A DNA stretch of 57,321 bases from Natronococcus amylolyticus DSM 10524 (lineage in GTDB: Archaea; Halobacteriota; Halobacteria; Halobacteriales; Natrialbaceae): contig NZ_AOIB01000013.1 in assembly GCF_000337675.1 (NCBI RefSeq), forward strand, positions 90,328 to 147,648, written 5' to 3'. Positions 1 through 57,321 of the stretch are shown in pieces. The position numbers were made by a program, and so were the translations under genes. Every line of letters starts with the position of its first letter. Positions within the stretch are counted from its first letter, which is position 1. Below the pieces are notes generated by a model. That model was not told where the DNA came from. It ran no database searches and saw only the letters and a program-made list of their open reading frames with translations.

Positions 1-31
1 TCGCGCCATCAGAGATGTGTATAAGAGACAG
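1..31. other. Sequencing adapter (454 primer A tail + Nextera mosaic end)
   Basis: Positions 13-31 are exactly the 19-bp Tn5/Nextera mosaic end (AGATGTGTATAAGAGACAG). Positions 1-12 (TCGCGCCATCAG) match the 3' end of the Roche FLX primer A. Together they form the transposon adapter used for 454-format Nextera libraries, so these bases are library-derived. Translating through the adapter gives the familiar artefact peptide YKRQ at the start of the first open frame. Confidence 0.96.
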
Positions 32-316
32 GTCGACCACTACGATCGTGACCCGGAACGCAACCTCGCCGAACTCGCCGCGCTGACCGCCGGCCTGCTC
101 GAGGACGACCGCCTCACCGAGCCGAAGTGGACCGACCACCAGGGCTGGCGTTACGCGATCCCCGAAAACGGCGCCTCGAGTGGCTCATTGGAGCGAGCGG
201 AGTCAGAGGGGTTGTACTGCGTCGGCGACTGGACCGCGGGCGAGGGACGGATCCACGCGGCGCTGCGAAGCGGCCTCGAGGTCGGCGAGCGGATCGCCGG
301 GCGACGTCGGGACTGA
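32..316 (+). CDS. FAD-dependent oxidoreductase, C-terminal fragment (5' truncated)
   Basis: Only the last 94 codons are present because the contig begins inside the gene; the frame continues into the adapter and no native start exists here. The C-terminus carries the stretch GLYCVGDWTAGEGRIHAAL followed by SGLEVGERI. This is the typical last FAD-binding segment (Gly-Asp contacting the flavin ribityl, then a helix) of amine-oxidase/renalase-like flavoproteins. The substrate cannot be named because the Rossmann and substrate domains are missing. The gene ends at TGA 314-316. About 160 bases without a recognisable gene separate it from the convergent peptidase gene. Confidence 0.8.
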   Translation, partial: VDHYDRDPERNLAELAALTAGLLEDDRLTEPKWTDHQGWRYAIPENGASSGSLERAESEGLYCVGDWTAGEGRIHAALRSGLEVGERIAGRRRD

Positions 317-479
317 ACGATCGGACAAAAGGGGGGAAGAGGGGTGGATCAGCCGGGACGGCGTACCAGCGATTCGGACGCGGTTGGGGGGATCGGTCCC
401 GGCTATCTCTTCGTTCAGCCCTCCAGTATAAATGCTTTGTGACGAAGTCTGAAAAATAGATCTAGAGGCCCCGAGCCAC

Positions 480-1664
480 TCAGTTCGCTCGCGGCTCGAG
501 CCGGATCGGGTACTCGGTCAGGTTCTCGTAGCCGTCCTCGGTGACGACCACCAAGTCCTCGATGCGGACCCCGCCTACCTGGGGGTCGTAGATGCCGGGT
601 TCGACCGTGACGACGTGGCCCGGCTCGAGTTCGCCCCCGGTCGGCGAGAGGCTGGGCTGCTCGTGGATGTCGAGGCCGACGCCGTGGCCGGTGCTGTGGA
701 TGAACCCGGTCCCGGCGCTGGGATCGCTCCGGAGCGTCTCGTAGCCGGCGTCCTCGATGACGTCGCAGGTCGCGTCGTGGACGGCCGCGCCGGTGACGCC
801 GGGTTCGATCGCCTCGAGAGCAGCGTCGAACGCCTCACGGGTGACGTCGTACCGCTGTCGGGCCTCCTCGCTTGGCTCGCCGCGGACGAAGGTACGGGTC
901 ATGTCCCCGAAGTAGCCGGTGCCCTTGTCCCGCGGAAAGATGTCGATCACGATCAGTTCGCCGGCCTCGAGCGTCCCGCTGCCGCGGTTGTGTGGGTCGG
1001 CGCCATCGGGGCCGCAGGCAACGATCGTCTCGTCGAGCGCGCAGCCGTGGCGCAACAGCGCGATCTCGATCTCCCGTTTGACCCGTTCGCTGGTCAGCTC
1101 CTCGCCGTCGCGGACGAGCGCGCCGTCCTCGATCTCGGTCGTCGCGATGAGCCGTTCGGCGACGGCCATCGCGGCCTCGTTGGCCGACTGGGTGGCGCTG
1201 ATCTGGTTGGCTTCCCAGGGCGTCTTTGTCGCGCGGATCCCCTCGACGACGCCCTCGCGCTCGACAGCCACCTCGAGTCCCCGCTCGCGGAGCCCGTCGG
1301 CGGTTCCCGTCGGGAAGTTCCGCGGGACGGCGACCGAGTCGATCCCGTGATCGGCGAGGAACGCGGCGATCGTTCGCACCGTCCCCTCGTAGGAGCCGTG
1401 CTCGGCGACCAGCGCCTGATAGTCGTACGCCGATCGTCGGCTCACGGAGTCGGCGTCGGCCTCCTTCGTCGCGCGGCCGTACTCGAGCCCCGAGACCAGC
1501 AGGTGAACGCCGCCGTCGGCGGTGACGAGCGTCTGGTAGGCGTCGGGCGCCGTGAAGCCGGAGACGTAGCGCTGGTCGGAGTCGGAGTCGTCATCGTCGA
1601 TGAGGTAGCCGTCGAGCGAACCGTCCTCGAGGACGGCGAGCAGCGGATCGAGATCGGGTTCCAT
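480..1664 (-). CDS. M24 family metallopeptidase (Xaa-Pro aminopeptidase-like)
   Basis: This 394-residue protein has the creatinase-type N-terminal domain (about 1-150) and the pita-bread metallopeptidase domain (about 155-394). The dinuclear metal ligands are visible: D241 in VIDIFPRD, D254 in GDMTRTF, H327 in STGHGVGLDIHE, E355 in VEPGIYD and E369 in GVRIEDLVVV. The family cleaves X-Pro bonds at peptide N-termini, and activity is likely cytosolic. The start ATG (minus strand, 1662-1664) is chosen because the open frame upstream of it is antisense to the carbamoyltransferase and lacks family similarity. The gene stands alone and runs divergently from the carbamoyltransferase. Some M24 proteins act on creatine or other substrates, so prolidase specificity is inferred. 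Confidence 0.9.
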   Translation of the reverse strand: MEPDLDPLLAVLEDGSLDGYLIDDDDSDSDQRYVSGFTAPDAYQTLVTADGGVHLLVSGLEYGRATKEADADSVSRRSAYDYQALVAEHGSYEGTVRTIAAFLADHGIDSVAVPRNFPTGTADGLRERGLEVAVEREGVVEGIRATKTPWEANQISATQSANEAAMAVAERLIATTEIEDGALVRDGEELTSERVKREIEIALLRHGCALDETIVACGPDGADPHNRGSGTLEAGELIVIDIFPRDKGTGYFGDMTRTFVRGEPSEEARQRYDVTREAFDAALEAIEPGVTGAAVHDATCDVIEDAGYETLRSDPSAGTGFIHSTGHGVGLDIHEQPSLSPTGGELEPGHVVTVEPGIYDPQVGGVRIEDLVVVTEDGYENLTEYPIRLEPRAN

Positions 1665-1836
1665 GTCACGTGCTTCCGGAACCGTCCTACATAATTGCGG
1701 GGGTTGCGGACCGGCGTCGCCCCGCCGTCGGTCCGGCGTTGCCGCCGCCTGGATCGGTGGGTGAATCCGTCGCCGGACCCAGCATCGGACTCGAGTCGCC
1801 GCCGGCGTTCGATGACGGGTCCTCGAGGCCGTCGTA

Positions 1837-1860
1837 ATTATAAACAAATGGACATATATC
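1837..1860 (+). promoter_or_regulatory. Candidate TATA region of the carbamoyltransferase gene
   Basis: An A/T island in otherwise G+C-rich DNA contains AATTATAAAC (1837-1846) and CATATATC (1853-1860), 66-90 bases before the ATG at 1926. Either could be an archaeal box A; the second would place the transcript start near 1885. Inference from composition and spacing only. Confidence 0.4.
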
Positions 1861-1925
1861 GAACGAGATGAGTTTCGGGAAGACTTTGAACCCCCCTCAC
1901 GGAGTGGTGGAACGAGTCCCCGCGA

Positions 1926-3707
1926 ATGAGTTCGCCATCGTACATCGTCGCCTGTAAGCCCGCGATCGGACTGTACGGCCAGCACGATCCAAGCGCCGTT
2001 CTCTTCGAGGACGGGACGCCGATCTTCGGTATCGAAGAGGAGCGACTGACGCGGGACAAACACGCCGTCGACACGTTCCCCGAGCGGGCGATCCGTGCCT
2101 GTCTCGACTTCCGGGACCTCGAGCTCGCGGATCTCGAGCGGATCCTCCTCCCCTACGACCCGAAACTCCGCGCACGCATTCGACGCCACTACGTCACCGA
2201 CGCGATCACGGCAGAGGGTTTCGCCCGAAAGGTGTCGGCGCTCGAGGAGACCATCATCGACGAGATCCGGAGTCGGTTCTTCCCGACTCAACAGGTCGAG
2301 AGCAAGCTCGAGTCGATCGGGACGCCGATTCCGCCCGTCGAGTGTCTCTCCCACCACCGCTGTCACGCCGCAAGCGCGTTCCACCCCTCCGGGTTCGACG
2401 ACGCGTTGATCCTGACGATCGACGCGAAAGGCGAGTACGACTCGACGGTAATCTGGCGGGGCACCCCCGACGGGCTCGCACGGGTCCGGACCTACGAACA
2501 CCCCAACAGCCTCGGGCTCTTTTTCGCCATCGTCACCGAGTTCCTCGGCTACCGGATGTTCAACGGCGAGGGGAAGGTCATGGGGCTCGCTCCCTACGGC
2601 GAGCGACGACCCGAAATCGAACGCACCCTGCGAAGCCTGATCGACACCGGCGTCGACTACGACGTCACGGCGCTGACGAAGCGCTGGGGGACCGGCTACG
2701 GCGTCCGCCAGCTCGAGGAGGCGTTCGGCCGGTCGCGAAACGACGAGCCCGGCCAGTTCGACCAGTGGGAGAAGGACCTCGCCCGCACCGCCCAGGAGCT
2801 GCTCGAGGAGACGGTCTGTGAGATCGTCGACGCCTACCTCGGCGCCTCCCGGTCGAACGACGTCGCGCTCGCGGGCGGCGTCGCGCTGAACTGCAAGCTC
2901 AACAAGAGCGTGCGAGAGCTCGAGGCGGTCGACGACACGTTCATCCAGCCCGTCGCCCACGACGCGGGGCTCGCCCTCGGCGCCGGCTGGCTCGAGCGGC
3001 GACCCGCCGACGTCGAGCCCCAGACGACGGCCTATCTCGGCCCCGAGTACGGGACCGACGAGATCGAGTCGCTGCTCGAAACGAACAAGATCCAGTACGG
3101 CAAACCCGACGACCTCGAGGCCTACGTCGCCGAACGGCTGGCCGACGGCGCCCTCGTGGGCTGGTTCCAGGGGCGGATGGAGATGGGTCCCCGGGCGCTT
3201 GGCGCCCGGAGCATCCTCGCCGACCCCCGTACTGCCGAATCGCGGGATCGGGTCAACAAGTACGTCAAACACCGCGAGGAGTGGCGACCGTTCGCCCCCT
3301 CGATGCTCGAGTCCGCCGCTCCCGAGTACCTGATCGACGGCCAGCCCGCCCCGTTCATGATCGACACCTTCGACGTCCGCCCGGAGAAGGTCGACGAGCT
3401 CGAGGCGGTGCTCCACCCCGCCGACGACTCGACGCGACCCCAGACCGTCCGCGAGGACCAGCACCCCCGCTACCACCGGCTGATCAGCGAGTTCGAGTCG
3501 ATCACGGGCGTTCCGGTCGTCCTGAACACCTCGTTCAACGACCACGCCGAGCCGATCGTCAACACGCCCACGGAGGCGCTCAAGGACTTCTACGGGATGG
3601 GTCTGGACGTGCTCGTGCTCGAGGACTGCGTCGTCGAGAAGGCCGCAGGGAAGACCGGCGAGGGCGCGCTCGAGGGCGACGCCGTGGCCGGGCCGACGGA
3701 CGAGTAA
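1926..3707 (+). CDS. Carbamoyltransferase (NodU/CmcH/TobZ family)
   Basis: A 593-residue protein of typical family length. The N-terminal ASKHA/Kae1-like domain (about 1-345) has HDPSAVLFEDG at 20-30, the acidic EEERLTRDKH motif at 37-46 and the metal-binding HHRCHA at 143-148. It continues with DAKGEYDSTV, NGEGKVMGLAPYG and LAGGVALNCKLN. The C-terminal carbamoyl-transfer domain has GRMEMGPRALGARSIL, KHREEWRPFAPS and VLNTSFNDHAEPIVNTP. The family makes carbamoyl-AMP from carbamoyl phosphate and ATP and passes the carbamoyl group to a hydroxyl of sugars, Nod factors or antibiotics. No glycosyl or secondary-metabolite genes lie beside it, so the acceptor is unknown. It is probably a single-gene unit with its own promoter. 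Confidence 0.92.
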   Translation: MSSPSYIVACKPAIGLYGQHDPSAVLFEDGTPIFGIEEERLTRDKHAVDTFPERAIRACLDFRDLELADLERILLPYDPKLRARIRRHYVTDAITAEGFARKVSALEETIIDEIRSRFFPTQQVESKLESIGTPIPPVECLSHHRCHAASAFHPSGFDDALILTIDAKGEYDSTVIWRGTPDGLARVRTYEHPNSLGLFFAIVTEFLGYRMFNGEGKVMGLAPYGERRPEIERTLRSLIDTGVDYDVTALTKRWGTGYGVRQLEEAFGRSRNDEPGQFDQWEKDLARTAQELLEETVCEIVDAYLGASRSNDVALAGGVALNCKLNKSVRELEAVDDTFIQPVAHDAGLALGAGWLERRPADVEPQTTAYLGPEYGTDEIESLLETNKIQYGKPDDLEAYVAERLADGALVGWFQGRMEMGPRALGARSILADPRTAESRDRVNKYVKHREEWRPFAPSMLESAAPEYLIDGQPAPFMIDTFDVRPEKVDELEAVLHPADDSTRPQTVREDQHPRYHRLISEFESITGVPVVLNTSFNDHAEPIVNTPTEALKDFYGMGLDVLVLEDCVVEKAAGKTGEGALEGDAVAGPTDE

Positions 3708-3819
3708 CGCACCGCGCCCGCCGCCCCTCTCGGCGACAGTCTCTCGCCCCTCGAAGTCGCTCGCCCGGGGTTCGCCGACCGCAGCATCTTTTGGCGCCGT
3801 CGTGTTGTGACGGCACACG

Positions 3820-4464
3820 ATGCACGTCGCAGTTATCGGCGCGAACGGCGGAATCGGCCGCGAGCTACTGCCCCGCCTCGCGGACGCCGGTCACGACCCG
3901 ATCGGCGTCGTGCGAGACGAGTCCCAGTTCGACGAGATCCGCGAGCGCGGCGGCGAGCCACGCCTGGGCGACCTCGAGGGCGAGTTCGAATCGGCCCTCG
4001 AGGACGCCGACGCCGTCGTCTTCACGGCGGGTTCGGGCGGTGACACCGACTGGGGAAAGACGTTGCTGATCGACCTCTGGGGCGCGCGGCGGGTCATCGA
4101 CGCCTGCCTCGAGCGCGGGATCGACCGGTTCGTGATGATCAGCGCCTACCGGGCCAGCGAGCCGCTTGGCGACCCCGAGGCGATGCGTCCCTACTGGGTC
4201 GCCAAGCGCTGTGCCGACGACTTCCTCGAGGCGTCCGCGCTCGACGCGACGATCCTCCGACCGACGGCACTGACCGATGACGAGGGAACGGGCCGCGTCT
4301 CGGCGAGTTTCGAGTACGACGGCGAGGGCGGCGGCGACATCCCCCGCGCCGACGTCGGCCAGGCGGTCGTCACCGCGCTCGAGACCGACGAGACGATAGG
4401 CGAGACGATCAGGCTCTTCGGCGGCGACACCGCTATCGAGGACGCGGTTCGCCCCGAGCGCTGA
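3820..4464 (+). CDS. NAD(P)-binding, SDR-like (atypical) protein
   Basis: A 214-residue single-domain protein. It opens with the Rossmann motif VAVIGANGGIGREL (GxxGxxG) and continues with the YwnB/HSCARG-like pattern DAVVFTAGSGG, IDRFVMISAYRA and YWVAKRCADDFL (Tyr-x-x-x-Lys equivalent), then ILRPTAL. The family includes NAD(P)H-sensing or flavin-reductase-like proteins and sugar epimerase relatives; no substrate can be assigned. The gene starts 112 bases after the carbamoyltransferase stop on the same strand and ends 111 bases before aroA, so co-transcription with either is possible but not shown. Confidence 0.8.
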   Translation: MHVAVIGANGGIGRELLPRLADAGHDPIGVVRDESQFDEIRERGGEPRLGDLEGEFESALEDADAVVFTAGSGGDTDWGKTLLIDLWGARRVIDACLERGIDRFVMISAYRASEPLGDPEAMRPYWVAKRCADDFLEASALDATILRPTALTDDEGTGRVSASFEYDGEGGGDIPRADVGQAVVTALETDETIGETIRLFGGDTAIEDAVRPER

Positions 4465-4575
4465 TCGCACGCACGGAGGTTTCGGCTCGGCGGTCGACTC
4501 GCGTCGACGGCGAACCCGTTCTGCAATACTACCAGCATCGGTACCGTGATAGGGCGCCCCTTCCCAGGAGTCGGT

Positions 4576-5865
4576 ATGGACGTCACTATCACTCCCTCCC
4601 GCGTCGCGGGACGGGCTCGAGCGCCACCCTCGAAGAGCTACACCCACCGCGCGATCCTCGCGGCCGGCTACGCCTCGCAGACGACGGTCCGGGACGCCCT
4701 CTGGAGCGCCGACACGAAGGCTACAGCGCGCGCCGTCTCCCTGTTCGGTGGGAACGTCGACCGCGACGACGACAGCCTCGAGGTCGAGGGCTTCGACGGC
4801 CAGCCGGGCGTCCCCGACGACGTCATCGACTGTGAGAACAGCGGGACGACGATGCGCCTCGTGACGGCGGCGGCGGCGCTGGCCGACGGGACGAGCGTCC
4901 TCACGGGCGACGGGTCGCTCCGGAGTCGGCCACAGGGACCGCTGCTCGAGGCGATCGCCGACCTCGATGGCGAGGCCTTCAGCACCCGCGGCAACGGCCA
5001 GGCGCCGCTGGTAATCACGGGACCGATCTCAGGTACCGAGGTCTCGATCCCCGGCGACGTCTCCTCGCAGTACATCACCGCGCTGCTGATGGCCGGCGCG
5101 GTAACCGAGGGGGGACTCGAGATCGACCTCGAGACGGAGCTCAAGTCGGCGCCGTACGTCGATATCACGCTCGAGGTGCTCGACGACTTCGGCGTCGAGG
5201 CCGAGAAGACCAAGACCGGGTTCGCCGTCGACGGCGGCCAGCGCTACGATCCCGCGGACGGCGAGTACCGCGTTCCCGGCGACTTCTCCTCGATCTCGTA
5301 CCTGCTCGCGGCGGGTGCGATCGCCGGCGACGACGGCGTCCACGTCGAGGGCGCCAAGCCCAGCGCCCAGGGCGACACGGCGATCGTCGAGATCGTCGAG
5401 GAGATGGGCGCTGACGTCGACTGGAATCGAGACGAGGGAACCATCGACGTCTCGGCGACCGACCTCGAGGGGGTCGAGGTCTCCGTCGAGGACACGCCCG
5501 ATCTGTTGCCGACGATCGCGACCCTGGGCGCGGTCGCCGACGGCGACACTCGGATCACGAACGCCGAGCACGTCCGGTACAAGGAAACCGATCGGGTGAG
5601 CGCGATGGCCGAAGAACTAGGAAAGATGGGCGTCGAGACGACCGAGGAGCAAGAATCGCTGACGGTCCACGGCAGCGAGTCGACCCTCGAGGGCGCCGCG
5701 GTCGACGGGCGGGGCGATCACCGCATCGTGATGGCTCTCGCCCTCGCCGGACTGGTCGCCGACGGCGAGACGACGATCGCGGGCGCCGAGCATGTCGACG
5801 TCTCGTTCCCGAACTTCTTCGAGACGCTCGAGGAGTTGGGCGCGACCCTCGATCGTGAGAACTGA
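4576..5865 (+). CDS. aroA: 3-phosphoshikimate 1-carboxyvinyltransferase (EPSP synthase)
   Basis: This enzyme transfers the enolpyruvyl group of PEP to shikimate 3-phosphate, the sixth step of the shikimate pathway. The 429-residue protein shows the shikimate-phosphate site [10 protein letters not shown] (17-26), the PEP site ENSGTTMRL followed by [13 protein letters not shown], the catalytic-loop PDLLPTIA and the [17 protein letters not shown] block near the end. The start ATG 4576 gives the usual MxVTIxPS N-terminus; an in-frame ATG 30 bases upstream would add residues not seen in the family. aroC lies about 4 kb downstream on the same strand, separated by unrelated genes. Confidence 0.97.
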
Positions 5866-5940
5866 GCGGCGTCCGAACTCGAGCGCGAGGACTGACGGGA
5901 GCTACGCTCGAGCTCGAAACCTGGGCGAGCCGAACGGTCC

Positions 5941-6684
5941 TCAGAACGTGTAGGCCATCAACACCTCGTCGACGAACTCGTCGTCGATCGTGTAGTGGTT
6001 TCGACGGATGCCCTCGGTGTTCCAGCCGTGATCCTCGAGGAACGCCAGGGCCTCGTCGTTGGTCGCCGGAACGCTGTTGTACACCTTCCGGTAGCCGTTG
6101 GCCTCGGCCCAGTCGACCCCGCGGGTGAGCAGGGCGTCGCCGACGCCGCGTCGGCGGTGGTCAGGTCGGACGCCGACGGTGAGCTGGGCCGTCTCGCGGA
6201 GCTTCTCGACCTGCGGGAGGTCGAGGTGGACCCAGCCCGCGATCTCGTCGTCGATCGTGGCGACGAAGAACACCCGCGACTCGACGGTGTTGTGGCGGGT
6301 GACGGCGTCCTCGTACAGCAGTTGCTCGGCGACGCTCTCGGCGACGACGTAGGACTCCCTCGAGGTCACGTCGCGGATCGCGCCGACGAGCCCGTCGAAG
6401 TCCCGGTTCTGCCCAGGGCGGATGAGGTAGGTCCCGTCGTCGGTTGCGTACTCCTCGACCGAGCCGACGTCGAGCGCGAGCCGGACCGTGCCGCCGTCCT
6501 CCTCGAGGTAGCCCTTCGTCTCTAGTCCCTCGAGCTCCGTTCGGAACCGTTCGGGCGACAGCGACGTCATCTCCCGGATCCGGTGTCGAGCCGCCGTCCC
6601 GTGGCGTTCGACGTACTGGTAGATCGACCTGCTCGCCTCACTCTCGAACGTCGGCCGCTCGGGTGCGCGCATAGGGGAGGTCAT
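5941..6684 (-). CDS. GNAT N-acetyltransferase with N-terminal winged-helix domain
   Basis: A 247-residue two-domain protein. Residues about 15-75 look like a winged helix-turn-helix (SRSIYQYVERHG, then ERFRTELEGLETKGYLEED with a beta wing). The C-terminal half is a GNAT fold with TYLIRPGQNRDFDGL at its start and the acetyl-CoA motif LTVGVRPDHRRRGVGDALL (Arg/Gly-x-x-Gly-x-Gly/Ala type). The family transfers acetyl from acetyl-CoA to amines. The linked DNA-binding-like domain suggests either a regulator sensing acetyl-CoA or a peptide-binding role. The gene is convergent with aroA and divergent from the phosphatase-superfamily gene. Confidence 0.8.
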   Translation of the reverse strand: MTSPMRAPERPTFESEASRSIYQYVERHGTAARHRIREMTSLSPERFRTELEGLETKGYLEEDGGTVRLALDVGSVEEYATDDGTYLIRPGQNRDFDGLVGAIRDVTSRESYVVAESVAEQLLYEDAVTRHNTVESRVFFVATIDDEIAGWVHLDLPQVEKLRETAQLTVGVRPDHRRRGVGDALLTRGVDWAEANGYRKVYNSVPATNDEALAFLEDHGWNTEGIRRNHYTIDDEFVDEVLMAYTF

Positions 6685-6779
6685 CGGGTGGCACGAGCAT
6701 AGTCCTTGGCATTCGGTACCATACTTTCCGGACCGCCCGCGCCGGTGGTACTATCCCGACCCAAGTCATCGGAAGGGGC

Positions 6780-8042
6780 ATGCGAACGTCCCTCGAGTCG
6801 CGGCTCCGGCAGCGCCTGAGCGAGGGTGAGTACCTGTTTCCCGACTACGACGGCTACTGCGTCGCGAACGTGCCGGAGACGGCGCTGTCGCTGCTCGCCG
6901 ACGGGTTCGAGCGACGGCTGCCCGACGACGCGCTCGAGGGCGTCGACACGGACGTCGACAATGTCGTTCTCTTCCTGCTGGACGGGTTCGGATACGAGCA
7001 CTGGAAGCGCCACTGCGGGGTCCACCCGTTGCTCGAGCGCTTCTCGACTGCCGGCACCGTGGCGCCGCTGACGTCGGTCTACCCCTCCGAGACGGCCGCC
7101 GCGCTGACGACGATCAACACCGGTTCCTCGCCCGTCGAGCACGGGCTGCTCGGCTGGTTCCAGTACCTCGAGTCCGCCGGCGAGATCGTCGAGACCCTGC
7201 CGTTCCGAACGCTCGAGGGCGACCCGCTGGCGGACGTCTCGCCGTCCTCGGCCGCGTCGGAGCTGTTCACCGGATCGTCGATCTACGAGCGGGCCGAACG
7301 GGCAGGGATCGACACGTACACGCTCCAGCCGGCCGAGTTCGTCGACTCGGGCTACACCCGAGCGACGACCGCGGGCGCCACCCGGGTCGGCTACGACTCC
7401 GCGACCGACCTCGCGCTGTCGATCCGGCGAGCCCTCGAGGAGTCCGCGACGCCGGCGTCCGTCTACGCCTACGAGCCGACGATCGACACCGTCTCCCACG
7501 CCGAGGGGACGGGCACCGAACGCTACCGCCAGCACCTCGAGGCGATCCTCGAGCGGCTGCACTACGAGCTGGTCGAGCGACTCGACTCCGACCTCGCTGA
7601 GCGAACGCTGTTGGTGGTGACGGCCGACCACGGGATCGTCGACACCGCGCCCGACGAGAACGTCGTGATGAGCGACTGGGAGTCGTGGCCGGCGCTGCGG
7701 GAGACGTTCCGCCGCGACGAGGGAGGCGAGCCGCGACTGCCGACCGGAAGCCCGCGCAACGTCCACTTCCACGTGCGACCGGATCGCCTCCAGGAGGCTC
7801 GCCGGATCGTCGACTCGAACCTCGACGGTCAGACGTTCACTCGCGAGGAGGCGCTCGAGCGCGGGCTGTTCGGTCCCGGCGAGCCGTCCGCGCTGTTCGA
7901 CCGGCGCTGCGGCGATCTGCTTGCCGTCCATCGGAACCGCGGATTGTGGTGGTCGGAGATGGATTCGATCGGGATGCACGGCGGGCTCACCGATGGAGAG
8001 ATGCTGGTCCCGCTGGCCGCGGCCCGTCTGGACGCACTGTGA
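6780..8042 (+). CDS. Alkaline phosphatase superfamily protein (type I phosphodiesterase/nucleotide pyrophosphatase-like)
   Basis: A 420-residue enzyme with the metal-binding residues of the superfamily: D68 in FLLDGFGYEHW, the nucleophile region TSVYPSETAAALTT (Thr105), EPTIDTVSHAEG (Asp and His), VVTADHGI (Asp-His) and the final GMHGG histidine. Members hydrolyse phosphodiesters or phosphomonoesters with two metal ions; the archaeal PglZ-lacking group has no defined substrate. There is no signal peptide, so it is probably cytoplasmic. A small membrane-protein gene begins 52 bases downstream and may be co-transcribed. Confidence 0.85.
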   Translation: MRTSLESRLRQRLSEGEYLFPDYDGYCVANVPETALSLLADGFERRLPDDALEGVDTDVDNVVLFLLDGFGYEHWKRHCGVHPLLERFSTAGTVAPLTSVYPSETAAALTTINTGSSPVEHGLLGWFQYLESAGEIVETLPFRTLEGDPLADVSPSSAASELFTGSSIYERAERAGIDTYTLQPAEFVDSGYTRATTAGATRVGYDSATDLALSIRRALEESATPASVYAYEPTIDTVSHAEGTGTERYRQHLEAILERLHYELVERLDSDLAERTLLVVTADHGIVDTAPDENVVMSDWESWPALRETFRRDEGGEPRLPTGSPRNVHFHVRPDRLQEARRIVDSNLDGQTFTREEALERGLFGPGEPSALFDRRCGDLLAVHRNRGLWWSEMDSIGMHGGLTDGEMLVPLAAARLDAL

Positions 8043-8094
8043 ACGGACTGGTCCCGGGAGAAGACATATACGTTCACTGTCCCGTACCCCGAGC

Positions 8095-8307
8095 ATGAGC
8101 CTTCCCGGCACGACCGATGTCCCGCCGGCCCTGGGGAACTTCCTCTATCTCGTCGGTGCGTTCCTCCTCACCGGAATCGCGACGATGGCGATCGTCGGCC
8201 TCACGGGCCTCGAGGGGGTCGCCGCCTACGCGGTCGCGGTCGCGTCGTTCGTCGCCGTCTTCGTCGGACTGCTCGCCGCGTACGATCGCTACTACCTCGT
8301 CGAGTGA
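8095..8307 (+). CDS. Small two-helix membrane protein
   Basis: A 70-residue protein with two predicted membrane helices (about 13-35 and 41-62) joined by a short Gly-rich turn, and a charged C-terminal YDRYYLVE. The start ATG 8095 gives a compact hydrophilic N-terminus before the first helix; longer frames run back into the preceding gene in another phase. No function is recognised. It lies 52 bases after the phosphatase-superfamily gene on the same strand and is convergent with the lipoprotein gene at 8326-8901. Confidence 0.65.
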   Translation: MSLPGTTDVPPALGNFLYLVGAFLLTGIATMAIVGLTGLEGVAAYAVAVASFVAVFVGLLAAYDRYYLVE

Positions 8308-8325
8308 GAGAAACCGAATAGAAGG

Positions 8326-8901
8326 TTACAGCGGCGACCGCTCGACCGGTTCGGCCTCGATGACCCCGATCGCGTAGCTCGCGATCCCCTCCTCGAGCGT
8401 CATCACGCTGAACGACCACTCCTCCTCGTCGGCCAGTTCGGAGGTGCTCGTCGTGGCCTCGTCGATCCGCTCGCCGTCGGCGTCGTGGAAGACGATACCC
8501 ACTCGAACGGATCGAACGTCCTCGCCCGACTCGTTGACGACGAGCCCTTCGACCGAGCCCGAGAGGTCGTCTTCGACGAGCTCGTGCTCTTCGATCACGA
8601 GGCCCTCGATCGGCGGCCCCTCCTCGATCCGTTCCTCGAGATCGTCATCACCCTCGTCGTCGGTCTCCTCCGTATCGTCCTCGCCCTCGTCGTCAGTGTC
8701 TTCGTCTTCGTCGTCCCCGTTCCCGCCGTTTTCGCCGTTCGTCTCGTCGTCGTCGTCGCCGTTTTCGTCGTCGGTCCCGACTTCGGCGTCGTCCGTCTCG
8801 TCTTCGACGCCGTCGGCCTCGTCTCCGCCCTCGGACGCGCATCCGGCGAGGAGCGCCGAGACTGTAACGCCTGATCCAAGTAGCACCGTTCGTCTGTGCA
8901 T
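8326..8901 (-). CDS. Secreted lipoprotein with FxLYD-like domain
   Basis: A 191-residue protein. The N-terminus HRRTVLLGSGVTVSALLAGC is a Tat-type lipoprotein signal with lipobox LAGC (Cys21), so the mature protein should be anchored outside the membrane. Residues about 25-100 are an Asp/Glu/Gly/Asn-rich disordered stalk typical of haloarchaeal surface proteins. The C-terminal ~95 residues (GLVIEEHELV ... GLVVNESGEDVRSVRVGIVFHDADGERI ... EEWSFSV) match the beta-sandwich pattern of FxLYD domains. The ligand is unknown. Confidence 0.75.
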   Translation of the reverse strand: MHRRTVLLGSGVTVSALLAGCASEGGDEADGVEDETDDAEVGTDDENGDDDDETNGENGGNGDDEDEDTDDEGEDDTEETDDEGDDDLEERIEEGPPIEGLVIEEHELVEDDLSGSVEGLVVNESGEDVRSVRVGIVFHDADGERIDEATTSTSELADEEEWSFSVMTLEEGIASYAIGVIEAEPVERSPL

Positions 8902-9134
8902 GCGAGAGCGTATTCCGTTCGTCGAGTTGAGTATAGGCCGCCTATCCGTGGATCGAAGACCGGTCGCGAGGCCGTTCGTCTGCGTACGCTGTGCCTATCG
9001 TCGCACCGTCTCGAGCGAATCGGTCTTCGTCACCTCGCTCGAGCCGACCCGGCGGTTTTCGCTCGCAGTAGGCGTCCCCTTCGGATCGCTCGCAGCGATC
9101 GACCAGCTCTCGCCGACAGTCGCCGGTTGATCGC

Positions 9135-9866
9135 TCACCGGAGCGCGACGAGCAACAGGCAACACACCGACACGACGACCGAAGCGAGAGCGATCAGCGA
9201 GAGAACCGACTGCACCAACACGTCCTCGACCACGATCAGCCCCGCGACCGCGGTGATCCCGACCGCCGCGAGGAGCCAGACCGCGAACAGCTCGCGTCCC
9301 ATCCCTCCCGTCTCGACGGACCGTGGTGAGCGACGCTGGCGTCGTCGGAGCGTTCGGAGCGCGTGAAATCGCCCGTCGTCGGAACTCCGGACGAGCGATC
9401 GCTTCAGTTGCCGCCAGACGTCGATGGTCTCGGCCGAGATCTGGTGGCCGTACAGGAGCAGGAAGTCGTACTCCTGAAGCAGCGACCGAAGCTGTTTGTG
9501 CATCCACTCCCTGGACCGTCTGGTCAGGTTGTGAACGATCTTCACGCCGATTCGTCCGTAGACGACGATATCGCAGTACCCAGTCCGTTTCGGCCGCAAG
9601 ACCGAGTCGGCCGCGTTCGGGTGTCCCGCAGCACGGAGGTCGCGTCTGATCGAGCGCCGAAGGGATCGTTCGGCGACCCGCTCCGACTTCTCCTCGCTCC
9701 CGTCGATCCACCGTCTGAGGGCCAGGAGCACGTGCCAGTAGACGTGTTCGGTCTCCCGATCCGTGTCCGTCGTCCGTTCGTTCAGCCGAGCCTCGATCGC
9801 GGCGCACTCGTCGGTTCCCCTCGAGAGTCCTCCCTCTCCGACGGGTCCCGAAGGTAGCCGACTCAT
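9135..9866 (-). CDS. Conserved-looking hypothetical protein with two C-terminal membrane helices
   Basis: A 243-residue protein with no recognised family. Residues about 25-165 are soluble and Arg-rich. They contain GYCDIVVYGRIGVKIVHNL followed by a helix and LLQEYDFLLLYGHQIS, an alternating strand/helix pattern reminiscent of PD-(D/E)xK-type folds, though the usual Glu is absent (Val-Lys in its place). Two hydrophobic segments near the C-terminus (about 190-210 and 216-242) should anchor it in the membrane with the soluble part on one side. The basic soluble domain is unusual for a haloarchaeal cytosolic protein. About 230 bases with no recognised gene separate it from the lipoprotein gene on its left. 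Confidence 0.55.
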   Translation of the reverse strand: MSRLPSGPVGEGGLSRGTDECAAIEARLNERTTDTDRETEHVYWHVLLALRRWIDGSEEKSERVAERSLRRSIRRDLRAAGHPNAADSVLRPKRTGYCDIVVYGRIGVKIVHNLTRRSREWMHKQLRSLLQEYDFLLLYGHQISAETIDVWRQLKRSLVRSSDDGRFHALRTLRRRQRRSPRSVETGGMGRELFAVWLLAAVGITAVAGLIVVEDVLVQSVLSLIALASVVVSVCCLLLVALR

Positions 9867-10080
9867 ACTCCAAGTCCACCCTCTGTTTACATATATTCTC
9901 TGGCACGTTTGCCGCCCAGTCCGTCGGCGTTGACAGTGTCGTTTCCCTTGTCAGACGATGGCGATACTTGCTACACTCGCGCGCCAGCGAACCGACTTCG
10001 CTCGGTACGGGGCCTTCGGCCACCGGCCCTGATTTGCCAATCATGCACCCATAAGTACGCGCGCCACCGAGGGGCTGGCA

Positions 10081-11232
10081 ATGAACGGCAACCGTTTCGG
10101 TCGCCTCTTCCAGGTGACCACGTTCGGCGAGAGCCACGGGGAGGCGATGGGCTGTACCGTCTCGGGCTGTCCCGCCGGCCTTGAGCTCTCCGAGGAGGAC
10201 ATCCAGGCCGACCTCGACCGACGCAAGCCCGGCCAGTCGATGATCACGACCAGCCGCGGCGAGCCCGACGACGTCTCGATCAAGTCGGGCATTCAGGACG
10301 GCTATACGACGGGGACGCCGATCGGCATGGTGATCCAGAACAAGGACGCCCGCTCGGGGAAGTACGAACCCTTCATCACCGCGCCCCGACCGAGCCACGG
10401 CGACTTCACGTACTCCGCGAAGTTCGGCACGCGCAACTGGGGCGGCGGCGGGCGCTCCTCGGCCCGCGAGACGGTCAACTGGGTCGCCGCGGGCGCCATC
10501 GCGAAGAAACTCCTCGCCCACGAGGGGATCGAACTCAAGGCCCACGTGAATCAGATCGGCGACGTCGAGGCGCCCGAGGTGAGCTTCGAGGAGATCCTCG
10601 AGCACTCGGAGGAGAACGACGTCCGCTGTGCCCATCCCGAGACCGCCCAGGAGATGCAGGAGCTGATCGAGGAGTACCAGGACGAGGGCGACTCGATCGG
10701 CGGCTCGATCTACTTCGAAGCGCAGGGAGTTCCGATCGGCCTCGGCGCGCCCCGCTTCGACTCCCTTTCGGCCCGGCTCGGACAGGCGATGATGGCGGTG
10801 CCCGCGACCACGGCGTTCGAGTTCGGACTCGGCACCGAGGCCGCCGAGTGGACCGGCAAGGACCGCAACGACGACTGGGAGTTCGATGCCGAGGGGACCC
10901 CGACCCCTGTCGAGAACGACCACGGCGGGATCCAGGGCGGTCTCTCGAGCGGCGAGCCGATCTACGGCGAGGTGACGCTTCACGCGCCAACGTCGATTCC
11001 GAAGAGCCAGCAGACCGCCGACTGGGAGACGGGCGAACTCAAGCAGGAGCAGGTCATCGGCCGCCACGACCCCGTTTTGCCGCCCCGCGGCGTCCCCGTC
11101 GTCGAGGCGATGCTCGCGCTGACGCTCGTCGACTTCATGCTGCTGTCTGGCCGGATGAACCCCGACCGGGTCGACGATCAGCCCGGCAGGTACGATACTG
11201 AGTACCACCCGAGCAGTCCGCGCAACGAGTAG
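10081..11232 (+). CDS. aroC: Chorismate synthase
   Basis: The enzyme performs 1,4-trans-elimination of phosphate from EPSP to give chorismate and needs reduced FMN. The 383-residue protein begins MNGNRFGRLFQVTTFGESHG with the signature FGESHG at 15-20. It continues with DRRKPGQSMITTSRGEPD, the Arg-rich GGGRSSARETVNWVAAGA (Ser-Ser-Ala-Arg signature), ENDHGGIQGGLSSGEPI and RHDPVLPPRGVPVVEAM. Length and motifs are complete. The preceding ~210 bases contain no gene; an A/T-containing stretch (about 10035-10060) may hold the promoter. A purine-rich GAGGGG lies about 10 bases before the ATG. Confidence 0.97.
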   Translation: MNGNRFGRLFQVTTFGESHGEAMGCTVSGCPAGLELSEEDIQADLDRRKPGQSMITTSRGEPDDVSIKSGIQDGYTTGTPIGMVIQNKDARSGKYEPFITAPRPSHGDFTYSAKFGTRNWGGGGRSSARETVNWVAAGAIAKKLLAHEGIELKAHVNQIGDVEAPEVSFEEILEHSEENDVRCAHPETAQEMQELIEEYQDEGDSIGGSIYFEAQGVPIGLGAPRFDSLSARLGQAMMAVPATTAFEFGLGTEAAEWTGKDRNDDWEFDAEGTPTPVENDHGGIQGGLSSGEPIYGEVTLHAPTSIPKSQQTADWETGELKQEQVIGRHDPVLPPRGVPVVEAMLALTLVDFMLLSGRMNPDRVDDQPGRYDTEYHPSSPRNE

Positions 11233-11429
11233 CCGGCGCGATCGTCCGTTTTCCTCGCCAGCGGTAGTTCGCCCCTCGAGCAACGCGAATCGGACGCCCC
11301 GAGACTGGACGCTCGGAACCGTCGTCGTCCGCGGCCGGCCGGCCGTGTCGGAAAGCCGAACGCTCCTGTGGTACCAGTTCGTGGTGGCTGCTAGCACTTA
11401 TTGTGGATGTTGTGTTACTCTTGCATGCC

Positions 11430-12518
11430 ATGGGAGGTTTTGACATAGAGACCGAGGAGGGACGACAGGAAGCGTTGCGCCGAATGCTGACGATCCGGGC
11501 GTTCGACAGCGAGGCGGGCGACCGGTTCGCGGACGGAGAGATCCCCGGCTTCGTCCACCTCTACATCGGCGAGGAGGCGGTCGGCGTCGGCACCTGCGCA
11601 TCGCTCGAGGACGACGACTACATCGCGAGCACGCACCGCGGTCACGGTCACTGCATCGCGAAGGGACTGGACCCGAAGTACATGATGGCCGAGCTGTACG
11701 GCAGGGCCGAGGGCTACTGTAACGGCAAGGGTGGCTCGATGCACATCGCCGACGTCGACGCCGGAATGCTCGGCGCGAACGGCATCGTCGGTGCGGGACC
11801 GCCGATGGCAACCGGCGCGGCGCTGTCGATCGATTACCAGGACCGCGACCAGGTCGCGGTCGGCTTCCTCGGCGACGGTGCGGTCGCCCAGGGCCAGGTC
11901 CACGAGGCGATGAACCTTGCGGCGACGTGGGATCTGCCGGCGATCTTCGTCATTGAGAACAACCACTACGGCGAAGGGACGCCCGTCGAGAAGCAACACA
12001 ATGTCGATAACCTGAGCGACACCGCCCAGGCCTACGACATTCCAGGACTGACCGTCGACGGGATGGACATCACGGCAGTTGCGGAGGCCGTCGGCGAGGC
12101 TCGAGCGCGCGCCAGAGCGGGCGACGGGCCGACGCTGATCGAGGCCGAGACCTACCGCTACCGGGGGCACTACGAAGGTGACGAGGAGCCCTACCGCGAC
12201 GAGGACGAACTCGAGCGCTGGAAGGCGCGGGATCCGATCGACTCGTTCAAGGAGCGGCTGATCGACCGCGGCGAACTCACCGTCGGGGAGTTCGATGAAC
12301 TCGAAAGCGAGATCGAAGCCGAGATCGATGCGGCCGTCGACTACGCCCGGGACGCCGAGCCGCCGGCGCCCCACGAGGCCTACGACGACATGTTCGCCGA
12401 GACGCCCCCCGAAATCGAGCGGTTTGCGACTGCCGCGCGGACTGATGGAGGTGAGCGAATCGAAGATTCGCGATCCACATCGGATCGTTCGCGATCCGAG
12501 GGAGGTGAACGACGATGA
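11430..12518 (+). CDS. 2-oxoacid/acetoin dehydrogenase-type E1 component, alpha subunit
   Basis: This thiamine-diphosphate-dependent E1alpha (362 residues) decarboxylates a 2-oxoacid or cleaves acetoin and passes the acyl group to E2-bound lipoate. Visible are THRGHGHCIAKG, NGKGGSMHI, the TPP motif GDGAVAQGQVHEAMNLAA ending in IENN, and ETYRYRGHYEGD with the phosphorylation-loop region. ATG 11430 is preferred over GTG 11403, because a TATA-like ACTTATT at 11396-11402 would start a nearly leaderless transcript there. The last ~25 residues (Arg/Ser/Glu-rich) are encoded by a palindromic stretch and are not family-like. The gene overlaps E1beta by four bases (ATGA). The AcoX-like gene downstream favours an acetoin-type substrate, but this is not proven. 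Confidence 0.9.
   Translation: MGGFDIETEEGRQEALRRMLTIRAFDSEAGDRFADGEIPGFVHLYIGEEAVGVGTCASLEDDDYIASTHRGHGHCIAKGLDPKYMMAELYGRAEGYCNGKGGSMHIADVDAGMLGANGIVGAGPPMATGAALSIDYQDRDQVAVGFLGDGAVAQGQVHEAMNLAATWDLPAIFVIENNHYGEGTPVEKQHNVDNLSDTAQAYDIPGLTVDGMDITAVAEAVGEARARARAGDGPTLIEAETYRYRGHYEGDEEPYRDEDELERWKARDPIDSFKERLIDRGELTVGEFDELESEIEAEIDAAVDYARDAEPPAPHEAYDDMFAETPPEIERFATAARTDGGERIEDSRSTSDRSRSEGGERR
12447..12508 (+). repeat. Duplicated Shine-Dalgarno with two hairpins at the E1alpha/E1beta junction
   Basis: GGAGGTGA, a perfect anti-Shine-Dalgarno match, occurs at 12447-12454 and again at 12501-12508, six bases before the E1beta ATG. Between them are two perfect hairpins: CGAATC-GAA-GATTCG (12456-12470) and CGGATCG-TTCG-CGATCCG (12481-12498, a UUCG tetraloop). 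The stretch codes for the odd C-terminal tail of E1alpha and looks like a small palindromic insertion that extended the gene. Confidence 0.7.
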
Positions 12519-13525
12519 CCGCCCAGGCCGAACGCGAACTCGAGACCGAGACCGAGACGATGACCGTACGGGAGGCCGTCCGCCAAGCGCTGCGCGAGGA
12601 GCTCGAGCGCGACGAGGACGTCTACGTCATGGGCGAGGACGTCGGGCTCTTCGGGGGTGTCCTCGAGGTGACGAGCGGACTGTACGACGAGTTCGGCGGC
12701 GAGCGCGTGCGGGATACGCCGATCAGCGAGGCCGGCTTCATGGGCGCGGCGACGGGCGCGGCGGCGACGGGCACCCGTCCGGTCGTCGAGCTCATGTTCT
12801 CCGACTTCGCGGGGGTCTCGATGGAGCAGATCATGAACCAGATGGCGAAGATGCGCTACATGTTTGGCGGAAAAGCCGAAATGCCCGTCACCGTTCGCAC
12901 CACCGAGGGCGGCGGTATGGGTGCCGCCAGCCAGCACTCGGGGACGATTCACACGTGGATAGCCCACTTCCCTGGCCTGATGGCTGTCGCCCCCGGCACC
13001 GCCGCGAGCGCAAAGGGGCTAACCAAGGCCGCGATCCGCTCCGACGACCCCGTCTTCGTCTTCGAGAACAAGATGATCTACGAGCAGGAGGGCGCGGTGC
13101 CGACCGACGAAGACTTTACGATCCCGCTGGGCGAGGCCGCGATCGAGCGCGAGGGCGACGACGTCACCGTCGTCGCCACCCAGCGGCTGGTCGGCGAGTC
13201 GCTCCAGACCGCCGAGAGCCTGGCCGAGGCCGGCGTCGAGGCCGAGGTAATCGACGCCCGATCGCTGTACCCCCTCGACACCGAGACGATCGTCGAGAGC
13301 GTCCGGAAGACGGGACGACTCATCGTCGCCGACGAGAGCCCGCTGTCCTACGGCACCCACGCCGAGATCGTCGCCCGCGTCCAGGAGGAGGCGTTCTTCA
13401 GCCTCGACGCGCCGATCCAGCGGGTCGGCACGCCCGACACGCACATGCCGTTTAGCACGCCCCTCGAGCAGGAGGTCCTGCCCGACGGCGACGACGTCCG
13501 CGAGGCGATCGAGCGGGTGACGTAG
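12515..13525 (+). CDS. 2-oxoacid/acetoin dehydrogenase-type E1 component, beta subunit
   Basis: This 336-residue partner of E1alpha forms the alpha2beta2 E1 with TPP at the interface. The N-terminal pyrimidine-binding domain has VREAVRQALREELERDEDVYVMGEDVG and the conserved FGGVLEVTSGL and DTPISEAGFMGAATGAA. The C-terminal transketolase-like domain has VIDARSLYPLDTETI and ending GTPDTHMPFSTPLEQ. A strong Shine-Dalgarno (12501-12508) precedes the start and the ATG overlaps the E1alpha stop. Its own stop TAG overlaps the GTG of the acoX-like gene by one base, so the three genes are translationally coupled. Confidence 0.92.
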   Translation: MTAQAERELETETETMTVREAVRQALREELERDEDVYVMGEDVGLFGGVLEVTSGLYDEFGGERVRDTPISEAGFMGAATGAAATGTRPVVELMFSDFAGVSMEQIMNQMAKMRYMFGGKAEMPVTVRTTEGGGMGAASQHSGTIHTWIAHFPGLMAVAPGTAASAKGLTKAAIRSDDPVFVFENKMIYEQEGAVPTDEDFTIPLGEAAIEREGDDVTVVATQRLVGESLQTAESLAEAGVEAEVIDARSLYPLDTETIVESVRKTGRLIVADESPLSYGTHAEIVARVQEEAFFSLDAPIQRVGTPDTHMPFSTPLEQEVLPDGDDVREAIERVT

Positions 13526-14556
13526 TGGCCCGCGTCGGACTGGTCGTCAACCCCGCCGCCGGACGGGACATTCGGCGGCTCACCGGCGGCGCCAGCGTCG
13601 TCGACGACTACGCCAAGCGACGGGTCGCCGACTGCGTCCTCGAGGGAGTAACTGCGGTTGCCGACCCCCCATCCGTCCGGCTGATGCCCGATCGGTCCGG
13701 GATCGCCGACCACGTTCTCGAGGAGGCACCCGAGGCACTCGAGGCCGAGACGCTCGAGATGCCGGTCGAGAACACGGCCGCGGACACGCGCCGGGCAGCC
13801 GCGCGGTTTCGCGAGGGAGACGTCGGCGCCGTCGTTGTCCTCGGGGGCGACGGGACGACCCGCGACGTCGCGAGCGGGATCGGCTCGGTGCCGGTCATCG
13901 CGGTCTCGACGGGGACGAACAACGTCGTTCCCTCGGCTGTCGACGGCACCGTCGCAGGCGTCGCCGCGGCGCTTGTCGCGACGGGCGCCGTCCCGGCTGC
14001 CGACGTCGTCGAACGACACGGACGGATCGAGGCTCGAGCCGAGACCCCGAACGGCGAGAAACGACTTACCGCGCTGGCAGCGGCCGAGGTCTCTTCCCGA
14101 TCGTTCATCGGTTCGCGGGCGCTGCTCGATCCCGACGACCTTCTCGGGGGCGTGGTCTCGAGAGCCCACCCGGGCGACATCGGGCTCCCCGCCGTCGCCG
14201 GCGCGCTCGAGCCCGTCGCACCCGACGAACCGGGCGGCGTCGCCGTTCGGTTGACCGATCCCGAGAACTCCCCGAGAACCGCCCGGGCGGTGCTCGCGCC
14301 CGGCGTCGTGGCAACCGTCGGAATCAAGTCCTGCGAGCGGGTCGATCCCGACGAGCCGGTCGGATTCGAGGTTCCGGACGGCGTCGTCGGTGCCGACGGC
14401 GAGCGTGAACTCGAGCTCACCGACGCAAGCGTCGAGTTTCGGGTTCGCTCTGACGGGCCACGACTGGTCGATGTCGATGTCGCGCTCACAACCGGGGCTG
14501 ACGCCGGCGCGTTCGCGCTCGAGGCGGTCGACGTGCCGCCGGCACCGGAGGACTGA
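13525..14556 (+). CDS. AcoX-like ATP-NAD kinase family protein
   Basis: A 343-residue protein of the NAD kinase/diacylglycerol kinase fold: VGLVVNPAAGRD at the N-terminus, the nucleotide motif VVVLGGDGTTRDVASGIG and VIAVSTGTNNVVPS. This long form is the AcoX type, a gene found in bacterial acetoin catabolic clusters (acoXABC) whose precise role is unresolved; it is not a canonical NAD kinase. The start is the GTG overlapping the E1beta stop. The coupling to E1alpha/E1beta is the main reason to suspect an acetoin-like substrate for the cluster. No missing motif is apparent, but substrate specificity cannot be read from the sequence. Confidence 0.85.
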   Translation: MARVGLVVNPAAGRDIRRLTGGASVVDDYAKRRVADCVLEGVTAVADPPSVRLMPDRSGIADHVLEEAPEALEAETLEMPVENTAADTRRAAARFREGDVGAVVVLGGDGTTRDVASGIGSVPVIAVSTGTNNVVPSAVDGTVAGVAAALVATGAVPAADVVERHGRIEARAETPNGEKRLTALAAAEVSSRSFIGSRALLDPDDLLGGVVSRAHPGDIGLPAVAGALEPVAPDEPGGVAVRLTDPENSPRTARAVLAPGVVATVGIKSCERVDPDEPVGFEVPDGVVGADGERELELTDASVEFRVRSDGPRLVDVDVALTTGADAGAFALEAVDVPPAPED

Positions 14557-14620
14557 GCCCGAGCGTTCACTCGCTCGAGAGTACGCCAAACGCTATTCTT
14601 CCGGCCGTCGACATCGTATC

Positions 14621-15130
14621 ATGTTTGACGAGAACATATCACAGCTCGAGGTCGAACTGCCGGAACTCTCGCAGGTCGCGTTCGTCGTCGAGGACATCGA
14701 GGACGGGATGGACCGCTTCGGCGGCCTGCTCGGGATCGGTCCCTGGAAGATCCACCGCTTCGAGCCGCCCGCGATGACCGACCGCACCTTTCGGGGCGAG
14801 GATGGCGAGTTCTCGATGGTGCTCGCGCTGGCCCAGCTCGGGGATACGATGATCGAGCTGATCGAACCCCTCGAGGGACCCAGTATCTACACCGAGCACC
14901 TCGAGGAACACGGCGAGGGACTCCACCACGTCGCCTGCTTCGCGTTCGATGACCCACACGCCGTCGTCAAGGCGTTTGAGGACGCGGGCATGCCGGTGCT
15001 CCAGAGCGGGAACTACGAGGGCGTCGAGTTCTGGTACTTCGACACCGCGGACGAACTCAACGGGACGATCTTCGAGACCGCGGCGAACGTCGAGTCGCTC
15101 CCCGAGCCTGACGCGACGTACCCCGACTGA
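14621..15130 (+). CDS. VOC-fold protein (methylmalonyl-CoA epimerase/glyoxalase-like)
   Basis: A 169-residue protein of two beta-alpha-beta-beta-beta units. QVAFVVEDIEDGMDRFGGLLGIGPW forms the first, and GEGLHHVACFAFDDPHAVVKAFEDAG (metal-ligand His) with FWYFDTADELNGTIFET (C-terminal Glu ligand) forms the second. Such proteins bind a divalent metal and act as epimerases, lyases or dioxygenases. The start ATG 14621 follows a 64-base gap after the acoX-like gene; the longer upstream frame is a shadow. Position in the E1 cluster suggests a product- or CoA-related job. It is convergent with the E2 gene, with nine bases between stops. Confidence 0.8.
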   Translation: MFDENISQLEVELPELSQVAFVVEDIEDGMDRFGGLLGIGPWKIHRFEPPAMTDRTFRGEDGEFSMVLALAQLGDTMIELIEPLEGPSIYTEHLEEHGEGLHHVACFAFDDPHAVVKAFEDAGMPVLQSGNYEGVEFWYFDTADELNGTIFETAANVESLPEPDATYPD

Positions 15131-15139
15131 GGAGGGGCC

Positions 15140-16954
15140 TCACATCCGTTCCCAGGAGAACTCGAGGGGGAGGTCCTCCCGGAGCAGCTGCGAGACGTGA
15201 CAGCCCCGCTCGCCGAGGTCGACGATCCGCTCGAGGGTCTCCTCGTCGGCGTCGCTCTCGAGGCGAACCGTCGCGGCGACCCGCTCGACGGCGCCGTGCT
15301 CGGGTTCGGCGTCGGTCGTGACGTCGATCTCGCCGACCGCGGCGTCGCGCTTTTCTGCCTGGAACCGAACCGAAAGCGAGAGGCAAGCCGCCAGCCCGCC
15401 GAGGAAGACGTCGACCGGGGTCGGTCCCGTCTCGGTGCCGCCGGCCGCTTCGGGCTCATCGTAGCCCCACTCGAACGAGCCTGCCTCGATCGTACCGGCC
15501 ATCCCCTCGGCGTTCGAGGCACTGACGGTTCGGTCGGGCATCTCCGTTTCGGCCGTGTCGGCTCGAACGCCGGCCTCGGCGTCGACTTCCTCGGGGAGTA
15601 GCGACCACGGTTCCTCGACGCGCTCGATCAGCGTCTCGAGGAACCTGGCGGCGTCGGCCCCGTCGACGACCCGGTGGTCGAAGGAGAGATCGAACGGGAG
15701 GTGACGGCGCCACTCGACCTCGTCGTCGGGACCTCGCGTCGGTCGCTCGGCGACGGCGTCGATCCCGAGGATCGCGACCTGTGGTGGATTGATGATCGGA
15801 TCGAACGACTCGACGCCGAGCACGCCGAGGTTCGTCATTGTGAACGTTCCTCCCTGCAGGTCGTCCATCGTGTACTCGCCCTCGAGGGCGGCCCCGACGA
15901 GCTCGCGGCGCTCGCGTGCAACCGCCTCGAGTGACTTTTCCTCGACGTTCCGGAGCACCGGCGCGATAAGCCCCTGCTCGACGTCGACGGCGATCCCGAG
16001 GTTGTGGTCGGTCCAGAGGCGGTGGGTGTCGTCCTCGAAGGTCGCGTTGAACGCGGGGTGATCCTCAAGGGCCGCCGAGACCGCAAGCAGGAGAACGTCC
16101 TGGACGGAGACGTCGACCTCGAGTGCGTCGTCCGCGGCGTCGGCAGCGGCGAACAGCGCCTCGGCGTCGGCCTCGCGGTGGGTCGTGACGTGGACGGCTT
16201 CGCGGTAGCTCTCGCCGAGTCGCGAGGCGATCGTTCGACGCATCCCGTCGAAGGGACGCTCCTCGCGGAGGCTGCGTCCGGCGTCGTCGACCGACTCGGC
16301 AGCTGCCTCGACGTCCTCCTCGGTGACCGACCCCTGATAGCCCGTCCCCTCGACGGTCGCGAGGTTGACGCCCAGCTCCTCGCCGCGCTTGCGGGCTCGC
16401 GGAGAGGCCTGGACCTCCGCCGTCGCGCCCTCGTCAGTCTCGGACGCACGCTCGACGTCGTCCTCGGTGATCGCGCCCTGATACCCCGTTCCCTCGACCC
16501 CCTCGAGGTCGACGCCTAACTCCTCAGCCCGTTTCCGTGCGCGCGGCGAAACCTTGCCCGCGTCGGCGGCCGACTCTGCCGTCGAGGCGGCGTCGTCGGT
16601 CGCGGCTTCGGCGCTCGAGCCCCTGGCCGCGGCTGGGTCGTCCGTGGGTTCGTTACCCCCGTCAGCGTCCTCGAGTTCCGCGTCGACCTCGGCCTTCAGA
16701 TCGTCGATCTCGGCGTCCGCGGCGGCGATGATCGCGATCGGAGTCCCCGGCGGCACCGTCTCGCCGGGCTCGAGGTACGTTCCCCGGAGAACGCCGTGTT
16801 CTCGGGCCTCGATCTCTCCGATGCTCTTCTCGGATTCGACCTCAGCGACGAGTTCGCCCTCTTCGATCGTCTCGCCCTCCTCGATCGCCCACTCGAGGAG
16901 TTCCCCGCGTTCCATCTCTAGTCCGAGCTTCGGCATCTTGATAACATACCCCAT
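15140..16954 (-). CDS. Dihydrolipoyl acyltransferase (E2) with two E3-binding domains fused to an OsmC domain
   Basis: A 604-residue multidomain protein. Residues 1-78: lipoyl domain with the modified lysine K43 (ESEKSIGEI). 134-170 and 181-217: two near-identical peripheral-subunit-binding domains (SPRARKRAEELGV and SPRARKRGEELGV), where one is usual. 231-452: acyltransferase core with active-site H427 and D431 in SFDHRVVDGADAARFLETL. 473-604: OsmC/Ohr-type domain with the two family cysteines C524 (GGLAACLSLS) and C585 (ERGCHVSQLL). OsmC/Ohr peroxidases are known to be reduced by dihydrolipoyl groups, so a cis electron supply from the lipoyl arm is plausible (inference). Start ATG 16954 gives the normal lipoyl-domain N-terminus. 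The gene is convergent with the E1 genes and divergent from porAB. An indel joining two genes is the alternative to a true fusion. Confidence 0.88.
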   Translation of the reverse strand: MGYVIKMPKLGLEMERGELLEWAIEEGETIEEGELVAEVESEKSIGEIEAREHGVLRGTYLEPGETVPPGTPIAIIAAADAEIDDLKAEVDAELEDADGGNEPTDDPAAARGSSAEAATDDAASTAESAADAGKVSPRARKRAEELGVDLEGVEGTGYQGAITEDDVERASETDEGATAEVQASPRARKRGEELGVNLATVEGTGYQGSVTEEDVEAAAESVDDAGRSLREERPFDGMRRTIASRLGESYREAVHVTTHREADAEALFAAADAADDALEVDVSVQDVLLLAVSAALEDHPAFNATFEDDTHRLWTDHNLGIAVDVEQGLIAPVLRNVEEKSLEAVARERRELVGAALEGEYTMDDLQGGTFTMTNLGVLGVESFDPIINPPQVAILGIDAVAERPTRGPDDEVEWRRHLPFDLSFDHRVVDGADAARFLETLIERVEEPWSLLPEEVDAEAGVRADTAETEMPDRTVSASNAEGMAGTIEAGSFEWGYDEPEAAGGTETGPTPVDVFLGGLAACLSLSVRFQAEKRDAAVGEIDVTTDAEPEHGAVERVAATVRLESDADEETLERIVDLGERGCHVSQLLREDLPLEFSWERM

Positions 16955-17212
16955 AGACACTCCTCTAACGACGAGCGAATAAAGCGTATCGGTCACGAGG
17001 ATCTCTCGAGAAAACAGCCCCACTCGTCCGGCTGCAGGGTATCGAATCGTTCGCTATCGGTCGGTCTTCTTACTGCTAACTGCGGGGAACTCTCGTCTTA
17101 AATTGGATGATTATACATTCTTCACGATAGATGCATGACAATCCATAGCAAAGGCTTTAGGCACCGTGAGCCAAAAATCAGGATACGGCTGGCCACCTGG
17201 CCACTGATCTCA
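16955..17212. promoter_or_regulatory. Divergent promoter region between E2-OsmC and porAB
   Basis: These 258 bases separate the two divergent start codons and are A/T-richer than the flanks. TTATAC at 17112-17117 is a possible box A for porAB, about 100 bases from its ATG. TTATTCGCTCG (16974-16984 region, read on minus as CGAATAA) could serve E2. TGGCCA occurs twice, at 17190-17195 and 17198-17203, ten bases before the porA ATG, giving a symmetric TGGCCA-CC-TGGCCA that may be an operator. No transcript data are available. Confidence 0.45.
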
Positions 17213-19117
17213 ATGAGCGATGACGAACTCATCTGGCGAGTCTCAGGCGGTTCCGGAGACGGGATCGACTCGACGAGCCAGAACTTCGCAAAGGCGCTGA
17301 TGCGCTCGGGGCTCGACGTATTTACACACCGCCACTATCCGTCGCGGATCCGCGGTGGCCACACCTACGTCGAGATTCGGGCCGCAGCCGACGAGGTACA
17401 GTCACGGGGCGACGGCTACAACTTCCTCCTCGCGCTGGGGGACTCCTTCGCCCGGAACCCACAGGAAGAGGCCTACTACGGCAACGAGGAGATTAAACCC
17501 CTCTCGGAGAACCTGGACGAACTCCGCGAGGGCGGCGTCATCGTCTACGACGAGGGGCTGCTCAGCGAGGACGACGTCGCCGACCTCGACCTGGAAGAGC
17601 GCGCCGAGGAGAACGACTGGCACGTCTACCCAGTCGACCTGCGCGGTCTCGCCAAGGAACACGGCCGCGAGGTCATGCGTAACACCGCCGGCGTCGGTAT
17701 CACGGCTGGACTGCTCGACATGGAACTCGAGCACATCGAAGACCTGATGTCCGGCGCGATGGGCGGGGACATCCTCGAGGCGAACCTCGAGATCCTCCAC
17801 GAGGCCTACGAGATGGTCGACGAGGAGTTCGAGACGACCCACGACCTCCGCGTCCCAACGGGCGAACACGACACCGAGCAGGCGCTGCTGTCGGGGTCGA
17901 ACGCGATCGCTTACGGCGCCATCGACGGCGGCTGTCGCTTCATCGCGGGCTACCCGATGACGCCGTGGACCGACGTGTTCACCATCCTCAGCCAGAACTT
18001 CCCCGACATCGGGGGGGTCTCCGAGCAGGTCGAGGACGAGATCGCCGCGGCCGCGCTTGCAGTCGGAGCGAGCCACGCCGGCGCGAAGGCCATGTCCGGC
18101 TCTTCGGGCGGTGGCTTCGCGCTGATGAGCGAACCGCTCGGTCTCGCCGAGATGACCGAGACGCCGCTCGTGCTCGTCGAGTCGATGCGTGCCGGTCCCT
18201 CGACCGGGATGCCGACGAAACCAGAGCAGGGCGACCTCGAGTTCGTCCTCTACACGAGCCAGGGCGACTCCTCGCGAGTCGTCTTCGCGCCCGGCACCAT
18301 CGAGGAGGCCTACGAGCAGACGCGACTGGCCTTCCACATCGCCTGGGAGTACCAGATCCCGACGATCATCATCTACGACCAGAAGCTCTCCGGCGAGAAC
18401 AAGAACGTCGACGTCGAGTTCTTCGACCGTGAGCCCGAGCCGGGACTGGGTACGACCCTCACCGAAGAGGAACTCAAGGAGGCCGCACACGACAACTCCG
18501 GCAAGTTCGAGCGCTTCGGCTACGAGGACAACGAGAAGAACGTCAGCAAGCGTTCGCTGCCCGGCCAGAAGGGCGGGCGCTACCTCGCGACCGGAAACGA
18601 GCACTCGCCCGTCGGGCACATCAGCGAGGACCCGGACAACCGGGTCTACCAGATGACCCGCCGCATCGAGAAGCTCGACTCGATCCGCGAGGAGCTCGAC
18701 GAGGAACACGACTCCAACCAGACCTACTTCGGCGACGAAGACGCCGAGTACGGCATCATCACCTGGGGCTCGAGCCAGGGCGCCGTCGTCGAGGCCGTCG
18801 AACGGCTGAACGACAGCGGCCACTCGGTGAAAGGTATCAGCGTCTCCGACATGATGCCGTTCGCCGAGGCCGAGGTGACGGAGTTCCTCGAGAGCGTCGA
18901 CGAGGCGATGGTCGTCGAAATGAACGCCACCGCCCAGTTCCGCGGCCTGATCCAGAAGGAACTCGGCCGCTTCGGCGACAAGATGACGAGCCTGCTGAAG
19001 TACAACGGCAACCCGTTCGAACCGGCGGAGATCGTCGAAGGCTACGAGGTCAACGTCGCCGACGAGGACCGCGAACCGTCCGCACAGGTACGAATCGAAC
19101 CCGCTGCAGGTGACTAA
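17213..19117 (+). CDS. porA: Pyruvate:ferredoxin oxidoreductase, alpha subunit (gamma-alpha fusion)
   Basis: With PorB this enzyme oxidises pyruvate and CoA to acetyl-CoA and CO2, reducing ferredoxin, and replaces the NAD-linked pyruvate complex in haloarchaea. The 634-residue protein is a gamma-alpha fusion. Residues about 1-190 are the gamma domain (GGSGDGIDSTSQNFAKAL, then RIRGGHTYVEIR). The alpha part follows with CRFIAGYPMTPWTDVFTIL, SEQVEDEIAAAALAVGASHAG, GSSGGGFALMSEPLGLAEM and a C-terminal transketolase-like domain. Its length matches my recollection of the Halobacterium PorA rather than the shorter KorA. Start ATG 17213 (MSDDELIWRV) is chosen over an upstream ATG at 17135 that adds a basic, non-family leader. 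The porB gene follows after three bases. Confidence 0.93.
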   Translation: MSDDELIWRVSGGSGDGIDSTSQNFAKALMRSGLDVFTHRHYPSRIRGGHTYVEIRAAADEVQSRGDGYNFLLALGDSFARNPQEEAYYGNEEIKPLSENLDELREGGVIVYDEGLLSEDDVADLDLEERAEENDWHVYPVDLRGLAKEHGREVMRNTAGVGITAGLLDMELEHIEDLMSGAMGGDILEANLEILHEAYEMVDEEFETTHDLRVPTGEHDTEQALLSGSNAIAYGAIDGGCRFIAGYPMTPWTDVFTILSQNFPDIGGVSEQVEDEIAAAALAVGASHAGAKAMSGSSGGGFALMSEPLGLAEMTETPLVLVESMRAGPSTGMPTKPEQGDLEFVLYTSQGDSSRVVFAPGTIEEAYEQTRLAFHIAWEYQIPTIIIYDQKLSGENKNVDVEFFDREPEPGLGTTLTEEELKEAAHDNSGKFERFGYEDNEKNVSKRSLPGQKGGRYLATGNEHSPVGHISEDPDNRVYQMTRRIEKLDSIREELDEEHDSNQTYFGDEDAEYGIITWGSSQGAVVEAVERLNDSGHSVKGISVSDMMPFAEAEVTEFLESVDEAMVVEMNATAQFRGLIQKELGRFGDKMTSLLKYNGNPFEPAEIVEGYEVNVADEDREPSAQVRIEPAAGD

Positions 19118-19120
19118 TCC

Positions 19121-20056
19121 ATGAGTGCATTCAACGCAATCGGCGAGGAACGAGAGATCGACCGGGACGAGTACACGCCCGGCGTCGAACCGCAGCCGAC
19201 CTGGTGTCCTGGCTGTGGCGACTTCGGCGTCCTGAAGTCGCTGAAACAGGCGCTCCCGGAGGTCGGCAAGACCCCCGAGGAGGTCCTGGCGGTCACCGGG
19301 ATCGGCTGTTCGGGCAAGCTGAACAGCTACCTCGACACGTACGGCTTCCACACGATCCACGGCCGCTCGCTGCCCGTGGCCCGTGCGGCGAAGCTCGCAA
19401 ACCCCGAACTCGAGGTCATCGCGGCCGGCGGTGACGGCGACGGCTACGGCATCGGTGGCAACCACTTCATCCACACGGCCCGGGAGAACCACGATATGAC
19501 CTACATCGTGTTCAACAACGAGATCTTCGGGCTGACGAAGGGCCAGACCTCGCCCACGAGTCCGAAGGGCCACAAGTCCAAGACCCAGCCCTCCGGTAGC
19601 GCGAAGTCGCCGCTTCGTCCGCTGTCGATGTCGCTGAACGCCGGTGCGACCTACGTCGCTCGCACCGCCGCAGTCAACCCCAACCAGGCAAAGGAGATCA
19701 TCAAGGAGGCCATTGAGCACGACGGCTTCGCTCACGTCGACTTCCTGACCCAGTGTCCGACCTGGAACAAGGACGCCCGACAGTACGTCCCCTACGTCGA
19801 CGTCCAGGAGTCCGACGACTACGACTTCGACGTCAGCGACCGCGAAGAGGCCGCACAGATGATGCGTGAGACCGAGGACGTTCTCAACGAGGGCACCGTC
19901 CTCACCGGTCGATACTACGTCGACGACGAGAGCCCCTCCTACACCGAGGAGAAGAAGGCCGTCGGCGAGATGCCGGAACAGCCGGTCGCCGAGCGATACT
20001 TCGACGAGGACGCCGAGTGGGAGCGCAGCTACGACCTGCTCGAGCGCCACACGTAA
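19121..20056 (+). CDS. porB: Pyruvate:ferredoxin oxidoreductase, beta subunit
   Basis: This 311-residue subunit binds thiamine diphosphate and the single [4Fe-4S] cluster. Cluster cysteines include C29 and C32 (WCPGCGDFG) and C63 (GIGCSGKLNSY). The TPP motif is GGDGDGYGIGGNHFIH followed by IVFNNEIFGLTKGQTSPTS. Tail length agrees with PorB; KorB is shorter (recollection of family sizes). The gene lies immediately behind porA and the two must be co-transcribed. A T-tract terminator follows 27 bases after the stop. Confidence 0.93.
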   Translation: MSAFNAIGEEREIDRDEYTPGVEPQPTWCPGCGDFGVLKSLKQALPEVGKTPEEVLAVTGIGCSGKLNSYLDTYGFHTIHGRSLPVARAAKLANPELEVIAAGGDGDGYGIGGNHFIHTARENHDMTYIVFNNEIFGLTKGQTSPTSPKGHKSKTQPSGSAKSPLRPLSMSLNAGATYVARTAAVNPNQAKEIIKEAIEHDGFAHVDFLTQCPTWNKDARQYVPYVDVQESDDYDFDVSDREEAAQMMRETEDVLNEGTVLTGRYYVDDESPSYTEEKKAVGEMPEQPVAERYFDEDAEWERSYDLLERHT

Positions 20057-20061
20057 CCCAA

Positions 20062-20089
20062 CGATCGCGGATTTCGGTCGCGGTTTTTT
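20062..20089 (+). terminator. T-tract terminator after porAB
   Basis: A run of six T (20084-20089) follows a G+C-rich stretch with weak self-complementarity just after the porB stop. Such T-tracts end transcription in archaea. There is no strong hairpin. Confidence 0.55.
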
Positions 20090-20161
20090 CGATTATCGAT
20101 CGGTAAGCGGTGACTCTCGAAACGACAACAGAATCATATGTCTAACCGGTAACTGAAGCGT

Positions 20162-20416
20162 ATGGAGTCCGGCCGGCAGTTTCGACTGGCGAATCTCGTT
20201 CTCGGTACCGGCGTGATCGTCTACGGCGCCATCAGTGCCCTAAGAGACGGATTGGGGATCTGGACGGGACTGTTCCTGATCTGTGGACTCGGACTAGTTG
20301 CCTATCACATTCGAAAGCCGACGGACGCTACGCAGGACGTTTCCGACCGCAACGCCCGGATCGCAACCGGCTGTGCGGCGCTGTTCGTCCTCGCGGCAGC
20401 CGTCTTGCTTCTCTGA
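20162..20416 (+). CDS. Small three-helix membrane protein
   Basis: An 84-residue protein with three hydrophobic segments (about 9-27, 31-50 and 66-84), a basic HIRKP turn after the second and no recognised family. ATG 20162 is preceded by an A/T-richer stretch (CATATG at 20135-20140) that may be its promoter. It is convergent with the next small membrane-protein gene. It probably resides in the cytoplasmic membrane; function unknown. Confidence 0.6.
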   Translation: MESGRQFRLANLVLGTGVIVYGAISALRDGLGIWTGLFLICGLGLVAYHIRKPTDATQDVSDRNARIATGCAALFVLAAAVLLL

Positions 20417-20439
20417 CCGCGAATCGACCGTGGCTCCTA

Positions 20440-20772
20440 TCACTCCGTCACGGCGTCGTCCGCGTCGTACCCCCACCCCTGAGCGAACCGCTTCGTGAGC
20501 GAACTCAGGATCAGCAGGGCGACGAGCAGGCCGCCGAACGCCGTCGAGGAGAACCCGTACAGCAGCTGGTGAGTGCCGTAGGCGACGGTGATCAGCCCCA
20601 TCAGCAGGGCCGTCGTCCCGGCCCGTCGCGAGACGTAGTCGGGATCGACGGCCTCGTCGTAGTGGACGTGGAGATCCGCCCGCCCGCCGAACGCGATCAG
20701 GACGGCTGGCACGAGGATAACGAGCCCGCAGCCGATCCAGAACAGTCCCAGCAAGACGTTCGCGTCGACCAT
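20440..20772 (-). CDS. Small membrane protein
   Basis: A 110-residue protein with three hydrophobic helices (about 6-29, 52-74 and 78-91). An acidic cytosolic or extracellular loop (HVHYDEAVDPDYVSRR) lies between the first two and an acidic tail closes the protein. The sequence resembles generic DUF3784-like membrane proteins but I do not recognise it with certainty. It sits alone, convergent with the 84-residue membrane protein and divergent from the Lrp gene. Confidence 0.55.
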   Translation of the reverse strand: MVDANVLLGLFWIGCGLVILVPAVLIAFGGRADLHVHYDEAVDPDYVSRRAGTTALLMGLITVAYGTHQLLYGFSSTAFGGLLVALLILSSLTKRFAQGWGYDADDAVTE

Positions 20773-20910
20773 CGACGGCTGTCGGCGGAGCGAGCGAATA
20801 AAACCGGCGATCTCCCCGCCGTCGTGCCGACCGAAAACGGACCTTCACTCACGACAGTCGACGTTTTCGAATACAAAAGTTATTTTCCACTCGGAGCAAA
20901 ACGATACCGT

Positions 20911-21339
20911 ATGAGCACGCAAGCGACGGAAGACCGCATTCTTGCGGTTCTCGAGGAGGATGCACAGGCGTCCTACGCCGAGATCGCCGACCGGGCGGAC
21001 GTCTCGAAGCCGACGGTTCGCAAGTACATCAACCAGCTCGAGGACGAGGGGGTCATCGTCGGCTACTCGGCCGACGTCGATCCGAAGAAGCTCTCGAGCC
21101 AGACGATCGCGCTGGTCGGACTCGACGTGGCCAGCGAGCGCTACGTCGAGGCGACGAAGGCGATCAAGGCCTTGGAGGAGGTCGAGGCGCTGTACAGCTC
21201 CAGCGGCGACCACATGCTGATGGCCGAGGTGCGAGCCGCGGACGGCGACGCGCTCGGCGAGATCATCTCCGAGGAGCTGCTCGAGATCGAGGGCGTCACG
21301 GCCGCCCACCCCTCGTTCCTCCAGGAGCGACTGAAGTAA
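20911..21339 (+). CDS. Lrp/AsnC family transcriptional regulator
   Basis: A 142-residue regulator. Residues about 5-60 are the winged helix (EDRILAVLEEDAQASYAEIADRADVSKPTVRKYINQLEDEGVIVGY) and about 70-140 the RAM ligand-binding domain (ALVGLDV..., YSSSGDHMLMAEVRA). Members bind DNA as dimers or octamers and sense amino acids or other small molecules. ATG 20911 gives the standard N-terminus; the longer upstream frame is a shadow. An A/T-rich stretch (about 20870-20890) just upstream is a likely promoter. The targets are unknown; adjacent metabolic genes such as porAB are possible. Confidence 0.92.
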   Translation: MSTQATEDRILAVLEEDAQASYAEIADRADVSKPTVRKYINQLEDEGVIVGYSADVDPKKLSSQTIALVGLDVASERYVEATKAIKALEEVEALYSSSGDHMLMAEVRAADGDALGEIISEELLEIEGVTAAHPSFLQERLK

Positions 21340-21449
21340 CGCCCGCTGCGCCCGCTGCCGGCTCCGTCGCTTCTCGTTGTTCGGCCTGCTACGTTCTCTC
21401 GTCCCACGCACCCGTCGGATCCATACGCGCCCGGTCCGTAGCCGCCGCC

Positions 21450-22118
21450 GTGACCGAGACGATACTGCTCGATATGGACGGCGTCGTCCTCGAGGGACCG
21501 GGGACGCCGCAGCCGGTCTACGACCGCGCAGCCGACGCCGCAGCCGCGGAGCTCGGACTCGAGCCGACGGACCGACAGCGTGCCGATCTCCGCTCACACG
21601 GCTACGAAACCGTCGAATCGACCTGTTCGACCCTCGACGCTGACCCTCGGGAGTTCTGGCGCCGGAAAGAAGCCGCGGCCTCCCGGCTCGCGGCCGAGCG
21701 GATCCGTTCCGGCGAGCGGGGGATCTACGAGGACGTCGCGGCCCTGGAGTCACTCGCCGAACGAGCGTCGCTCGCGCTCGTCAGCAACAATCGCCACGAG
21801 ACCGCCCGGTACGTCGCCGACTTCCTCCCGGTGCCGTTTGCGGACGCCAGGGGACGCGAGCCGACGCCGGAGGGGTTCGAACGACGCAAACCCGACCCGC
21901 ACCTCCTTCGTGAGACGCTCGAGGAGCTGGGTGTCGAGGCGGGACTGTACGTTGGCGACCGCGAGACCGACGTCGTCGCCGCCCGAAAAGTGGGTCTCGA
22001 GGCTGCCTACCTCAGACGGTCCCACAACGCCGACGCGGCGGTTCCCGAGGGTGCGACGTACGAACTCGAGGGGCTCGACGAACTGCTCGAGGTTCTCGAG
22101 GCGCCGGAAGACCGGTAG
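21450..22118 (+). CDS. HAD superfamily hydrolase
   Basis: A 222-residue phosphatase-like protein. HAD motif I is ILLDMDGVVLEG (nucleophile Asp, second Asp at +2), motif II is LALVSNN, motif III the Lys in ERRKPDPHLL, and motif IV YVGDRETDVVAARKVG. An alpha-helical C1 cap lies between motifs I and II. The family hydrolyses phosphate esters such as phosphoglycolate or sugar phosphates; specificity is not readable. It uses a GTG start at 21450; no better ATG exists in frame. The methyltransferase gene follows on the same strand after about 130 bases. Confidence 0.85.
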   Translation: MTETILLDMDGVVLEGPGTPQPVYDRAADAAAAELGLEPTDRQRADLRSHGYETVESTCSTLDADPREFWRRKEAAASRLAAERIRSGERGIYEDVAALESLAERASLALVSNNRHETARYVADFLPVPFADARGREPTPEGFERRKPDPHLLRETLEELGVEAGLYVGDRETDVVAARKVGLEAAYLRRSHNADAAVPEGATYELEGLDELLEVLEAPEDR

Positions 22119-22248
22119 CGATCGTTTCGGTAGCCTGTTCGACCCGAACGACTACGACGGATGCATGCGTATATGTGACATGGGTCCAGCACCCGATGGG
22201 ATCGGGCTGCTCGAGTGTCCGGAACACTGGACGGAGGCGAGACAACCA

Positions 22249-23109
22249 ATGACCGAACGAACCGATCACGCGGACAAACGAGCGATCGCCGACAACTACG
22301 GCCGACCGGACCTCGAGCGGACGATTCTGGACGCCTACGAGGACGCGGGAACGGACACCGCCCGGCTCACCCGGGACGACACCGCCGCGCTCGACGAATT
22401 CCACATCCAGGGGCGCGATGCGACGCGAGCGCTTGCCGACCTCGCCGACCTCGATCCCGGCGACCGGGTACTGGACGTCGGCAGCGGTATCGGTGGACCC
22501 GCGCGAACGCTCGCCGCCGAGTTCGACTGTCACGTAACCGGGATCGATCTCGTCGAGGAGTACTGCCGGGTCGCCGAGACGCTTACCGAACGACTCGGCC
22601 TCGAGGGTCGCGTAAGCGTCCGACGCGTCAACGCCGTCGACCTGCCGTTCGACGACAATGCGTTCGATGCCGTCTGGCTCCAGCACGTCTCGATGAACGT
22701 CGCGGAGAAGGGACGTCTGGCCGACGAGCTTCACCGCGTGCTTCGGCCTGGCGGACAGCTCGCCCTGCACGAGGTCTGTGCCGGCCCCGGCGGCGATCCG
22801 TACTTTCCCGTCCCGTGGGCGGACGACTCCTCCATTAGCCACCTCGCCACGGCCAAGGAGCTCTCCCGGCTCCTGGCCGAAACGGGGTTCGAGGAACTCG
22901 AGTGGATCGACGCGACCGACGACTCCCTGGAGTGGTTCCGGAGCAAGCTCGAGGCGATGGCTGCTCGACCGGCGGACGCGCCCCCGCCGCTCGGCCTCAA
23001 CCTGCTCATGGGCCCGGAGACGCCGACGAAGATGAAAAACGTCGTTCGAAACCTCGAGGACGAACGGATCGCGGTCGTACAGGGTGTGGTGAAGAAGCCG
23101 GACCAGTAA
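22249..23109 (+). CDS. Class I SAM-dependent methyltransferase
   Basis: A 286-residue protein. Motif I is DRVLDVGSGIGGPARTLA, followed by the acidic VTGIDLVEEYC, motif II region NAVDLPFDDNAFDAVWLQHVSMNV and RVLRPGGQLALHEV. The N-terminal extension with YGRPDLERTILDAYEDAG and the overall build resemble sarcosine/dimethylglycine N-methyltransferases and related type-11 enzymes, some of which make the osmolyte glycine betaine. That assignment is only a possibility here. The start ATG 22249 is preferred to an upstream in-frame ATG because the preceding stretch is not family-like. Confidence 0.85.
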   Translation: MTERTDHADKRAIADNYGRPDLERTILDAYEDAGTDTARLTRDDTAALDEFHIQGRDATRALADLADLDPGDRVLDVGSGIGGPARTLAAEFDCHVTGIDLVEEYCRVAETLTERLGLEGRVSVRRVNAVDLPFDDNAFDAVWLQHVSMNVAEKGRLADELHRVLRPGGQLALHEVCAGPGGDPYFPVPWADDSSISHLATAKELSRLLAETGFEELEWIDATDDSLEWFRSKLEAMAARPADAPPPLGLNLLMGPETPTKMKNVVRNLEDERIAVVQGVVKKPDQ

Positions 23110-23216
23110 CCCCGCTTGCACCTCACTTTCGAACGCCGTCGGCGCCCTCGAGCCGAGAGGGCGAGCCACGCGACGTAGGCCTCGCGCTTTTCCATCCGGC
23201 TGTCGTACCGGTTCGT

Positions 23217-23696
23217 ATGCCGACATACGAACGGCAGACGCGGATCGAGGCCCCGCTCGAGGACGTCTGGGAGTTCTACTCGCGAGTGTCGGGTCTCGAG
23301 GCGGTGACGCCTGCGTGGATGGGACTGGCCGTCGAGTCGGTCGTCGGCCCCGACGGGGAGCCCGACCCGGGCGTCCTCGAGGCCGGCTCGGAGGTAACGC
23401 TCTCGACCCGGCCGTTCGACATGGGGCCCCGCCAGCGGTGGACGTCGATGATCACCGAGCGCGAGCGAACCGACGGGACGGCGTACTTCCGGGACGAGAT
23501 GACCGACGGCCCGTTCGAGCGGTGGGTCCACACCCACGCCTTCTACGGCGACGGCGACGAGACGCTCCTGCGAGATCGCGTCGAGTACGAACTGCCGTTC
23601 GGCCCGCTGGGCAGGGCGGCGACGCCGTTCTCGAGGGTTGGCTTCGAGACGATGTTTCGTGCCCGCCACCGGCTGACGAAGGAGAGACTCGAGTAG
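23217..23696 (+). CDS. SRPBCC family protein (START-like)
   Basis: A 159-residue helix-grip fold protein. It starts MPTYERQTRIEAPLEDVWEFYSRV, the usual first strand and helix of polyketide-cyclase-like proteins, then has RQRWTSMITERERTDGTAYFRDEM and WVHTHAFYGDGDETLLRDRVEYELPFGPLG, ending in a long basic C-terminal helix. Members bind lipids or other hydrophobic ligands, or act as ligand-cyclisation enzymes; no ligand can be given. It begins 107 bases after the methyltransferase stop on the same strand. Confidence 0.8.
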   Translation: MPTYERQTRIEAPLEDVWEFYSRVSGLEAVTPAWMGLAVESVVGPDGEPDPGVLEAGSEVTLSTRPFDMGPRQRWTSMITERERTDGTAYFRDEMTDGPFERWVHTHAFYGDGDETLLRDRVEYELPFGPLGRAATPFSRVGFETMFRARHRLTKERLE

Positions 23697-23750
23697 CCGA
23701 TCGGTGAGCGAACCGCGCCTGTTTTCATCGCGGCGTCGCTACCTCCCCGC

Positions 23751-24389
23751 ATGAGTGCACACGATCGTCGATCGCTCGCCCGGCGACGGCTCCTGGGCGC
23801 GCTGGGCGCGGGCGCCTGCGTCGGCGTCGCAGGCTGTCTCGACGGCGGCGGTGCGGACGACGACGCCGACGAGGGCGGAAACGGCGACGACGGCGCGAAC
23901 GGCGACGACGACGGCGAACACCAGAACGCGCCCCTCCTCGAGGAGTCCGGCGACGAGCCACTCGAGTTCGAGCGGGATCAGAACTGCGTCGTCTGCTCGA
24001 TGACGCCGACGGACTACCCCGACTGGCACAGCCAGCTCGCCCACGAGACCGAGGAGCGAGCGATCTTCTGTTCCTCGGGCTGTATGACCGCCTACCTCGC
24101 GGACGTCCCGGTCGACTCGGAGATCGTCGGCGCCTGGACGGTCGACTACGAGACGGGCGAGCTGATCGACGCGCTCGAGGCCCACTTCGTGATCGTCACC
24201 GACGAGGACGGCGTCGACGACGAGGTGATGGGACTGAACCCCCGCGCGTTCGCCGAGGAGGACGACGCCGTCGCCTACCTCGAGGAGTGGGACGCCGAGG
24301 ACCTCACGGAGGACGATATCGTCGGCTTCGAGGATATCGATGCCGAGGTCGCCTCGATATACCGGGACGGACGGTTCCCCGAGGAGTAG
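23751..24389 (+). CDS. NosL-like copper-binding lipoprotein
   Basis: A 212-residue exported lipoprotein. A Tat-type signal (RRRLLGALGAGA) ends in the lipobox VAGC with Cys29, followed by an Asp/Gly-rich linker. The functional domain starts at the motif C79-x2-C82-x-M84 (NCVVCSMTPTDYPDWHSQL) and has a second pair C107/C111 (FCSSGCMTAYL), typical of NosL/nitrous-oxide-reductase accessory proteins that carry Cu(I). No nosZ or other denitrification gene is nearby, so it may serve another copper enzyme. The gene lies 54 bases after the SRPBCC gene. Confidence 0.88.
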   Translation: MSAHDRRSLARRRLLGALGAGACVGVAGCLDGGGADDDADEGGNGDDGANGDDDGEHQNAPLLEESGDEPLEFERDQNCVVCSMTPTDYPDWHSQLAHETEERAIFCSSGCMTAYLADVPVDSEIVGAWTVDYETGELIDALEAHFVIVTDEDGVDDEVMGLNPRAFAEEDDAVAYLEEWDAEDLTEDDIVGFEDIDAEVASIYRDGRFPEE

Positions 24390-24469
24390 AACCGTTTCGG
24401 CGGGCTGATACCGGTTCGCTCGGTCGGCTACCGGAACTCGTTTGTTCCGATCACGTATTGTGACAGGAC

Positions 24470-25378
24470 GTGAACGCCGCCGACCTCGAGGTCACCCCCC
24501 TCGCTGCCCTGGGATTCGCCGTCTTCGCCGCCAGCACGAGCGCCATCCTGGTGCGCTGGAGCGCGGCCCCCAGTTCGGTCGCGGCCCTCTACCGGGTGCT
24601 GTTCACGACGGCGATCGTCGCGCCGATCGCGCTGCTGTGGTACCGCGAGGAGTTCGCCCGCCTCTCGAGGCGGGATCTGGGCTTTGCGATCGTCGCCGGC
24701 GTCGCCCTCGCGATCCACTTCGCGGCCTGGTTCGAGAGCCTGAATCACACGAGCGTCGCCGCCAGCGTCACGCTCGTCCAGACCCAGCCGATCTTCGTCG
24801 CCCTCGGCGCGGCGCTGGTGCTGGGCGAGCACGTCAACCGCGAGACGGTCGTCGGCATCGTCGTCGCCCTGATCGGAGCGACCGCGATGTCGCTCGGCGA
24901 CGCGGGCGAGGCGCCGATCTCGGACGCGACGATGTACGGCAACGCACTCGCGGTTCTGGGAGCGGTCACCGTCGCGGGCTACGTGCTCGCGGGGCGGTCG
25001 ATCCGCCAGCGCGTCTCGCTGTTTCCCTACGTGACCGTCGTCTACGCGGCCTGTACGCTCACGCTGTTCGTCCTCGTCGGCGCGCAGGGCCACGCCTACC
25101 TCGACTACCCCCCACGGGAATGGGTGCTCTTTCTCGGGATGGCGATCGGCCCGGGAATCTTCGGCCACACGATCGTCAACTGGGCGCTGAAACACCTCGA
25201 GTCGGTCGTCGTCAGCGTCACCTGGCTGGGCGAACCGGTCGGGTCGACCCTGCTGGCGCTCGTCTTGCTCGCGGAGGTGCCCGACGCGATCACGGTCGCG
25301 GGCGGGCTCGTCGTCCTTGCCGGCATCTACGTGACGACGATCGAGCGCGAGCGCCGGCGCGCCTCGAGCGGGTCGTAG
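24470..25378 (+). CDS. DMT family transporter (EamA domains)
   Basis: A 302-residue membrane protein of about ten helices arranged as two EamA halves. The first half has LAALGFAVFAASTSAILVRW, HFAAWFESLNHTSVAASVTL and QPIFVALGAALVLGEHVN. The second half has FLGMAIGPGIFGHTIVNWAL and WLGEPVGSTLLALVLL ending in GLVVLAGIYVTT. The family exports or imports metabolites such as amino acids and nucleotides. GTG 24470 is taken as start; the ORF has no ATG with a better context. It is convergent with the small winged-helix gene, with only one base between stops. Confidence 0.88.
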   Translation: MNAADLEVTPLAALGFAVFAASTSAILVRWSAAPSSVAALYRVLFTTAIVAPIALLWYREEFARLSRRDLGFAIVAGVALAIHFAAWFESLNHTSVAASVTLVQTQPIFVALGAALVLGEHVNRETVVGIVVALIGATAMSLGDAGEAPISDATMYGNALAVLGAVTVAGYVLAGRSIRQRVSLFPYVTVVYAACTLTLFVLVGAQGHAYLDYPPREWVLFLGMAIGPGIFGHTIVNWALKHLESVVVSVTWLGEPVGSTLLALVLLAEVPDAITVAGGLVVLAGIYVTTIERERRRASSGS

Positions 25379-25379
25379 C

Positions 25380-25595
25380 TCACTCCGAGAGCGTCTCGAG
25401 GTAGGCCCTGCCGTCGTCGGTGATCACGTAGACGCCGCCCGAGATCTGGCGGACGTGGCCGTCCGACTGAAGCTCGTAACAGCGTTCGGTGATCGTCACG
25501 GGGTGGGTCTCGAACTCGTCGGCTAACGTCACCATCTCCGCCGGCCCCCGCTCGGCAAGCGTGGCTAACAGCGCTTGATCCGAGCATCCTTGCAT
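25380..25595 (-). CDS. Small winged-helix DNA-binding protein
   Basis: A 71-residue protein. ALLATLAERGPAEMVTLADEFETHPVTITERCYELQSDGHVRQI forms a helix-turn-helix plus wing, followed by a beta hairpin GGVYVITDDGRAYLE. The start at 25595 is chosen because a TATA-like ATATCC/TTATAT on the minus strand (about 25625-25632) would give a transcript starting about ten bases before this ATG; the alternative ATG at 25619 would be upstream of that start. It is an archaeal regulator with unknown targets, alone between convergent and co-oriented neighbours. Confidence 0.75.
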   Translation of the reverse strand: MQGCSDQALLATLAERGPAEMVTLADEFETHPVTITERCYELQSDGHVRQISGGVYVITDDGRAYLETLSE

Positions 25596-25654
25596 GTGTG
25601 TTAATGCCTTACATGCCAATGAGGGATATAAGGATTTCGACGACTGGCCCTGGA

Positions 25655-26497
25655 TCAGAGCCCGAGGATCGACCGCGCCTCCGCAGGGGTCGCGACGGGG
25701 CGACCGAGGTCCTCGGCGAGACGGACGACTCGGTCGACAAGCTGGGCGTTGCTCTCGGCGAGTTCGCCCCGCCGGTAGTAGACGTTGTCCTCGAGGCCGA
25801 CCCGGACGTGGCCGCCGAAGAGGATCCCCATCGTCGCGAACGGCAGCTGGTGGCGCCCGAAGCCGAGCGTGTTGAACAGCGCACCGTCGGGCAGGTTAGA
25901 GACGGCGGTCAGGAAGTTCCGCGGCGTCGGCGGGGTGAGTGTTCCCGGGCCGAAGATCAGCGTCGCGTAGACGGGGTCGGCGAGCTCGCGGCGCTCGAGC
26001 AGTCCCCGAACCTCGTTGGCGTGGCCGTCGTTGAACACCTCGAGTTCGGGCTTGATCCCGCGGTCGACCATCTCCTCGTGGAGGGCATCCACCAGTCCCC
26101 GAGTGTTCTCGCTGGTGAGGTGATCGTACCGGTTCAGCGGACCCATGTCGAGCGAGGCCATCTCCGGCGGCGGATCGGTCCGCAGCGGGAGGTGGCGCCG
26201 GTCGTCGGGCGCGCCCGTGCCGCCGGTCGAGTGCTGGATGATCACGTCGTCGGCGTATCGACGAACCGCGTCGTCGATCGCCTGAAAGCGCTCGGTCTCG
26301 AAGCTGCGCTCGCCGTTCGGCCGGCGGGCGTGGAGGTGGACGACTGCGGCGCCCGCCTCCTCGACCGCCGCGGCGGCCCGACCGATCTCCTCGGGCGTCT
26401 CCGGGAGGTTCGGGTTCGCCTCCTTCCCGTGGATGCCCCCCGTCAGCGCCGCGGTGACGATCAGGGGGTCGCCGGCGAGGTAGTCGTCGTAGCTCAT
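25655..26497 (-). CDS. BKACE family beta-keto acid cleavage enzyme (DUF849)
   Basis: A 280-residue zinc-dependent TIM-barrel enzyme. LIVTAALTGG starts strand 1, VVHLHARRPNGER carries the His-x-His zinc pair, ELEVFNDGHANEVRGLL and GFGRHQLPFATMGILFGGHVRVGLEDN give the remaining active-site features. BKACE enzymes condense a beta-keto acid with acetyl-CoA to give acetoacetate and a CoA ester; substrates range from 3-keto-5-aminohexanoate to dehydrocarnitine. The substrate here is unknown. The gene start overlaps the stop of the small Cys/His protein gene (ATGA), so the two are coupled. Confidence 0.9.
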   Translation of the reverse strand: MSYDDYLAGDPLIVTAALTGGIHGKEANPNLPETPEEIGRAAAAVEEAGAAVVHLHARRPNGERSFETERFQAIDDAVRRYADDVIIQHSTGGTGAPDDRRHLPLRTDPPPEMASLDMGPLNRYDHLTSENTRGLVDALHEEMVDRGIKPELEVFNDGHANEVRGLLERRELADPVYATLIFGPGTLTPPTPRNFLTAVSNLPDGALFNTLGFGRHQLPFATMGILFGGHVRVGLEDNVYYRRGELAESNAQLVDRVVRLAEDLGRPVATPAEARSILGL

Positions 26498-26763
26498 TCG
26501 TTCGTCGCCTCCGGATCGCCGATCTCGCCTCCACCGTCCGTGTCCCCGCTGGTGTGCTCGAGATAGATCTCGCAGTGACGGTCGTGTGCGAGCTCGTAAC
26601 GGTCGTTGCAGATATCGGCGCGCATCGGCTGGACGAACCGGTCGGCGATGGTACAGTACGCTCGTGGCTCGTCGAAGCGCCGGTCGTCGGCTCGGTCGCG
26701 GTACTCGAGGTGCGGGCAGGTCACGTTCGCCGGTACGTTCCGTCCGATGGTAACTATTCTCAT
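26494..26763 (-). CDS. Small Cys/His-rich protein, putative metal binder
   Basis: An 89-residue protein with CPHLEYRDRADDRRFDEPRA, then YC, then ADICNDRYELAHDRHCEIY: four cysteines and several histidines in a pattern suited to a zinc site or redox centre. I know similar haloarchaeal proteins only as hypothetical. The C-terminal ~20 residues are disordered (TSGDTDGGGEIG). It overlaps the BKACE gene by four bases and precedes it in the operon, suggesting a helper role for that enzyme, but nothing in the sequence states it. Confidence 0.65.
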   Translation of the reverse strand: MRIVTIGRNVPANVTCPHLEYRDRADDRRFDEPRAYCTIADRFVQPMRADICNDRYELAHDRHCEIYLEHTSGDTDGGGEIGDPEATNE

Positions 26764-26864
26764 CGGCGAAACTCGAGCGAGTTAGAGCGGACCCGATAGA
26801 AAGCTAGAGGGTATCTAGCTAGGCTATGATCGCGGCCGTCGGAGGGAAGGTCGGTGAGTCAACA

Positions 26865-27428
26865 ATGGCGACCAGAGAAGAAACCACGGTCAACGGTGTC
26901 GATGTCTCCGCCCTCGAGGGAGCGATGGAGGCGATCGACGACGATGCTGCCGTCGGGGCGTTCACCTTCCGAGCCGAAACCGAGTGGGAGGACGCGCTGA
27001 AGGCGACGACGATCATCGACGAGTTCGATCAGGCGGGAGAAACCGTCCATACACGGGAGTTTACGCTTCAGGGCGACGAGCCGGAGGAGATCCTGGGCGA
27101 GCGAACGGGCCCCAACGCAGTCGAGCTACTGCTGGGTGCGCTTGGGTCGTGTCTGACCGTCGGCTACGCGGCCAACGCCGCGGCCATGGGGATCGAACTC
27201 GACGACCTCCGGTTCGAGATGAACGGTGACGTGGACCTGCGAGGGTTCCTCGGGCTCGACGAGGACGTCCGACCCGGCTACGAGTCGATCACCTGTACGA
27301 CCCACATTGAGGCCGACGCGTCGGAGGAGCGTCTCGAGGAGCTGCGCGAACGCGTCGAGGCGACCTCGCCGCTGATGGATATCGTCACGAACGAGATTCC
27401 GCTCGTGACTCGGCTCGAAATCGAGTGA
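26865..27428 (+). CDS. OsmC family protein
   Basis: A 187-residue OsmC/YhfA-like protein. An N-terminal extension (about 50 residues) precedes the core strands; the helix motif GPNAVELLLGALGSCLTVGYA carries the first family cysteine. The second (resolving) cysteine is replaced: the site reads EATSPLMDIV where the family usually has Cys-Pro. Thiol-peroxidase activity of the classical two-cysteine type is therefore doubtful. ATG 26865 is preferred to ATG 26826 because GGTGA precedes it by eight bases. The gene stands alone, divergent from the small Cys/His gene. Confidence 0.85.
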   Translation: MATREETTVNGVDVSALEGAMEAIDDDAAVGAFTFRAETEWEDALKATTIIDEFDQAGETVHTREFTLQGDEPEEILGERTGPNAVELLLGALGSCLTVGYAANAAAMGIELDDLRFEMNGDVDLRGFLGLDEDVRPGYESITCTTHIEADASEERLEELRERVEATSPLMDIVTNEIPLVTRLEIE

Positions 27429-27544
27429 GACGCGGTCCGTCCGAGACGGACCGTTTTCGACGACTCTACTCCCGATAACGTTGGCGTCACCCCGTAACAC
27501 CGGTGTGAGCGAAACGTCTCAAGGCTCGAGCGCCTCTCTCCGGT

Positions 27545-28531
27545 ATGGCACCCGAAACGCCCGGCCTCCACCACGTGACCGCGATCGCGGGCGACCCGCA
27601 GCGAAACGCCGACTTCTACGTCGGAACCCTGGGACTGCGCCTCGTCAAGCAGACCGTCAACCACGACGATCCCGGCACCTACCACCTCTACTTCGGCGAC
27701 GGGGAGGGGACGCCCGGGACGAACATTACGTTCTTCCCGTGGACCGACGAGGGCCGACCTGGACAGTTCGGTGCGGGGCAGACGCAGGCAACCGCCTATC
27801 GGATTCCGCAGGGGTCGGTCGACTACTGGCGCGACCGCCTCGAGTCGCGGAACGTTGCGGTCGACGTCGAGAATCGATTCGGCGAGACGGTTCTCCAGTT
27901 CGAGGACCCGGACGGGATCGGACTCGAGCTGGTGGCCGCGAGCGAGGCGCAACGGGCCTCGGATACCGCGAGCGACGAACCGAACGCGACGCCCTGGGCC
28001 GACAGCCCGGTTCCCGCGGAACACCAGCTGCGGGGCTTTCACGCCGTGACGCTCGCGGTCGATTCGATCGAGCCGACCGTGGCCGTGCTGACCGACGTCC
28101 TGGGGTACGACCTCGAGGACGAAACCGACGGCCGACGGCGCTACCGGAGTGCAACGGGCGGACCGGGCTCCATCGTCGACCTGGTCGAGACCGATGTCGG
28201 CCGCGGTCGAATGGGCGTCGGGACGGTCCACCACGTCGCGTTCACGGTCGAGGACGTCGAGGAGCAAGCGGAGTGGCGCGAGGCCTTCGCGGACCACGGG
28301 CTCTCGCCGACCGAGGTGATCGACCGAAAGTACTTCCAGTCGATCTACGTCCGCGAGCCCGGCGGGGTCCTCTTCGAGATGGCGACGACGGGGCCCGGGT
28401 TCGCCGTCGACGAGGATCCCGCGGAGCTGGGTTCCGAACTCGTTCTCCCCGAGCGTCTCGAGGACGAGCGCGAGCGGATCGAGGCCCAGCTGCCGCCGTT
28501 CGACGGGCCGACCGTCGGCGCGAGCGACTGA
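27545..28531 (+). CDS. VOC family protein, ring-cleaving dioxygenase-like
   Basis: A 328-residue protein with two VOC modules: the first begins GLHHVTAIAGDPQRNADFYVGTLGLRLVKQTVNHDD, the second QLRGFHAVTLAVDSIEPTVAVLTDVLGYDLED, followed by VHHVAFTVEDVEEQAEW and SIYVREPGGVLFEMATT. Candidate metal ligands are His in LHHVT, His in VHHVAF and Glu in VLFEMATT. The pattern is that of MhqA/MhqO-type proteins induced by catechols and quinones in bacteria. Whether it cleaves rings here is inference. It is followed by the alcohol-dehydrogenase gene 66 bases downstream and may share a transcript. Confidence 0.85.
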   Translation: MAPETPGLHHVTAIAGDPQRNADFYVGTLGLRLVKQTVNHDDPGTYHLYFGDGEGTPGTNITFFPWTDEGRPGQFGAGQTQATAYRIPQGSVDYWRDRLESRNVAVDVENRFGETVLQFEDPDGIGLELVAASEAQRASDTASDEPNATPWADSPVPAEHQLRGFHAVTLAVDSIEPTVAVLTDVLGYDLEDETDGRRRYRSATGGPGSIVDLVETDVGRGRMGVGTVHHVAFTVEDVEEQAEWREAFADHGLSPTEVIDRKYFQSIYVREPGGVLFEMATTGPGFAVDEDPAELGSELVLPERLEDERERIEAQLPPFDGPTVGASD

Positions 28532-28597
28532 GCTCGCACCCTCGGGCCGGCTGACGCCGCTGTCGCTTTTTACTGTGGCCCCATCCTACGGGAAGTC

Positions 28598-29824
28598 ATG
28601 ACCGCAACCGACGAGACGACGCGCGATCCGGCGTTCCGGTTCGAGTACCACCCGGCGACGATCAGGTTTGGTGCGGGCTGTACCGGCGACCTCGAGGCCG
28701 AATTCGAGGGGCTGAACCTCGAGCGCGCGCTGGTGGTCTGTGGCTCCACGGTCGGGGACACGTCAGAGGTGATCGACCCCGTTCGCGAGGGACTCGGCGA
28801 CCGGCTGGCGGGCGTCTTCGACGAGACGACGCCCGACAAGCGCCTCGGCACGGCGTTCGACGGGCTCGATCGACTCGAGGCCGAAGACGCGGACGTCCTC
28901 GTCAGCCTCGGCGGCGGGAGCAGCCTCGACGTTGCGAAGGCCGTAAGCGTCCTCGCGGCGAGCGACCGCTCGCGCGATCGGATCGCCGAGGAGTTCGCCC
29001 AGACGGGCACGATCGACGTTCCCAGCGACGGGCTGGTCCCGATCGTCGCCGTCCCGACGACGCTGGCCGGCGCCGACCTCTCGACGGGCGCCGGGATCAC
29101 CGCCGCGCCCCACTCGGGGCTGGTCGACGAGGAGCTCGGCGGCGGGATCTCGGATCCCAAGCTGATGCCGACCGCGGCGTTCTACGACCCCGAACTGGTC
29201 GCGACGACGCCCGACTCGATCCTCGCGGGGTCGGCGATGAACGGCTTCGACAAGGGTCTCGAGACGATCTACGCCGCCAACGCGACCCCGGTAACCGACG
29301 CGACGGCCAGACACGGCCTCGAGAAGTTCGGGGACGGGCTCGAGGCGTTCGGGCGGGGCGATCGCGACGTCGAAACGTTCGAGACCCTGCTCGAGGGCCT
29401 GATCCTCGTTCAGTACGGGATCTCCCGTCCCGACGGGACGACGCTGTCGGTCGTCCACGCCTTCGGCCACGGCCTGCGGGACGCCTACGACCTCCAGCAA
29501 GGGGTCGCCCACGCCGTCGTCGTCCCCCACGTTCTGCGCTATCTCTTCGAGCAGGAGGGCATCGATGCACGGGCGGGGCTGCTCGCGGACGCGCTGGGCG
29601 TCGGCGAGGCCGCCGACCACGGCGCCGCGGTCGCCGACCGGGTCGCCGAACTGCGCGACGAGCTCGGACTGCCGTTCCGGCTTCGGGACCTCGAGCCGGT
29701 CGAAGACGACGAGTTCGGCGACGTCGCGGAGGCGATCCTCGCCGACGGCTTCATGGCCAACGCCCCGCCGGGACTCGACCCGACCGCCGAGGAGATCGAG
29801 GGCGTGCTCGAGGAAGCGTGGTAA
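28598..29824 (+). CDS. Iron-containing alcohol dehydrogenase family protein
   Basis: A 408-residue group III alcohol dehydrogenase-like protein. The N-terminal Rossmann-like domain shows RALVVCGSTVGDT, the glycine motif VSLGGGSSLDVAKAVS and IVAVPTTLAGADLSTG. The C-terminal helical metal domain has SAMNGFDKGLETIY, VVHAFGHGLRDAY (two His ligands) and GVAHAVVVPHVLRYL. The family reduces aldehydes or oxidises alcohols with NAD(P) and Fe(II) or Zn(II). The substrate is unknown. The gene ends in a palindrome-rich terminator region. Confidence 0.9.
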   Translation: MTATDETTRDPAFRFEYHPATIRFGAGCTGDLEAEFEGLNLERALVVCGSTVGDTSEVIDPVREGLGDRLAGVFDETTPDKRLGTAFDGLDRLEAEDADVLVSLGGGSSLDVAKAVSVLAASDRSRDRIAEEFAQTGTIDVPSDGLVPIVAVPTTLAGADLSTGAGITAAPHSGLVDEELGGGISDPKLMPTAAFYDPELVATTPDSILAGSAMNGFDKGLETIYAANATPVTDATARHGLEKFGDGLEAFGRGDRDVETFETLLEGLILVQYGISRPDGTTLSVVHAFGHGLRDAYDLQQGVAHAVVVPHVLRYLFEQEGIDARAGLLADALGVGEAADHGAAVADRVAELRDELGLPFRLRDLEPVEDDEFGDVAEAILADGFMANAPPGLDPTAEEIEGVLEEAW

Positions 29825-29941
29825 GTTCTCAGTAGGTGGGAGTACGCGCTCTCTGTTCGGGCGACTCGGAATAGCTCGAACTGTTACGTAGGTCGGCGTA
29901 TGGAACTGAGAAGCATACGCCGAGCGAAGCGAGGCGTTTCA

Positions 29942-29980
29942 CCGACGGCGAGCCCCGTAGGCGAGCCGTCGGCCTTTTTT
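29942..29980 (+). terminator. Intrinsic-type terminator after the alcohol dehydrogenase
   Basis: A perfect 8-bp inverted repeat CCGACGGC (29942-29949) / GCCGTCGG (29965-29972) is followed by six T (29975-29980). A smaller palindrome ACGCC...GGCGT (29917-29937) lies just before it. This is a rare bacterial-style hairpin-plus-T arrangement for an archaeon. Confidence 0.7.
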
Positions 29981-30006
29981 CATCGAAGTTTTTTGCCGGG
30001 GGTTGA

Positions 30007-30048
30007 GGCTGACGCCATCGGCGTCAGCCGATGCCCTCGGTAAAAAAG
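30007..30048 (-). terminator. Intrinsic-type terminator of the convergent membrane-protein gene
   Basis: A perfect 10-bp hairpin GGCTGACGCC (30007-30016) - ATC - GGCGTCAGCC (30020-30029) lies beside a run of six A (about 30042-30047), which is a T-run on the minus strand. With the plus-strand terminator it forms a bidirectional stop between convergent genes. The rest of 29825-30105 holds no recognisable gene. Confidence 0.6.
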
Positions 30049-30105
30049 TTCGCTGTACGTAACGCGAATTTCGTTCGAGAATGCGAACTGTGCGACGATC
30101 TACTG

Positions 30106-30567
30106 CTATCGTTCAACGTCTACCGACGCGGGCGGTTCGACGCCCCGTCGCTGCGGTTCCATCCCGTCGTGGAGCGGCGAGACGAGCCTGAGCATCGAGA
30201 CGGCGAGCACCGTCGCTCCGGCCGCGAGGACGAACAGTGCCGTCGGCGCCCCGAGGTGGACGACCTCGAGGATGGAGAGCCCGAACCCGCCCGTAAAGAG
30301 TGAGACGAGGGTCCAGCCACCGAGGTCGTCAGGGACGGCCTCGAGCAGCCGTTCCCGGAAGAACGCCGCGTAGGCGAACCCGGCCCAGACGCCGACCGCG
30401 AGCGCGAACCAGCCGTCGCCGACCGCGAGCCCGCCCAGATCGACGGCCGCGAACCAGGCGAATATCGGAAGCCCGACGAGCAGGACGAGGAACTCGCCCG
30501 CCCGTCCCGACGGGCTGGTCCAGTCGCCGTCCTCGTCGCGGAACGGTTCCAGTAGGACCCGCGTCAT
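30106..30567 (-). CDS. Four-helix membrane protein
   Basis: A 153-residue protein with four hydrophobic segments: GEFLVLLVGLPIFAWFAAV, GWFALAVGVWAGFAYAAFF, WTLVSLFTGGFGLSILEVV and ALFVLAAGATVLAVSML. The N-terminus is acidic and the tail short and mixed. No family is recognised. Start ATG 30567 gives MTRVLLEPFRDED; the longer upstream frame is basic and not credible. The gene ends at the bidirectional terminator region and is divergent from the oxidoreductase gene. Confidence 0.65.
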   Translation of the reverse strand: MTRVLLEPFRDEDGDWTSPSGRAGEFLVLLVGLPIFAWFAAVDLGGLAVGDGWFALAVGVWAGFAYAAFFRERLLEAVPDDLGGWTLVSLFTGGFGLSILEVVHLGAPTALFVLAAGATVLAVSMLRLVSPLHDGMEPQRRGVEPPASVDVER

Positions 30568-30688
30568 TGCCCGTCGGTTCGACGGCCATGAGGTTGAATG
30601 TTTACCGAGCCGACACGATGCTCCCGTTCCGGCACGTCCCTCCGCAAGCGCGGGATACTCCGGGCGGCGGCCCCTCCCTCGAGCCACG

Positions 30689-31690
30689 ATGAGCGAGATG
30701 ACCGCCTACGTGCTCGAGGAGTACGGCGATCCGGACAACTTCACCGAGACGACCGTCGAGGTCCCCGATCCCGGCCCGGAAGAGATCCGCGTCGAGGTCG
30801 CCGCGACCAGCCTCAACCCGGTCGACTACAAGATTCGGCGGGGCGACCTCGCCGATATCGGTCCCGAGATGCCCGCGATCCTGCACTGTGACGTCTCGGG
30901 GGTCGTCGACGCCGTCGGCGAGGACGTCGAGGCCTTCGAGGCGGGCGACGAGGTCTACGGCATGCCCGGCGGCGCGGGCCGACAGGGCGCGCTCGCGGAG
31001 TACGTCGTCGGCCACGCGGGGACGTTCGCCCGCGCTCCCGAGGCGATTCCGCTCGAGGAGAGCGCGGCCCTGCCCGTCGTCGCGCTCACCGCCTGGGAGA
31101 TGCTCGCCGACAAGACGACCGTCGACATCGACGAGGAGGTGCTGGTCTATGGCGCCAGCGGGGGCGTCGGCCACATCGGCGTACAAGTCGCAAAGTGGTT
31201 CGGCGCCGAGGTGACCGCGACGGGCTCGAGCGACGAGAAGCGCGAACTCGCCGCCGAGTTGGGCGCCGACGCGACCGTCGACTACACCGAGACCGACGTC
31301 GAGTCGTACGTCACCGAGCACGCCAGCGGCGCTGGCTTCGACACCGTCTTCGACCCCATCGGCGACGACCACCTCGAAACGGCGTTCGAGGCGGTACGAC
31401 CGTTCGGGACCGTCGTCACGACCGAGTCGAGCGCGGCTGGAGAACTCGATCTCTCGCCGATGCACATGAACTCGCTCGAGCTCGGCGTCGTCCTCGTCAT
31501 CCTGCCGGTAATACTCGGCGAGCGCCAGGAACGGATCGGCGAGGAGCTCGCCGACATCGCGGCGCTGGTCGACGACGGCGCGGTCGAACCGCACGTCGAC
31601 GAGCGGTTCGGGTTCGACGCGGTCGCCGACGCCCACCGTCTGGGCGAGGACGGCGACTTCGTCGGGAAGCTGCTGCTGGTCAACGAGTGA
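30689..31690 (+). CDS. NADP-dependent zinc-independent oxidoreductase (quinone oxidoreductase-like)
   Basis: A 333-residue MDR-family protein. The N-terminal GroES-like domain (NPVDYKIRRGDL, HCDVSGVVDAVGEDVEAF, GDEVYGM) lacks the catalytic zinc ligands. The Rossmann domain has VLVYGASGGVGHIGVQVAKWFGAEV and GFDTVFDPIGDDHLETAFEAV. Such enzymes reduce quinones or alpha,beta-unsaturated carbonyls with NAD(P)H. The start ATG 30689 fits the standard N-terminus. It is convergent with the lipoyl-protein gene, with twelve bases between stops, and is probably a separate transcription unit. Confidence 0.9.
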   Translation: MSEMTAYVLEEYGDPDNFTETTVEVPDPGPEEIRVEVAATSLNPVDYKIRRGDLADIGPEMPAILHCDVSGVVDAVGEDVEAFEAGDEVYGMPGGAGRQGALAEYVVGHAGTFARAPEAIPLEESAALPVVALTAWEMLADKTTVDIDEEVLVYGASGGVGHIGVQVAKWFGAEVTATGSSDEKRELAAELGADATVDYTETDVESYVTEHASGAGFDTVFDPIGDDHLETAFEAVRPFGTVVTTESSAAGELDLSPMHMNSLELGVVLVILPVILGERQERIGEELADIAALVDDGAVEPHVDERFGFDAVADAHRLGEDGDFVGKLLLVNE

Positions 31691-31702
31691 CGAGAGCCCC
31701 CG

Positions 31703-31969
31703 TCAGCCGGGAGCGACGTAAGCGAGGACGTCCTCGCGCGTGAGTTCGGCGTCCTCGCCGCGTTCGATCGCGACGAGTTCCCCAGTGACGGGAGCTGGCA
31801 CGTCGATGCTGACCTTCTCGATCTGGATCTCACAGATCGTCTCGCCCTCCTCGACCCGGCGTCCCTCCCGGGCGAACCAGTTGACGACGACGGCCGTCTC
31901 GTCGTCCTCGACGTCCTCGGGCCAGACGTCGCTCGCGGCGACGGCGACGCGGTCGTCGGTCCCGCTCAT
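31703..31969 (-). CDS. Free-standing lipoyl-domain protein
   Basis: An 88-residue single lipoyl/biotinyl domain. VVVNWFAREGRRVEEGETIC and IQIEKVSIDVPAPVTGEL contain the modified lysine K52 at the beta-turn tip. There is no E3-binding or acyltransferase domain. It is the third gene of an operon behind E1alpha and E1beta (ATGA overlap with E1beta), so it presumably carries the acyl or reducing group made by that E1. An analogous free lipoyl gene behind E1 genes is known to me from Haloferax volcanii, by recollection. How the acyl group reaches CoA without an E2 core in the operon is open. Confidence 0.88.
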   Translation of the reverse strand: MSGTDDRVAVAASDVWPEDVEDDETAVVVNWFAREGRRVEEGETICEIQIEKVSIDVPAPVTGELVAIERGEDAELTREDVLAYVAPG

Positions 31970-33000
31970 TCGTCGTGGGCGGCGCGAACCGCGCGCTCGA
32001 TGTCCTCGCTGTCCGGAATGACCTCGTTCTCCATCGGCCGGGCGTAGGGCAACGGTACGTCGGGCACAGCGACCCGTTCGACCGCCTCGAGCTCCTCGAG
32101 TCCGCCCTCGGCGACGCCCGCGATGATTTCGCCGGTGACGCCGTAGGACCGGTAATCCTCGTCGACGACGACCAGTCGACCGGTCTTCGCGACCGACTCG
32201 CGGATCGTCTCCGTGTCGAGCGGCACCAGGGTTCGGAGGTCGATCACCTCGGCGTCGATGCCGTCCTCGGCGAGGGCGTCGGCAGCCTCGAGCGCTCGGT
32301 GGACATGCAGGCCGAGCGTGACGACGGTGGCGTCCTCGCCCTCGCGTTTGACGTCGGCGCTGCCGAAGGGGATCGTATAGTCGTCCTCTGGAACCGGCGT
32401 CTTCGGACCGTCGGGAGCGGGCATCCAGCCGATCCCCATCAGGCGCTTGTGGAACAGGTAGACGACGGGGTCGTCGTCGCGGATGGCGTTGTGCATCAGC
32501 CCCTTGGCGTCGTAGGCCGTCGAGGGGACGACGACCTTCATGCCGGGCAGGTGGGCGAAGGTGCCGTACAGCGTCTGGGAGTGCTGGGCGGCGTCGTTGT
32601 ACGTGCCGCCGACGGCCGCGGTGAGCACCATCGGGACGTTGACCGCCCCGCCGCTCATGTAGGTGTTTTTCGCCAGCTGGTTGTAGATCTGGTCCATCGC
32701 GACGCCGAAGAAGTCGACGAACATCAGCTCCGCGATGGGGCGCATCCCCTCCTGTGCGGCGCCGACGGCCGCCCCGAGGTAGGCCGTCTCGCTGATCGGG
32801 ACGTCCATGATCCGGTCGCGACCGAACTCCTCGAGCAGGCCCTCCGTGCTGTCGAAGATGCCGCCGTAGTCGGCGACGTCCTCGCCCATGTAGAACACCT
32901 CCTCGTCCTCGCGCATCTCGTGGGCGATCGCCTCGACCATCGCGCGGCTCATCGTCAGTTCGCGTTCGATCACCTGCTGACGTTCTTGCTGCTCGGACAT
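31966..33000 (-). CDS. 2-oxoacid dehydrogenase E1 component, beta subunit
   Basis: A 344-residue E1beta. It shows MSRAMVEAIAHEMREDEEVFYMGEDV, GIFDSTEGLLEEFG, DVPISETAYLGAAVGAA, MVLTAAVGGTYNDAAQHSQT and the C-terminal VIDLRTLVPLDTETI and VPLPYARPMENEVIP. It forms an alpha2beta2 heterotetramer with the upstream E1alpha and binds TPP. It is distinct from the first E1beta (12515-13525), so the two systems are paralogues rather than recent copies. The start overlaps the E1alpha stop by one base and the stop overlaps the lipoyl-gene start by four. Confidence 0.93.
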   Translation of the reverse strand: MSEQQERQQVIERELTMSRAMVEAIAHEMREDEEVFYMGEDVADYGGIFDSTEGLLEEFGRDRIMDVPISETAYLGAAVGAAQEGMRPIAELMFVDFFGVAMDQIYNQLAKNTYMSGGAVNVPMVLTAAVGGTYNDAAQHSQTLYGTFAHLPGMKVVVPSTAYDAKGLMHNAIRDDDPVVYLFHKRLMGIGWMPAPDGPKTPVPEDDYTIPFGSADVKREGEDATVVTLGLHVHRALEAADALAEDGIDAEVIDLRTLVPLDTETIRESVAKTGRLVVVDEDYRSYGVTGEIIAGVAEGGLEELEAVERVAVPDVPLPYARPMENEVIPDSEDIERAVRAAHDE

Positions 33001-34040
33001 CAGTCGTCACCTCCGGCGAGTTCGTGGGTCGGTTCCTCTGTCGTCACGCCCGACGGCGGGTTGACGAAGACGTCCTCGTAGGCCGCGTCCGGATCGGGCT
33101 CGGGCTGTTCCTTCGCCCACTTGATCGCCTCGTCGACGCGCTCGCGGGCCTCCTCGCGGATCGCCTCGAGTTCCTCATCCTCGAGGCCCTCGCTCCGGAG
33201 GTCGTCGGCGAGGCGCTCGATCGAGTCCCGGGCCTGGGCGGCTTCCACGTCCTCGTCCGGCCGGTAGCTCTCGGGGTCGCCCATGAAGTGGCCCATCCGT
33301 CGGTGGACCTGCACCTCGAGCAGCGTCGGCCCGTTGCCGGCCCGCGCCCGACCGACGGCCTCCTTGGCGGCGTCGTAGACGGCCGTCGCGTCGTCGTAGT
33401 CGACCCGGACGCCCGGCATGTCGAACCCACCGGCACGCTGCGAGCCGTCGGCGACGTCGGTGACCCGCTCCTTGGGCATGCTGATCGCCCAGTCGTTGTC
33501 CTCGACGACGAAGACGACGGGCAGCTGCTGTACTGCGGCCAGGTTCAGCGACTCGAGGAACGCCCCCTGGCTGATCGCGCCCTCGCCGAGGAAGGCGACG
33601 GCCACGCTGTCCTCGTTGCGCTTTTTCGCCGCGAGCCCCGCACCGACCGCGGGGGGACAGCCCTGGGCGATGATGCCGCTGCAGGCGAAGCCCGCGTCGG
33701 GGTCGAACAGGTGCATGTGCCCGCCTTTCCCGCTGCTCAGCCCGGTCTCTCGACCGAATATTTCGGCCGTCATCCGCTCCAGATCGACGCCCTTCGCGAT
33801 CGCGACGTGGTGGGGACGGTGTGGCGCCGTCACGGTGTCGTCGTCGCGCAGGTGTCGGCAGACGCCCGCGGCGGCGGCCTCCTGGCCCGCCGCGAGGTGT
33901 AACTCGCCGGGGATCGGCCCGGCGGAGATGTCGAACGCCGGCTGTTTCCCCTCGAGGTACTCCTCCTGGAGGCGTTCCTCGTAGTACCGCGCCGTCACCA
34001 TGTCCTCGAACATGGATTGTAATTCGCTATCAGCTACCAT
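33000..34040 (-). CDS. 2-oxoacid dehydrogenase E1 component, alpha subunit
   Basis: A 346-residue E1alpha. It has SELQSMFEDMVTARYYEERL, GELHLAAGQEAAAAGVC, PHRPHHVAIAKGVD, SSGKGGHMHLFD, the TPP motif FLGEGAISQGAFLESLNL with EDNDWAISMP (Gly-Glu-Gly in place of Gly-Asp-Gly), and RRMGHFMGDPESYRPDE. Start ATG 34040 gives MVADSELQSMF; the longer frame at 34094 adds an implausible leader. The natural 2-oxoacid is undefined; haloarchaeal members of this type have been linked to branched-chain or other organic acids rather than pyruvate. It is divergent from an HTH-10 regulator gene 110 bases away. Confidence 0.93.
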   Translation of the reverse strand: MVADSELQSMFEDMVTARYYEERLQEEYLEGKQPAFDISAGPIPGELHLAAGQEAAAAGVCRHLRDDDTVTAPHRPHHVAIAKGVDLERMTAEIFGRETGLSSGKGGHMHLFDPDAGFACSGIIAQGCPPAVGAGLAAKKRNEDSVAVAFLGEGAISQGAFLESLNLAAVQQLPVVFVVEDNDWAISMPKERVTDVADGSQRAGGFDMPGVRVDYDDATAVYDAAKEAVGRARAGNGPTLLEVQVHRRMGHFMGDPESYRPDEDVEAAQARDSIERLADDLRSEGLEDEELEAIREEARERVDEAIKWAKEQPEPDPDAAYEDVFVNPPSGVTTEEPTHELAGGDD

Positions 34041-34150
34041 GATATGTGCCAGCAGTATCGATACGAATCCACATATAGGTGTTCGCCGAGCCACAGGAGC
34101 CGCAGGAGACGGCAGACAGCGTATAGCTCGGCCGCTCGTAGGACTCTCAC

Positions 34151-34807
34151 ATGAGCGTCATCGTAGAGTTCAGCATCGCGACCGAGGAGTTCGTCTTCGG
34201 CTCGGCGCTCGAGACGGTCGAGCGCATGGAGATCGAACTCGAGGCGATCGTGCCGGTCGGGGGACAGGTTATCCCGTACTTCTGGGCGACCGGGGAGGGG
34301 TTCGAGGCGTTCGAGCGCCACGTCGGCTCGGAGCCGGATATCGAGAGCATCAGCCAGATCGATCGGATCGACGGCACCGCGCTGTACCGGGCGGTGTGGT
34401 CGAACGACGCCGACGGGCTCCTGGGCGGGCTCGCCGATTCCGAGGCCGTCGTCCTCGAGGCGATGACGGCAGAGGAGGGCTGGTACTTCCGGGTCCGGTT
34501 CCCGAGCAACGAGCTGGTCGAGCGGTTCTCCGAGTACTGTTCCGAGCGATCGATCTCGATCCACGTCGGCCGGGTCCATCCGCTCGCGGAGGCCTCACGG
34601 GCGGGACGGCGCTTCGAGCTCACACCCGGTCAGCGGGAGGCGATCGTCCTCGCGGTCCAGCGGGGCTACTTCGAGGTGCCCCGAGAGACGGACCTCACCG
34701 CGATCGCCGACGAGCTGGGAATCTCCCAGCAGGCCGCCTCCGAGCGCGTCCGCCGCGGCGCCAACGCGGTGCTCCGAGCAGCTCTTCCCTTCCCTCGATC
34801 GGAGTGA
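34151..34807 (+). CDS. HTH-10 family (bacterio-opsin activator-like) transcriptional regulator
   Basis: A 218-residue regulator with an N-terminal Bat-type sensor region (MSVIVEFSIATEEFVFGSAL, a strand-rich domain) and a C-terminal helix-turn-helix. The latter includes RFELTPGQREAIVLAVQRGYFEVPRE, then LTAIADELGISQQAASERVRRGANAVL, the signature of HTH_10. This family is almost confined to haloarchaea. The gene is divergent from the second 2-oxoacid dehydrogenase operon, with a 110-base shared upstream region, so control of that operon is the simplest guess. Ligand unknown. Confidence 0.9.
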   Translation: MSVIVEFSIATEEFVFGSALETVERMEIELEAIVPVGGQVIPYFWATGEGFEAFERHVGSEPDIESISQIDRIDGTALYRAVWSNDADGLLGGLADSEAVVLEAMTAEEGWYFRVRFPSNELVERFSEYCSERSISIHVGRVHPLAEASRAGRRFELTPGQREAIVLAVQRGYFEVPRETDLTAIADELGISQQAASERVRRGANAVLRAALPFPRSE

Positions 34808-34887
34808 GCGGTCCGAACGGGTTCCGTTATAAACTGGTTGTCGTAACCGCCCAACGGTCGAAGATAGACGAGGGTCTACACGGGGGT

Positions 34888-35238
34888 ATGATATCCCCCA
34901 GCCACGACGCGTCCGACGCGGTCGACGGGATTCACGACGTCTGCGCTCACCGGACTCGGCGGCGGCTCCTTCGCGTGCTCCGGACGCGATCCGAAACGAC
35001 GCTCGAGGCCGTCGCCGCGGAACTCGTCGGAACCGAGAACGACGGCCGGCCGGCGGAGCGAACCAGGCTCGAGGTCGCGCTCTATCACTGGCACCTGCCG
35101 AAGATGGCGGATCTGGGCGTGATCGAGTACGACCGAGAAAGCGGAAGGATCCGCACGAACGAGGGGACTCACGCCGCCTGGCAGCTGCTCCGGGTTCGAG
35201 AGGAGACGGTTCGGTCGGCCCGGAACGACGGTCGGTGA
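34888..35238 (+). CDS. Winged-helix protein (DUF7344-like)
   Basis: A 116-residue haloarchaeal winged-helix protein. HDVCAHRTRRRLLRVLRTRSETTLEAVAAELVG is the helix-turn-helix core, followed by RLEVALYHWHLPKMADLGVIEYDRESGRIRTN, the ArsR-like dimerisation wing. It has no ligand-binding domain. ATG 34888 is the natural start; the longer frame is a shadow. It follows the HTH-10 gene after 80 bases on the same strand and may be co-transcribed. The targets are not known. Confidence 0.75.
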   Translation: MISPSHDASDAVDGIHDVCAHRTRRRLLRVLRTRSETTLEAVAAELVGTENDGRPAERTRLEVALYHWHLPKMADLGVIEYDRESGRIRTNEGTHAAWQLLRVREETVRSARNDGR

Positions 35239-35248
35239 CCGTACGGGC

Positions 35249-35458
35249 CTACCTGAGGCCGATGAGCACCAGCACGATCCCCAGCACCGCCCCGACCGCC
35301 ACGAGCCCCAGGCCCGTGGCGCCGATCATCTCCGCCGACGTCCAGCCGGTGATCTGGTCCTCGTAGGTCATTGCTCCGGCCGAGACGACCAGCGACAGTC
35401 CCGCGCCGAAGATCGTCGTCGCCAGGTCCACGCCGAACGGACTCCCAATATCAGGCAT
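35249..35458 (-). CDS. Small two-helix membrane protein
   Basis: A 69-residue protein with two hydrophobic helices (about TTIFGAGLSLVVSAGAM and MIGATGLGLVAVGAVLGIVLVLIGL) separated by the loop TYEDQITGWTSA. ATG 35458 is preferred to the GTG at 35467. It has no recognised family. It is convergent with the winged-helix gene, ten bases between stops. Confidence 0.55.
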   Translation of the reverse strand: MPDIGSPFGVDLATTIFGAGLSLVVSAGAMTYEDQITGWTSAEMIGATGLGLVAVGAVLGIVLVLIGLR

Positions 35459-35573
35459 CACCGTCACTGATCGTTCGAAGCCGATACGAACGATGCCGTC
35501 TGTCGCAGACGGTATTTATATCGTCACTGAACGGTCCATCGAGACGGACGAACGCGGCTGTCGACGGCGACCG

Positions 35574-35813
35574 TCAACTCTCGTTTTCGTCGTCGCGTTC
35601 GTCGGGGCTGCCGCCGGTCTCGTTCTCCTCGTCGATCGGACCGCCGCCGCCGCCGTTGGAGTCGTTCGCCTCGTCCGGGTGGTCGACCTGGTCGTCGTCC
35701 TCGCCGTCGTCGTCGCTACAGCCGGCCAGCGCGGCCAGCGAGCCGACCGCGGCCAGGCCGGTGAGTCTCATCACGTCTCTGCGCTCGAGGGGTAACTGTG
35801 AGTCCTCGGTCAT
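35574..35813 (-). CDS. Small Asp/Asn/Gly-rich lipoprotein
   Basis: A 79-residue protein. The N-terminal signal ERRDVMRLTGLAAVGSLAALAGC has a Tat twin-arginine and lipobox AGC (Cys32). The mature ~47 residues are Asp/Glu/Gly/Asn-rich and without recognisable fold (SDDDGEDDDQVDHPDEANDS...). It is a membrane-anchored surface peptide of unknown role. It is divergent from the tyrA-like gene and separated by about 115 bases from the small membrane protein on its left. Confidence 0.65.
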   Translation of the reverse strand: MTEDSQLPLERRDVMRLTGLAAVGSLAALAGCSDDDGEDDDQVDHPDEANDSNGGGGGPIDEENETGGSPDERDDENES

Positions 35814-35915
35814 CGGATACGTCGAGGTTCTCGACTCGCGAGGATAGGCCTCGTGCTTGCGGGATCGGCCGACCGATCGAACGCCTTTTGCGACGCCGTC
35901 GGGTACATCACCCCA

Positions 35916-36668
35916 ATGGACGTACTGATCGTCGGCGCGGGGGCCATGGGGACGTGGTTCGGCGACGCCGTCGACAGCGAGGTCACCTTCGCCGACGTCG
36001 ATCCGGCGGCTGCGGTCGCGGCTGCGGACGCCGTCGGGGGCGAGGCCGCTTCCCTCGAGGACGAGGGGACCTACGACGTCGTCTGTATCGCGGTCCCCCT
36101 CTCCCACGCCGACGAGGCGATCGCCGCTCACGCCTCGAGGGCGGGAGAAGCCATGGTCGACGTCTCGGGGGCGATGACCGACCCGCTTGCGGCGATGGCT
36201 CGACACGCCCCCGATCTCGAGCGTGCGAGCCTCCATCCACTCTTTGCGCCCGAACGGGCGCCGGGCTCGATCGCGGTCGTCCGCGAGAACGCGGGACCGA
36301 CGACCGTAGCGGTGCTCGAGGCCCTCGAGGATCGAGGGAACGACCTCGTCGAGACGACCCCCGAAGAACACGACGAGGCGATGGAGACGGTCCAGTCGGC
36401 GACTCACGCCGCCGTCCTCGCGTTCGCGCTGGCGGCCGAGGACGTCCCCGAGGGATTCGAGACGCCGATCTACGAGGAGCTGCGGGGGATCGCATCGCGA
36501 GTAACGGCGGGAACGCCCCGAGTCTACGCCGACATTCAGGAGACCTTCGACGGGGCCGAGGCGGTCGCCGACGCCGCCGGAGCGCTCGCCGACGCCGACC
36601 ACGACGAGTTCGAGGCCCTGTACGCGGAGGCGGCGCGGAAGCTACACGAGGAGGGAGATCACGAATGA
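35916..36668 (+). CDS. tyrA: Prephenate dehydrogenase family protein
   Basis: A 250-residue NAD(P)-dependent enzyme. Rossmann motif VLIVGAGAMGTWFGDAVD, ITFADVD-type strand, VVCIAVPLSHADEAI, MVDVSGAMTDPLAAM and HPLFAPERAPGSI match archaeal prephenate/arogenate dehydrogenases of tyrosine biosynthesis. It lacks a fused chorismate mutase or ACT domain. Start ATG 35916 gives the natural Rossmann N-terminus; an upstream GTG/ATG frame is not family-like. The stop overlaps the Rsm22-like gene by four bases. The shikimate genes aroA and aroC are in the same window but far away. Confidence 0.85.
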   Translation: MDVLIVGAGAMGTWFGDAVDSEVTFADVDPAAAVAAADAVGGEAASLEDEGTYDVVCIAVPLSHADEAIAAHASRAGEAMVDVSGAMTDPLAAMARHAPDLERASLHPLFAPERAPGSIAVVRENAGPTTVAVLEALEDRGNDLVETTPEEHDEAMETVQSATHAAVLAFALAAEDVPEGFETPIYEELRGIASRVTAGTPRVYADIQETFDGAEAVADAAGALADADHDEFEALYAEAARKLHEEGDHE

Positions 36669-38128
36669 CCGACCAACGAGAGGCGATCCGTTCGAACGCG
36701 AAGTACCTGCGAAACGTCCGGCCGATCGACCCGGAAGAGATCTGTGACTACGTCGAGGGCAGCCCCCATCCGGCGGTCGTCCGCCAACACCTCCGGGAGG
36801 ACGCCGTCTCGCTAGGCTTGCTCGAGCGCGAGGACGGGACCTTCGTCCCGGTCGGAGACGAGCCCGTGAGTCCGCGTCGCGGCCCCGTCGAGCGCTTTCC
36901 CGACCGCTACGGGGAGCGCCTCGAGAACTTGCTCGTCGACCGCTACGGCGTCGACTGGCATCGCGACGGGACGGGCCAGCTTCTGCGGTCGACGATCCGG
37001 CGGTTCAAATCCCGCTACCTCGAGGGTCGGCCCGTCGAGTACGACGACGACGTCGCCGCGGGCTACGCGATCTACCATCTTCCGGGCTACTACGCGGCGG
37101 TACAGTACGCGCTCGACGATCTGGCCGAGCGGGGGCTGCTGGGCCGGGAGCTTCGCGTCCTCGACATCGGCGCCGGCGTCGGCGGCCCCGCCCTCGGGCT
37201 CTGTGACTACCTCCCCGACGACGCCGTCGTCGACTACCACGCGATCGAACCCAGCGCGGCCGCCGACGTCCTCGAACCGCTGCTCGAGGAGACCGGGCGG
37301 AACGTCCACCCGACGATCCACCGAGACCCCGTCGAGGACGTCGCCCTCGAGTCGATCGGCGACGGCGAGGGGTTCGACCTCGTGCTCGCCTGCAACGTGC
37401 TGAGCGAACTCGCGGACGCCGAGGCGATCGCCCGCTCGGCGCTCGAGGCCCTCGAATCGGACGGGACGTTCCTCGGGATGGCGCCCGCGGACAGGAACAC
37501 GAGCATCGAGCTTCGCGACCTCGAACGTGACCTCGAGGGGACGACGGTCGCGGCCGACGCAGACGACTCGTCGGCCCGCGAAGTCACCGTCTACGGCCCG
37601 ACGGTTCGGCTCTGGCCCGGCGCGACGCCGACCGATCGCGGCTGGTCGTTCGATGCCCGGCCCGATCTGGCGGTGCCGTCGTTCCAGCGCCGGCTCGACG
37701 AGGCGACGCCCGAGGACGACGCCGACCACGCTCCCGGCGAGTTCGTCAACGTCGACGTCCAGTTCTCCTACTCGCTGCTCCGTCTGGACGGAAGACGCCG
37801 GATCGAGATCGACCTCGCGACCAGCGACTGGGCGAAGATGGCCGAGTCCGAGCGCCACGTCACCAACCGTGTCGACCTCGCCGCAGCGAAACTCAGCCGC
37901 TCGCTTTCGGGCGAGGATTCGAACCCGCTGTTCAAGATCAGCGACGGCAGCGAGGCCGTCGACCACTACGCCGTCCTCACGCGGGAGAGCTCGCTCAACC
38001 GGCCGCTGCTCGAGGCCGACTACGGCGAGGTGCTCACCTTCGAGGGAATCCTGGTCCTCTGGAACGACGACGAGGAGGCCTACAACCTGGTCGTCGACGA
38101 GGAGACGATCGTCGACCGGATCGGGTAG
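36665..38128 (+). CDS. Rsm22-like small-subunit-associated methyltransferase
   Basis: A 487-residue protein. A N-terminal helical domain (TDQREAIRSNAKYLRNVRPIDPEEICDYVEG) is followed by a SAM-methyltransferase fold with LRVLDIGAGVGGPALGLCDYL, the acidic YHAIEPS and DLVLACNVLSELADAEAIARSAL. The family (Rsm22/METTL17) associates with the small ribosomal subunit in mitochondria, where an iron-sulphur cluster can be present; in archaea the role is undefined. The gene starts inside the tyrA stop (ATGA), so the two are coupled, an association with no obvious metabolic reason. Confidence 0.8.
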   Translation: MTDQREAIRSNAKYLRNVRPIDPEEICDYVEGSPHPAVVRQHLREDAVSLGLLEREDGTFVPVGDEPVSPRRGPVERFPDRYGERLENLLVDRYGVDWHRDGTGQLLRSTIRRFKSRYLEGRPVEYDDDVAAGYAIYHLPGYYAAVQYALDDLAERGLLGRELRVLDIGAGVGGPALGLCDYLPDDAVVDYHAIEPSAAADVLEPLLEETGRNVHPTIHRDPVEDVALESIGDGEGFDLVLACNVLSELADAEAIARSALEALESDGTFLGMAPADRNTSIELRDLERDLEGTTVAADADDSSAREVTVYGPTVRLWPGATPTDRGWSFDARPDLAVPSFQRRLDEATPEDDADHAPGEFVNVDVQFSYSLLRLDGRRRIEIDLATSDWAKMAESERHVTNRVDLAAAKLSRSLSGEDSNPLFKISDGSEAVDHYAVLTRESSLNRPLLEADYGEVLTFEGILVLWNDDEEAYNLVVDEETIVDRIG

Positions 38129-38175
38129 CTCGCCCCTTCCGGAGTCCTTTTCGCACCGCCGTCCGAGAACCCGAT

Positions 38176-38982
38176 ATGAGCGACACTCTCGAGATCCTGT
38201 TGACGAACGACGACGGGATCGACAGCACGGGAATCCGGGCGCTTCACGACGCCCTCGCGGAGCACGCGAACGTCACCGTCGTCGCGCCAGCGAACGACCA
38301 GAGCGCCTGCGGCCGATCGATCTCCCACGCGGTCGACGTTCGGGAACACGAACTCGGCTACGCCGTCGAGGGCACGCCGGCCGACTGCGTCGTCGCCGGA
38401 CTGGCCGAACTCGGTCCCGAACCGGACCTCGTCGTCGCGGGCTGTAACAGGGGCGCGAACCTCGGCGAGTACGTGCTCGGCCGGTCGGGGACGATCAGTG
38501 CGGCCGTCGAGGCGGCCTTCTTCGACGTGCCCGCGATCGCGACCTCGCTGTACGTCCCGCTGGGAGACATCACGTTCGACGAACTCGAGGTCGAGCCAGC
38601 CGACTTCGAGGAGGCGACCCGCGTCACCTCCTACCTCGCCGAACACGCCCTCGAGGCGGGGATCTTCGAGCACGCGGCCTACCTGAACGTCAACGTCCCC
38701 CTGCCGGACACGGATCCCGCACCGATCGAGATCACCCAGCCGTCGAAGCGCTACGAGATGGACGCCGAGCGAAACGGCGGCGCCGTCCACCTCACCGACC
38801 GGATCTGGGAGTCGATGGATCCCGAGACGATTCCGGATCCCGAGGGGACGGACCGACGGGCCGTCGCCGAGGGTCGGATCAGCATCTCGCCGCTGACGGC
38901 ACCGCACTCGACGAACCACCACGAGGCGCTCGAGGCGCTGGCCGAGACGTACCTCGAGACGGTCACCGCGGCCAGCAGGTGA
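38176..38982 (+). CDS. surE: 5'/3'-nucleotidase SurE
   Basis: A 268-residue SurE protein. The metal motif ILLTNDDGIDS contains D12 and D13. The family blocks VVAPANDQSACGRSIS (Ser), VAGCNRGANLGEYVLGRSGTISAAVEA and YLNVNVP (Asn) are present. SurE dephosphorylates nucleoside 5'- and 3'-monophosphates and short polyphosphate in a survival-related role. The length is typical. It begins 47 bases after the Rsm22-like gene, so it may belong to the same transcript. The following ~345 bases carry no gene. Confidence 0.94.
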   Translation: MSDTLEILLTNDDGIDSTGIRALHDALAEHANVTVVAPANDQSACGRSISHAVDVREHELGYAVEGTPADCVVAGLAELGPEPDLVVAGCNRGANLGEYVLGRSGTISAAVEAAFFDVPAIATSLYVPLGDITFDELEVEPADFEEATRVTSYLAEHALEAGIFEHAAYLNVNVPLPDTDPAPIEITQPSKRYEMDAERNGGAVHLTDRIWESMDPETIPDPEGTDRRAVAEGRISISPLTAPHSTNHHEALEALAETYLETVTAASR

Positions 38983-39328
38983 ACTCGCCCCGGGACGTTC
39001 TCCGATACTGCTCGTAAATTCGGCGCGATCCGGAACTGTTTCTGTCTCCCACGTCCTCCCGTCCGTACGACACGCTCGAGAACCGATACTGGTGCTCGTG
39101 CCGGGACAGAACGCTCTGGGGCCACCGCGCAACGCCGACATCGACGGACCCCATCGGCCTCGCGAACCGGTTCGGTCGACTTGCGCCTCGCAAGGCCGTC
39201 GCTATTCGGCCGGGATCGCATGAGCACAAACCGAACTCGACAGCAGACCAAGTATATAACGGACCGAACACAAGTGCAAGGTAGACCGACGCTCAAGCAG
39301 CGATACTTACAGCGGAGGAGATCAACAG
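38983..39328. other. Intergenic region with a TATA box
   Basis: No credible gene is seen in these 346 bases. GTATATAA at 39252-39259 is an unusually clear archaeal TATA box, about 70 bases before the winged-helix gene start. Its transcript would begin near 39285 with a leader of about 45 bases. The rest is G+C-rich and unremarkable. Confidence 0.5.
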
Positions 39329-39724
39329 ATGGTATTTAACACACTCTGGACACGGCTTTCGTCGCTCTGGTCAAAGGAGTCAGCCGACACTGACGACGCC
39401 GACCCCGGGGCCGAAACGGAGACAGAGCCCACCGAGGAGCAGCGAAACGAAACACTGAGCTACGCCGAACAGATCGAGTACGGCACGGACGATCGACAGC
39501 TCCCCGACGACGACAAGGTGTTGCGCCTGCTCGTCAAACGCGGGGGGCGCGTCGACGAATCGACGGTTCTCGAGGAGACCAACTGGTCGGAGGAACACCT
39601 GCGCGCGGTCGTCGAACAGATGGAAGACGACGATCAGGTCAGTGCGATCACGGTGGGACAGAAACGCGTGATCTGTCGGCGCGGGTTCGAGCCGAAGGGA
39701 TACCGTTCTCACCTCAACGAGTAG
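39329..39724 (+). CDS. Winged-helix protein of unknown target
   Basis: A 131-residue protein. An acidic N-terminal half (about 1-65, rich in Glu/Thr/Asp) is followed by a C-terminal winged helix: DDKVLRLLVKRGGRVDESTVLEETNWSEEHLRAVVEQMEDDDQVSAITVGQKRVICRRGFEPKGY. It resembles haloarchaeal DUF7343-type HTH modules that usually sit at membrane-protein C-termini, but no membrane segment is present. A clear TATA box lies 70 bases upstream. It is likely a regulator; the AOR gene downstream is one candidate target. Confidence 0.7.
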   Translation: MVFNTLWTRLSSLWSKESADTDDADPGAETETEPTEEQRNETLSYAEQIEYGTDDRQLPDDDKVLRLLVKRGGRVDESTVLEETNWSEEHLRAVVEQMEDDDQVSAITVGQKRVICRRGFEPKGYRSHLNE

Positions 39725-39898
39725 TCGGAGTTCGGATCGTGTTCGAGACGCTTTTTGCCAGAGACATCTCCTCGCGCCTTCCGCTGGAGTGCGTCGCCCG
39801 GTGCTCGAATCGTTCGAACACGGTCTTCGGGCGAGATTCCCACCACCGGTGGCCAGGATCGATCGCGACCGGAGCGATTCGGCCGACGGCCGACTGTT

Positions 39899-39916
39899 GT
39901 AACCGCTACCGGTTAC
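39899..39916. promoter_or_regulatory. Palindromic operator candidate upstream of AOR
   Basis: GTAACCG-CTAC-CGGTTAC is a perfect 7-bp inverted repeat with a four-base spacer, directly before a TATA-like CTCTATAC (39917-39924) that would serve the AOR gene at 39973. Position and symmetry suit a repressor or activator site. The remaining bases of 39725-39972 show no gene. Confidence 0.55.
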
Positions 39917-39972
39917 CTCTATACGGCAACACCTAACAAGCCCCGGGACGAATGTACTGATCATACGTTACA

Positions 39973-41916
39973 ATGACCGATATCGGCGGATTCCAAGACA
40001 ACGTCGCGCGCATCGACCTCAGCGAGGGCGAGGTAAACTACGAAGGTATCGACGAGGAGGACGCACGGAAGTATATCGGTGCGCGCGGACTGGGGGTAAA
40101 GTACGTTTTCGAGCAGGGAGCGGACGTCGATCCGCTCGGGCCGGACAACCTGCTGGCGTTCATGAACGGCCCGCTGTCGGGGACACAGGTGACGATGAGC
40201 GGTCGGATCGCCATCTGTACGAAGTCGCCACTGACCGGGACGGTCACGGACAGCCACCACGGCGGCTGGTCGGGCGCCCGACTGAAGTGGGCCGGGTTCG
40301 ACGGCCTGCTGTTCGAGGGTGAGGCCGACGAACCGGTCTACGCCTTCGTCGAGGACGGCGAGGTCGAGCTTCGGGACGCCTCCCACCTCTGGGGCAAAGG
40401 CGTCCACGAGACCCGCGACACGATCGAGGAGGAGGTCGACGGCCAGTACGGCAAGAACCTCTCGATCATGGCGATCGGCGACGGCGGCGAGAACCAGGTC
40501 CGGTACGCCTGCATCATGAACGAGGACGACCGGGCCTCCGGTCGGGGCGGCACCGGCTGCGTCGCCGGTTCGAAGAACCTCAAGGCCGTCGTCATCAAGT
40601 CCAACACGAAGATGCCCCAGCCTGCCGACCCCGAGACGTTCAAGGAGGGCCACCAGCAGGCGATGCAGGCGATCACCGAGTCCGACGTCACCGCGCCCAA
40701 CGAGGGCGGGCTCTCGATGTACGGCACCAACGTCCTGATGAACATCACCGAGGAGATGGACGGCCACCCGACCAAGAACGGCCGGTACACCTCGGCGATC
40801 TCCTACAACGACGCCGAACAGGGCGGGGAGAACGTTCTCGACGCCGAGCGCATCAGCGGCGAAAACGTCCGCGAGAACATCCTCGTCGACGAGCCGACCT
40901 GTCACTCCTGTCCCGTCGCCTGCAAGAAGGAAGTCGAGGTCGACGTGATGCACAAGGGCGAGGAGATGAACGTCCGGATGGAGTCGTTCGAGTACGAGTC
41001 CGCCTGGGCACTCGGCACGAACTCGCTGAACGACGACCGAGACAAGATCGCGGTGATGATCGACCGCTGTAACGACATGGGGATCGACACGATCGAGGCG
41101 GGCAACATCATGGCGATGGCGATGGACGCCACCGAAGAGGGCAAGCTCGACGACGTCGACGAGGGAATGGAGTGGGGCGACGCCGACGAGATGATCGAGA
41201 TGATCGAGCGCATCGCCAACCGCGACGGCGAGCTTCCAGACCTGCTCGCGGAGGGCCAGGAGCGGTTCGCCGACGCGATCGACGCCCACGACTGCCGCCT
41301 CGACGTCAAGGGTCAGGCCATCGCGGCCTACGACCCCCGTTGCATGAAGGGAATGGGGATCGGCTACGCCACCTCGAACCGCGGCGCCTGCCACCTGCGC
41401 GGCTACACCCCTGCCGCCGAGATTCTGGGCATCCCCGAGAAGGTCGACCCCTACGAGTACGAGGGCAAGGGCGAACTCACCGCCGAGTTCCAGGACCTTC
41501 ACGCCATCTCCGACTCGTTCGACATCTGCAAGTTCAACGCCTTCGCCGAGGGGATCGAGGAGTACGTCTCCCAGTACAACGGGATGACCGGCTTCGACGT
41601 CACCGAGGACGAGCTGATGGAGACCGGCGAGCGCATCTACAACCTCGAGCGGTACTACAACAACCTCGTCGGCTTCGACGGCGACGACGACTCCCTGCCC
41701 GAGGTCTTCCTCGAGGAGGGCGGCACGCCCGGCCAGGGCGCAAGCGAGGGCGAGTACTGCGAGCTCGAGGAGATGAAAGAGGAGTACTACGAGCACCGCG
41801 GCTGGGTCGACGGCGTCGTCCCCGACGAGAAACTCGAGGCGCTCGAGATCGAGATCGGTCCCGGCACCGGCGTCAGCGCCGGCGACAGTGCCGGTGCGGC
41901 ACCGAGCGACGACTGA
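39973..41916 (+). CDS. Aldehyde:ferredoxin oxidoreductase family tungstopterin enzyme
   Basis: A 647-residue AOR-type enzyme. The tungstopterin-binding N-terminal beta domain has GARGLGVKYVFEQGADVDPLGPDN, ICTKSPLTGTVTDSHHGGW and ASGRGGTGCVAGSKNLKAV. The [4Fe-4S] cysteines are C310, C313 and C317 (CHSCPVACKK), and the fourth lies in DSFDICKFNAF. The family oxidises aldehydes to acids, or reduces acids, with ferredoxin, using a tungsten bis-pterin. The physiological aldehyde cannot be told. Local codon choice is normal for the genome. A palindromic site lies upstream and a T-tract terminator follows. Confidence 0.94.
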   Translation: MTDIGGFQDNVARIDLSEGEVNYEGIDEEDARKYIGARGLGVKYVFEQGADVDPLGPDNLLAFMNGPLSGTQVTMSGRIAICTKSPLTGTVTDSHHGGWSGARLKWAGFDGLLFEGEADEPVYAFVEDGEVELRDASHLWGKGVHETRDTIEEEVDGQYGKNLSIMAIGDGGENQVRYACIMNEDDRASGRGGTGCVAGSKNLKAVVIKSNTKMPQPADPETFKEGHQQAMQAITESDVTAPNEGGLSMYGTNVLMNITEEMDGHPTKNGRYTSAISYNDAEQGGENVLDAERISGENVRENILVDEPTCHSCPVACKKEVEVDVMHKGEEMNVRMESFEYESAWALGTNSLNDDRDKIAVMIDRCNDMGIDTIEAGNIMAMAMDATEEGKLDDVDEGMEWGDADEMIEMIERIANRDGELPDLLAEGQERFADAIDAHDCRLDVKGQAIAAYDPRCMKGMGIGYATSNRGACHLRGYTPAAEILGIPEKVDPYEYEGKGELTAEFQDLHAISDSFDICKFNAFAEGIEEYVSQYNGMTGFDVTEDELMETGERIYNLERYYNNLVGFDGDDDSLPEVFLEEGGTPGQGASEGEYCELEEMKEEYYEHRGWVDGVVPDEKLEALEIEIGPGTGVSAGDSAGAAPSDD

Positions 41917-41936
41917 GACCGGTTCGCGTGCGGTGA

Positions 41937-41943
41937 TTTTTTT
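41937..41943 (+). terminator. T-tract terminator after AOR
   Basis: A run of seven T lies 21 bases after the AOR stop and just before the next gene start, suggesting that AOR is transcribed alone. Confidence 0.5.
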
Positions 41944-41959
41944 GGTGGCGATCGTCCCG

Positions 41960-42307
41960 ATGACCGAACCCGAACCTGAGCCCGGACCGCCGCGCCTCGC
42001 AGACCTCGACCAGTTAGCGTCCCGACTGCTCGAGCATGCCGCCGCCGAACTCGAGCCCGCCCGAACGACCCTCGAGCTGACCGGGTACGCCGACGGCGAC
42101 TACGAGCTCCGGGCGTTCGAGACCGTCTCGATCCGCTCGGCTCCCGACGGCGACGGGGACGTCTGGGAGCGGGTCGAAATCAGGTACAACCGTCGGCTCG
42201 AGTGGATTCAACGCCGCCACTACTACGAAACCGATCAGGGATGTCTCGACGAAACGATCACCGACCTCGAGACGTATCCGGATCCGACGACCGCTGTCGA
42301 CGAATGA
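41960..42307 (+). CDS. Hypothetical protein
   Basis: A 115-residue protein with an acidic N-terminus, a helix (LADLDQLASRLLEHAAAELE) and a beta-rich remainder (TTLELTGYADGDYELRAFETVSIRS..., WERVEIRYNRRLEWIQRRHYYE). Codon use and frame preservation look like a true gene. ATG 41960 gives the compact start; the longer frame runs into the AOR terminator. I recognise no family. Confidence 0.6.
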   Translation: MTEPEPEPGPPRLADLDQLASRLLEHAAAELEPARTTLELTGYADGDYELRAFETVSIRSAPDGDGDVWERVEIRYNRRLEWIQRRHYYETDQGCLDETITDLETYPDPTTAVDE

Positions 42308-42463
42308 ACGCTCACAAACTCGGGACCGGACGGACCGGTTCGCGATCCGATCTGCCGGCGTCGATAGCGATGCAGTGAGCGAACGTCGATCCATTGCTCG
42401 GGACGTCTCTCGTGGAACGAATCTCCGCAAAGAATAGCGGCGGTCTCGAGGTGCTACCAGCGG

Positions 42464-43405
42464 TTAGCAGTAGTAGCTGTTCTTCACGTCGTCGACCTTC
42501 TCGCCGATCTTGTCGTCGACGTCGTCGTGCTTGTCGTCAACCTTCTCGTCGGCCTTGTCGTCGACGTCGTCGTGCTTGTCGTCAACCTTCTCGTCGGCCT
42601 TGTCGTTGACCTTCTCGTCGACGTCGTCAGCCTTGTCGTCAACCTTCTCGTCGGCCTTGTCGTCAGCCTTGTCGTCGACCTTCTCGTCAGCCTTTTCGTC
42701 GACCTTTTCGTCGACGTCGTCAGCCTTTTCGTCGACCTTTTCGTCGTTCTTGTCGTCAGCCTTTTCGTCGTTCTTGTCGTCAGCCTTTTCGTCGTTCTTG
42801 TCGTCAGCCTTTTCGTCGTTCTTGTCGTCAGCCTTTTCGTCGTTCTTGTCGGCCTTCTCATCGACGTCGTCGTGCTTGTCGTTGACCTTCTCGTCGACCT
42901 TCTCGTCGACGTCGTCAGCCTTCTCGTCGTTCTTGTCGTTGACCTTCTCGTCGACCTCTTCGTCAGCGCAGACTTTGTCGTTGGCCTTCTCATCGACGTC
43001 GTCGTGCTTGTCGTTGACCTCTTCGTCAGCCTTGTCGTCGGCCTTCTCGTCGACGTCGTCAGCTTTGTCGTCGGCCTTCTCGTCGACGTCGTCAGCCTTG
43101 TCGTCGGCCTTCTCGTCGACATCGTCAGCCTTGTCGTCGGCCTTCTCGTCGACGTCATCAGCCTTGTCGTCAACCTTCTCGTCGGCCTTGTCGTCGACGT
43201 CGTCAGCCTTGTCGTCAACCTTCTCGTCAGCCTCCTCGTCAGCCTTGTCGTCGGCTTTCTCTACCTCTTCTTTGTCGACGCCGTCGTCGACTTTCTCCTC
43301 CTCGTAGTCGTCATCGGTCGCAATCACGCCAGCACCGCTGACGATGGCCACCGCCATCATCAGCGCCATTACGAGCGCAATCGCACGTTTTGATATATTT
43401 ACCAT
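42464..43405 (-). CDS. Secreted Lys/Asp-rich repeat protein
   Basis: A 313-residue protein. It has a Sec-type signal (SKRAIALVMALMMAVAIVSGAGVIA) followed by about 285 residues made almost only of Asp, Glu, Lys, Ala and Val. Two repeat types alternate: an 11-residue unit ADDKADDVDEK (four perfect or near-perfect copies) and an 8-residue unit NDEKADDK (four copies). The 11-residue period suits an extended right-handed coiled coil or a group 3 LEA-like hydrophilin. Lysine is very high for a haloarchaeal protein. There are two cysteines: one mid-chain (DKVCADEE) and one at the C-terminal end (NSYYC). There is no membrane anchor. Start ATG 43405 is taken over an upstream ATG because it begins the signal peptide. 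Confidence 0.75.
   Translation of the reverse strand: MVNISKRAIALVMALMMAVAIVSGAGVIATDDDYEEEKVDDGVDKEEVEKADDKADEEADEKVDDKADDVDDKADEKVDDKADDVDEKADDKADDVDEKADDKADDVDEKADDKADDVDEKADDKADEEVNDKHDDVDEKANDKVCADEEVDEKVNDKNDEKADDVDEKVDEKVNDKHDDVDEKADKNDEKADDKNDEKADDKNDEKADDKNDEKADDKNDEKVDEKADDVDEKVDEKADEKVDDKADDKADEKVDDKADDVDEKVNDKADEKVDDKHDDVDDKADEKVDDKHDDVDDKIGEKVDDVKNSYYC
42757..42852 (-). repeat. 24-bp tandem repeat, four copies
   Basis: Four tandem copies of a 24-bp unit (42757-42780, 42781-42804, 42805-42828, 42829-42852). The first three are identical and the fourth differs at its last base. The unit encodes the 8-residue NDEKADDK repeat on the minus strand. Near-identity at synonymous positions points to recent unequal exchange or slippage. 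Confidence 0.9.
43028..43159 (-). repeat. 33-bp tandem repeat, four copies
   Basis: Four copies of a 33-bp unit (43028-43060, 43061-43093, 43094-43126, 43127-43159) differ from each other at one or two bases. They encode the 11-residue ADDKADDVDEK unit on the minus strand. Diverged relatives of this unit continue on both sides. Confidence 0.88.
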
Positions 43406-43980
43406 TGGTAGCTCTGCACACCCGAAGCGGCTATCGCCGCCATGCATCGGGTGCACGGGAACAGCTAACCAGAGACCGGATAGTAAGTATCTGCAAGCTA
43501 CTCAGCTCCGCTCGAGAGAGAATCACCGCCGAAAACCCTAGATACTGCTTACGTGCCTGCCGGGATCCGTTCGTCGCGCCGAACTATTTGAATCATGATA
43601 CTGTACACGTTCGGGACAGTTCCCGTGTGACGCCGAAATCGTAGCGAACACAGGTAACGCGACCGTCAGACGGAGAATGAGTCGTTTCGAAGCCTGACCT
43701 GTAGCCACCGACGACCTTCTTTCCCAGCTCTGCTGACGTGTAGTACTGTCATAGAGCGGAATCTATCGGTGAGATTCCCATTCGATCGGCGGTAGGGTTG
43801 GCGTACACAACGTACCCACCGATCGAGTCGGCTCGAGATAGGCCGAGCGCCGAGGGGGGTCCACCTGTATCACGAATGGATCGACCGGCGGATATCGGAC
43901 TTGGTTCTCGACGATCGGTTCCCCCGAAAACGCGACTCACTCGACTCGAGAGCGGTACCCGTTCTCAGACGCGAACGAGT
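43406..43980. other. Intergenic region without recognised gene
   Basis: These 575 bases separate the repeat-protein start from the CHRD gene stop. TGATATATTT at 43391-43400, just inside the gene start on the left, and the A/T-richer stretch following it may contain the repeat-protein promoter (minus strand). Short open frames occur but none has family-like sequence or a credible start. Confidence 0.5.
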
Positions 43981-44736
43981 TCAGTCCGCGTCATCGTCGT
44001 CCGCCGGATCCTGGGGATCGGCAGGTGCACGGTAGACCGGTTCGTCGTCGTCCTCCGCTTCGGCGTCGGATTCTTCAGCGTCTTCCGTTTCCGTGTCTGT
44101 GTCGTCGGTGTCGGACTCCCCACCGTCTTCCTCCTCGGGCTCGGATTTCGTCGCATCCGATCCCGCTCTCTCGTCGGTATCCGGCTCTGCGGACGACTCG
44201 TCCTCGAGGACGATCTGCCCGCGGATCTCACCCTCGGGATGGGCCTCAGTAGCCACGCCGACGTAGATCTCTCGCTCGGCCAGCTTGGCTGCGACCCGCT
44301 CGAGATCGTGTCGCTCGAACGCCTCGAGTAACTCGTCGACGGTGAGAGTTCCCTCTGCGAGGATTCCGTCGAACCGTCCCTCGACGGAGTCGCCGTCTGC
44401 ACCGGGGTAGAGCTGAACGAACGGCTCTCCGGACTCGCCGTCGGCTCCGTACCCGATATGTGCGTCCGTCGGATCACAGAGGTAGTCGACGTCGAGCACG
44501 TAGTGGACGGCTCGCTCCTCGAAGTCGACCTCGAACGTGGCGGTGCCGCTTGCCTCCGTCTCGACCTCCCGCGGAACGGACTCCGGCGTGAGCTCCGCAG
44601 CGAACGTCGTCGGAAGATCCTCGAGATCGGTTTCGTCGTCGGTATTCGCACCCGCAGTCCCCGCTGCGAGTCCGCTACCGATGGTTACACCTGTTGCCCG
44701 TAGCACCCATCGCCTGGATCGGAGATCATCAGTCAT
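43981..44736 (-). CDS. Exported CHRD-domain protein
   Basis: A 251-residue protein. The Tat signal RSRRWVLRATGVTIGSGLAAG is followed by a CHRD (chordin-type) beta domain, about residues 40-170: TFAAELTPESVP, SGTATFEVDFEERAVHYVLDVDYL, AHIGYGADGESGEPFVQLYPG and AHPEGEIRGQIVLED. The C-terminal ~75 residues are an Asp/Glu/Thr stalk ending in a Pro/Ala/Asp tail, without clear membrane anchor. CHRD domains occur in extracellular proteins; their ligand in prokaryotes is not known. It is divergent from the duplicated-domain lipoprotein. Confidence 0.85.
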   Translation of the reverse strand: MTDDLRSRRWVLRATGVTIGSGLAAGTAGANTDDETDLEDLPTTFAAELTPESVPREVETEASGTATFEVDFEERAVHYVLDVDYLCDPTDAHIGYGADGESGEPFVQLYPGADGDSVEGRFDGILAEGTLTVDELLEAFERHDLERVAAKLAEREIYVGVATEAHPEGEIRGQIVLEDESSAEPDTDERAGSDATKSEPEEEDGGESDTDDTDTETEDAEESDAEAEDDDEPVYRAPADPQDPADDDDAD

Positions 44737-45060
44737 GTATAGCTGAACTACAGTAGCAGAGATATTTCTGCGAAACGCGATAAATCCATTTTACGTAAAT
44801 ATCTGAGTTTCAGGCTTTCTAATATTAACTGGTCGTAACTTACTCACCTATCGGCACGGCAGCCCCGAGGCGATTGATTTCCTGCTTGCGGGTCTGACAC
44901 GGTCTTCGGCACTATAGCGAGGTTGGGAGCGCCCGGACGACTGAGTACGAACTCGGAGCCAGCCCTCGAGTCCGAGCGAGGGGAGCACGTCCCCGAAGCG
45001 ATCGTTCATCGAGCCTCGAGAAACAGCCAGAACTATACGTTTTATAGCTGAGATGTATCC
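44737..45060. promoter_or_regulatory. Divergent intergenic region between two exported-protein genes
   Basis: These 324 bases are markedly A/T-rich around 44750-44850. The stretch TTTTATAGC at about 45041-45049 lies only ~12-20 bases before the ATG at 45061, closer than a box A normally would, so the true promoter may lie further up. The other end (GTATAGCTG near 44738) is equally close to the CHRD start. No gene is seen. Confidence 0.4.
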
Positions 45061-46014
45061 ATGACGTCTCAAGGCCGTTGGAATCGACGACGAGTGCTGG
45101 TTTTGGCGGGCGGAATGTCGGCTCTCGCCGGGTGTAGTACGGACGAGGAGTCCGCGAACGGTTCGGAGTCAGAGTCGGACGACGGGAACGAAACCGACGG
45201 CGACGACGACGGAGAGGGTGTGGACGACGCGGAGACCGACGAACTCGAGGGCGAGACGGACGAGGATGGAGACGACGCCGAGGAAGAGGCAAGCGAAGAC
45301 GAGGACGAGGATGATGCTGAAGCGGAGGAGGGGAGTGAAGACGAAGATGACACCGAGGCGGACGAGGACGGAGACGACCCCGAGGCGGAGTCGGAGTCGA
45401 CGGACGAGGACGACGATTCGGCAGCGGAGGAACCCGAACTGTCGGAGTTCACCCTCCGGGTGATCGACGCCAACGGCGATCCGGCCGAAGCGATGCTCGT
45501 CGCCGGTGAGGGTGAGCCCCTGGACGCCGACGTTCCCCTCGAGTTCACGGGCGTGACGGGATCGGAGGGGTACCATCACAACCGGATCTACGAGAACGAG
45601 TACACGATCGAGATCGACCATCCCGACTACGAGGGGACCACGATCGAACACACCCACGACGGCCCGAGTGAGGTCACGGCCGAACTCGACGTCGAAGTAG
45701 ACACCGACGAACCCGACGAGGACGCCAACCCGTCCGAGGACGAGGCGCCCGACCACGCGGAGCTCATCCTCCGAGCCGTCGACCTCGACGGCCAACCGGT
45801 CTCGGGCGCGGTCGTCAGCGGCGAAGGCGAACCCCACGAGGCCGACATCCCCCTCGAGTTTACCGGCCTCACCGGCGAGGACGGCTACCACCACAATCTG
45901 ATCTACGAGAACGAGTACACGATCGAGGTCGATCACGACGACTACGAACCGACGACGGTCGAACACACCCACGACGGCGACAGCGAACTGACCGTCGAAC
46001 TCGAGCTCGAGTGA
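45061..46014 (+). CDS. Surface lipoprotein with two carboxypeptidase-regulatory-like repeats
   Basis: A 317-residue exported protein. Signal RRRVLVLAGGMSALAGC gives lipidated Cys25. Residues ~26-125 are a stalk rich in Asp, Glu and Ser. Two domains of about 85 residues follow (about 126-215 and 232-317), each with EFTG(V/L)TG...GYHHN, YENEYTIE, a DH pair and (I/V)EHTHDG. The repeated His pattern (about five per domain) is unusual and might bind a metal. The domain type resembles carboxypeptidase-regulatory/Big-like folds with a Gly-Glu-Gly-Glu start. The gene is divergent from the CHRD gene. Confidence 0.75.
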   Translation: MTSQGRWNRRRVLVLAGGMSALAGCSTDEESANGSESESDDGNETDGDDDGEGVDDAETDELEGETDEDGDDAEEEASEDEDEDDAEAEEGSEDEDDTEADEDGDDPEAESESTDEDDDSAAEEPELSEFTLRVIDANGDPAEAMLVAGEGEPLDADVPLEFTGVTGSEGYHHNRIYENEYTIEIDHPDYEGTTIEHTHDGPSEVTAELDVEVDTDEPDEDANPSEDEAPDHAELILRAVDLDGQPVSGAVVSGEGEPHEADIPLEFTGLTGEDGYHHNLIYENEYTIEVDHDDYEPTTVEHTHDGDSELTVELELE

Positions 46015-46262
46015 CTCACGGGCAAAATCCCGGTAGGGTTGTGTCACTTCACGAGTGAGTTCTTGAGATCGAACAGGCACGACTCCGTTCGGATATCTGG
46101 GCAACTGCACTCACGTCAACTGACGCCGATCCACTTTTGATATGGTGACTGGGACGGATGTAACGATCTCAAGACCTTTCTCGGACATTATCGCGATAGC
46201 TACAGCTTTGAGACGCAGCAGCGAGAACGATGCAAAGTCAACTGGCTATCGTTCTGGGATTG

Positions 46263-46892
46263 CTACTTGTTGCTTACCAGATGTTCTATGTAATCGCTGT
46301 TGAACTCACTCACAAAATCACGCGAGAGTTCTCTGAGATGGTTTCGTGACCGACGTTTCGCGTTCGGTTGTGTCTGCTCAAGTCGTATCTTCTTATAAAG
46401 GTCATGAAGCGCAACGTGATGGGTGTACGTCGGTGCGTCGTCTGATTCAATCGCAGAATGAAGAATCCAGACGAAGCCGTCAGTCGCGATCCCGACGATG
46501 GGACGGTCTTCAGCCATCGTCAGGTATTCAAAGGACTCTTTTCGGGCATTCGATATCTTCCCTGGCTTTTTGACTTCACCAAAATTCGTCACATCGAGAT
46601 TGAGCGCCGTGAAATCAGGATAGCGCCGATCTAAGCCATTGAAACCAGTTGGTTGAAATCGAGGCCGGTATCCGAGAACTCGCAATACAGGGTCTACCAG
46701 CTCCTTCTCGATGAAGCGTTCAGGGTGTTGTTCGAGTTTCTGACCCTGTAAAATAGCACCGTCGAGAAGAACATCGGCTGCGTGATCTTCACCAGCTTGT
46801 TCGTTTAGAGAGCTAACAAACCGTTCGATGACACGAACAAAATTTTGCGCCCGTGCATCAGCTTGAACCTCACTTAGATCGCCTTGTAGCAT
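46263..46892 (-). CDS. Orphan PD-(D/E)xK nuclease-like protein (HsdR N-terminal type)
   Basis: A 209-residue protein. FIEKELVDPVLRVLGY is the N-terminal helix found at the start of type I R subunits and Type IIG enzymes. The catalytic set is D93 in RRYPDFTALNLD and E106-x-K108 in FGEVKKPGK. ATDGFVWILH follows, typical for the end of the nuclease domain. Helicase, methylase or specificity parts are absent, so it is either a stand-alone domain or the remnant of a restriction gene. G+C is much lower and lysine more frequent than in neighbours, suggesting foreign origin. About 250 bases without a gene lie on its left and tRNA-Ala is 460 bases to its right. Confidence 0.7.
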   Translation of the reverse strand: MLQGDLSEVQADARAQNFVRVIERFVSSLNEQAGEDHAADVLLDGAILQGQKLEQHPERFIEKELVDPVLRVLGYRPRFQPTGFNGLDRRYPDFTALNLDVTNFGEVKKPGKISNARKESFEYLTMAEDRPIVGIATDGFVWILHSAIESDDAPTYTHHVALHDLYKKIRLEQTQPNAKRRSRNHLRELSRDFVSEFNSDYIEHLVSNK

Positions 46893-47035
46893 TATAGAAG
46901 AATTTCAATTTCAATTAAATAAAATTGTTGGCAGCTGACTTCGTTGTGTGAAGTGATGGTCAGTGAAGATTCTCTCTGTCGAGATCACTCCCGAGATATT
47001 CCTACCCTCTACTCGTAATCTCACACATGAGCTGA

Positions 47036-47275
47036 TTACCAAACACCGGTATAATGAAATGTCGTCTTCGCCGTCCTCTCAGTAGTCTTGAGCCTGCTCG
47101 CACTGCTGGTTGCGAGCGCCTTCCGCTGCAGCCAGCTGCTCGTCGCCGTCGAGATCGTCGTCAGACGGTCTCCACCTTCGTCTCGCATTGCTCGTTCAGC
47201 CACCTCGCGGTGTTCGTCGACCGAAAGCGTGTGATCGTAGTACGCCAGCCAGTCGTCAACCCCTGTCTCGAGCAT
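47036..47275 (-). pseudogene. Possible frameshifted small gene
   Basis: The first ~37 codons from ATG 47275 (MLETGVDDWLAYYDHTLSVD, then EHREVAERAMRDEGGD) look like a structured helical protein. After that the frame turns into Ser/Thr/Arg-rich sequence. The neighbouring frame reads DDDLDGDEQLAAAEGARNQQ and CEQAQDY before a stop, in haloarchaeal style. A one- or two-base shift near 47160-47175 would join the halves. The shift may be genuine decay or a sequencing error. No family recognised. Confidence 0.35.
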
Positions 47276-47350
47276 GTGTACCGGTGGACAGTAGAACGCC
47301 GTAGAGAACGCAAGGCGGGAAGTAGAAGGTCTGAAGAAGTTAACGTCGCA

Positions 47351-47422
47351 TGGACTCGCGGGGATTTGAACCCCGGGCCTTCCCCGTGCCAGGGGGATGA
47401 TCTACCACTGATCTACGAGCCC
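47351..47422 (-). tRNA. tRNA-Ala (anticodon GGC)
   Basis: A complete cloverleaf of 72 nt on the minus strand. The acceptor stem GGGCTCG/CGAGTCC contains the G3:U70 pair diagnostic of alanine tRNA, with discriminator A. The D arm GATC-AGTGGTA-GATC, the anticodon arm TCCCC-CTGGCAC-GGGGA with anticodon GGC, a five-base variable loop and the T arm CGGGG-TTCAAAT-CCCCG are all well formed. There is no intron and no encoded CCA. No duplicated 3' end (attachment-site copy) was found in the adjacent lower-G+C region. Confidence 0.97.
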
Positions 47423-47621
47423 TCTCTGCACTCCCTGTTTTCGCACACATCGGTATAAACCCCTCGATATCGGGTGACAGCGGCGGGGAAGGACACGGTA
47501 CGTGATCTCCAGCCACGCCCCTCTTTCGATCGCAGTCGCCTCGAGCGCCGAATCGACGGCGGGCATCCGTGTGCATGATAAAAGATTAGGCAGATACTGC
47601 CATTGGATGTGAACGGGACCC

Positions 47622-49217
47622 ATGAAAACGGCAATGCGGACCACGGACTTCCTCGACCGGGCCGTCGACCTCTACGACGACGTGACGGGGGTCGTTGCCC
47701 ACGACGGGACGGAGTACACCTACGCGGAGGTGAACGAGCGGGTGAACCAACTGGCACATGCCCTCGAGGAGGGCGGCGTCGGCCAGGGTGACCGGGTGGC
47801 CTTGCTGGCGCCGAACACTCACTACTTCATCGAGACGCTGTACGCGACGAACAAGCTGGGCGCGGTGTTCGTCCCGCTGAACTATCGGCTGACCAGCGGC
47901 GAGTACGAGTACATCCTCGGGGACTGTGCGGCCAACACCCTGATCGCCGACTACGAGTACGCCGAGAAGATCGAGCCGATCCGCGACTCGATCCCGGCCG
48001 AGACGTTCGTCGGCTACCGCGCCGACGAGATCGAGGGGGAGTGGACCGACTACGAGGCGCTCCTCGAGGACCAGCCGACCGACGAACCCGACCGACCCGA
48101 CATCGGCGAGGACGACGACGCCAGCATCAACTACACCTCGGGGACCACGGGCGATCCGAAAGGCGTCGTCCGCACCCACCGCACCGAACACTGGCACGCC
48201 CTCGTGCTCAACCAGCACATGGAGATCCGCGACGACGACACCTACCTCTGGACGCTGCCGATGTTCCACTGCAACGGCTGGGGGCACACGTACGCGATCA
48301 CGGGTACCGGCGGGACCCACGTCTGCCAGCGCACCTTCGACGCCGAGGGCGTCTTGGACCGGGTCCGAGAGTACGACGTGACGTTCATGTGCGGTGCGCC
48401 GACGGTGCTGAACTCCCTCATCCAGTACCACGAAGAAAACGACGTCAAGACGGCCGGCGACCGCGATGTTCGGATCGCGACTGCAGGGAGCGCCCCCGCC
48501 ACGGCGACCATCGAAACCGTCGAGGACGAGTTCGACTGGCGGATCATCCACATCTACGGCCTCACGGAGACTGCGCCGATCATCACGACGAGCAACTCGC
48601 CGCGACGGCTCGCCCAGCGCGGACGCGAACTCAAGGTCAAACAGGGCGCCGAGACGCTCTGTACGGACGTCAGGGTCGTCGACGAGGACGGCGAGGACGT
48701 TCCCCGCGACGGAGATACCATCGGCGAGATCGTCGTCCGGGGTAACCAGGTGATGGATCGCTACCTGAACAAACCTGATGCCACCGAACGAGCGTTCTCC
48801 GAGCGCCTCGAGGGGTACTTCCACACCGGCGACCTCGCGACGATCGACGGGGACGGGATGGTCGCGATCCAGGACCGCAAGAAGGACATCATCATCTCCG
48901 GCGGGGAGAACATCTCGAGCATCGAACTCGAGGACGTCCTCTACGACCACCCCGACGTCCAGAAGGCCGCGGTCATTCCGGTTCCGAGCGAGCAGTGGGG
49001 CGAGACGCCGAAGGCGCTGATCGTTCCTGGCGGGGACGCCGATCCGACGGTGGACGAAATCGTCGAGTTCGTCACCGACCGTTTGGCGGGCTACAAGAAG
49101 CCCACCAGCGTCGAGATCGTCGAGGATCTTCCCGAGACGGCGACGGGGAAGGTCCAGAAGTACGAGCTCCGCGAGGAGTACTGGGACGACGCCGAGCGCC
49201 GCGTCGGCCAGCAGTAG
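47622..49217 (+). CDS. Acyl-CoA synthetase (AMP-forming), copy 1
   Basis: A 531-residue adenylate-forming enzyme that activates a carboxylic acid with ATP and CoA. Motif A3 is YTSGTTGDPKGVVRTHR. The acyl pocket region includes WTLPMFHCNGWGHTYAITG, motif A5 YGLTETAP, the hinge HTGDLATID and RKKDIIISGGENISSIELE. The catalytic lysine sits in ETATGKVQKYELR near the C-terminus. The chain-length substrate (medium-chain or branched acids are common in this clade) is not readable. The gene starts 199 bases after the tRNA, in the opposite direction, with ATG 47622. The next gene is a paralogue. Confidence 0.95.
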   Translation: MKTAMRTTDFLDRAVDLYDDVTGVVAHDGTEYTYAEVNERVNQLAHALEEGGVGQGDRVALLAPNTHYFIETLYATNKLGAVFVPLNYRLTSGEYEYILGDCAANTLIADYEYAEKIEPIRDSIPAETFVGYRADEIEGEWTDYEALLEDQPTDEPDRPDIGEDDDASINYTSGTTGDPKGVVRTHRTEHWHALVLNQHMEIRDDDTYLWTLPMFHCNGWGHTYAITGTGGTHVCQRTFDAEGVLDRVREYDVTFMCGAPTVLNSLIQYHEENDVKTAGDRDVRIATAGSAPATATIETVEDEFDWRIIHIYGLTETAPIITTSNSPRRLAQRGRELKVKQGAETLCTDVRVVDEDGEDVPRDGDTIGEIVVRGNQVMDRYLNKPDATERAFSERLEGYFHTGDLATIDGDGMVAIQDRKKDIIISGGENISSIELEDVLYDHPDVQKAAVIPVPSEQWGETPKALIVPGGDADPTVDEIVEFVTDRLAGYKKPTSVEIVEDLPETATGKVQKYELREEYWDDAERRVGQQ

Positions 49218-49318
49218 ACCGAACGCGTTCGACTCGCGTTCCAACTTCCCCTTTCGCTCTCGACACCGATTGACCCATCCGCAAGGAGTATAATGAACGA
49301 TGCTCAAGAATCTCGTAT

Positions 49319-50941
49319 ATGGAGGTTCCGCTCCTCGTAACCGACTTTCTCGACCGCGCACGGAAGTACTACGGCGACGAAGAGGCCGTCGTCGCGACGA
49401 CGGGTGAACGCTACACCTACAACGGGTTCGGCGACCGCGCCGATCGGCTCTCCGCGGTACTCCAGGAGCGGGGCGTAGCGAAGGGCGATCGGGTGGCAGT
49501 ACTCGACCCGAACACCCACTACCACCTCGAGTCGGCCTACGGGATCATGCAACTCGGCGCGATCCACACGCCGCTGAACTACCGGCTGACGCCCGACGAC
49601 TACGCGTACATGCTGAACGACGCGGGCGTCGACGCCGTCGTCGCGGACTACGAGTACGCACATAAGATCGACGCCGTCCTCGACGAGGTGCCCACGGAGA
49701 CGTTCATCGCGACCGACGCCGATGCCCTCGAGGACTGTGACGGCGAGTGGCTCGATTTCGAGGAGCTAATCGCCGAGGCCGACGCCGACTACGACCGCCC
49801 CGAGATGAGCGAGGACGACGTCATCACGATCAACTACACCTCGGGGACGACGGGCGACCCGAAGGGCGTCATGCGGACCCACCGGACCGAGTCGCTGCAC
49901 GCCCAGCTGGTGACGATCCACCACGAGATCAGCGACGACGACGTCTACCTCTGGACGCTGCCGATGTTCCACGTCAACGGCTGGGGACACATTTACGCGA
50001 TTACGGGGATGGGCGCGAAACACGTCTGTACGCGCGGCGCCGACGCCGAGGCGAACCTCCGGCAGATCCGCGAGGAGGACGTCTCCTTTCTCTGCTGTGC
50101 GCCGACCGTCCTCACCCTCTTCGAGGAGTACCTCGAGGAGGCCGACGTCCCGACGACCGGCGACGCGCCGATGCGGGTCACTGCAGCCGGCGCCGCCCCG
50201 CCCGAGAGCATCATCGAGACCGTCGAGACCGAGTTCGGCTGGCACTTCCGCCAGCTCTACGGCGCGACCGAAACCGGCCCGCTGATCGGCACCTCCGCGA
50301 CCCGGCGGCTGATCGACGAAGAGAGCGAGGAGCGCTTCGCGCTGAAGAAGCGCCAGGGGATCGCCCCGCTGGCGACCGAGGTCGAGGTCGTCGACGACGA
50401 CGGAACCGAAGTCCCCTGGGACGACGAGACGATCGGCGAGATCGTCGTCCGCGGTAATCAGGTCATGGACGGCTACTGGGAGAAACCCGAGGAGACCGAA
50501 GAGGCGTTCGACGACAAACGCGAGGGCTGGTTCCACACCGGCGATCTGGCCGTCGTCAACGAGGACGGCCTGATGGCGATCCAGGACCGCAAGAAGGACA
50601 TCATCGTCTCGGGCGGGGAGAACATCTCGAGCATCGAACTCGAGGACACCCTCTTCGATCACCCCGACGTCGCCGACGTGGCGATCATCCCCGCGCCCAG
50701 CGAGAAGTGGGGCGAGACGCCGAAGGCGTTCGTCGTGCCCGCCAACGGCGACCCGGAGAACCCACCGGTCACCGCGGACGATCTGACGGCGTACACCCGT
50801 GAGCGGCTGGCGGGCTACAAGGTGGTTCACCGCGTCGAGTTCGTTGACGAACTGCCCAAGACCGCGACGGGCAAGATCCAGAAGTACGAACTCCGCGAAC
50901 TGGAGTGGGAGGACGAGGAGTCGATGGTCGGACAGGGCTGA
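49319..50941 (+). CDS. Acyl-CoA synthetase (AMP-forming), copy 2
   Basis: A 540-residue tandem paralogue of the preceding enzyme, alike from LVTDFLDRA at the N-terminus to KTATGKIQKYELRE at the C-terminus. It has the same motifs YTSGTTGDPKGVMRTHR, WTLPMFHVNGWGHIYAITG, YGATETGP and RKKDIIVSGGENISSIELED. Differences in the acyl pocket (for example MFHVNGW against MFHCNGW) suggest different acid specificity. The start ATG 49319 lies 102 bases after the stop of copy 1. A tandem duplication long ago is the likely origin. Confidence 0.95.
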   Translation: MEVPLLVTDFLDRARKYYGDEEAVVATTGERYTYNGFGDRADRLSAVLQERGVAKGDRVAVLDPNTHYHLESAYGIMQLGAIHTPLNYRLTPDDYAYMLNDAGVDAVVADYEYAHKIDAVLDEVPTETFIATDADALEDCDGEWLDFEELIAEADADYDRPEMSEDDVITINYTSGTTGDPKGVMRTHRTESLHAQLVTIHHEISDDDVYLWTLPMFHVNGWGHIYAITGMGAKHVCTRGADAEANLRQIREEDVSFLCCAPTVLTLFEEYLEEADVPTTGDAPMRVTAAGAAPPESIIETVETEFGWHFRQLYGATETGPLIGTSATRRLIDEESEERFALKKRQGIAPLATEVEVVDDDGTEVPWDDETIGEIVVRGNQVMDGYWEKPEETEEAFDDKREGWFHTGDLAVVNEDGLMAIQDRKKDIIVSGGENISSIELEDTLFDHPDVADVAIIPAPSEKWGETPKAFVVPANGDPENPPVTADDLTAYTRERLAGYKVVHRVEFVDELPKTATGKIQKYELRELEWEDEESMVGQG

Positions 50942-51045
50942 CGGCAGGACGCAACCCTTTAGTCGCTGCTCCCGGTAGCGACGGTGGGAAGCGCACGGCC
51001 GCAAATCCGACTCGCTGTCCACCCTTTCGGGCAGCTTGGGATTGC

Positions 51046-51105
51046 GGAAGTGCACGGGCAGCCGGTGATCCGGCTGCCGAACACTCGAGCGGTCAGTGCG
51101 GTTCC
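51046..51105 (+). other. Candidate structured leader of rps15
   Basis: An outer stem pairs GGAAGTGCAC (51046-51055) with GTGCGGTTCC (51096-51105) at nine of ten positions, counting one wobble. It encloses a perfect nine-base hairpin (51057-51065 with 51070-51078, loop TGAT). The structure ends 11 bases before the rps15 ATG. Since S15 proteins of bacteria control their own mRNA by binding structured leaders, this could be an analogous site; chance pairing in G+C-rich DNA is the alternative. Confidence 0.4.
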
Positions 51106-51116
51106 TATCCTCACCA

Positions 51117-51584
51117 ATGGCACGAATGCACACCCGCCGTCGTGGCTCGTCCGGATCGGACAAGCCGACGGCAGACGAACCGCCGGAGTGGAGCGACGTC
51201 GACGCGGACGACATCGAAGCCCGCGTCGTCGAACTGGCAGAGCAAGGTCACGATCCCAGCCAGATCGGGATCAAGCTGCGCGACGAGGGCGTCACGGGCA
51301 CGCCCGTCCCGGACGTCAAGCTGGCGACCGGGAAGAAGGTCACCGAGATTCTCGAGGAGAACGACGCGAAAGCGGACCTCCCCGAGGACCTGCGTAGCCT
51401 GATGCAGCGCGCCGTACGCCTGCGCGAGCACATCCAGCAGAACCCACAGGACTACCAGAACAAGCGCGCCCTGCAAAACACCGAGTCGAAGGTCCGCCGT
51501 CTGGTCCACTACTACCGCGGCGACGAACTCGAGGCCGACTTCCAGTACTCCTACGACGTAGCGGTCGAGCTCCTCGAGGAGTAA
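51117..51584 (+). CDS. rps15: 30S ribosomal protein S15 (uS15)
   Basis: A 155-residue archaeal/eukaryotic-type uS15. It opens MARMHTRRRGSSGSDKP, then has the archaeal N-terminal extension EARVVELAEQGHDPSQIG and the S15 core LMQRAVRLREHIQQNPQDYQNKRALQNTESKVRRLVHYYR. It binds helix 22 of 16S rRNA in the small-subunit platform. Start ATG 51117 gives the conserved archaeal N-terminus. It heads a compact operon with RecJ-like, Pcc1 and S3Ae genes. Confidence 0.97.
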   Translation: MARMHTRRRGSSGSDKPTADEPPEWSDVDADDIEARVVELAEQGHDPSQIGIKLRDEGVTGTPVPDVKLATGKKVTEILEENDAKADLPEDLRSLMQRAVRLREHIQQNPQDYQNKRALQNTESKVRRLVHYYRGDELEADFQYSYDVAVELLEE

Positions 51585-51587
51585 GCG

Positions 51588-52766
51588 ATGTCCACCGAGG
51601 GTCGAACCGCCGAGGCGACGCCAGCCCCCCTCGAGAGCGCCGGCTTCGTCCGGCTCGTCTCGAGCGCCGACGGTGACGCGCTCGCGGCGACCGGGCTGCT
51701 CGCGCGAGCGATCCGCGAGCACGGAACGCCGTTTCAGGTCACCGTCGGCCGCACCGTCGCCGAACGGACCGAACGGGCGACGATCGGCGAGCCCGAGGCC
51801 GACGACGCGACGATCGTCGTCGGCAGCGTCGACGCCGACCTCGAGGCGACCCGGCTCGCGGCGACCGACAGGGCCGCCACGCTCGAGGCCGCCGAACTCG
51901 TCCGCGAACTGGGCGAGTCGCCCGACCCGGTCCTCGCGCTCGCGGGGCTCGTCGCCGCCGGGAGCGAACCCGGCGCCGGCGAGAGCGAGTGGGTACTCGA
52001 GACCGCGCGCGACCGCGGTCTCGTCGATCGGCGAGCCGGAGTCGCGGTGCCGACCGCGGACCCGGTCGACGGTCTCGCACACTCGACGCGCGTTCGCGCC
52101 CCGTGGTCCGGCGACCCGGACGCGGTCCGCGACGCGTTTTCGGGACTCGAACTCCCCGAACCCGACGCGCTCGGGACCGACGACCACCGGGCAATCGGCT
52201 CGCTGGTCGCGCTCGATGCGGTCGGCGCCGAGGACACAGTCGAGGCGAGCGCTCGATCGATCGGGCGCGCGCTGAAGCCGTACGCGACGCCCGAGGGACC
52301 GTTCGCGACCGTCGGCGGCTACGCCGACGTGCTCGCGGCGACGGCTCGAACCGAACCCGGGACCGGCGTGGCGCTTGCGATGGGCCACGGCGTCGACCGG
52401 GCCGCACTCGAGGCCTGGCGGACCCACGGCCGACGCGCCCACGCGGCGCTCGACTCGGCGTCGGTCAGCCGACACGACGGCCTGTTCGTCCTCGGAATCG
52501 AGGACGGCCCCGTCGAGACGGTCGCCGAGATCGCCGTCGCCTACCGATCGCCGGAACCGACCGTGCTGGTCGTCGGCGACGGCGAAGCCGCGCTCGCGAC
52601 TCGGACCGACGAGTCACTCGGCTCGACAGTCGAAGCGATCGCCAGGGCCCTCGAGGGCGACGTCGACGGCCTCGAGTACGACGACGGCCGGCGACGCGGC
52701 TACCTGCGGTACGACCCCGAGACGGACGACTCGACAATCATCGCGACGACGAGGGAGTTCAGATGA
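51588..52766 (+). CDS. RecJ-like protein with degenerate active site
   Basis: A 392-residue haloarchaeal RecJ/DHH-superfamily protein. The motif I region reads SSADGDALAATGLLARAI, in which the DHH-type Asp-His-Asp catalytic set is not intact. The later motif regions (TDDHRAIGSLVALDAVG, GHGVDRAALEAW) and the C-terminal DHHA1-like part (FVLGIEDGPVETVAEIAVAYR, then VLVVGDGEAA) are present, but GHxxAAG-type catalysis is absent. Archaeal and eukaryotic relatives without nuclease activity (Cdc45 and inactive RecJ) scaffold the replicative helicase with GINS. The gene starts four bases after rps15 and overlaps pcc1 by four. Confidence 0.8.
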   Translation: MSTEGRTAEATPAPLESAGFVRLVSSADGDALAATGLLARAIREHGTPFQVTVGRTVAERTERATIGEPEADDATIVVGSVDADLEATRLAATDRAATLEAAELVRELGESPDPVLALAGLVAAGSEPGAGESEWVLETARDRGLVDRRAGVAVPTADPVDGLAHSTRVRAPWSGDPDAVRDAFSGLELPEPDALGTDDHRAIGSLVALDAVGAEDTVEASARSIGRALKPYATPEGPFATVGGYADVLAATARTEPGTGVALAMGHGVDRAALEAWRTHGRRAHAALDSASVSRHDGLFVLGIEDGPVETVAEIAVAYRSPEPTVLVVGDGEAALATRTDESLGSTVEAIARALEGDVDGLEYDDGRRRGYLRYDPETDDSTIIATTREFR

Positions 52767-53056
52767 CCCGACGAGCGACGATCCGGACGACCCACGACGA
52801 TCCGGCGCTGATCGCACGCGCGATCGCACCGGACAACACCGCCGAGATGGAGACGACGGTCGACGACGGCGAGGGAGAGGCTCCCTCGAGCGACGACGCG
52901 GTCGTCACCCGGATCGAACGCGAGACGACATCGGGGCTGCAGTCGACGGTCGACGACTACGTCGTCAACCTCGCGGTCGCGATCGAGGTCGCACAGCACG
53001 CACACCCGACGGACACGGGCACTGTGTCCGATACCCCAGATAACACCAAACTATGA
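52763..53056 (+). CDS. pcc1: KEOPS complex subunit Pcc1
   Basis: A 97-residue Pcc1. RATIRTTHDDPALIARAIAPDN, then METTVDDGEG, TRIERETTSGLQSTVDDYVVNLAVA: the alpha-beta fold of the dimerisation subunit. KEOPS makes the threonylcarbamoyl modification t6A37 of ANN-decoding tRNAs with Kae1, Bud32 and Cgi121. The other subunits are not in this window. The ATGA overlaps on both sides show strict translational coupling to the RecJ-like gene and rps3ae, the common haloarchaeal order. Confidence 0.93.
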   Translation: MTRRATIRTTHDDPALIARAIAPDNTAEMETTVDDGEGEAPSSDDAVVTRIERETTSGLQSTVDDYVVNLAVAIEVAQHAHPTDTGTVSDTPDNTKL

Positions 53057-53694
53057 GTGAACGATCGGTTTCACGAACGAAACAGGAAAAGCGGTGGTAC
53101 ACCATCCTCGCGCCCGAGCAGTTCGATCGCAAGGAGCTCGGTGAGACCCCCGCCGACGAACCGGAGAAAGTCTACGACCGAACCATCGAAACGACGCTCG
53201 GCGAGATAACGAACAACGCCAGCGAGAACAACACGAAGCTGACCTTCAAGGTCACCGACGTCGGCAGCGACGCGGCGTACACGGAGTTCCAGGAGCACGC
53301 CCTGACCCGTGACTACCTGCGCTCGCTCGTTCGACGGGGCGCCTCGAAGGTCGAGGCCTACGTCACGGTCCTCACGACGGACGACTACCGCGTCCAGATC
53401 CAGCCCGTCGCGTTCACGACCAAGAAGGCCGACGCGAGCCAGGAGAAGGCCATCCGCGAGCAGATGGTCCAGATGATCGAGGAGGCCGCCGCCGAGCGAA
53501 CCTTCGACGAACTCATCGACAGCATCGTCGAGGGACGGCTCTCCTCGGCGATCTACGGCGAGGCCAAGACGATCTACCCGCTGCGGCGCGTCGAGATCCA
53601 GAAGACGACCCTCGAGGCCCACCCCGAGGAAGTCGCCGAGGAGGAAGCGACCTCCGTCGACGTCGACGAGGAAGACGTCGCAGCCGAGAACTGA
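53053..53694 (+). CDS. rps3ae: 30S ribosomal protein S3Ae (eS1)
   Basis: A 213-residue eS1. VSRTKQEKRWYTILAPEQFDRKELGETPADEP is the conserved start; TFKVTDVGSDAAYTEFQEHALTRDYLRSLVRRGASKVEAYVTV and IYPLRRVEIQKTTLEAHPEE follow. The C-terminus is acidic, as in halophiles. The protein sits on the platform near the mRNA exit of the small subunit. It begins inside the pcc1 stop. The next gene is convergent, 31 bases away. Confidence 0.97.
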   Translation: MSERSVSRTKQEKRWYTILAPEQFDRKELGETPADEPEKVYDRTIETTLGEITNNASENNTKLTFKVTDVGSDAAYTEFQEHALTRDYLRSLVRRGASKVEAYVTVLTTDDYRVQIQPVAFTTKKADASQEKAIREQMVQMIEEAAAERTFDELIDSIVEGRLSSAIYGEAKTIYPLRRVEIQKTTLEAHPEEVAEEEATSVDVDEEDVAAEN

Positions 53695-53725
53695 CGCAAC
53701 TCGCGAACCCGTTCGATCCCGATTT

Positions 53726-54679
53726 TTACGGCTGACCGTAGAACGAGTCGACGCCGTGATCGTCCCGCCAGGCGAACGCGAACAGCCGACGGGCCGGAAG
53801 TCGCTCGAGCCGTCGGCCGTCCGCAGCCGAACCGGTGGCGGCGTCCCACGCGGTCCCGTCGGCACGGATCGTTCCGTCGTCGGTCCTCTCGAACTCGAAA
53901 CCCGGGTTCTCGAACGCGTGAATCCCCTCGCCGGTCGCGAGGACGACGATATCGGTTCCGCCGACGGTCTCGTGGACGACTCCACCCTCAGATTCCACCC
54001 GTGGCAGAGGGAATCCGCGCGCTTCGGAGCCGATCTCGAGACCGAGAACGACGGTCTTGGGGCCGAAGTCGGCGTGGTCCCAGGACCGTTCGTCGTCCGT
54101 TCCCCGGTGGGCCGCGAGGCCGAACCCGTCGCTCTCGAAATACCCCGCGTACGGGGCCTCATTGTAGTCGATCGGAGCCGGCTCGTCGCCGTCGCTCGCG
54201 GCTTCGCTCGTCGCGTTCTCGGGAGGCTGTAGCACCAGACCATCACGATAGCGCTCGCGAAACGACTTCAGAGAGAGGACCGCAGCCGGCCGAACCCGCA
54301 GCTCCCATCCCCGCAGCGGGCCGTCGATACACTCGCCGGACGACTGCTTCCACTCGGAACCAGTCTCGCGGTCGTACATCACCAGGTCGTCGTCGGCGAG
54401 CTTTCCGCTGACGCCGAACTCGAGGGTTCGATCGTCGACCGTTCGATCGTAGACGACGGCGCTCCCGCAGAGCGGACACCACGTGACCGCGATCGGGTCT
54501 CCGTCGACGGTGTCGTTGACAATCTCGTGGTAGTCCAGGACACGGACCGGGTACGCTTTCGGCGAGGAGGCCTCGACGACAACCACCTCGTCGTCGGGGT
54601 CGCCGACCCGTTCGATCCCGAACGTCGGCTCGTCGATACTCGGAATCGCGTCCCTCGGAATTACCTGACGGACGTTCAT
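53726..54679 (-). CDS. DUF3179 domain-containing protein
   Basis: A 317-residue DUF3179 protein. It shows NVRQVIPRDAIPSIDEP, VLDYHEIVNDTVDGDPIAVTWCPLCGSAVVYDR (with the invariant Cys-Pro-x-Cys), KLADDDLVMYDRETGSEWKQ and the C-terminal FAFAWRDDHGVDSFYG. DUF3179 proteins are of unknown function; the CPLC pair may bind a metal. There is no signal peptide, so it should be cytosolic. ATG 54679 (MNVRQVI) is chosen rather than the in-frame ATG 12 bases upstream because it begins at the family's first conserved residues. Confidence 0.88.
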   Translation of the reverse strand: MNVRQVIPRDAIPSIDEPTFGIERVGDPDDEVVVVEASSPKAYPVRVLDYHEIVNDTVDGDPIAVTWCPLCGSAVVYDRTVDDRTLEFGVSGKLADDDLVMYDRETGSEWKQSSGECIDGPLRGWELRVRPAAVLSLKSFRERYRDGLVLQPPENATSEAASDGDEPAPIDYNEAPYAGYFESDGFGLAAHRGTDDERSWDHADFGPKTVVLGLEIGSEARGFPLPRVESEGGVVHETVGGTDIVVLATGEGIHAFENPGFEFERTDDGTIRADGTAWDAATGSAADGRRLERLPARRLFAFAWRDDHGVDSFYGQP

Positions 54680-54725
54680 AGTCGAGCCCACGGTTCGTCG
54701 TGAGAAAAGAACCGAGTCACGCGGG

Positions 54726-55169
54726 CTACTCGACGACGACTTCGCCGATCATTCCGCCCTTGACGTGGGGTTCGCAGATGTAGGCGTACGTTCCGGCAAC
54801 CTCGAAGGTGTGTTCGTACGTGTCCCGCGTTCCGAGCCGTCCGCCGCGGTACTCGTGCCAGGCGTCGATCGCCGTGTCCTCGTCCTCGTAGCCGCCGCTT
54901 GCGAAGTACGCGGCGTCGTCGGGGATCTGGTTCTCGAGGGCGGTGACGGTGTGATCGGCCCCGCTCGTGTTCTTCCAGACGACGGTTTCGCCAACGCTCG
55001 CGGTGTACGTCTCGGGGAGGAACTCGTTGCGGCTCATCCCGATGTCACACTCCTCGCCGGCACACGGGCCGTCGTCATCGTCGTCGAAGACGCTGAGGAC
55101 GGACGAGCAACCGGCCAGGCTGGCCGAGGCGGCGGTCCCGACGGTGGCGAGGTAGACGCGCCGGTGCAT
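54726..55169 (-). CDS. Halocyanin-type blue copper lipoprotein
   Basis: A 147-residue membrane-anchored type I copper protein. The signal MHRRVYLATVGTAASASLAGC lipidates Cys21. The cupredoxin domain has ligands H73 in ADHTVT and C132-x2-H135-x4-M140 in CEPHVKGGMIG, the complete blue-copper set. Halocyanins carry electrons between respiratory complexes on the outer membrane face. The second half has a variant loop (EDEDTAIDAWHEYRGG). It lies 46 bases downstream of DUF3179 in gene order on the same strand (transcribed first), so the two may be co-transcribed. Confidence 0.92.
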   Translation of the reverse strand: MHRRVYLATVGTAASASLAGCSSVLSVFDDDDDGPCAGEECDIGMSRNEFLPETYTASVGETVVWKNTSGADHTVTALENQIPDDAAYFASGGYEDEDTAIDAWHEYRGGRLGTRDTYEHTFEVAGTYAYICEPHVKGGMIGEVVVE

Positions 55170-55390
55170 ACGCGAGCGTTAGGACGGTCACGGTATAACG
55201 GGCCCGGTTCGACTCTCGAGCCTGTCCTGTAGTGTCGAACACGTTCGGAGGCGGGCGTGACGCGGTCGACCGTCCGAACGGATTCGAGTCGGTCTCGCGT
55301 CTCGCCTGGTTCGATTCGACCGTCGATCAGATTAGTTCACCCCCTTCTGAAACGAAAACAGTAAGGTATCGGCCGCTCGAATCGAGGAGT

Positions 55391-56122
55391 ATGCTTCCGC
55401 GGTTCGTCGGACGACTGGGGGTCGCGGACGCGGTGACGATCGCCAACGCGACGCTCGGCTTCGTCGCGATCGTCGTCGCGTTCGTCGACATCGAACTCGC
55501 GGCGCGGCTCATCCTGCTGGCGGCGATCGCCGACGGCCTCGATGGCCTGCTCGCGCGCCGGTACGGCGGGACCGAGGCAGGGCCCTACCTCGACTCGCTG
55601 GCCGACGTCTCCTCGTTCGCCGTCGCTCCGGCCGTCCTCGCGTTCGTCGTCGTCAGCGACGGGCTCGGACTGAGCTTCGACGCCGTTACTGCCGAGTTAC
55701 TCGTGGTCACGGCGGTCTGTGCGCTGTTCGTCGCGATGGCCGTCACCCGACTGGGGCTGTACACTGCTTACGACACGACCGGCAGCTACACCGAAGGGGT
55801 CCAGACGACGCTGGCCGCGACGATCATCGGCGCCGCCATCCTCGCCGGCGACCCCGCCGACGCCCCCGTGCTCATCCTGGCGATCACGGCCGGCTTCACG
55901 TATCTGATGGTCTCGCGGATTCCGTATCCGGATCTGCTGGCTCGAGACGCCGCCATCATGGGGGTCGTCCACGCGCTGGCGATCCTCGTGCCGACAGCCG
56001 CCGGCCGAACCTTCCCCTACGCCCTGTTGACCCTTGGGATCGCGTACATGACGCTGAGTCCCTGGCTCTACTGGCGCCCCGAACCCCGTCCGGCCGAAAC
56101 CGACGTGCATGGAAACGCTTAG
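55391..56122 (+). CDS. pssA: Archaetidylserine synthase-type CDP-alcohol phosphatidyltransferase
   Basis: A 243-residue membrane enzyme with about eight helices. The signature D48-x2-D51-G52-x2-A55-R56-x7-G64-x3-D68-x3-D72 (IADGLDGLLARRYGGTEAGP with the following residues) is intact. In haloarchaea the PssA type transfers serine to CDP-archaeol and, with the PssD decarboxylase, is needed by the archaeosortase ArtA pathway that lipidates S-layer protein. ATG 55391 gives MLPRFVGRLGVADAV; the longer frame is not membrane-like. The gene stands apart from pssD and artA, which are not in this window. Confidence 0.88.
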   Translation: MLPRFVGRLGVADAVTIANATLGFVAIVVAFVDIELAARLILLAAIADGLDGLLARRYGGTEAGPYLDSLADVSSFAVAPAVLAFVVVSDGLGLSFDAVTAELLVVTAVCALFVAMAVTRLGLYTAYDTTGSYTEGVQTTLAATIIGAAILAGDPADAPVLILAITAGFTYLMVSRIPYPDLLARDAAIMGVVHALAILVPTAAGRTFPYALLTLGIAYMTLSPWLYWRPEPRPAETDVHGNA

Positions 56123-56188
56123 GAACGTGCTGACACGACCTGTACGTATGAACGAAGTCACGCGTCGGTGTCGTCCCCGGGTGATTCC

Positions 56189-57321
56189 ATGAGCGAGGAC
56201 GAGGCGAACGGTGACGAGGAGCCGGCCGACGAGCCGGACGAGCAGGAAACGGCCGACGAGGAACCCGAAACAGAGGCGGCCGAAACCGAGGAGGAAGCGG
56301 AAGACCAGGCCAACGAAGAAGCCGAATCCGACGAAAACGGGACCGAGGAGGAGTCAGAGTCGGCTGAAGACCCAGAGGATGAAGAGGACGTAGGTGACGA
56401 AGCGGACGCAGAAGAGGAAGAAGGCAAAGCGGACGCAGACGACGAAGTGGACGAAGCGGACGCAGACGGCGAAGCGGACGCAGAAGACGAAAAAGATCTG
56501 GACGAAAATGCGAACGAACTCGAGGCGATCCGCGGTCAGCTCGCCGCCTTCGAGACCCAGATCGAGGAGTTCGAGGCCGAACTCGAGGCCGCCGAGACCG
56601 AGGACAACCTCGACGAGGTCGAGCCGAAACTCGAGGCGTTCCGCGAGGAGCTCGAGGGCCTCGAGATTCCCGAACCGCCCGAGGAGGACGAGGACGACGA
56701 AGACGAGGAAGAGGAAGACGTCGTCCACCCCGAGGAGGAGCTCCAGGACCGCTACGACGAGATCGAGGACGACCTCGACGACCTCGAGGACGATCTCGAG
56801 GACCAGCGCGGGCCCTACGCCGAGGACGTGATCGGCGAGATCAACGGCGTCGCCGGAACGATCACCGGCACCCGCTGGACGATCGAGGGCGAGGAGGAAC
56901 TGATCGACCCCGTCGAGGCGTTCGTCGCGAAGACGAACGACCTGCTCGGGGCGTCCGTCACGGTTCCCGACGACCTCGAACCGACCGAGTGTGCCGAACT
57001 CCGCGAGGACGTTCCCGACGAGGACGAGGGCGTTCCCGAGCGGCTCGCGGCGACGCTCGAGGACGTCACCGACGCCGTCGAGGACGCCGATCTCGATCCC
57101 GACGAGGACGCCGAGACGATCGCCGCGCTGCTCGAGGCGACCGACGACCTCGAGGACGGCGTCGACGACGCCACCGAGTGGACCGATCTGAAGGTCCGCG
57201 AGCAGCTCCGCCGCGAGGGCTTTTACGACGTCCTCGACCACGTCAAGGACTTCCCGCCGGAGTGGCACGCCCTCAAAGTCCACGAGAAGCAGGGCAACGT
57301 CGAGATGATCCTGCTCGCACT
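56189..57321 (+). CDS. Acidic coiled-coil protein, 3' truncated (HEAT-repeat-like C-terminal part)
   Basis: At least 377 residues, cut by the window edge. Residues 1-105 are almost entirely Glu, Asp and Ala (a disordered acidic tail). Residues ~106-195 form heptad-like coiled coils (ELEAIRGQLAAFETQIEEFEAELEAAE, EELQDRYDEIEDDLDDLEDDLED). A compact middle part (GTITGTRWTIEGEEELIDPVEAFVAKTN) follows, and the end reads LKVREQLRREGFYDVLDHVKDFPPEWHALKVHEKQ. I recall similar haloarchaeal proteins continuing into HEAT repeats. Start ATG 56189 follows CC; role unknown. The gene may follow pssA on the same strand (67-base gap). Confidence 0.7.
   Translation, partial: MSEDEANGDEEPADEPDEQETADEEPETEAAETEEEAEDQANEEAESDENGTEEESESAEDPEDEEDVGDEADAEEEEGKADADDEVDEADADGEADAEDEKDLDENANELEAIRGQLAAFETQIEEFEAELEAAETEDNLDEVEPKLEAFREELEGLEIPEPPEEDEDDEDEEEEDVVHPEEELQDRYDEIEDDLDDLEDDLEDQRGPYAEDVIGEINGVAGTITGTRWTIEGEEELIDPVEAFVAKTNDLLGASVTVPDDLEPTECAELREDVPDEDEGVPERLAATLEDVTDAVEDADLDPDEDAETIAALLEATDDLEDGVDDATEWTDLKVREQLRREGFYDVLDHVKDFPPEWHALKVHEKQGNVEMILLA

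What the first reader, a model, noticed from the sequence alone, without database searches (positions are those of the whole stretch)
42464..43405. Lysine-rich 11-residue-repeat secreted protein in a halophile
Haloarchaeal proteins avoid lysine, yet this secreted protein is dominated by ADDKADDVDEK and NDEKADDK units with near-identical DNA copies. The 11-residue period is that of group 3 LEA proteins and right-handed coiled coils. It may be a desiccation-protective hydrophilin or a surface fibre, possibly cross-linked through its C-terminal cysteine.
Basis: partly seen in the sequence, partly recalled or inferred. Interest (0 to 1): 0.58.

Follow-up and report, generated by a model that had tools for sequence, protein, structure and literature searches.

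The report
Secreted lysine-rich disordered repeat protein
A salt- and alkali-loving archaeon of the genus Natronococcus carries a real, conserved gene for a secreted, probably unfolded protein built mostly of aspartate, lysine and glutamate, which breaks the usual rule that such organisms avoid lysine; what it does is not yet known.

Summary
The gene is real: 42464-43405, minus strand, encodes 313 residues with a Sec-type signal peptide and a 284-residue mature part with 36.6% Asp, 19.4% Lys, 13.4% Glu and no Arg. In 241 other predicted genes of the same genome Lys averages 1.7% (maximum 7.4%) and Arg 6.8%. Orthologues exist in 5 of 9 Natronococcus genomes, window included; one lysine-free relative lies in another genus. 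Signal peptide and first acidic segment are under purifying selection. The repeat tract is rebuilt in every species (143-284 mature residues), yet the last residue is cysteine in 6 of 6. A 5' leader hairpin is conserved.

The 11-residue period is not a family feature: over the whole length it exceeds shuffles only in this copy. AlphaFold2 predicts disorder. No LEA family matches and glycine is 0.7%, so it is not filed as group 3 LEA or hydrophilin, though it may work like one. Charge spacing is wrong for a single alpha-helix. Best reading: a clade-specific secreted disordered polyampholyte, paired or tethered by its terminal cysteine, acting as a hydrated envelope polymer. Identity is strong; function is inferred.

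The parts
42464..43405 (-). Gene for the secreted Asp/Lys/Glu-rich protein, 313 residues plus stop
   Evidence: Open frame with ATG; orthologues in 4 further Natronococcus genomes; pS above pN in 20 of 20 comparisons
43319..43405 (-). Signal peptide, residues 1-29 (cut before TDDD inferred)
   Evidence: Read by eye; near-identical in orthologues and recognisable in G074
43202..43318 (-). Conserved acidic segment after the signal peptide, residues 30-68
   Evidence: Alignment A1; purifying selection measured on residues 30-55
42485..43201 (-). Repeat tract, residues 69-307, units of four and seven residues, rebuilt in every species
43043..43141 (-). Three exact ADDKADDVDEK copies, residues 89-121
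42749..42844 (-). Four NDEKADDK copies, identical in DNA, residues 188-219
42467..42484 (-). C-terminal KNSYYC; cysteine is the last residue in 6 of 6 relatives
   Evidence: only 1 of 242 predicted genes of the sample ends in Cys, this one
43407..43470 (-). Conserved leader hairpin just upstream of the start (RNA hairpin or DNA palindrome)
   Evidence: no Rfam match
43478..43494 (-). Conserved block GCAGATACTTACTATCC, possible promoter element (inferred)
   Evidence: Alignments A3 and A4, seen in window, G002, G005, G007 and, with changes, G074

Best explanation
A lineage-specific secreted protein of Natronococcus. The signal peptide sends it across the membrane (inferred from sequence). The mature chain is an intrinsically disordered, well-mixed polyampholyte of Asp/Glu and Lys (predicted), whose tract grows and shrinks by in-frame duplication of short units while its composition is roughly kept (shown by comparison, except that N. 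occultus is richer in Lys). The terminal cysteine, the only one of the mature chain in two orthologues, would pair two chains tail to tail or tether the chain to a surface thiol in the oxidising alkaline medium (inferred). The result would be a hydrated charged brush or gel in or on the cell envelope that holds water and ions and spaces or protects the wall (inferred). Because lysine titrates near the pH of soda lakes, its net charge would change steeply with alkalinity (calculated for the mature window protein: -94 at pH 9, -119 at pH 10, -143 at pH 11).
For: Coding and conserved: pS above pN in 20 of 20 comparisons among five sequences. Signal peptide conserved. Predicted disorder: mean pLDDT 45.9 and 48.0 in two orthologues. 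Charges better mixed than in shuffles, z -3.3 to -4.5 in 4 of 4. Lys 19.4, 19.8, 19.6 and 32.9% over mature lengths 284, 242, 143 and 231. Cysteine last in 6 of 6 and alone in G002 and G005. No enzyme, binding or structural family matches. Conserved leader suggests controlled expression.
Against: No evidence of expression, location, disulfide or any function. The relative in G074 has no lysine, so lysine is not needed for whatever the wider family does. The gene is missing from 4 of 9 Natronococcus genomes, so it is dispensable in the genus. AlphaFold2 had only four rows and poor confidence, which does not prove disorder; N. occultus shows two low-confidence helices. Neighbouring genes give no hint of a wall role.
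Confidence: 0.4

Rival explanations
1. It works like a group 3 LEA protein: disordered when wet, folding into amphipathic 3-11 helices on drying or on membranes, and so protecting the envelope of a brine organism that dries out.
For: Disorder prediction; 11/3 period in the window protein and in local 33-residue stretches of G002 and N. occultus; sub-threshold Apolipoprotein match, a resemblance also reported for some LEA homologues (PMC10808001, passages).
Against: Period 11/3 is not kept over the whole length in 3 of 4 orthologues; very small apolar face; no LEA family match; strongly acidic and secreted.
Confidence: 0.2
2. A binder of divalent or transition metals: Asp-rich repeats with regularly placed His and a terminal YYC or CYC bind Ca, Mg, Cu or Zn, which are scarce in soda brine.
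For: Asp 36-40% and 4-11 His per mature chain; terminal Cys next to Tyr in the Natronococcus proteins.
Against: His number varies 4-11 between orthologues; no known metal site; abundant Lys would compete for the acidic side chains; no transporter beside it in the neighbours tested.
Confidence: 0.1
3. Wall linkage: lysine side chains join the protein to the glutamate/glutamine polymer of the Natronococcus wall by amide bonds.
For: Natronococcus occultus wall holds L-glutamate (PMC10897055, passage; the poly-gamma-glutamine structure is recalled). Lysine without any arginine in the mature part of 4 of 4 orthologues, where the other genes use mostly arginine (Lys/(Lys+Arg) 0.217).
Against: No cross-linking enzyme looked for or seen nearby; CapC absent from 9 of 9 genomes; 4 of 9 Natronococcus genomes lack the gene; the absence of Arg may simply follow from unit duplication.
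Confidence: 0.07
4. A rigid single alpha-helix or right-handed coiled-coil fibre on the surface.
For: Uncharged residues mostly spaced 3 or 4 apart in three of four orthologues; low-confidence helices in N. occultus.
Against: Lys-Lys pairs at i,i+4 outnumber acid-to-Lys pairs in 4 of 4 (35:18, 30:16, 17:9, 44:19); Asp rather than Glu; no conserved period; no helix in the window model beyond the signal peptide.
Confidence: 0.07
5. A non-coding minisatellite with accidental open frames.
For: Several frames on both strands are open across the array; the units are DNA repeats.
Against: Signal peptide, frame and last residue kept in five species, pS above pN in 20 of 20 comparisons; conserved leader.
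Confidence: 0.01

Closest known systems
Group 3 LEA proteins (11-mer repeats; Pfam LEA_4, name recalled)
   Same: Low-complexity, charged, predicted disordered, variable repeat number; 11-residue units with A, A and V on one narrow face in part of the window protein
   Different: No family match; 11-mer not conserved; far more Asp, tiny apolar face, secreted
Hydrophilins
   Same: Very hydrophilic (GRAVY -2.03 to -2.62 in four orthologues)
   Different: Glycine 0-0.7%, whereas hydrophilins are defined by high glycine (PMC4190154, passage)
Single alpha-helix (ER/K) domains
   Same: Mostly Asp/Glu and Lys with short charge periods
   Different: Wrong i,i+4 pairing, Asp instead of Glu
Lysine-free relative in G074 (L026/L068 9452-10174)
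   Same: Signal peptide, leader repeat and terminal cysteine
   Different: No Lys, six N-glycosylation sequons, Ser/Thr-rich acidic tract; different neighbourhood (an apparent solute-binding protein follows; read by eye)

Membership tests
Group 3 LEA protein | Match to a LEA family profile | tested here: not met
   Pfam at E up to 1 lists only Apolipoprotein and Cornifin, both below cut-off
Group 3 LEA protein | Conserved tandem 11-residue motif | tested here: not met
   Three exact 11-mers in the window protein; period 11/3 above the 99th percentile of shuffles in 1 of 4 orthologues
Group 3 LEA protein | Disorder in water | tested here: inconclusive
   Low pLDDT in two models from four-row alignments
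Group 3 LEA protein | Helix on drying, protection from desiccation | not testable with these tools
   Needs CD and a deletion strain
Hydrophilin | High glycine (above about 6%, threshold recalled) | tested here: not met
   0.7, 0.4, 0.7 and 0% in four mature orthologues
Hydrophilin | High hydrophilicity | tested here: met
   GRAVY -2.03 to -2.62
Single alpha-helix domain | Acid-to-Lys/Arg pairs at i,i+4 dominate | tested here: not met
   Lys-Lys pairs outnumber them in 4 of 4 orthologues
Secreted (Sec) protein | Charged n-region, hydrophobic core, small residues at the cut | tested here: inconclusive
   Seen by eye and conserved; model helix 6-21; no signal predictor on hand

The most novel reading that the evidence does not exclude
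A lysine-only (no arginine) secreted polymer of Natronococcus whose lysines are enzymatically linked to the glutamate/glutamine polymer of the wall and whose terminal cysteine joins chains, making an archaeal protein-polyamide composite wall whose mesh is tuned by repeat number.
Probability: 0.05. Interest if true: 0.75.

Novelty: new variant of a known kind. Interest (0 to 1): 0.4.

Why it matters
Lysine avoidance is a well-known mark of haloarchaeal proteins (general knowledge). A conserved secreted protein with 19-33% lysine and no arginine is a natural exception in which the cost and benefit of lysine in high salt and high pH can be tested, and a natural polyampholyte that must stay soluble, or gel, in alkaline brine. 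If it proved to be a wall protein it would add a protein component to an unusual polyamide wall.

Tried and rejected
Non-coding minisatellite: rejected by orthologues and pS above pN. Canonical LEA or hydrophilin membership: rejected on family match, period and glycine. Single alpha-helix: rejected on charge spacing. Solved relatives: two weak PDB matches, VPS24 and circumsporozoite protein, E 0.075 and 0.74, taken as low-complexity noise. NCBIfam: lipase_YSIRK_Sa and GvpQ, far below cut-off. Virus or plasmid origin: nothing in viral contigs (104 stretches matched a pattern, none confirmed), plasmids or phages. Polyglutamate synthesis: CapC in 0 of 9 genomes, with the Bacillus subtilis control positive. 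Leader hairpin as a shared regulatory element: found only at this gene, 5 of 9 genomes, nothing in Rfam. The sigma-70 scan does not apply to archaeal promoters and found nothing. Papers: no library paper holds haloarchaea + lysine-rich + repeat protein + secreted, late embryogenesis abundant + haloarchaea, Natronococcus + intrinsically disordered, or haloarchaea + intrinsically disordered + lysine + secreted; a search for locus tags 'natoc' returned only noise. These searches cover open-licence papers only.

Rows dropped; 22 of 61 genomes had a match at E <= 0.001; I kept 5 (G000, G002, G004, G005, G007) and dropped 17. One search printed frames for 15 of the 17, but it took the forward frame of every locus, so only 8 (L006, L007, L008, L016-L020) are the matching frame; the 7 minus-strand ones (L009-L015) and the two without a locus were judged by E-value, long open frames and lack of the signal peptide; 21 of 125 genomes at E <= 0.01; I kept 6 and dropped 15 (E 8e-5 or weaker), of which I read 9 and not the other 6; 24 of 392; I kept 4 and dropped 20 unread (E 3.4e-4 or weaker). 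One search aligned a wrong stretch for G004; redone. The gene caller is home-made; its start for this gene is the upstream GTG (330 aa), and some calls, such as 36812-37966, may be wrong-strand frames.

Full report
What is there. The minus strand from 43405 to 42464 holds one open frame with an ATG start and 313 residues. Residues 1-29 read as a Sec signal peptide; residues 30-313 are 36.6% Asp, 19.4% Lys, 13.4% Glu, 11.3% Val and 10.2% Ala, net charge -87, with no arginine. The tract is made of four-residue units such as ADDK, VDEK, NDEK and VDDK (37 counted) and seven-residue units such as ADDVDEK and HDDVDDK (12 counted), together 232 of 284 residues. Tandem Repeats Finder reports overlapping arrays of periods 12, 21, 30, 33, 45 and 66 here.

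How unusual. I called genes by codon usage in the window and in 240 kb of the same contig. Of 242 genes this one has the highest lysine, 17.0% counted from the upstream GTG, the next having 7.4%; it is also the only one that ends in cysteine. The other 241 average 1.73% Lys and 6.79% Arg, and none of them lacks Arg. The lysine excess and the lack of arginine are therefore real outliers in this sample of the genome.

Relatives. Whole-genome searches find orthologues in G002, G004, G005 and G007, all of the same genus; with the window genome, 5 of 9. G007 is Natronococcus occultus SP4: its third contig has 287,963 bases and 3,001 bases of it match NC_019976.1, of the same length, at 100%. G005 corresponds to the MAG CSSed10_265 (contig of 37,130 bases with the match at the same place). 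A more distant relative in another genus of the family, G074, shares the signal peptide (MANISTRAIAITMTLMMALAVVSGAGVIAT), the leader repeat and the last cysteine, but its mature part has no lysine, 39.8% Asp and six N-glycosylation sequons. A search of 392 genomes drawn from the order added no convincing member. In G006 the two flanking genes lie about 200 bases apart and the gene is missing. In G001, G003 and G008 the signal-peptide search finds no convincing match, and no such frame was seen in the 1.5 kb beyond the neighbour gene. A tree of neighbouring proteins is compatible with a single gain, but the fork is weak (support 46/9).

Coding and selection. Among five sequences, ten pairs and two segments (residues 1-29 and 30-55), pS exceeds pN in 20 of 20 comparisons; pN is 0-0.116 and pS 0.116-0.815. 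Against this stable head the tract is rebuilt in each species: mature lengths 284, 242, 143 and 231, with other units such as HDDYADKNDEK in G005 and KADKYTDKADD in N. occultus. The fifth orthologue, G004, is split by its assembly inside the gene; its two ends lie on contigs C29 and C57. Lysine is 19.4, 19.8, 19.6 and 32.9% and net charge per residue -0.31, -0.29, -0.28 and -0.07 in window, G002, G005 and G007. The last residue is cysteine in 6 of 6, counting G004 and G074. In G002 and G005 it is the only cysteine of the mature chain, so any disulfide there must be between chains.

Structure. AlphaFold2 with a four-row alignment gives mean pLDDT 45.9 for the window protein, with no helix beyond the signal peptide, and 48.0 for N. 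occultus, with two low-confidence helices at 115-142 and 169-180. Charges are better mixed than in shuffles (z -3.3 to -4.5 in 4 of 4), in part a consequence of short units. Hydrophobic periodicity over the whole length beats the 99th percentile of 500 shuffles, among six periods tested, at 11/3 and 15/4 in the window protein, at 19/5 in G002, at 19/5 and 4 in G005 and at 7/2 in N. occultus. Local 33-residue windows with a strong 11/3 signal exist in G002 and N. occultus too. A helix-compatible 3/4 spacing thus recurs, but no single period is kept. Lys-Lys pairs at i,i+4 outnumber acid-to-Lys pairs in 4 of 4, unlike single alpha-helices.

Leader. The 65 bases before the start fold into a hairpin in the window (-35.6 kcal/mol, z -4.19); z is -1.06 to -2.89 in the other five relatives. 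Three of 19 consensus pairs have a two-sided change, but the covariation term is slightly unfavourable (+0.23). A covariance model built from these six finds it in 5 of 9 genus genomes, once each, always at this gene. It may equally be a DNA palindrome bound by a regulator.

Interpretation. Shown: a conserved, clade-restricted gene with a signal-peptide-like start, fast repeat turnover, extreme composition and an invariant terminal cysteine. Inferred: its work, a disordered polymer outside the cell, paired or tethered by the cysteine. The neighbours (aldehyde ferredoxin oxidoreductase, an unnamed 115-residue protein, a CHRD protein) give no clear clue. N. occultus has a wall with L-glutamate (PMC10897055, one passage read; PMC8909396, one passage read), so a wall role is attractive, but CapC is absent from 9 of 9 genomes and nothing ties the protein to the wall. 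A LEA-like role stays possible: the 11-mer stretch resembles apolipoprotein repeats below threshold, as is reported for some homologues of a tardigrade group 3 LEA protein (PMC10808001, passages).

Verdict. Real and odd, but of a known kind (secreted low-complexity, probably disordered proteins), with a composition new for haloarchaea as far as the searches here show; the LEA filing is not earned.

Noticed in passing
L036 (G006:C19:3191-3610), L037 (G076:C1:3378884-3379087), G007:C1:3442946-3447964: Another kind of haloarchaeal small secreted protein (MKRAL... signal peptide) with HDDKHDKK or HDNDKHDK repeats, in some followed by Asn/Gln-rich curlin-like repeats (resemblance recalled), in clusters; 28 of 61 relatives gave a match.
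   Followed up: partly
L006, L007, L017, L018: Haloarchaeal proteins with an apparent two-helix membrane anchor followed by long Glu/Lys/Val repeats that look like a hendecad coiled coil; they matched only by low complexity; only sub-threshold Pfam matches for L006 and L018.
   Followed up: no
window 43407-43470: Leader hairpin specific to this gene; whether it acts as RNA or as a DNA operator is open.
   Followed up: partly
window 45061-46014: Apparent lipoprotein with a long Asp/Glu linker and two copies of a carboxypeptidase-regulatory-like domain, no lysine.
   Followed up: no
window 56369-56804: Another tandem array of Asp/Glu-type codons on the + strand, while the gene caller preferred the minus strand; the coding strand was not settled.
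   Followed up: no
L005/L067 (G004:C29 start) and L073 (G004:C57): The G004 assembly breaks inside this gene, so its repeat number there cannot be read.
   Followed up: yes
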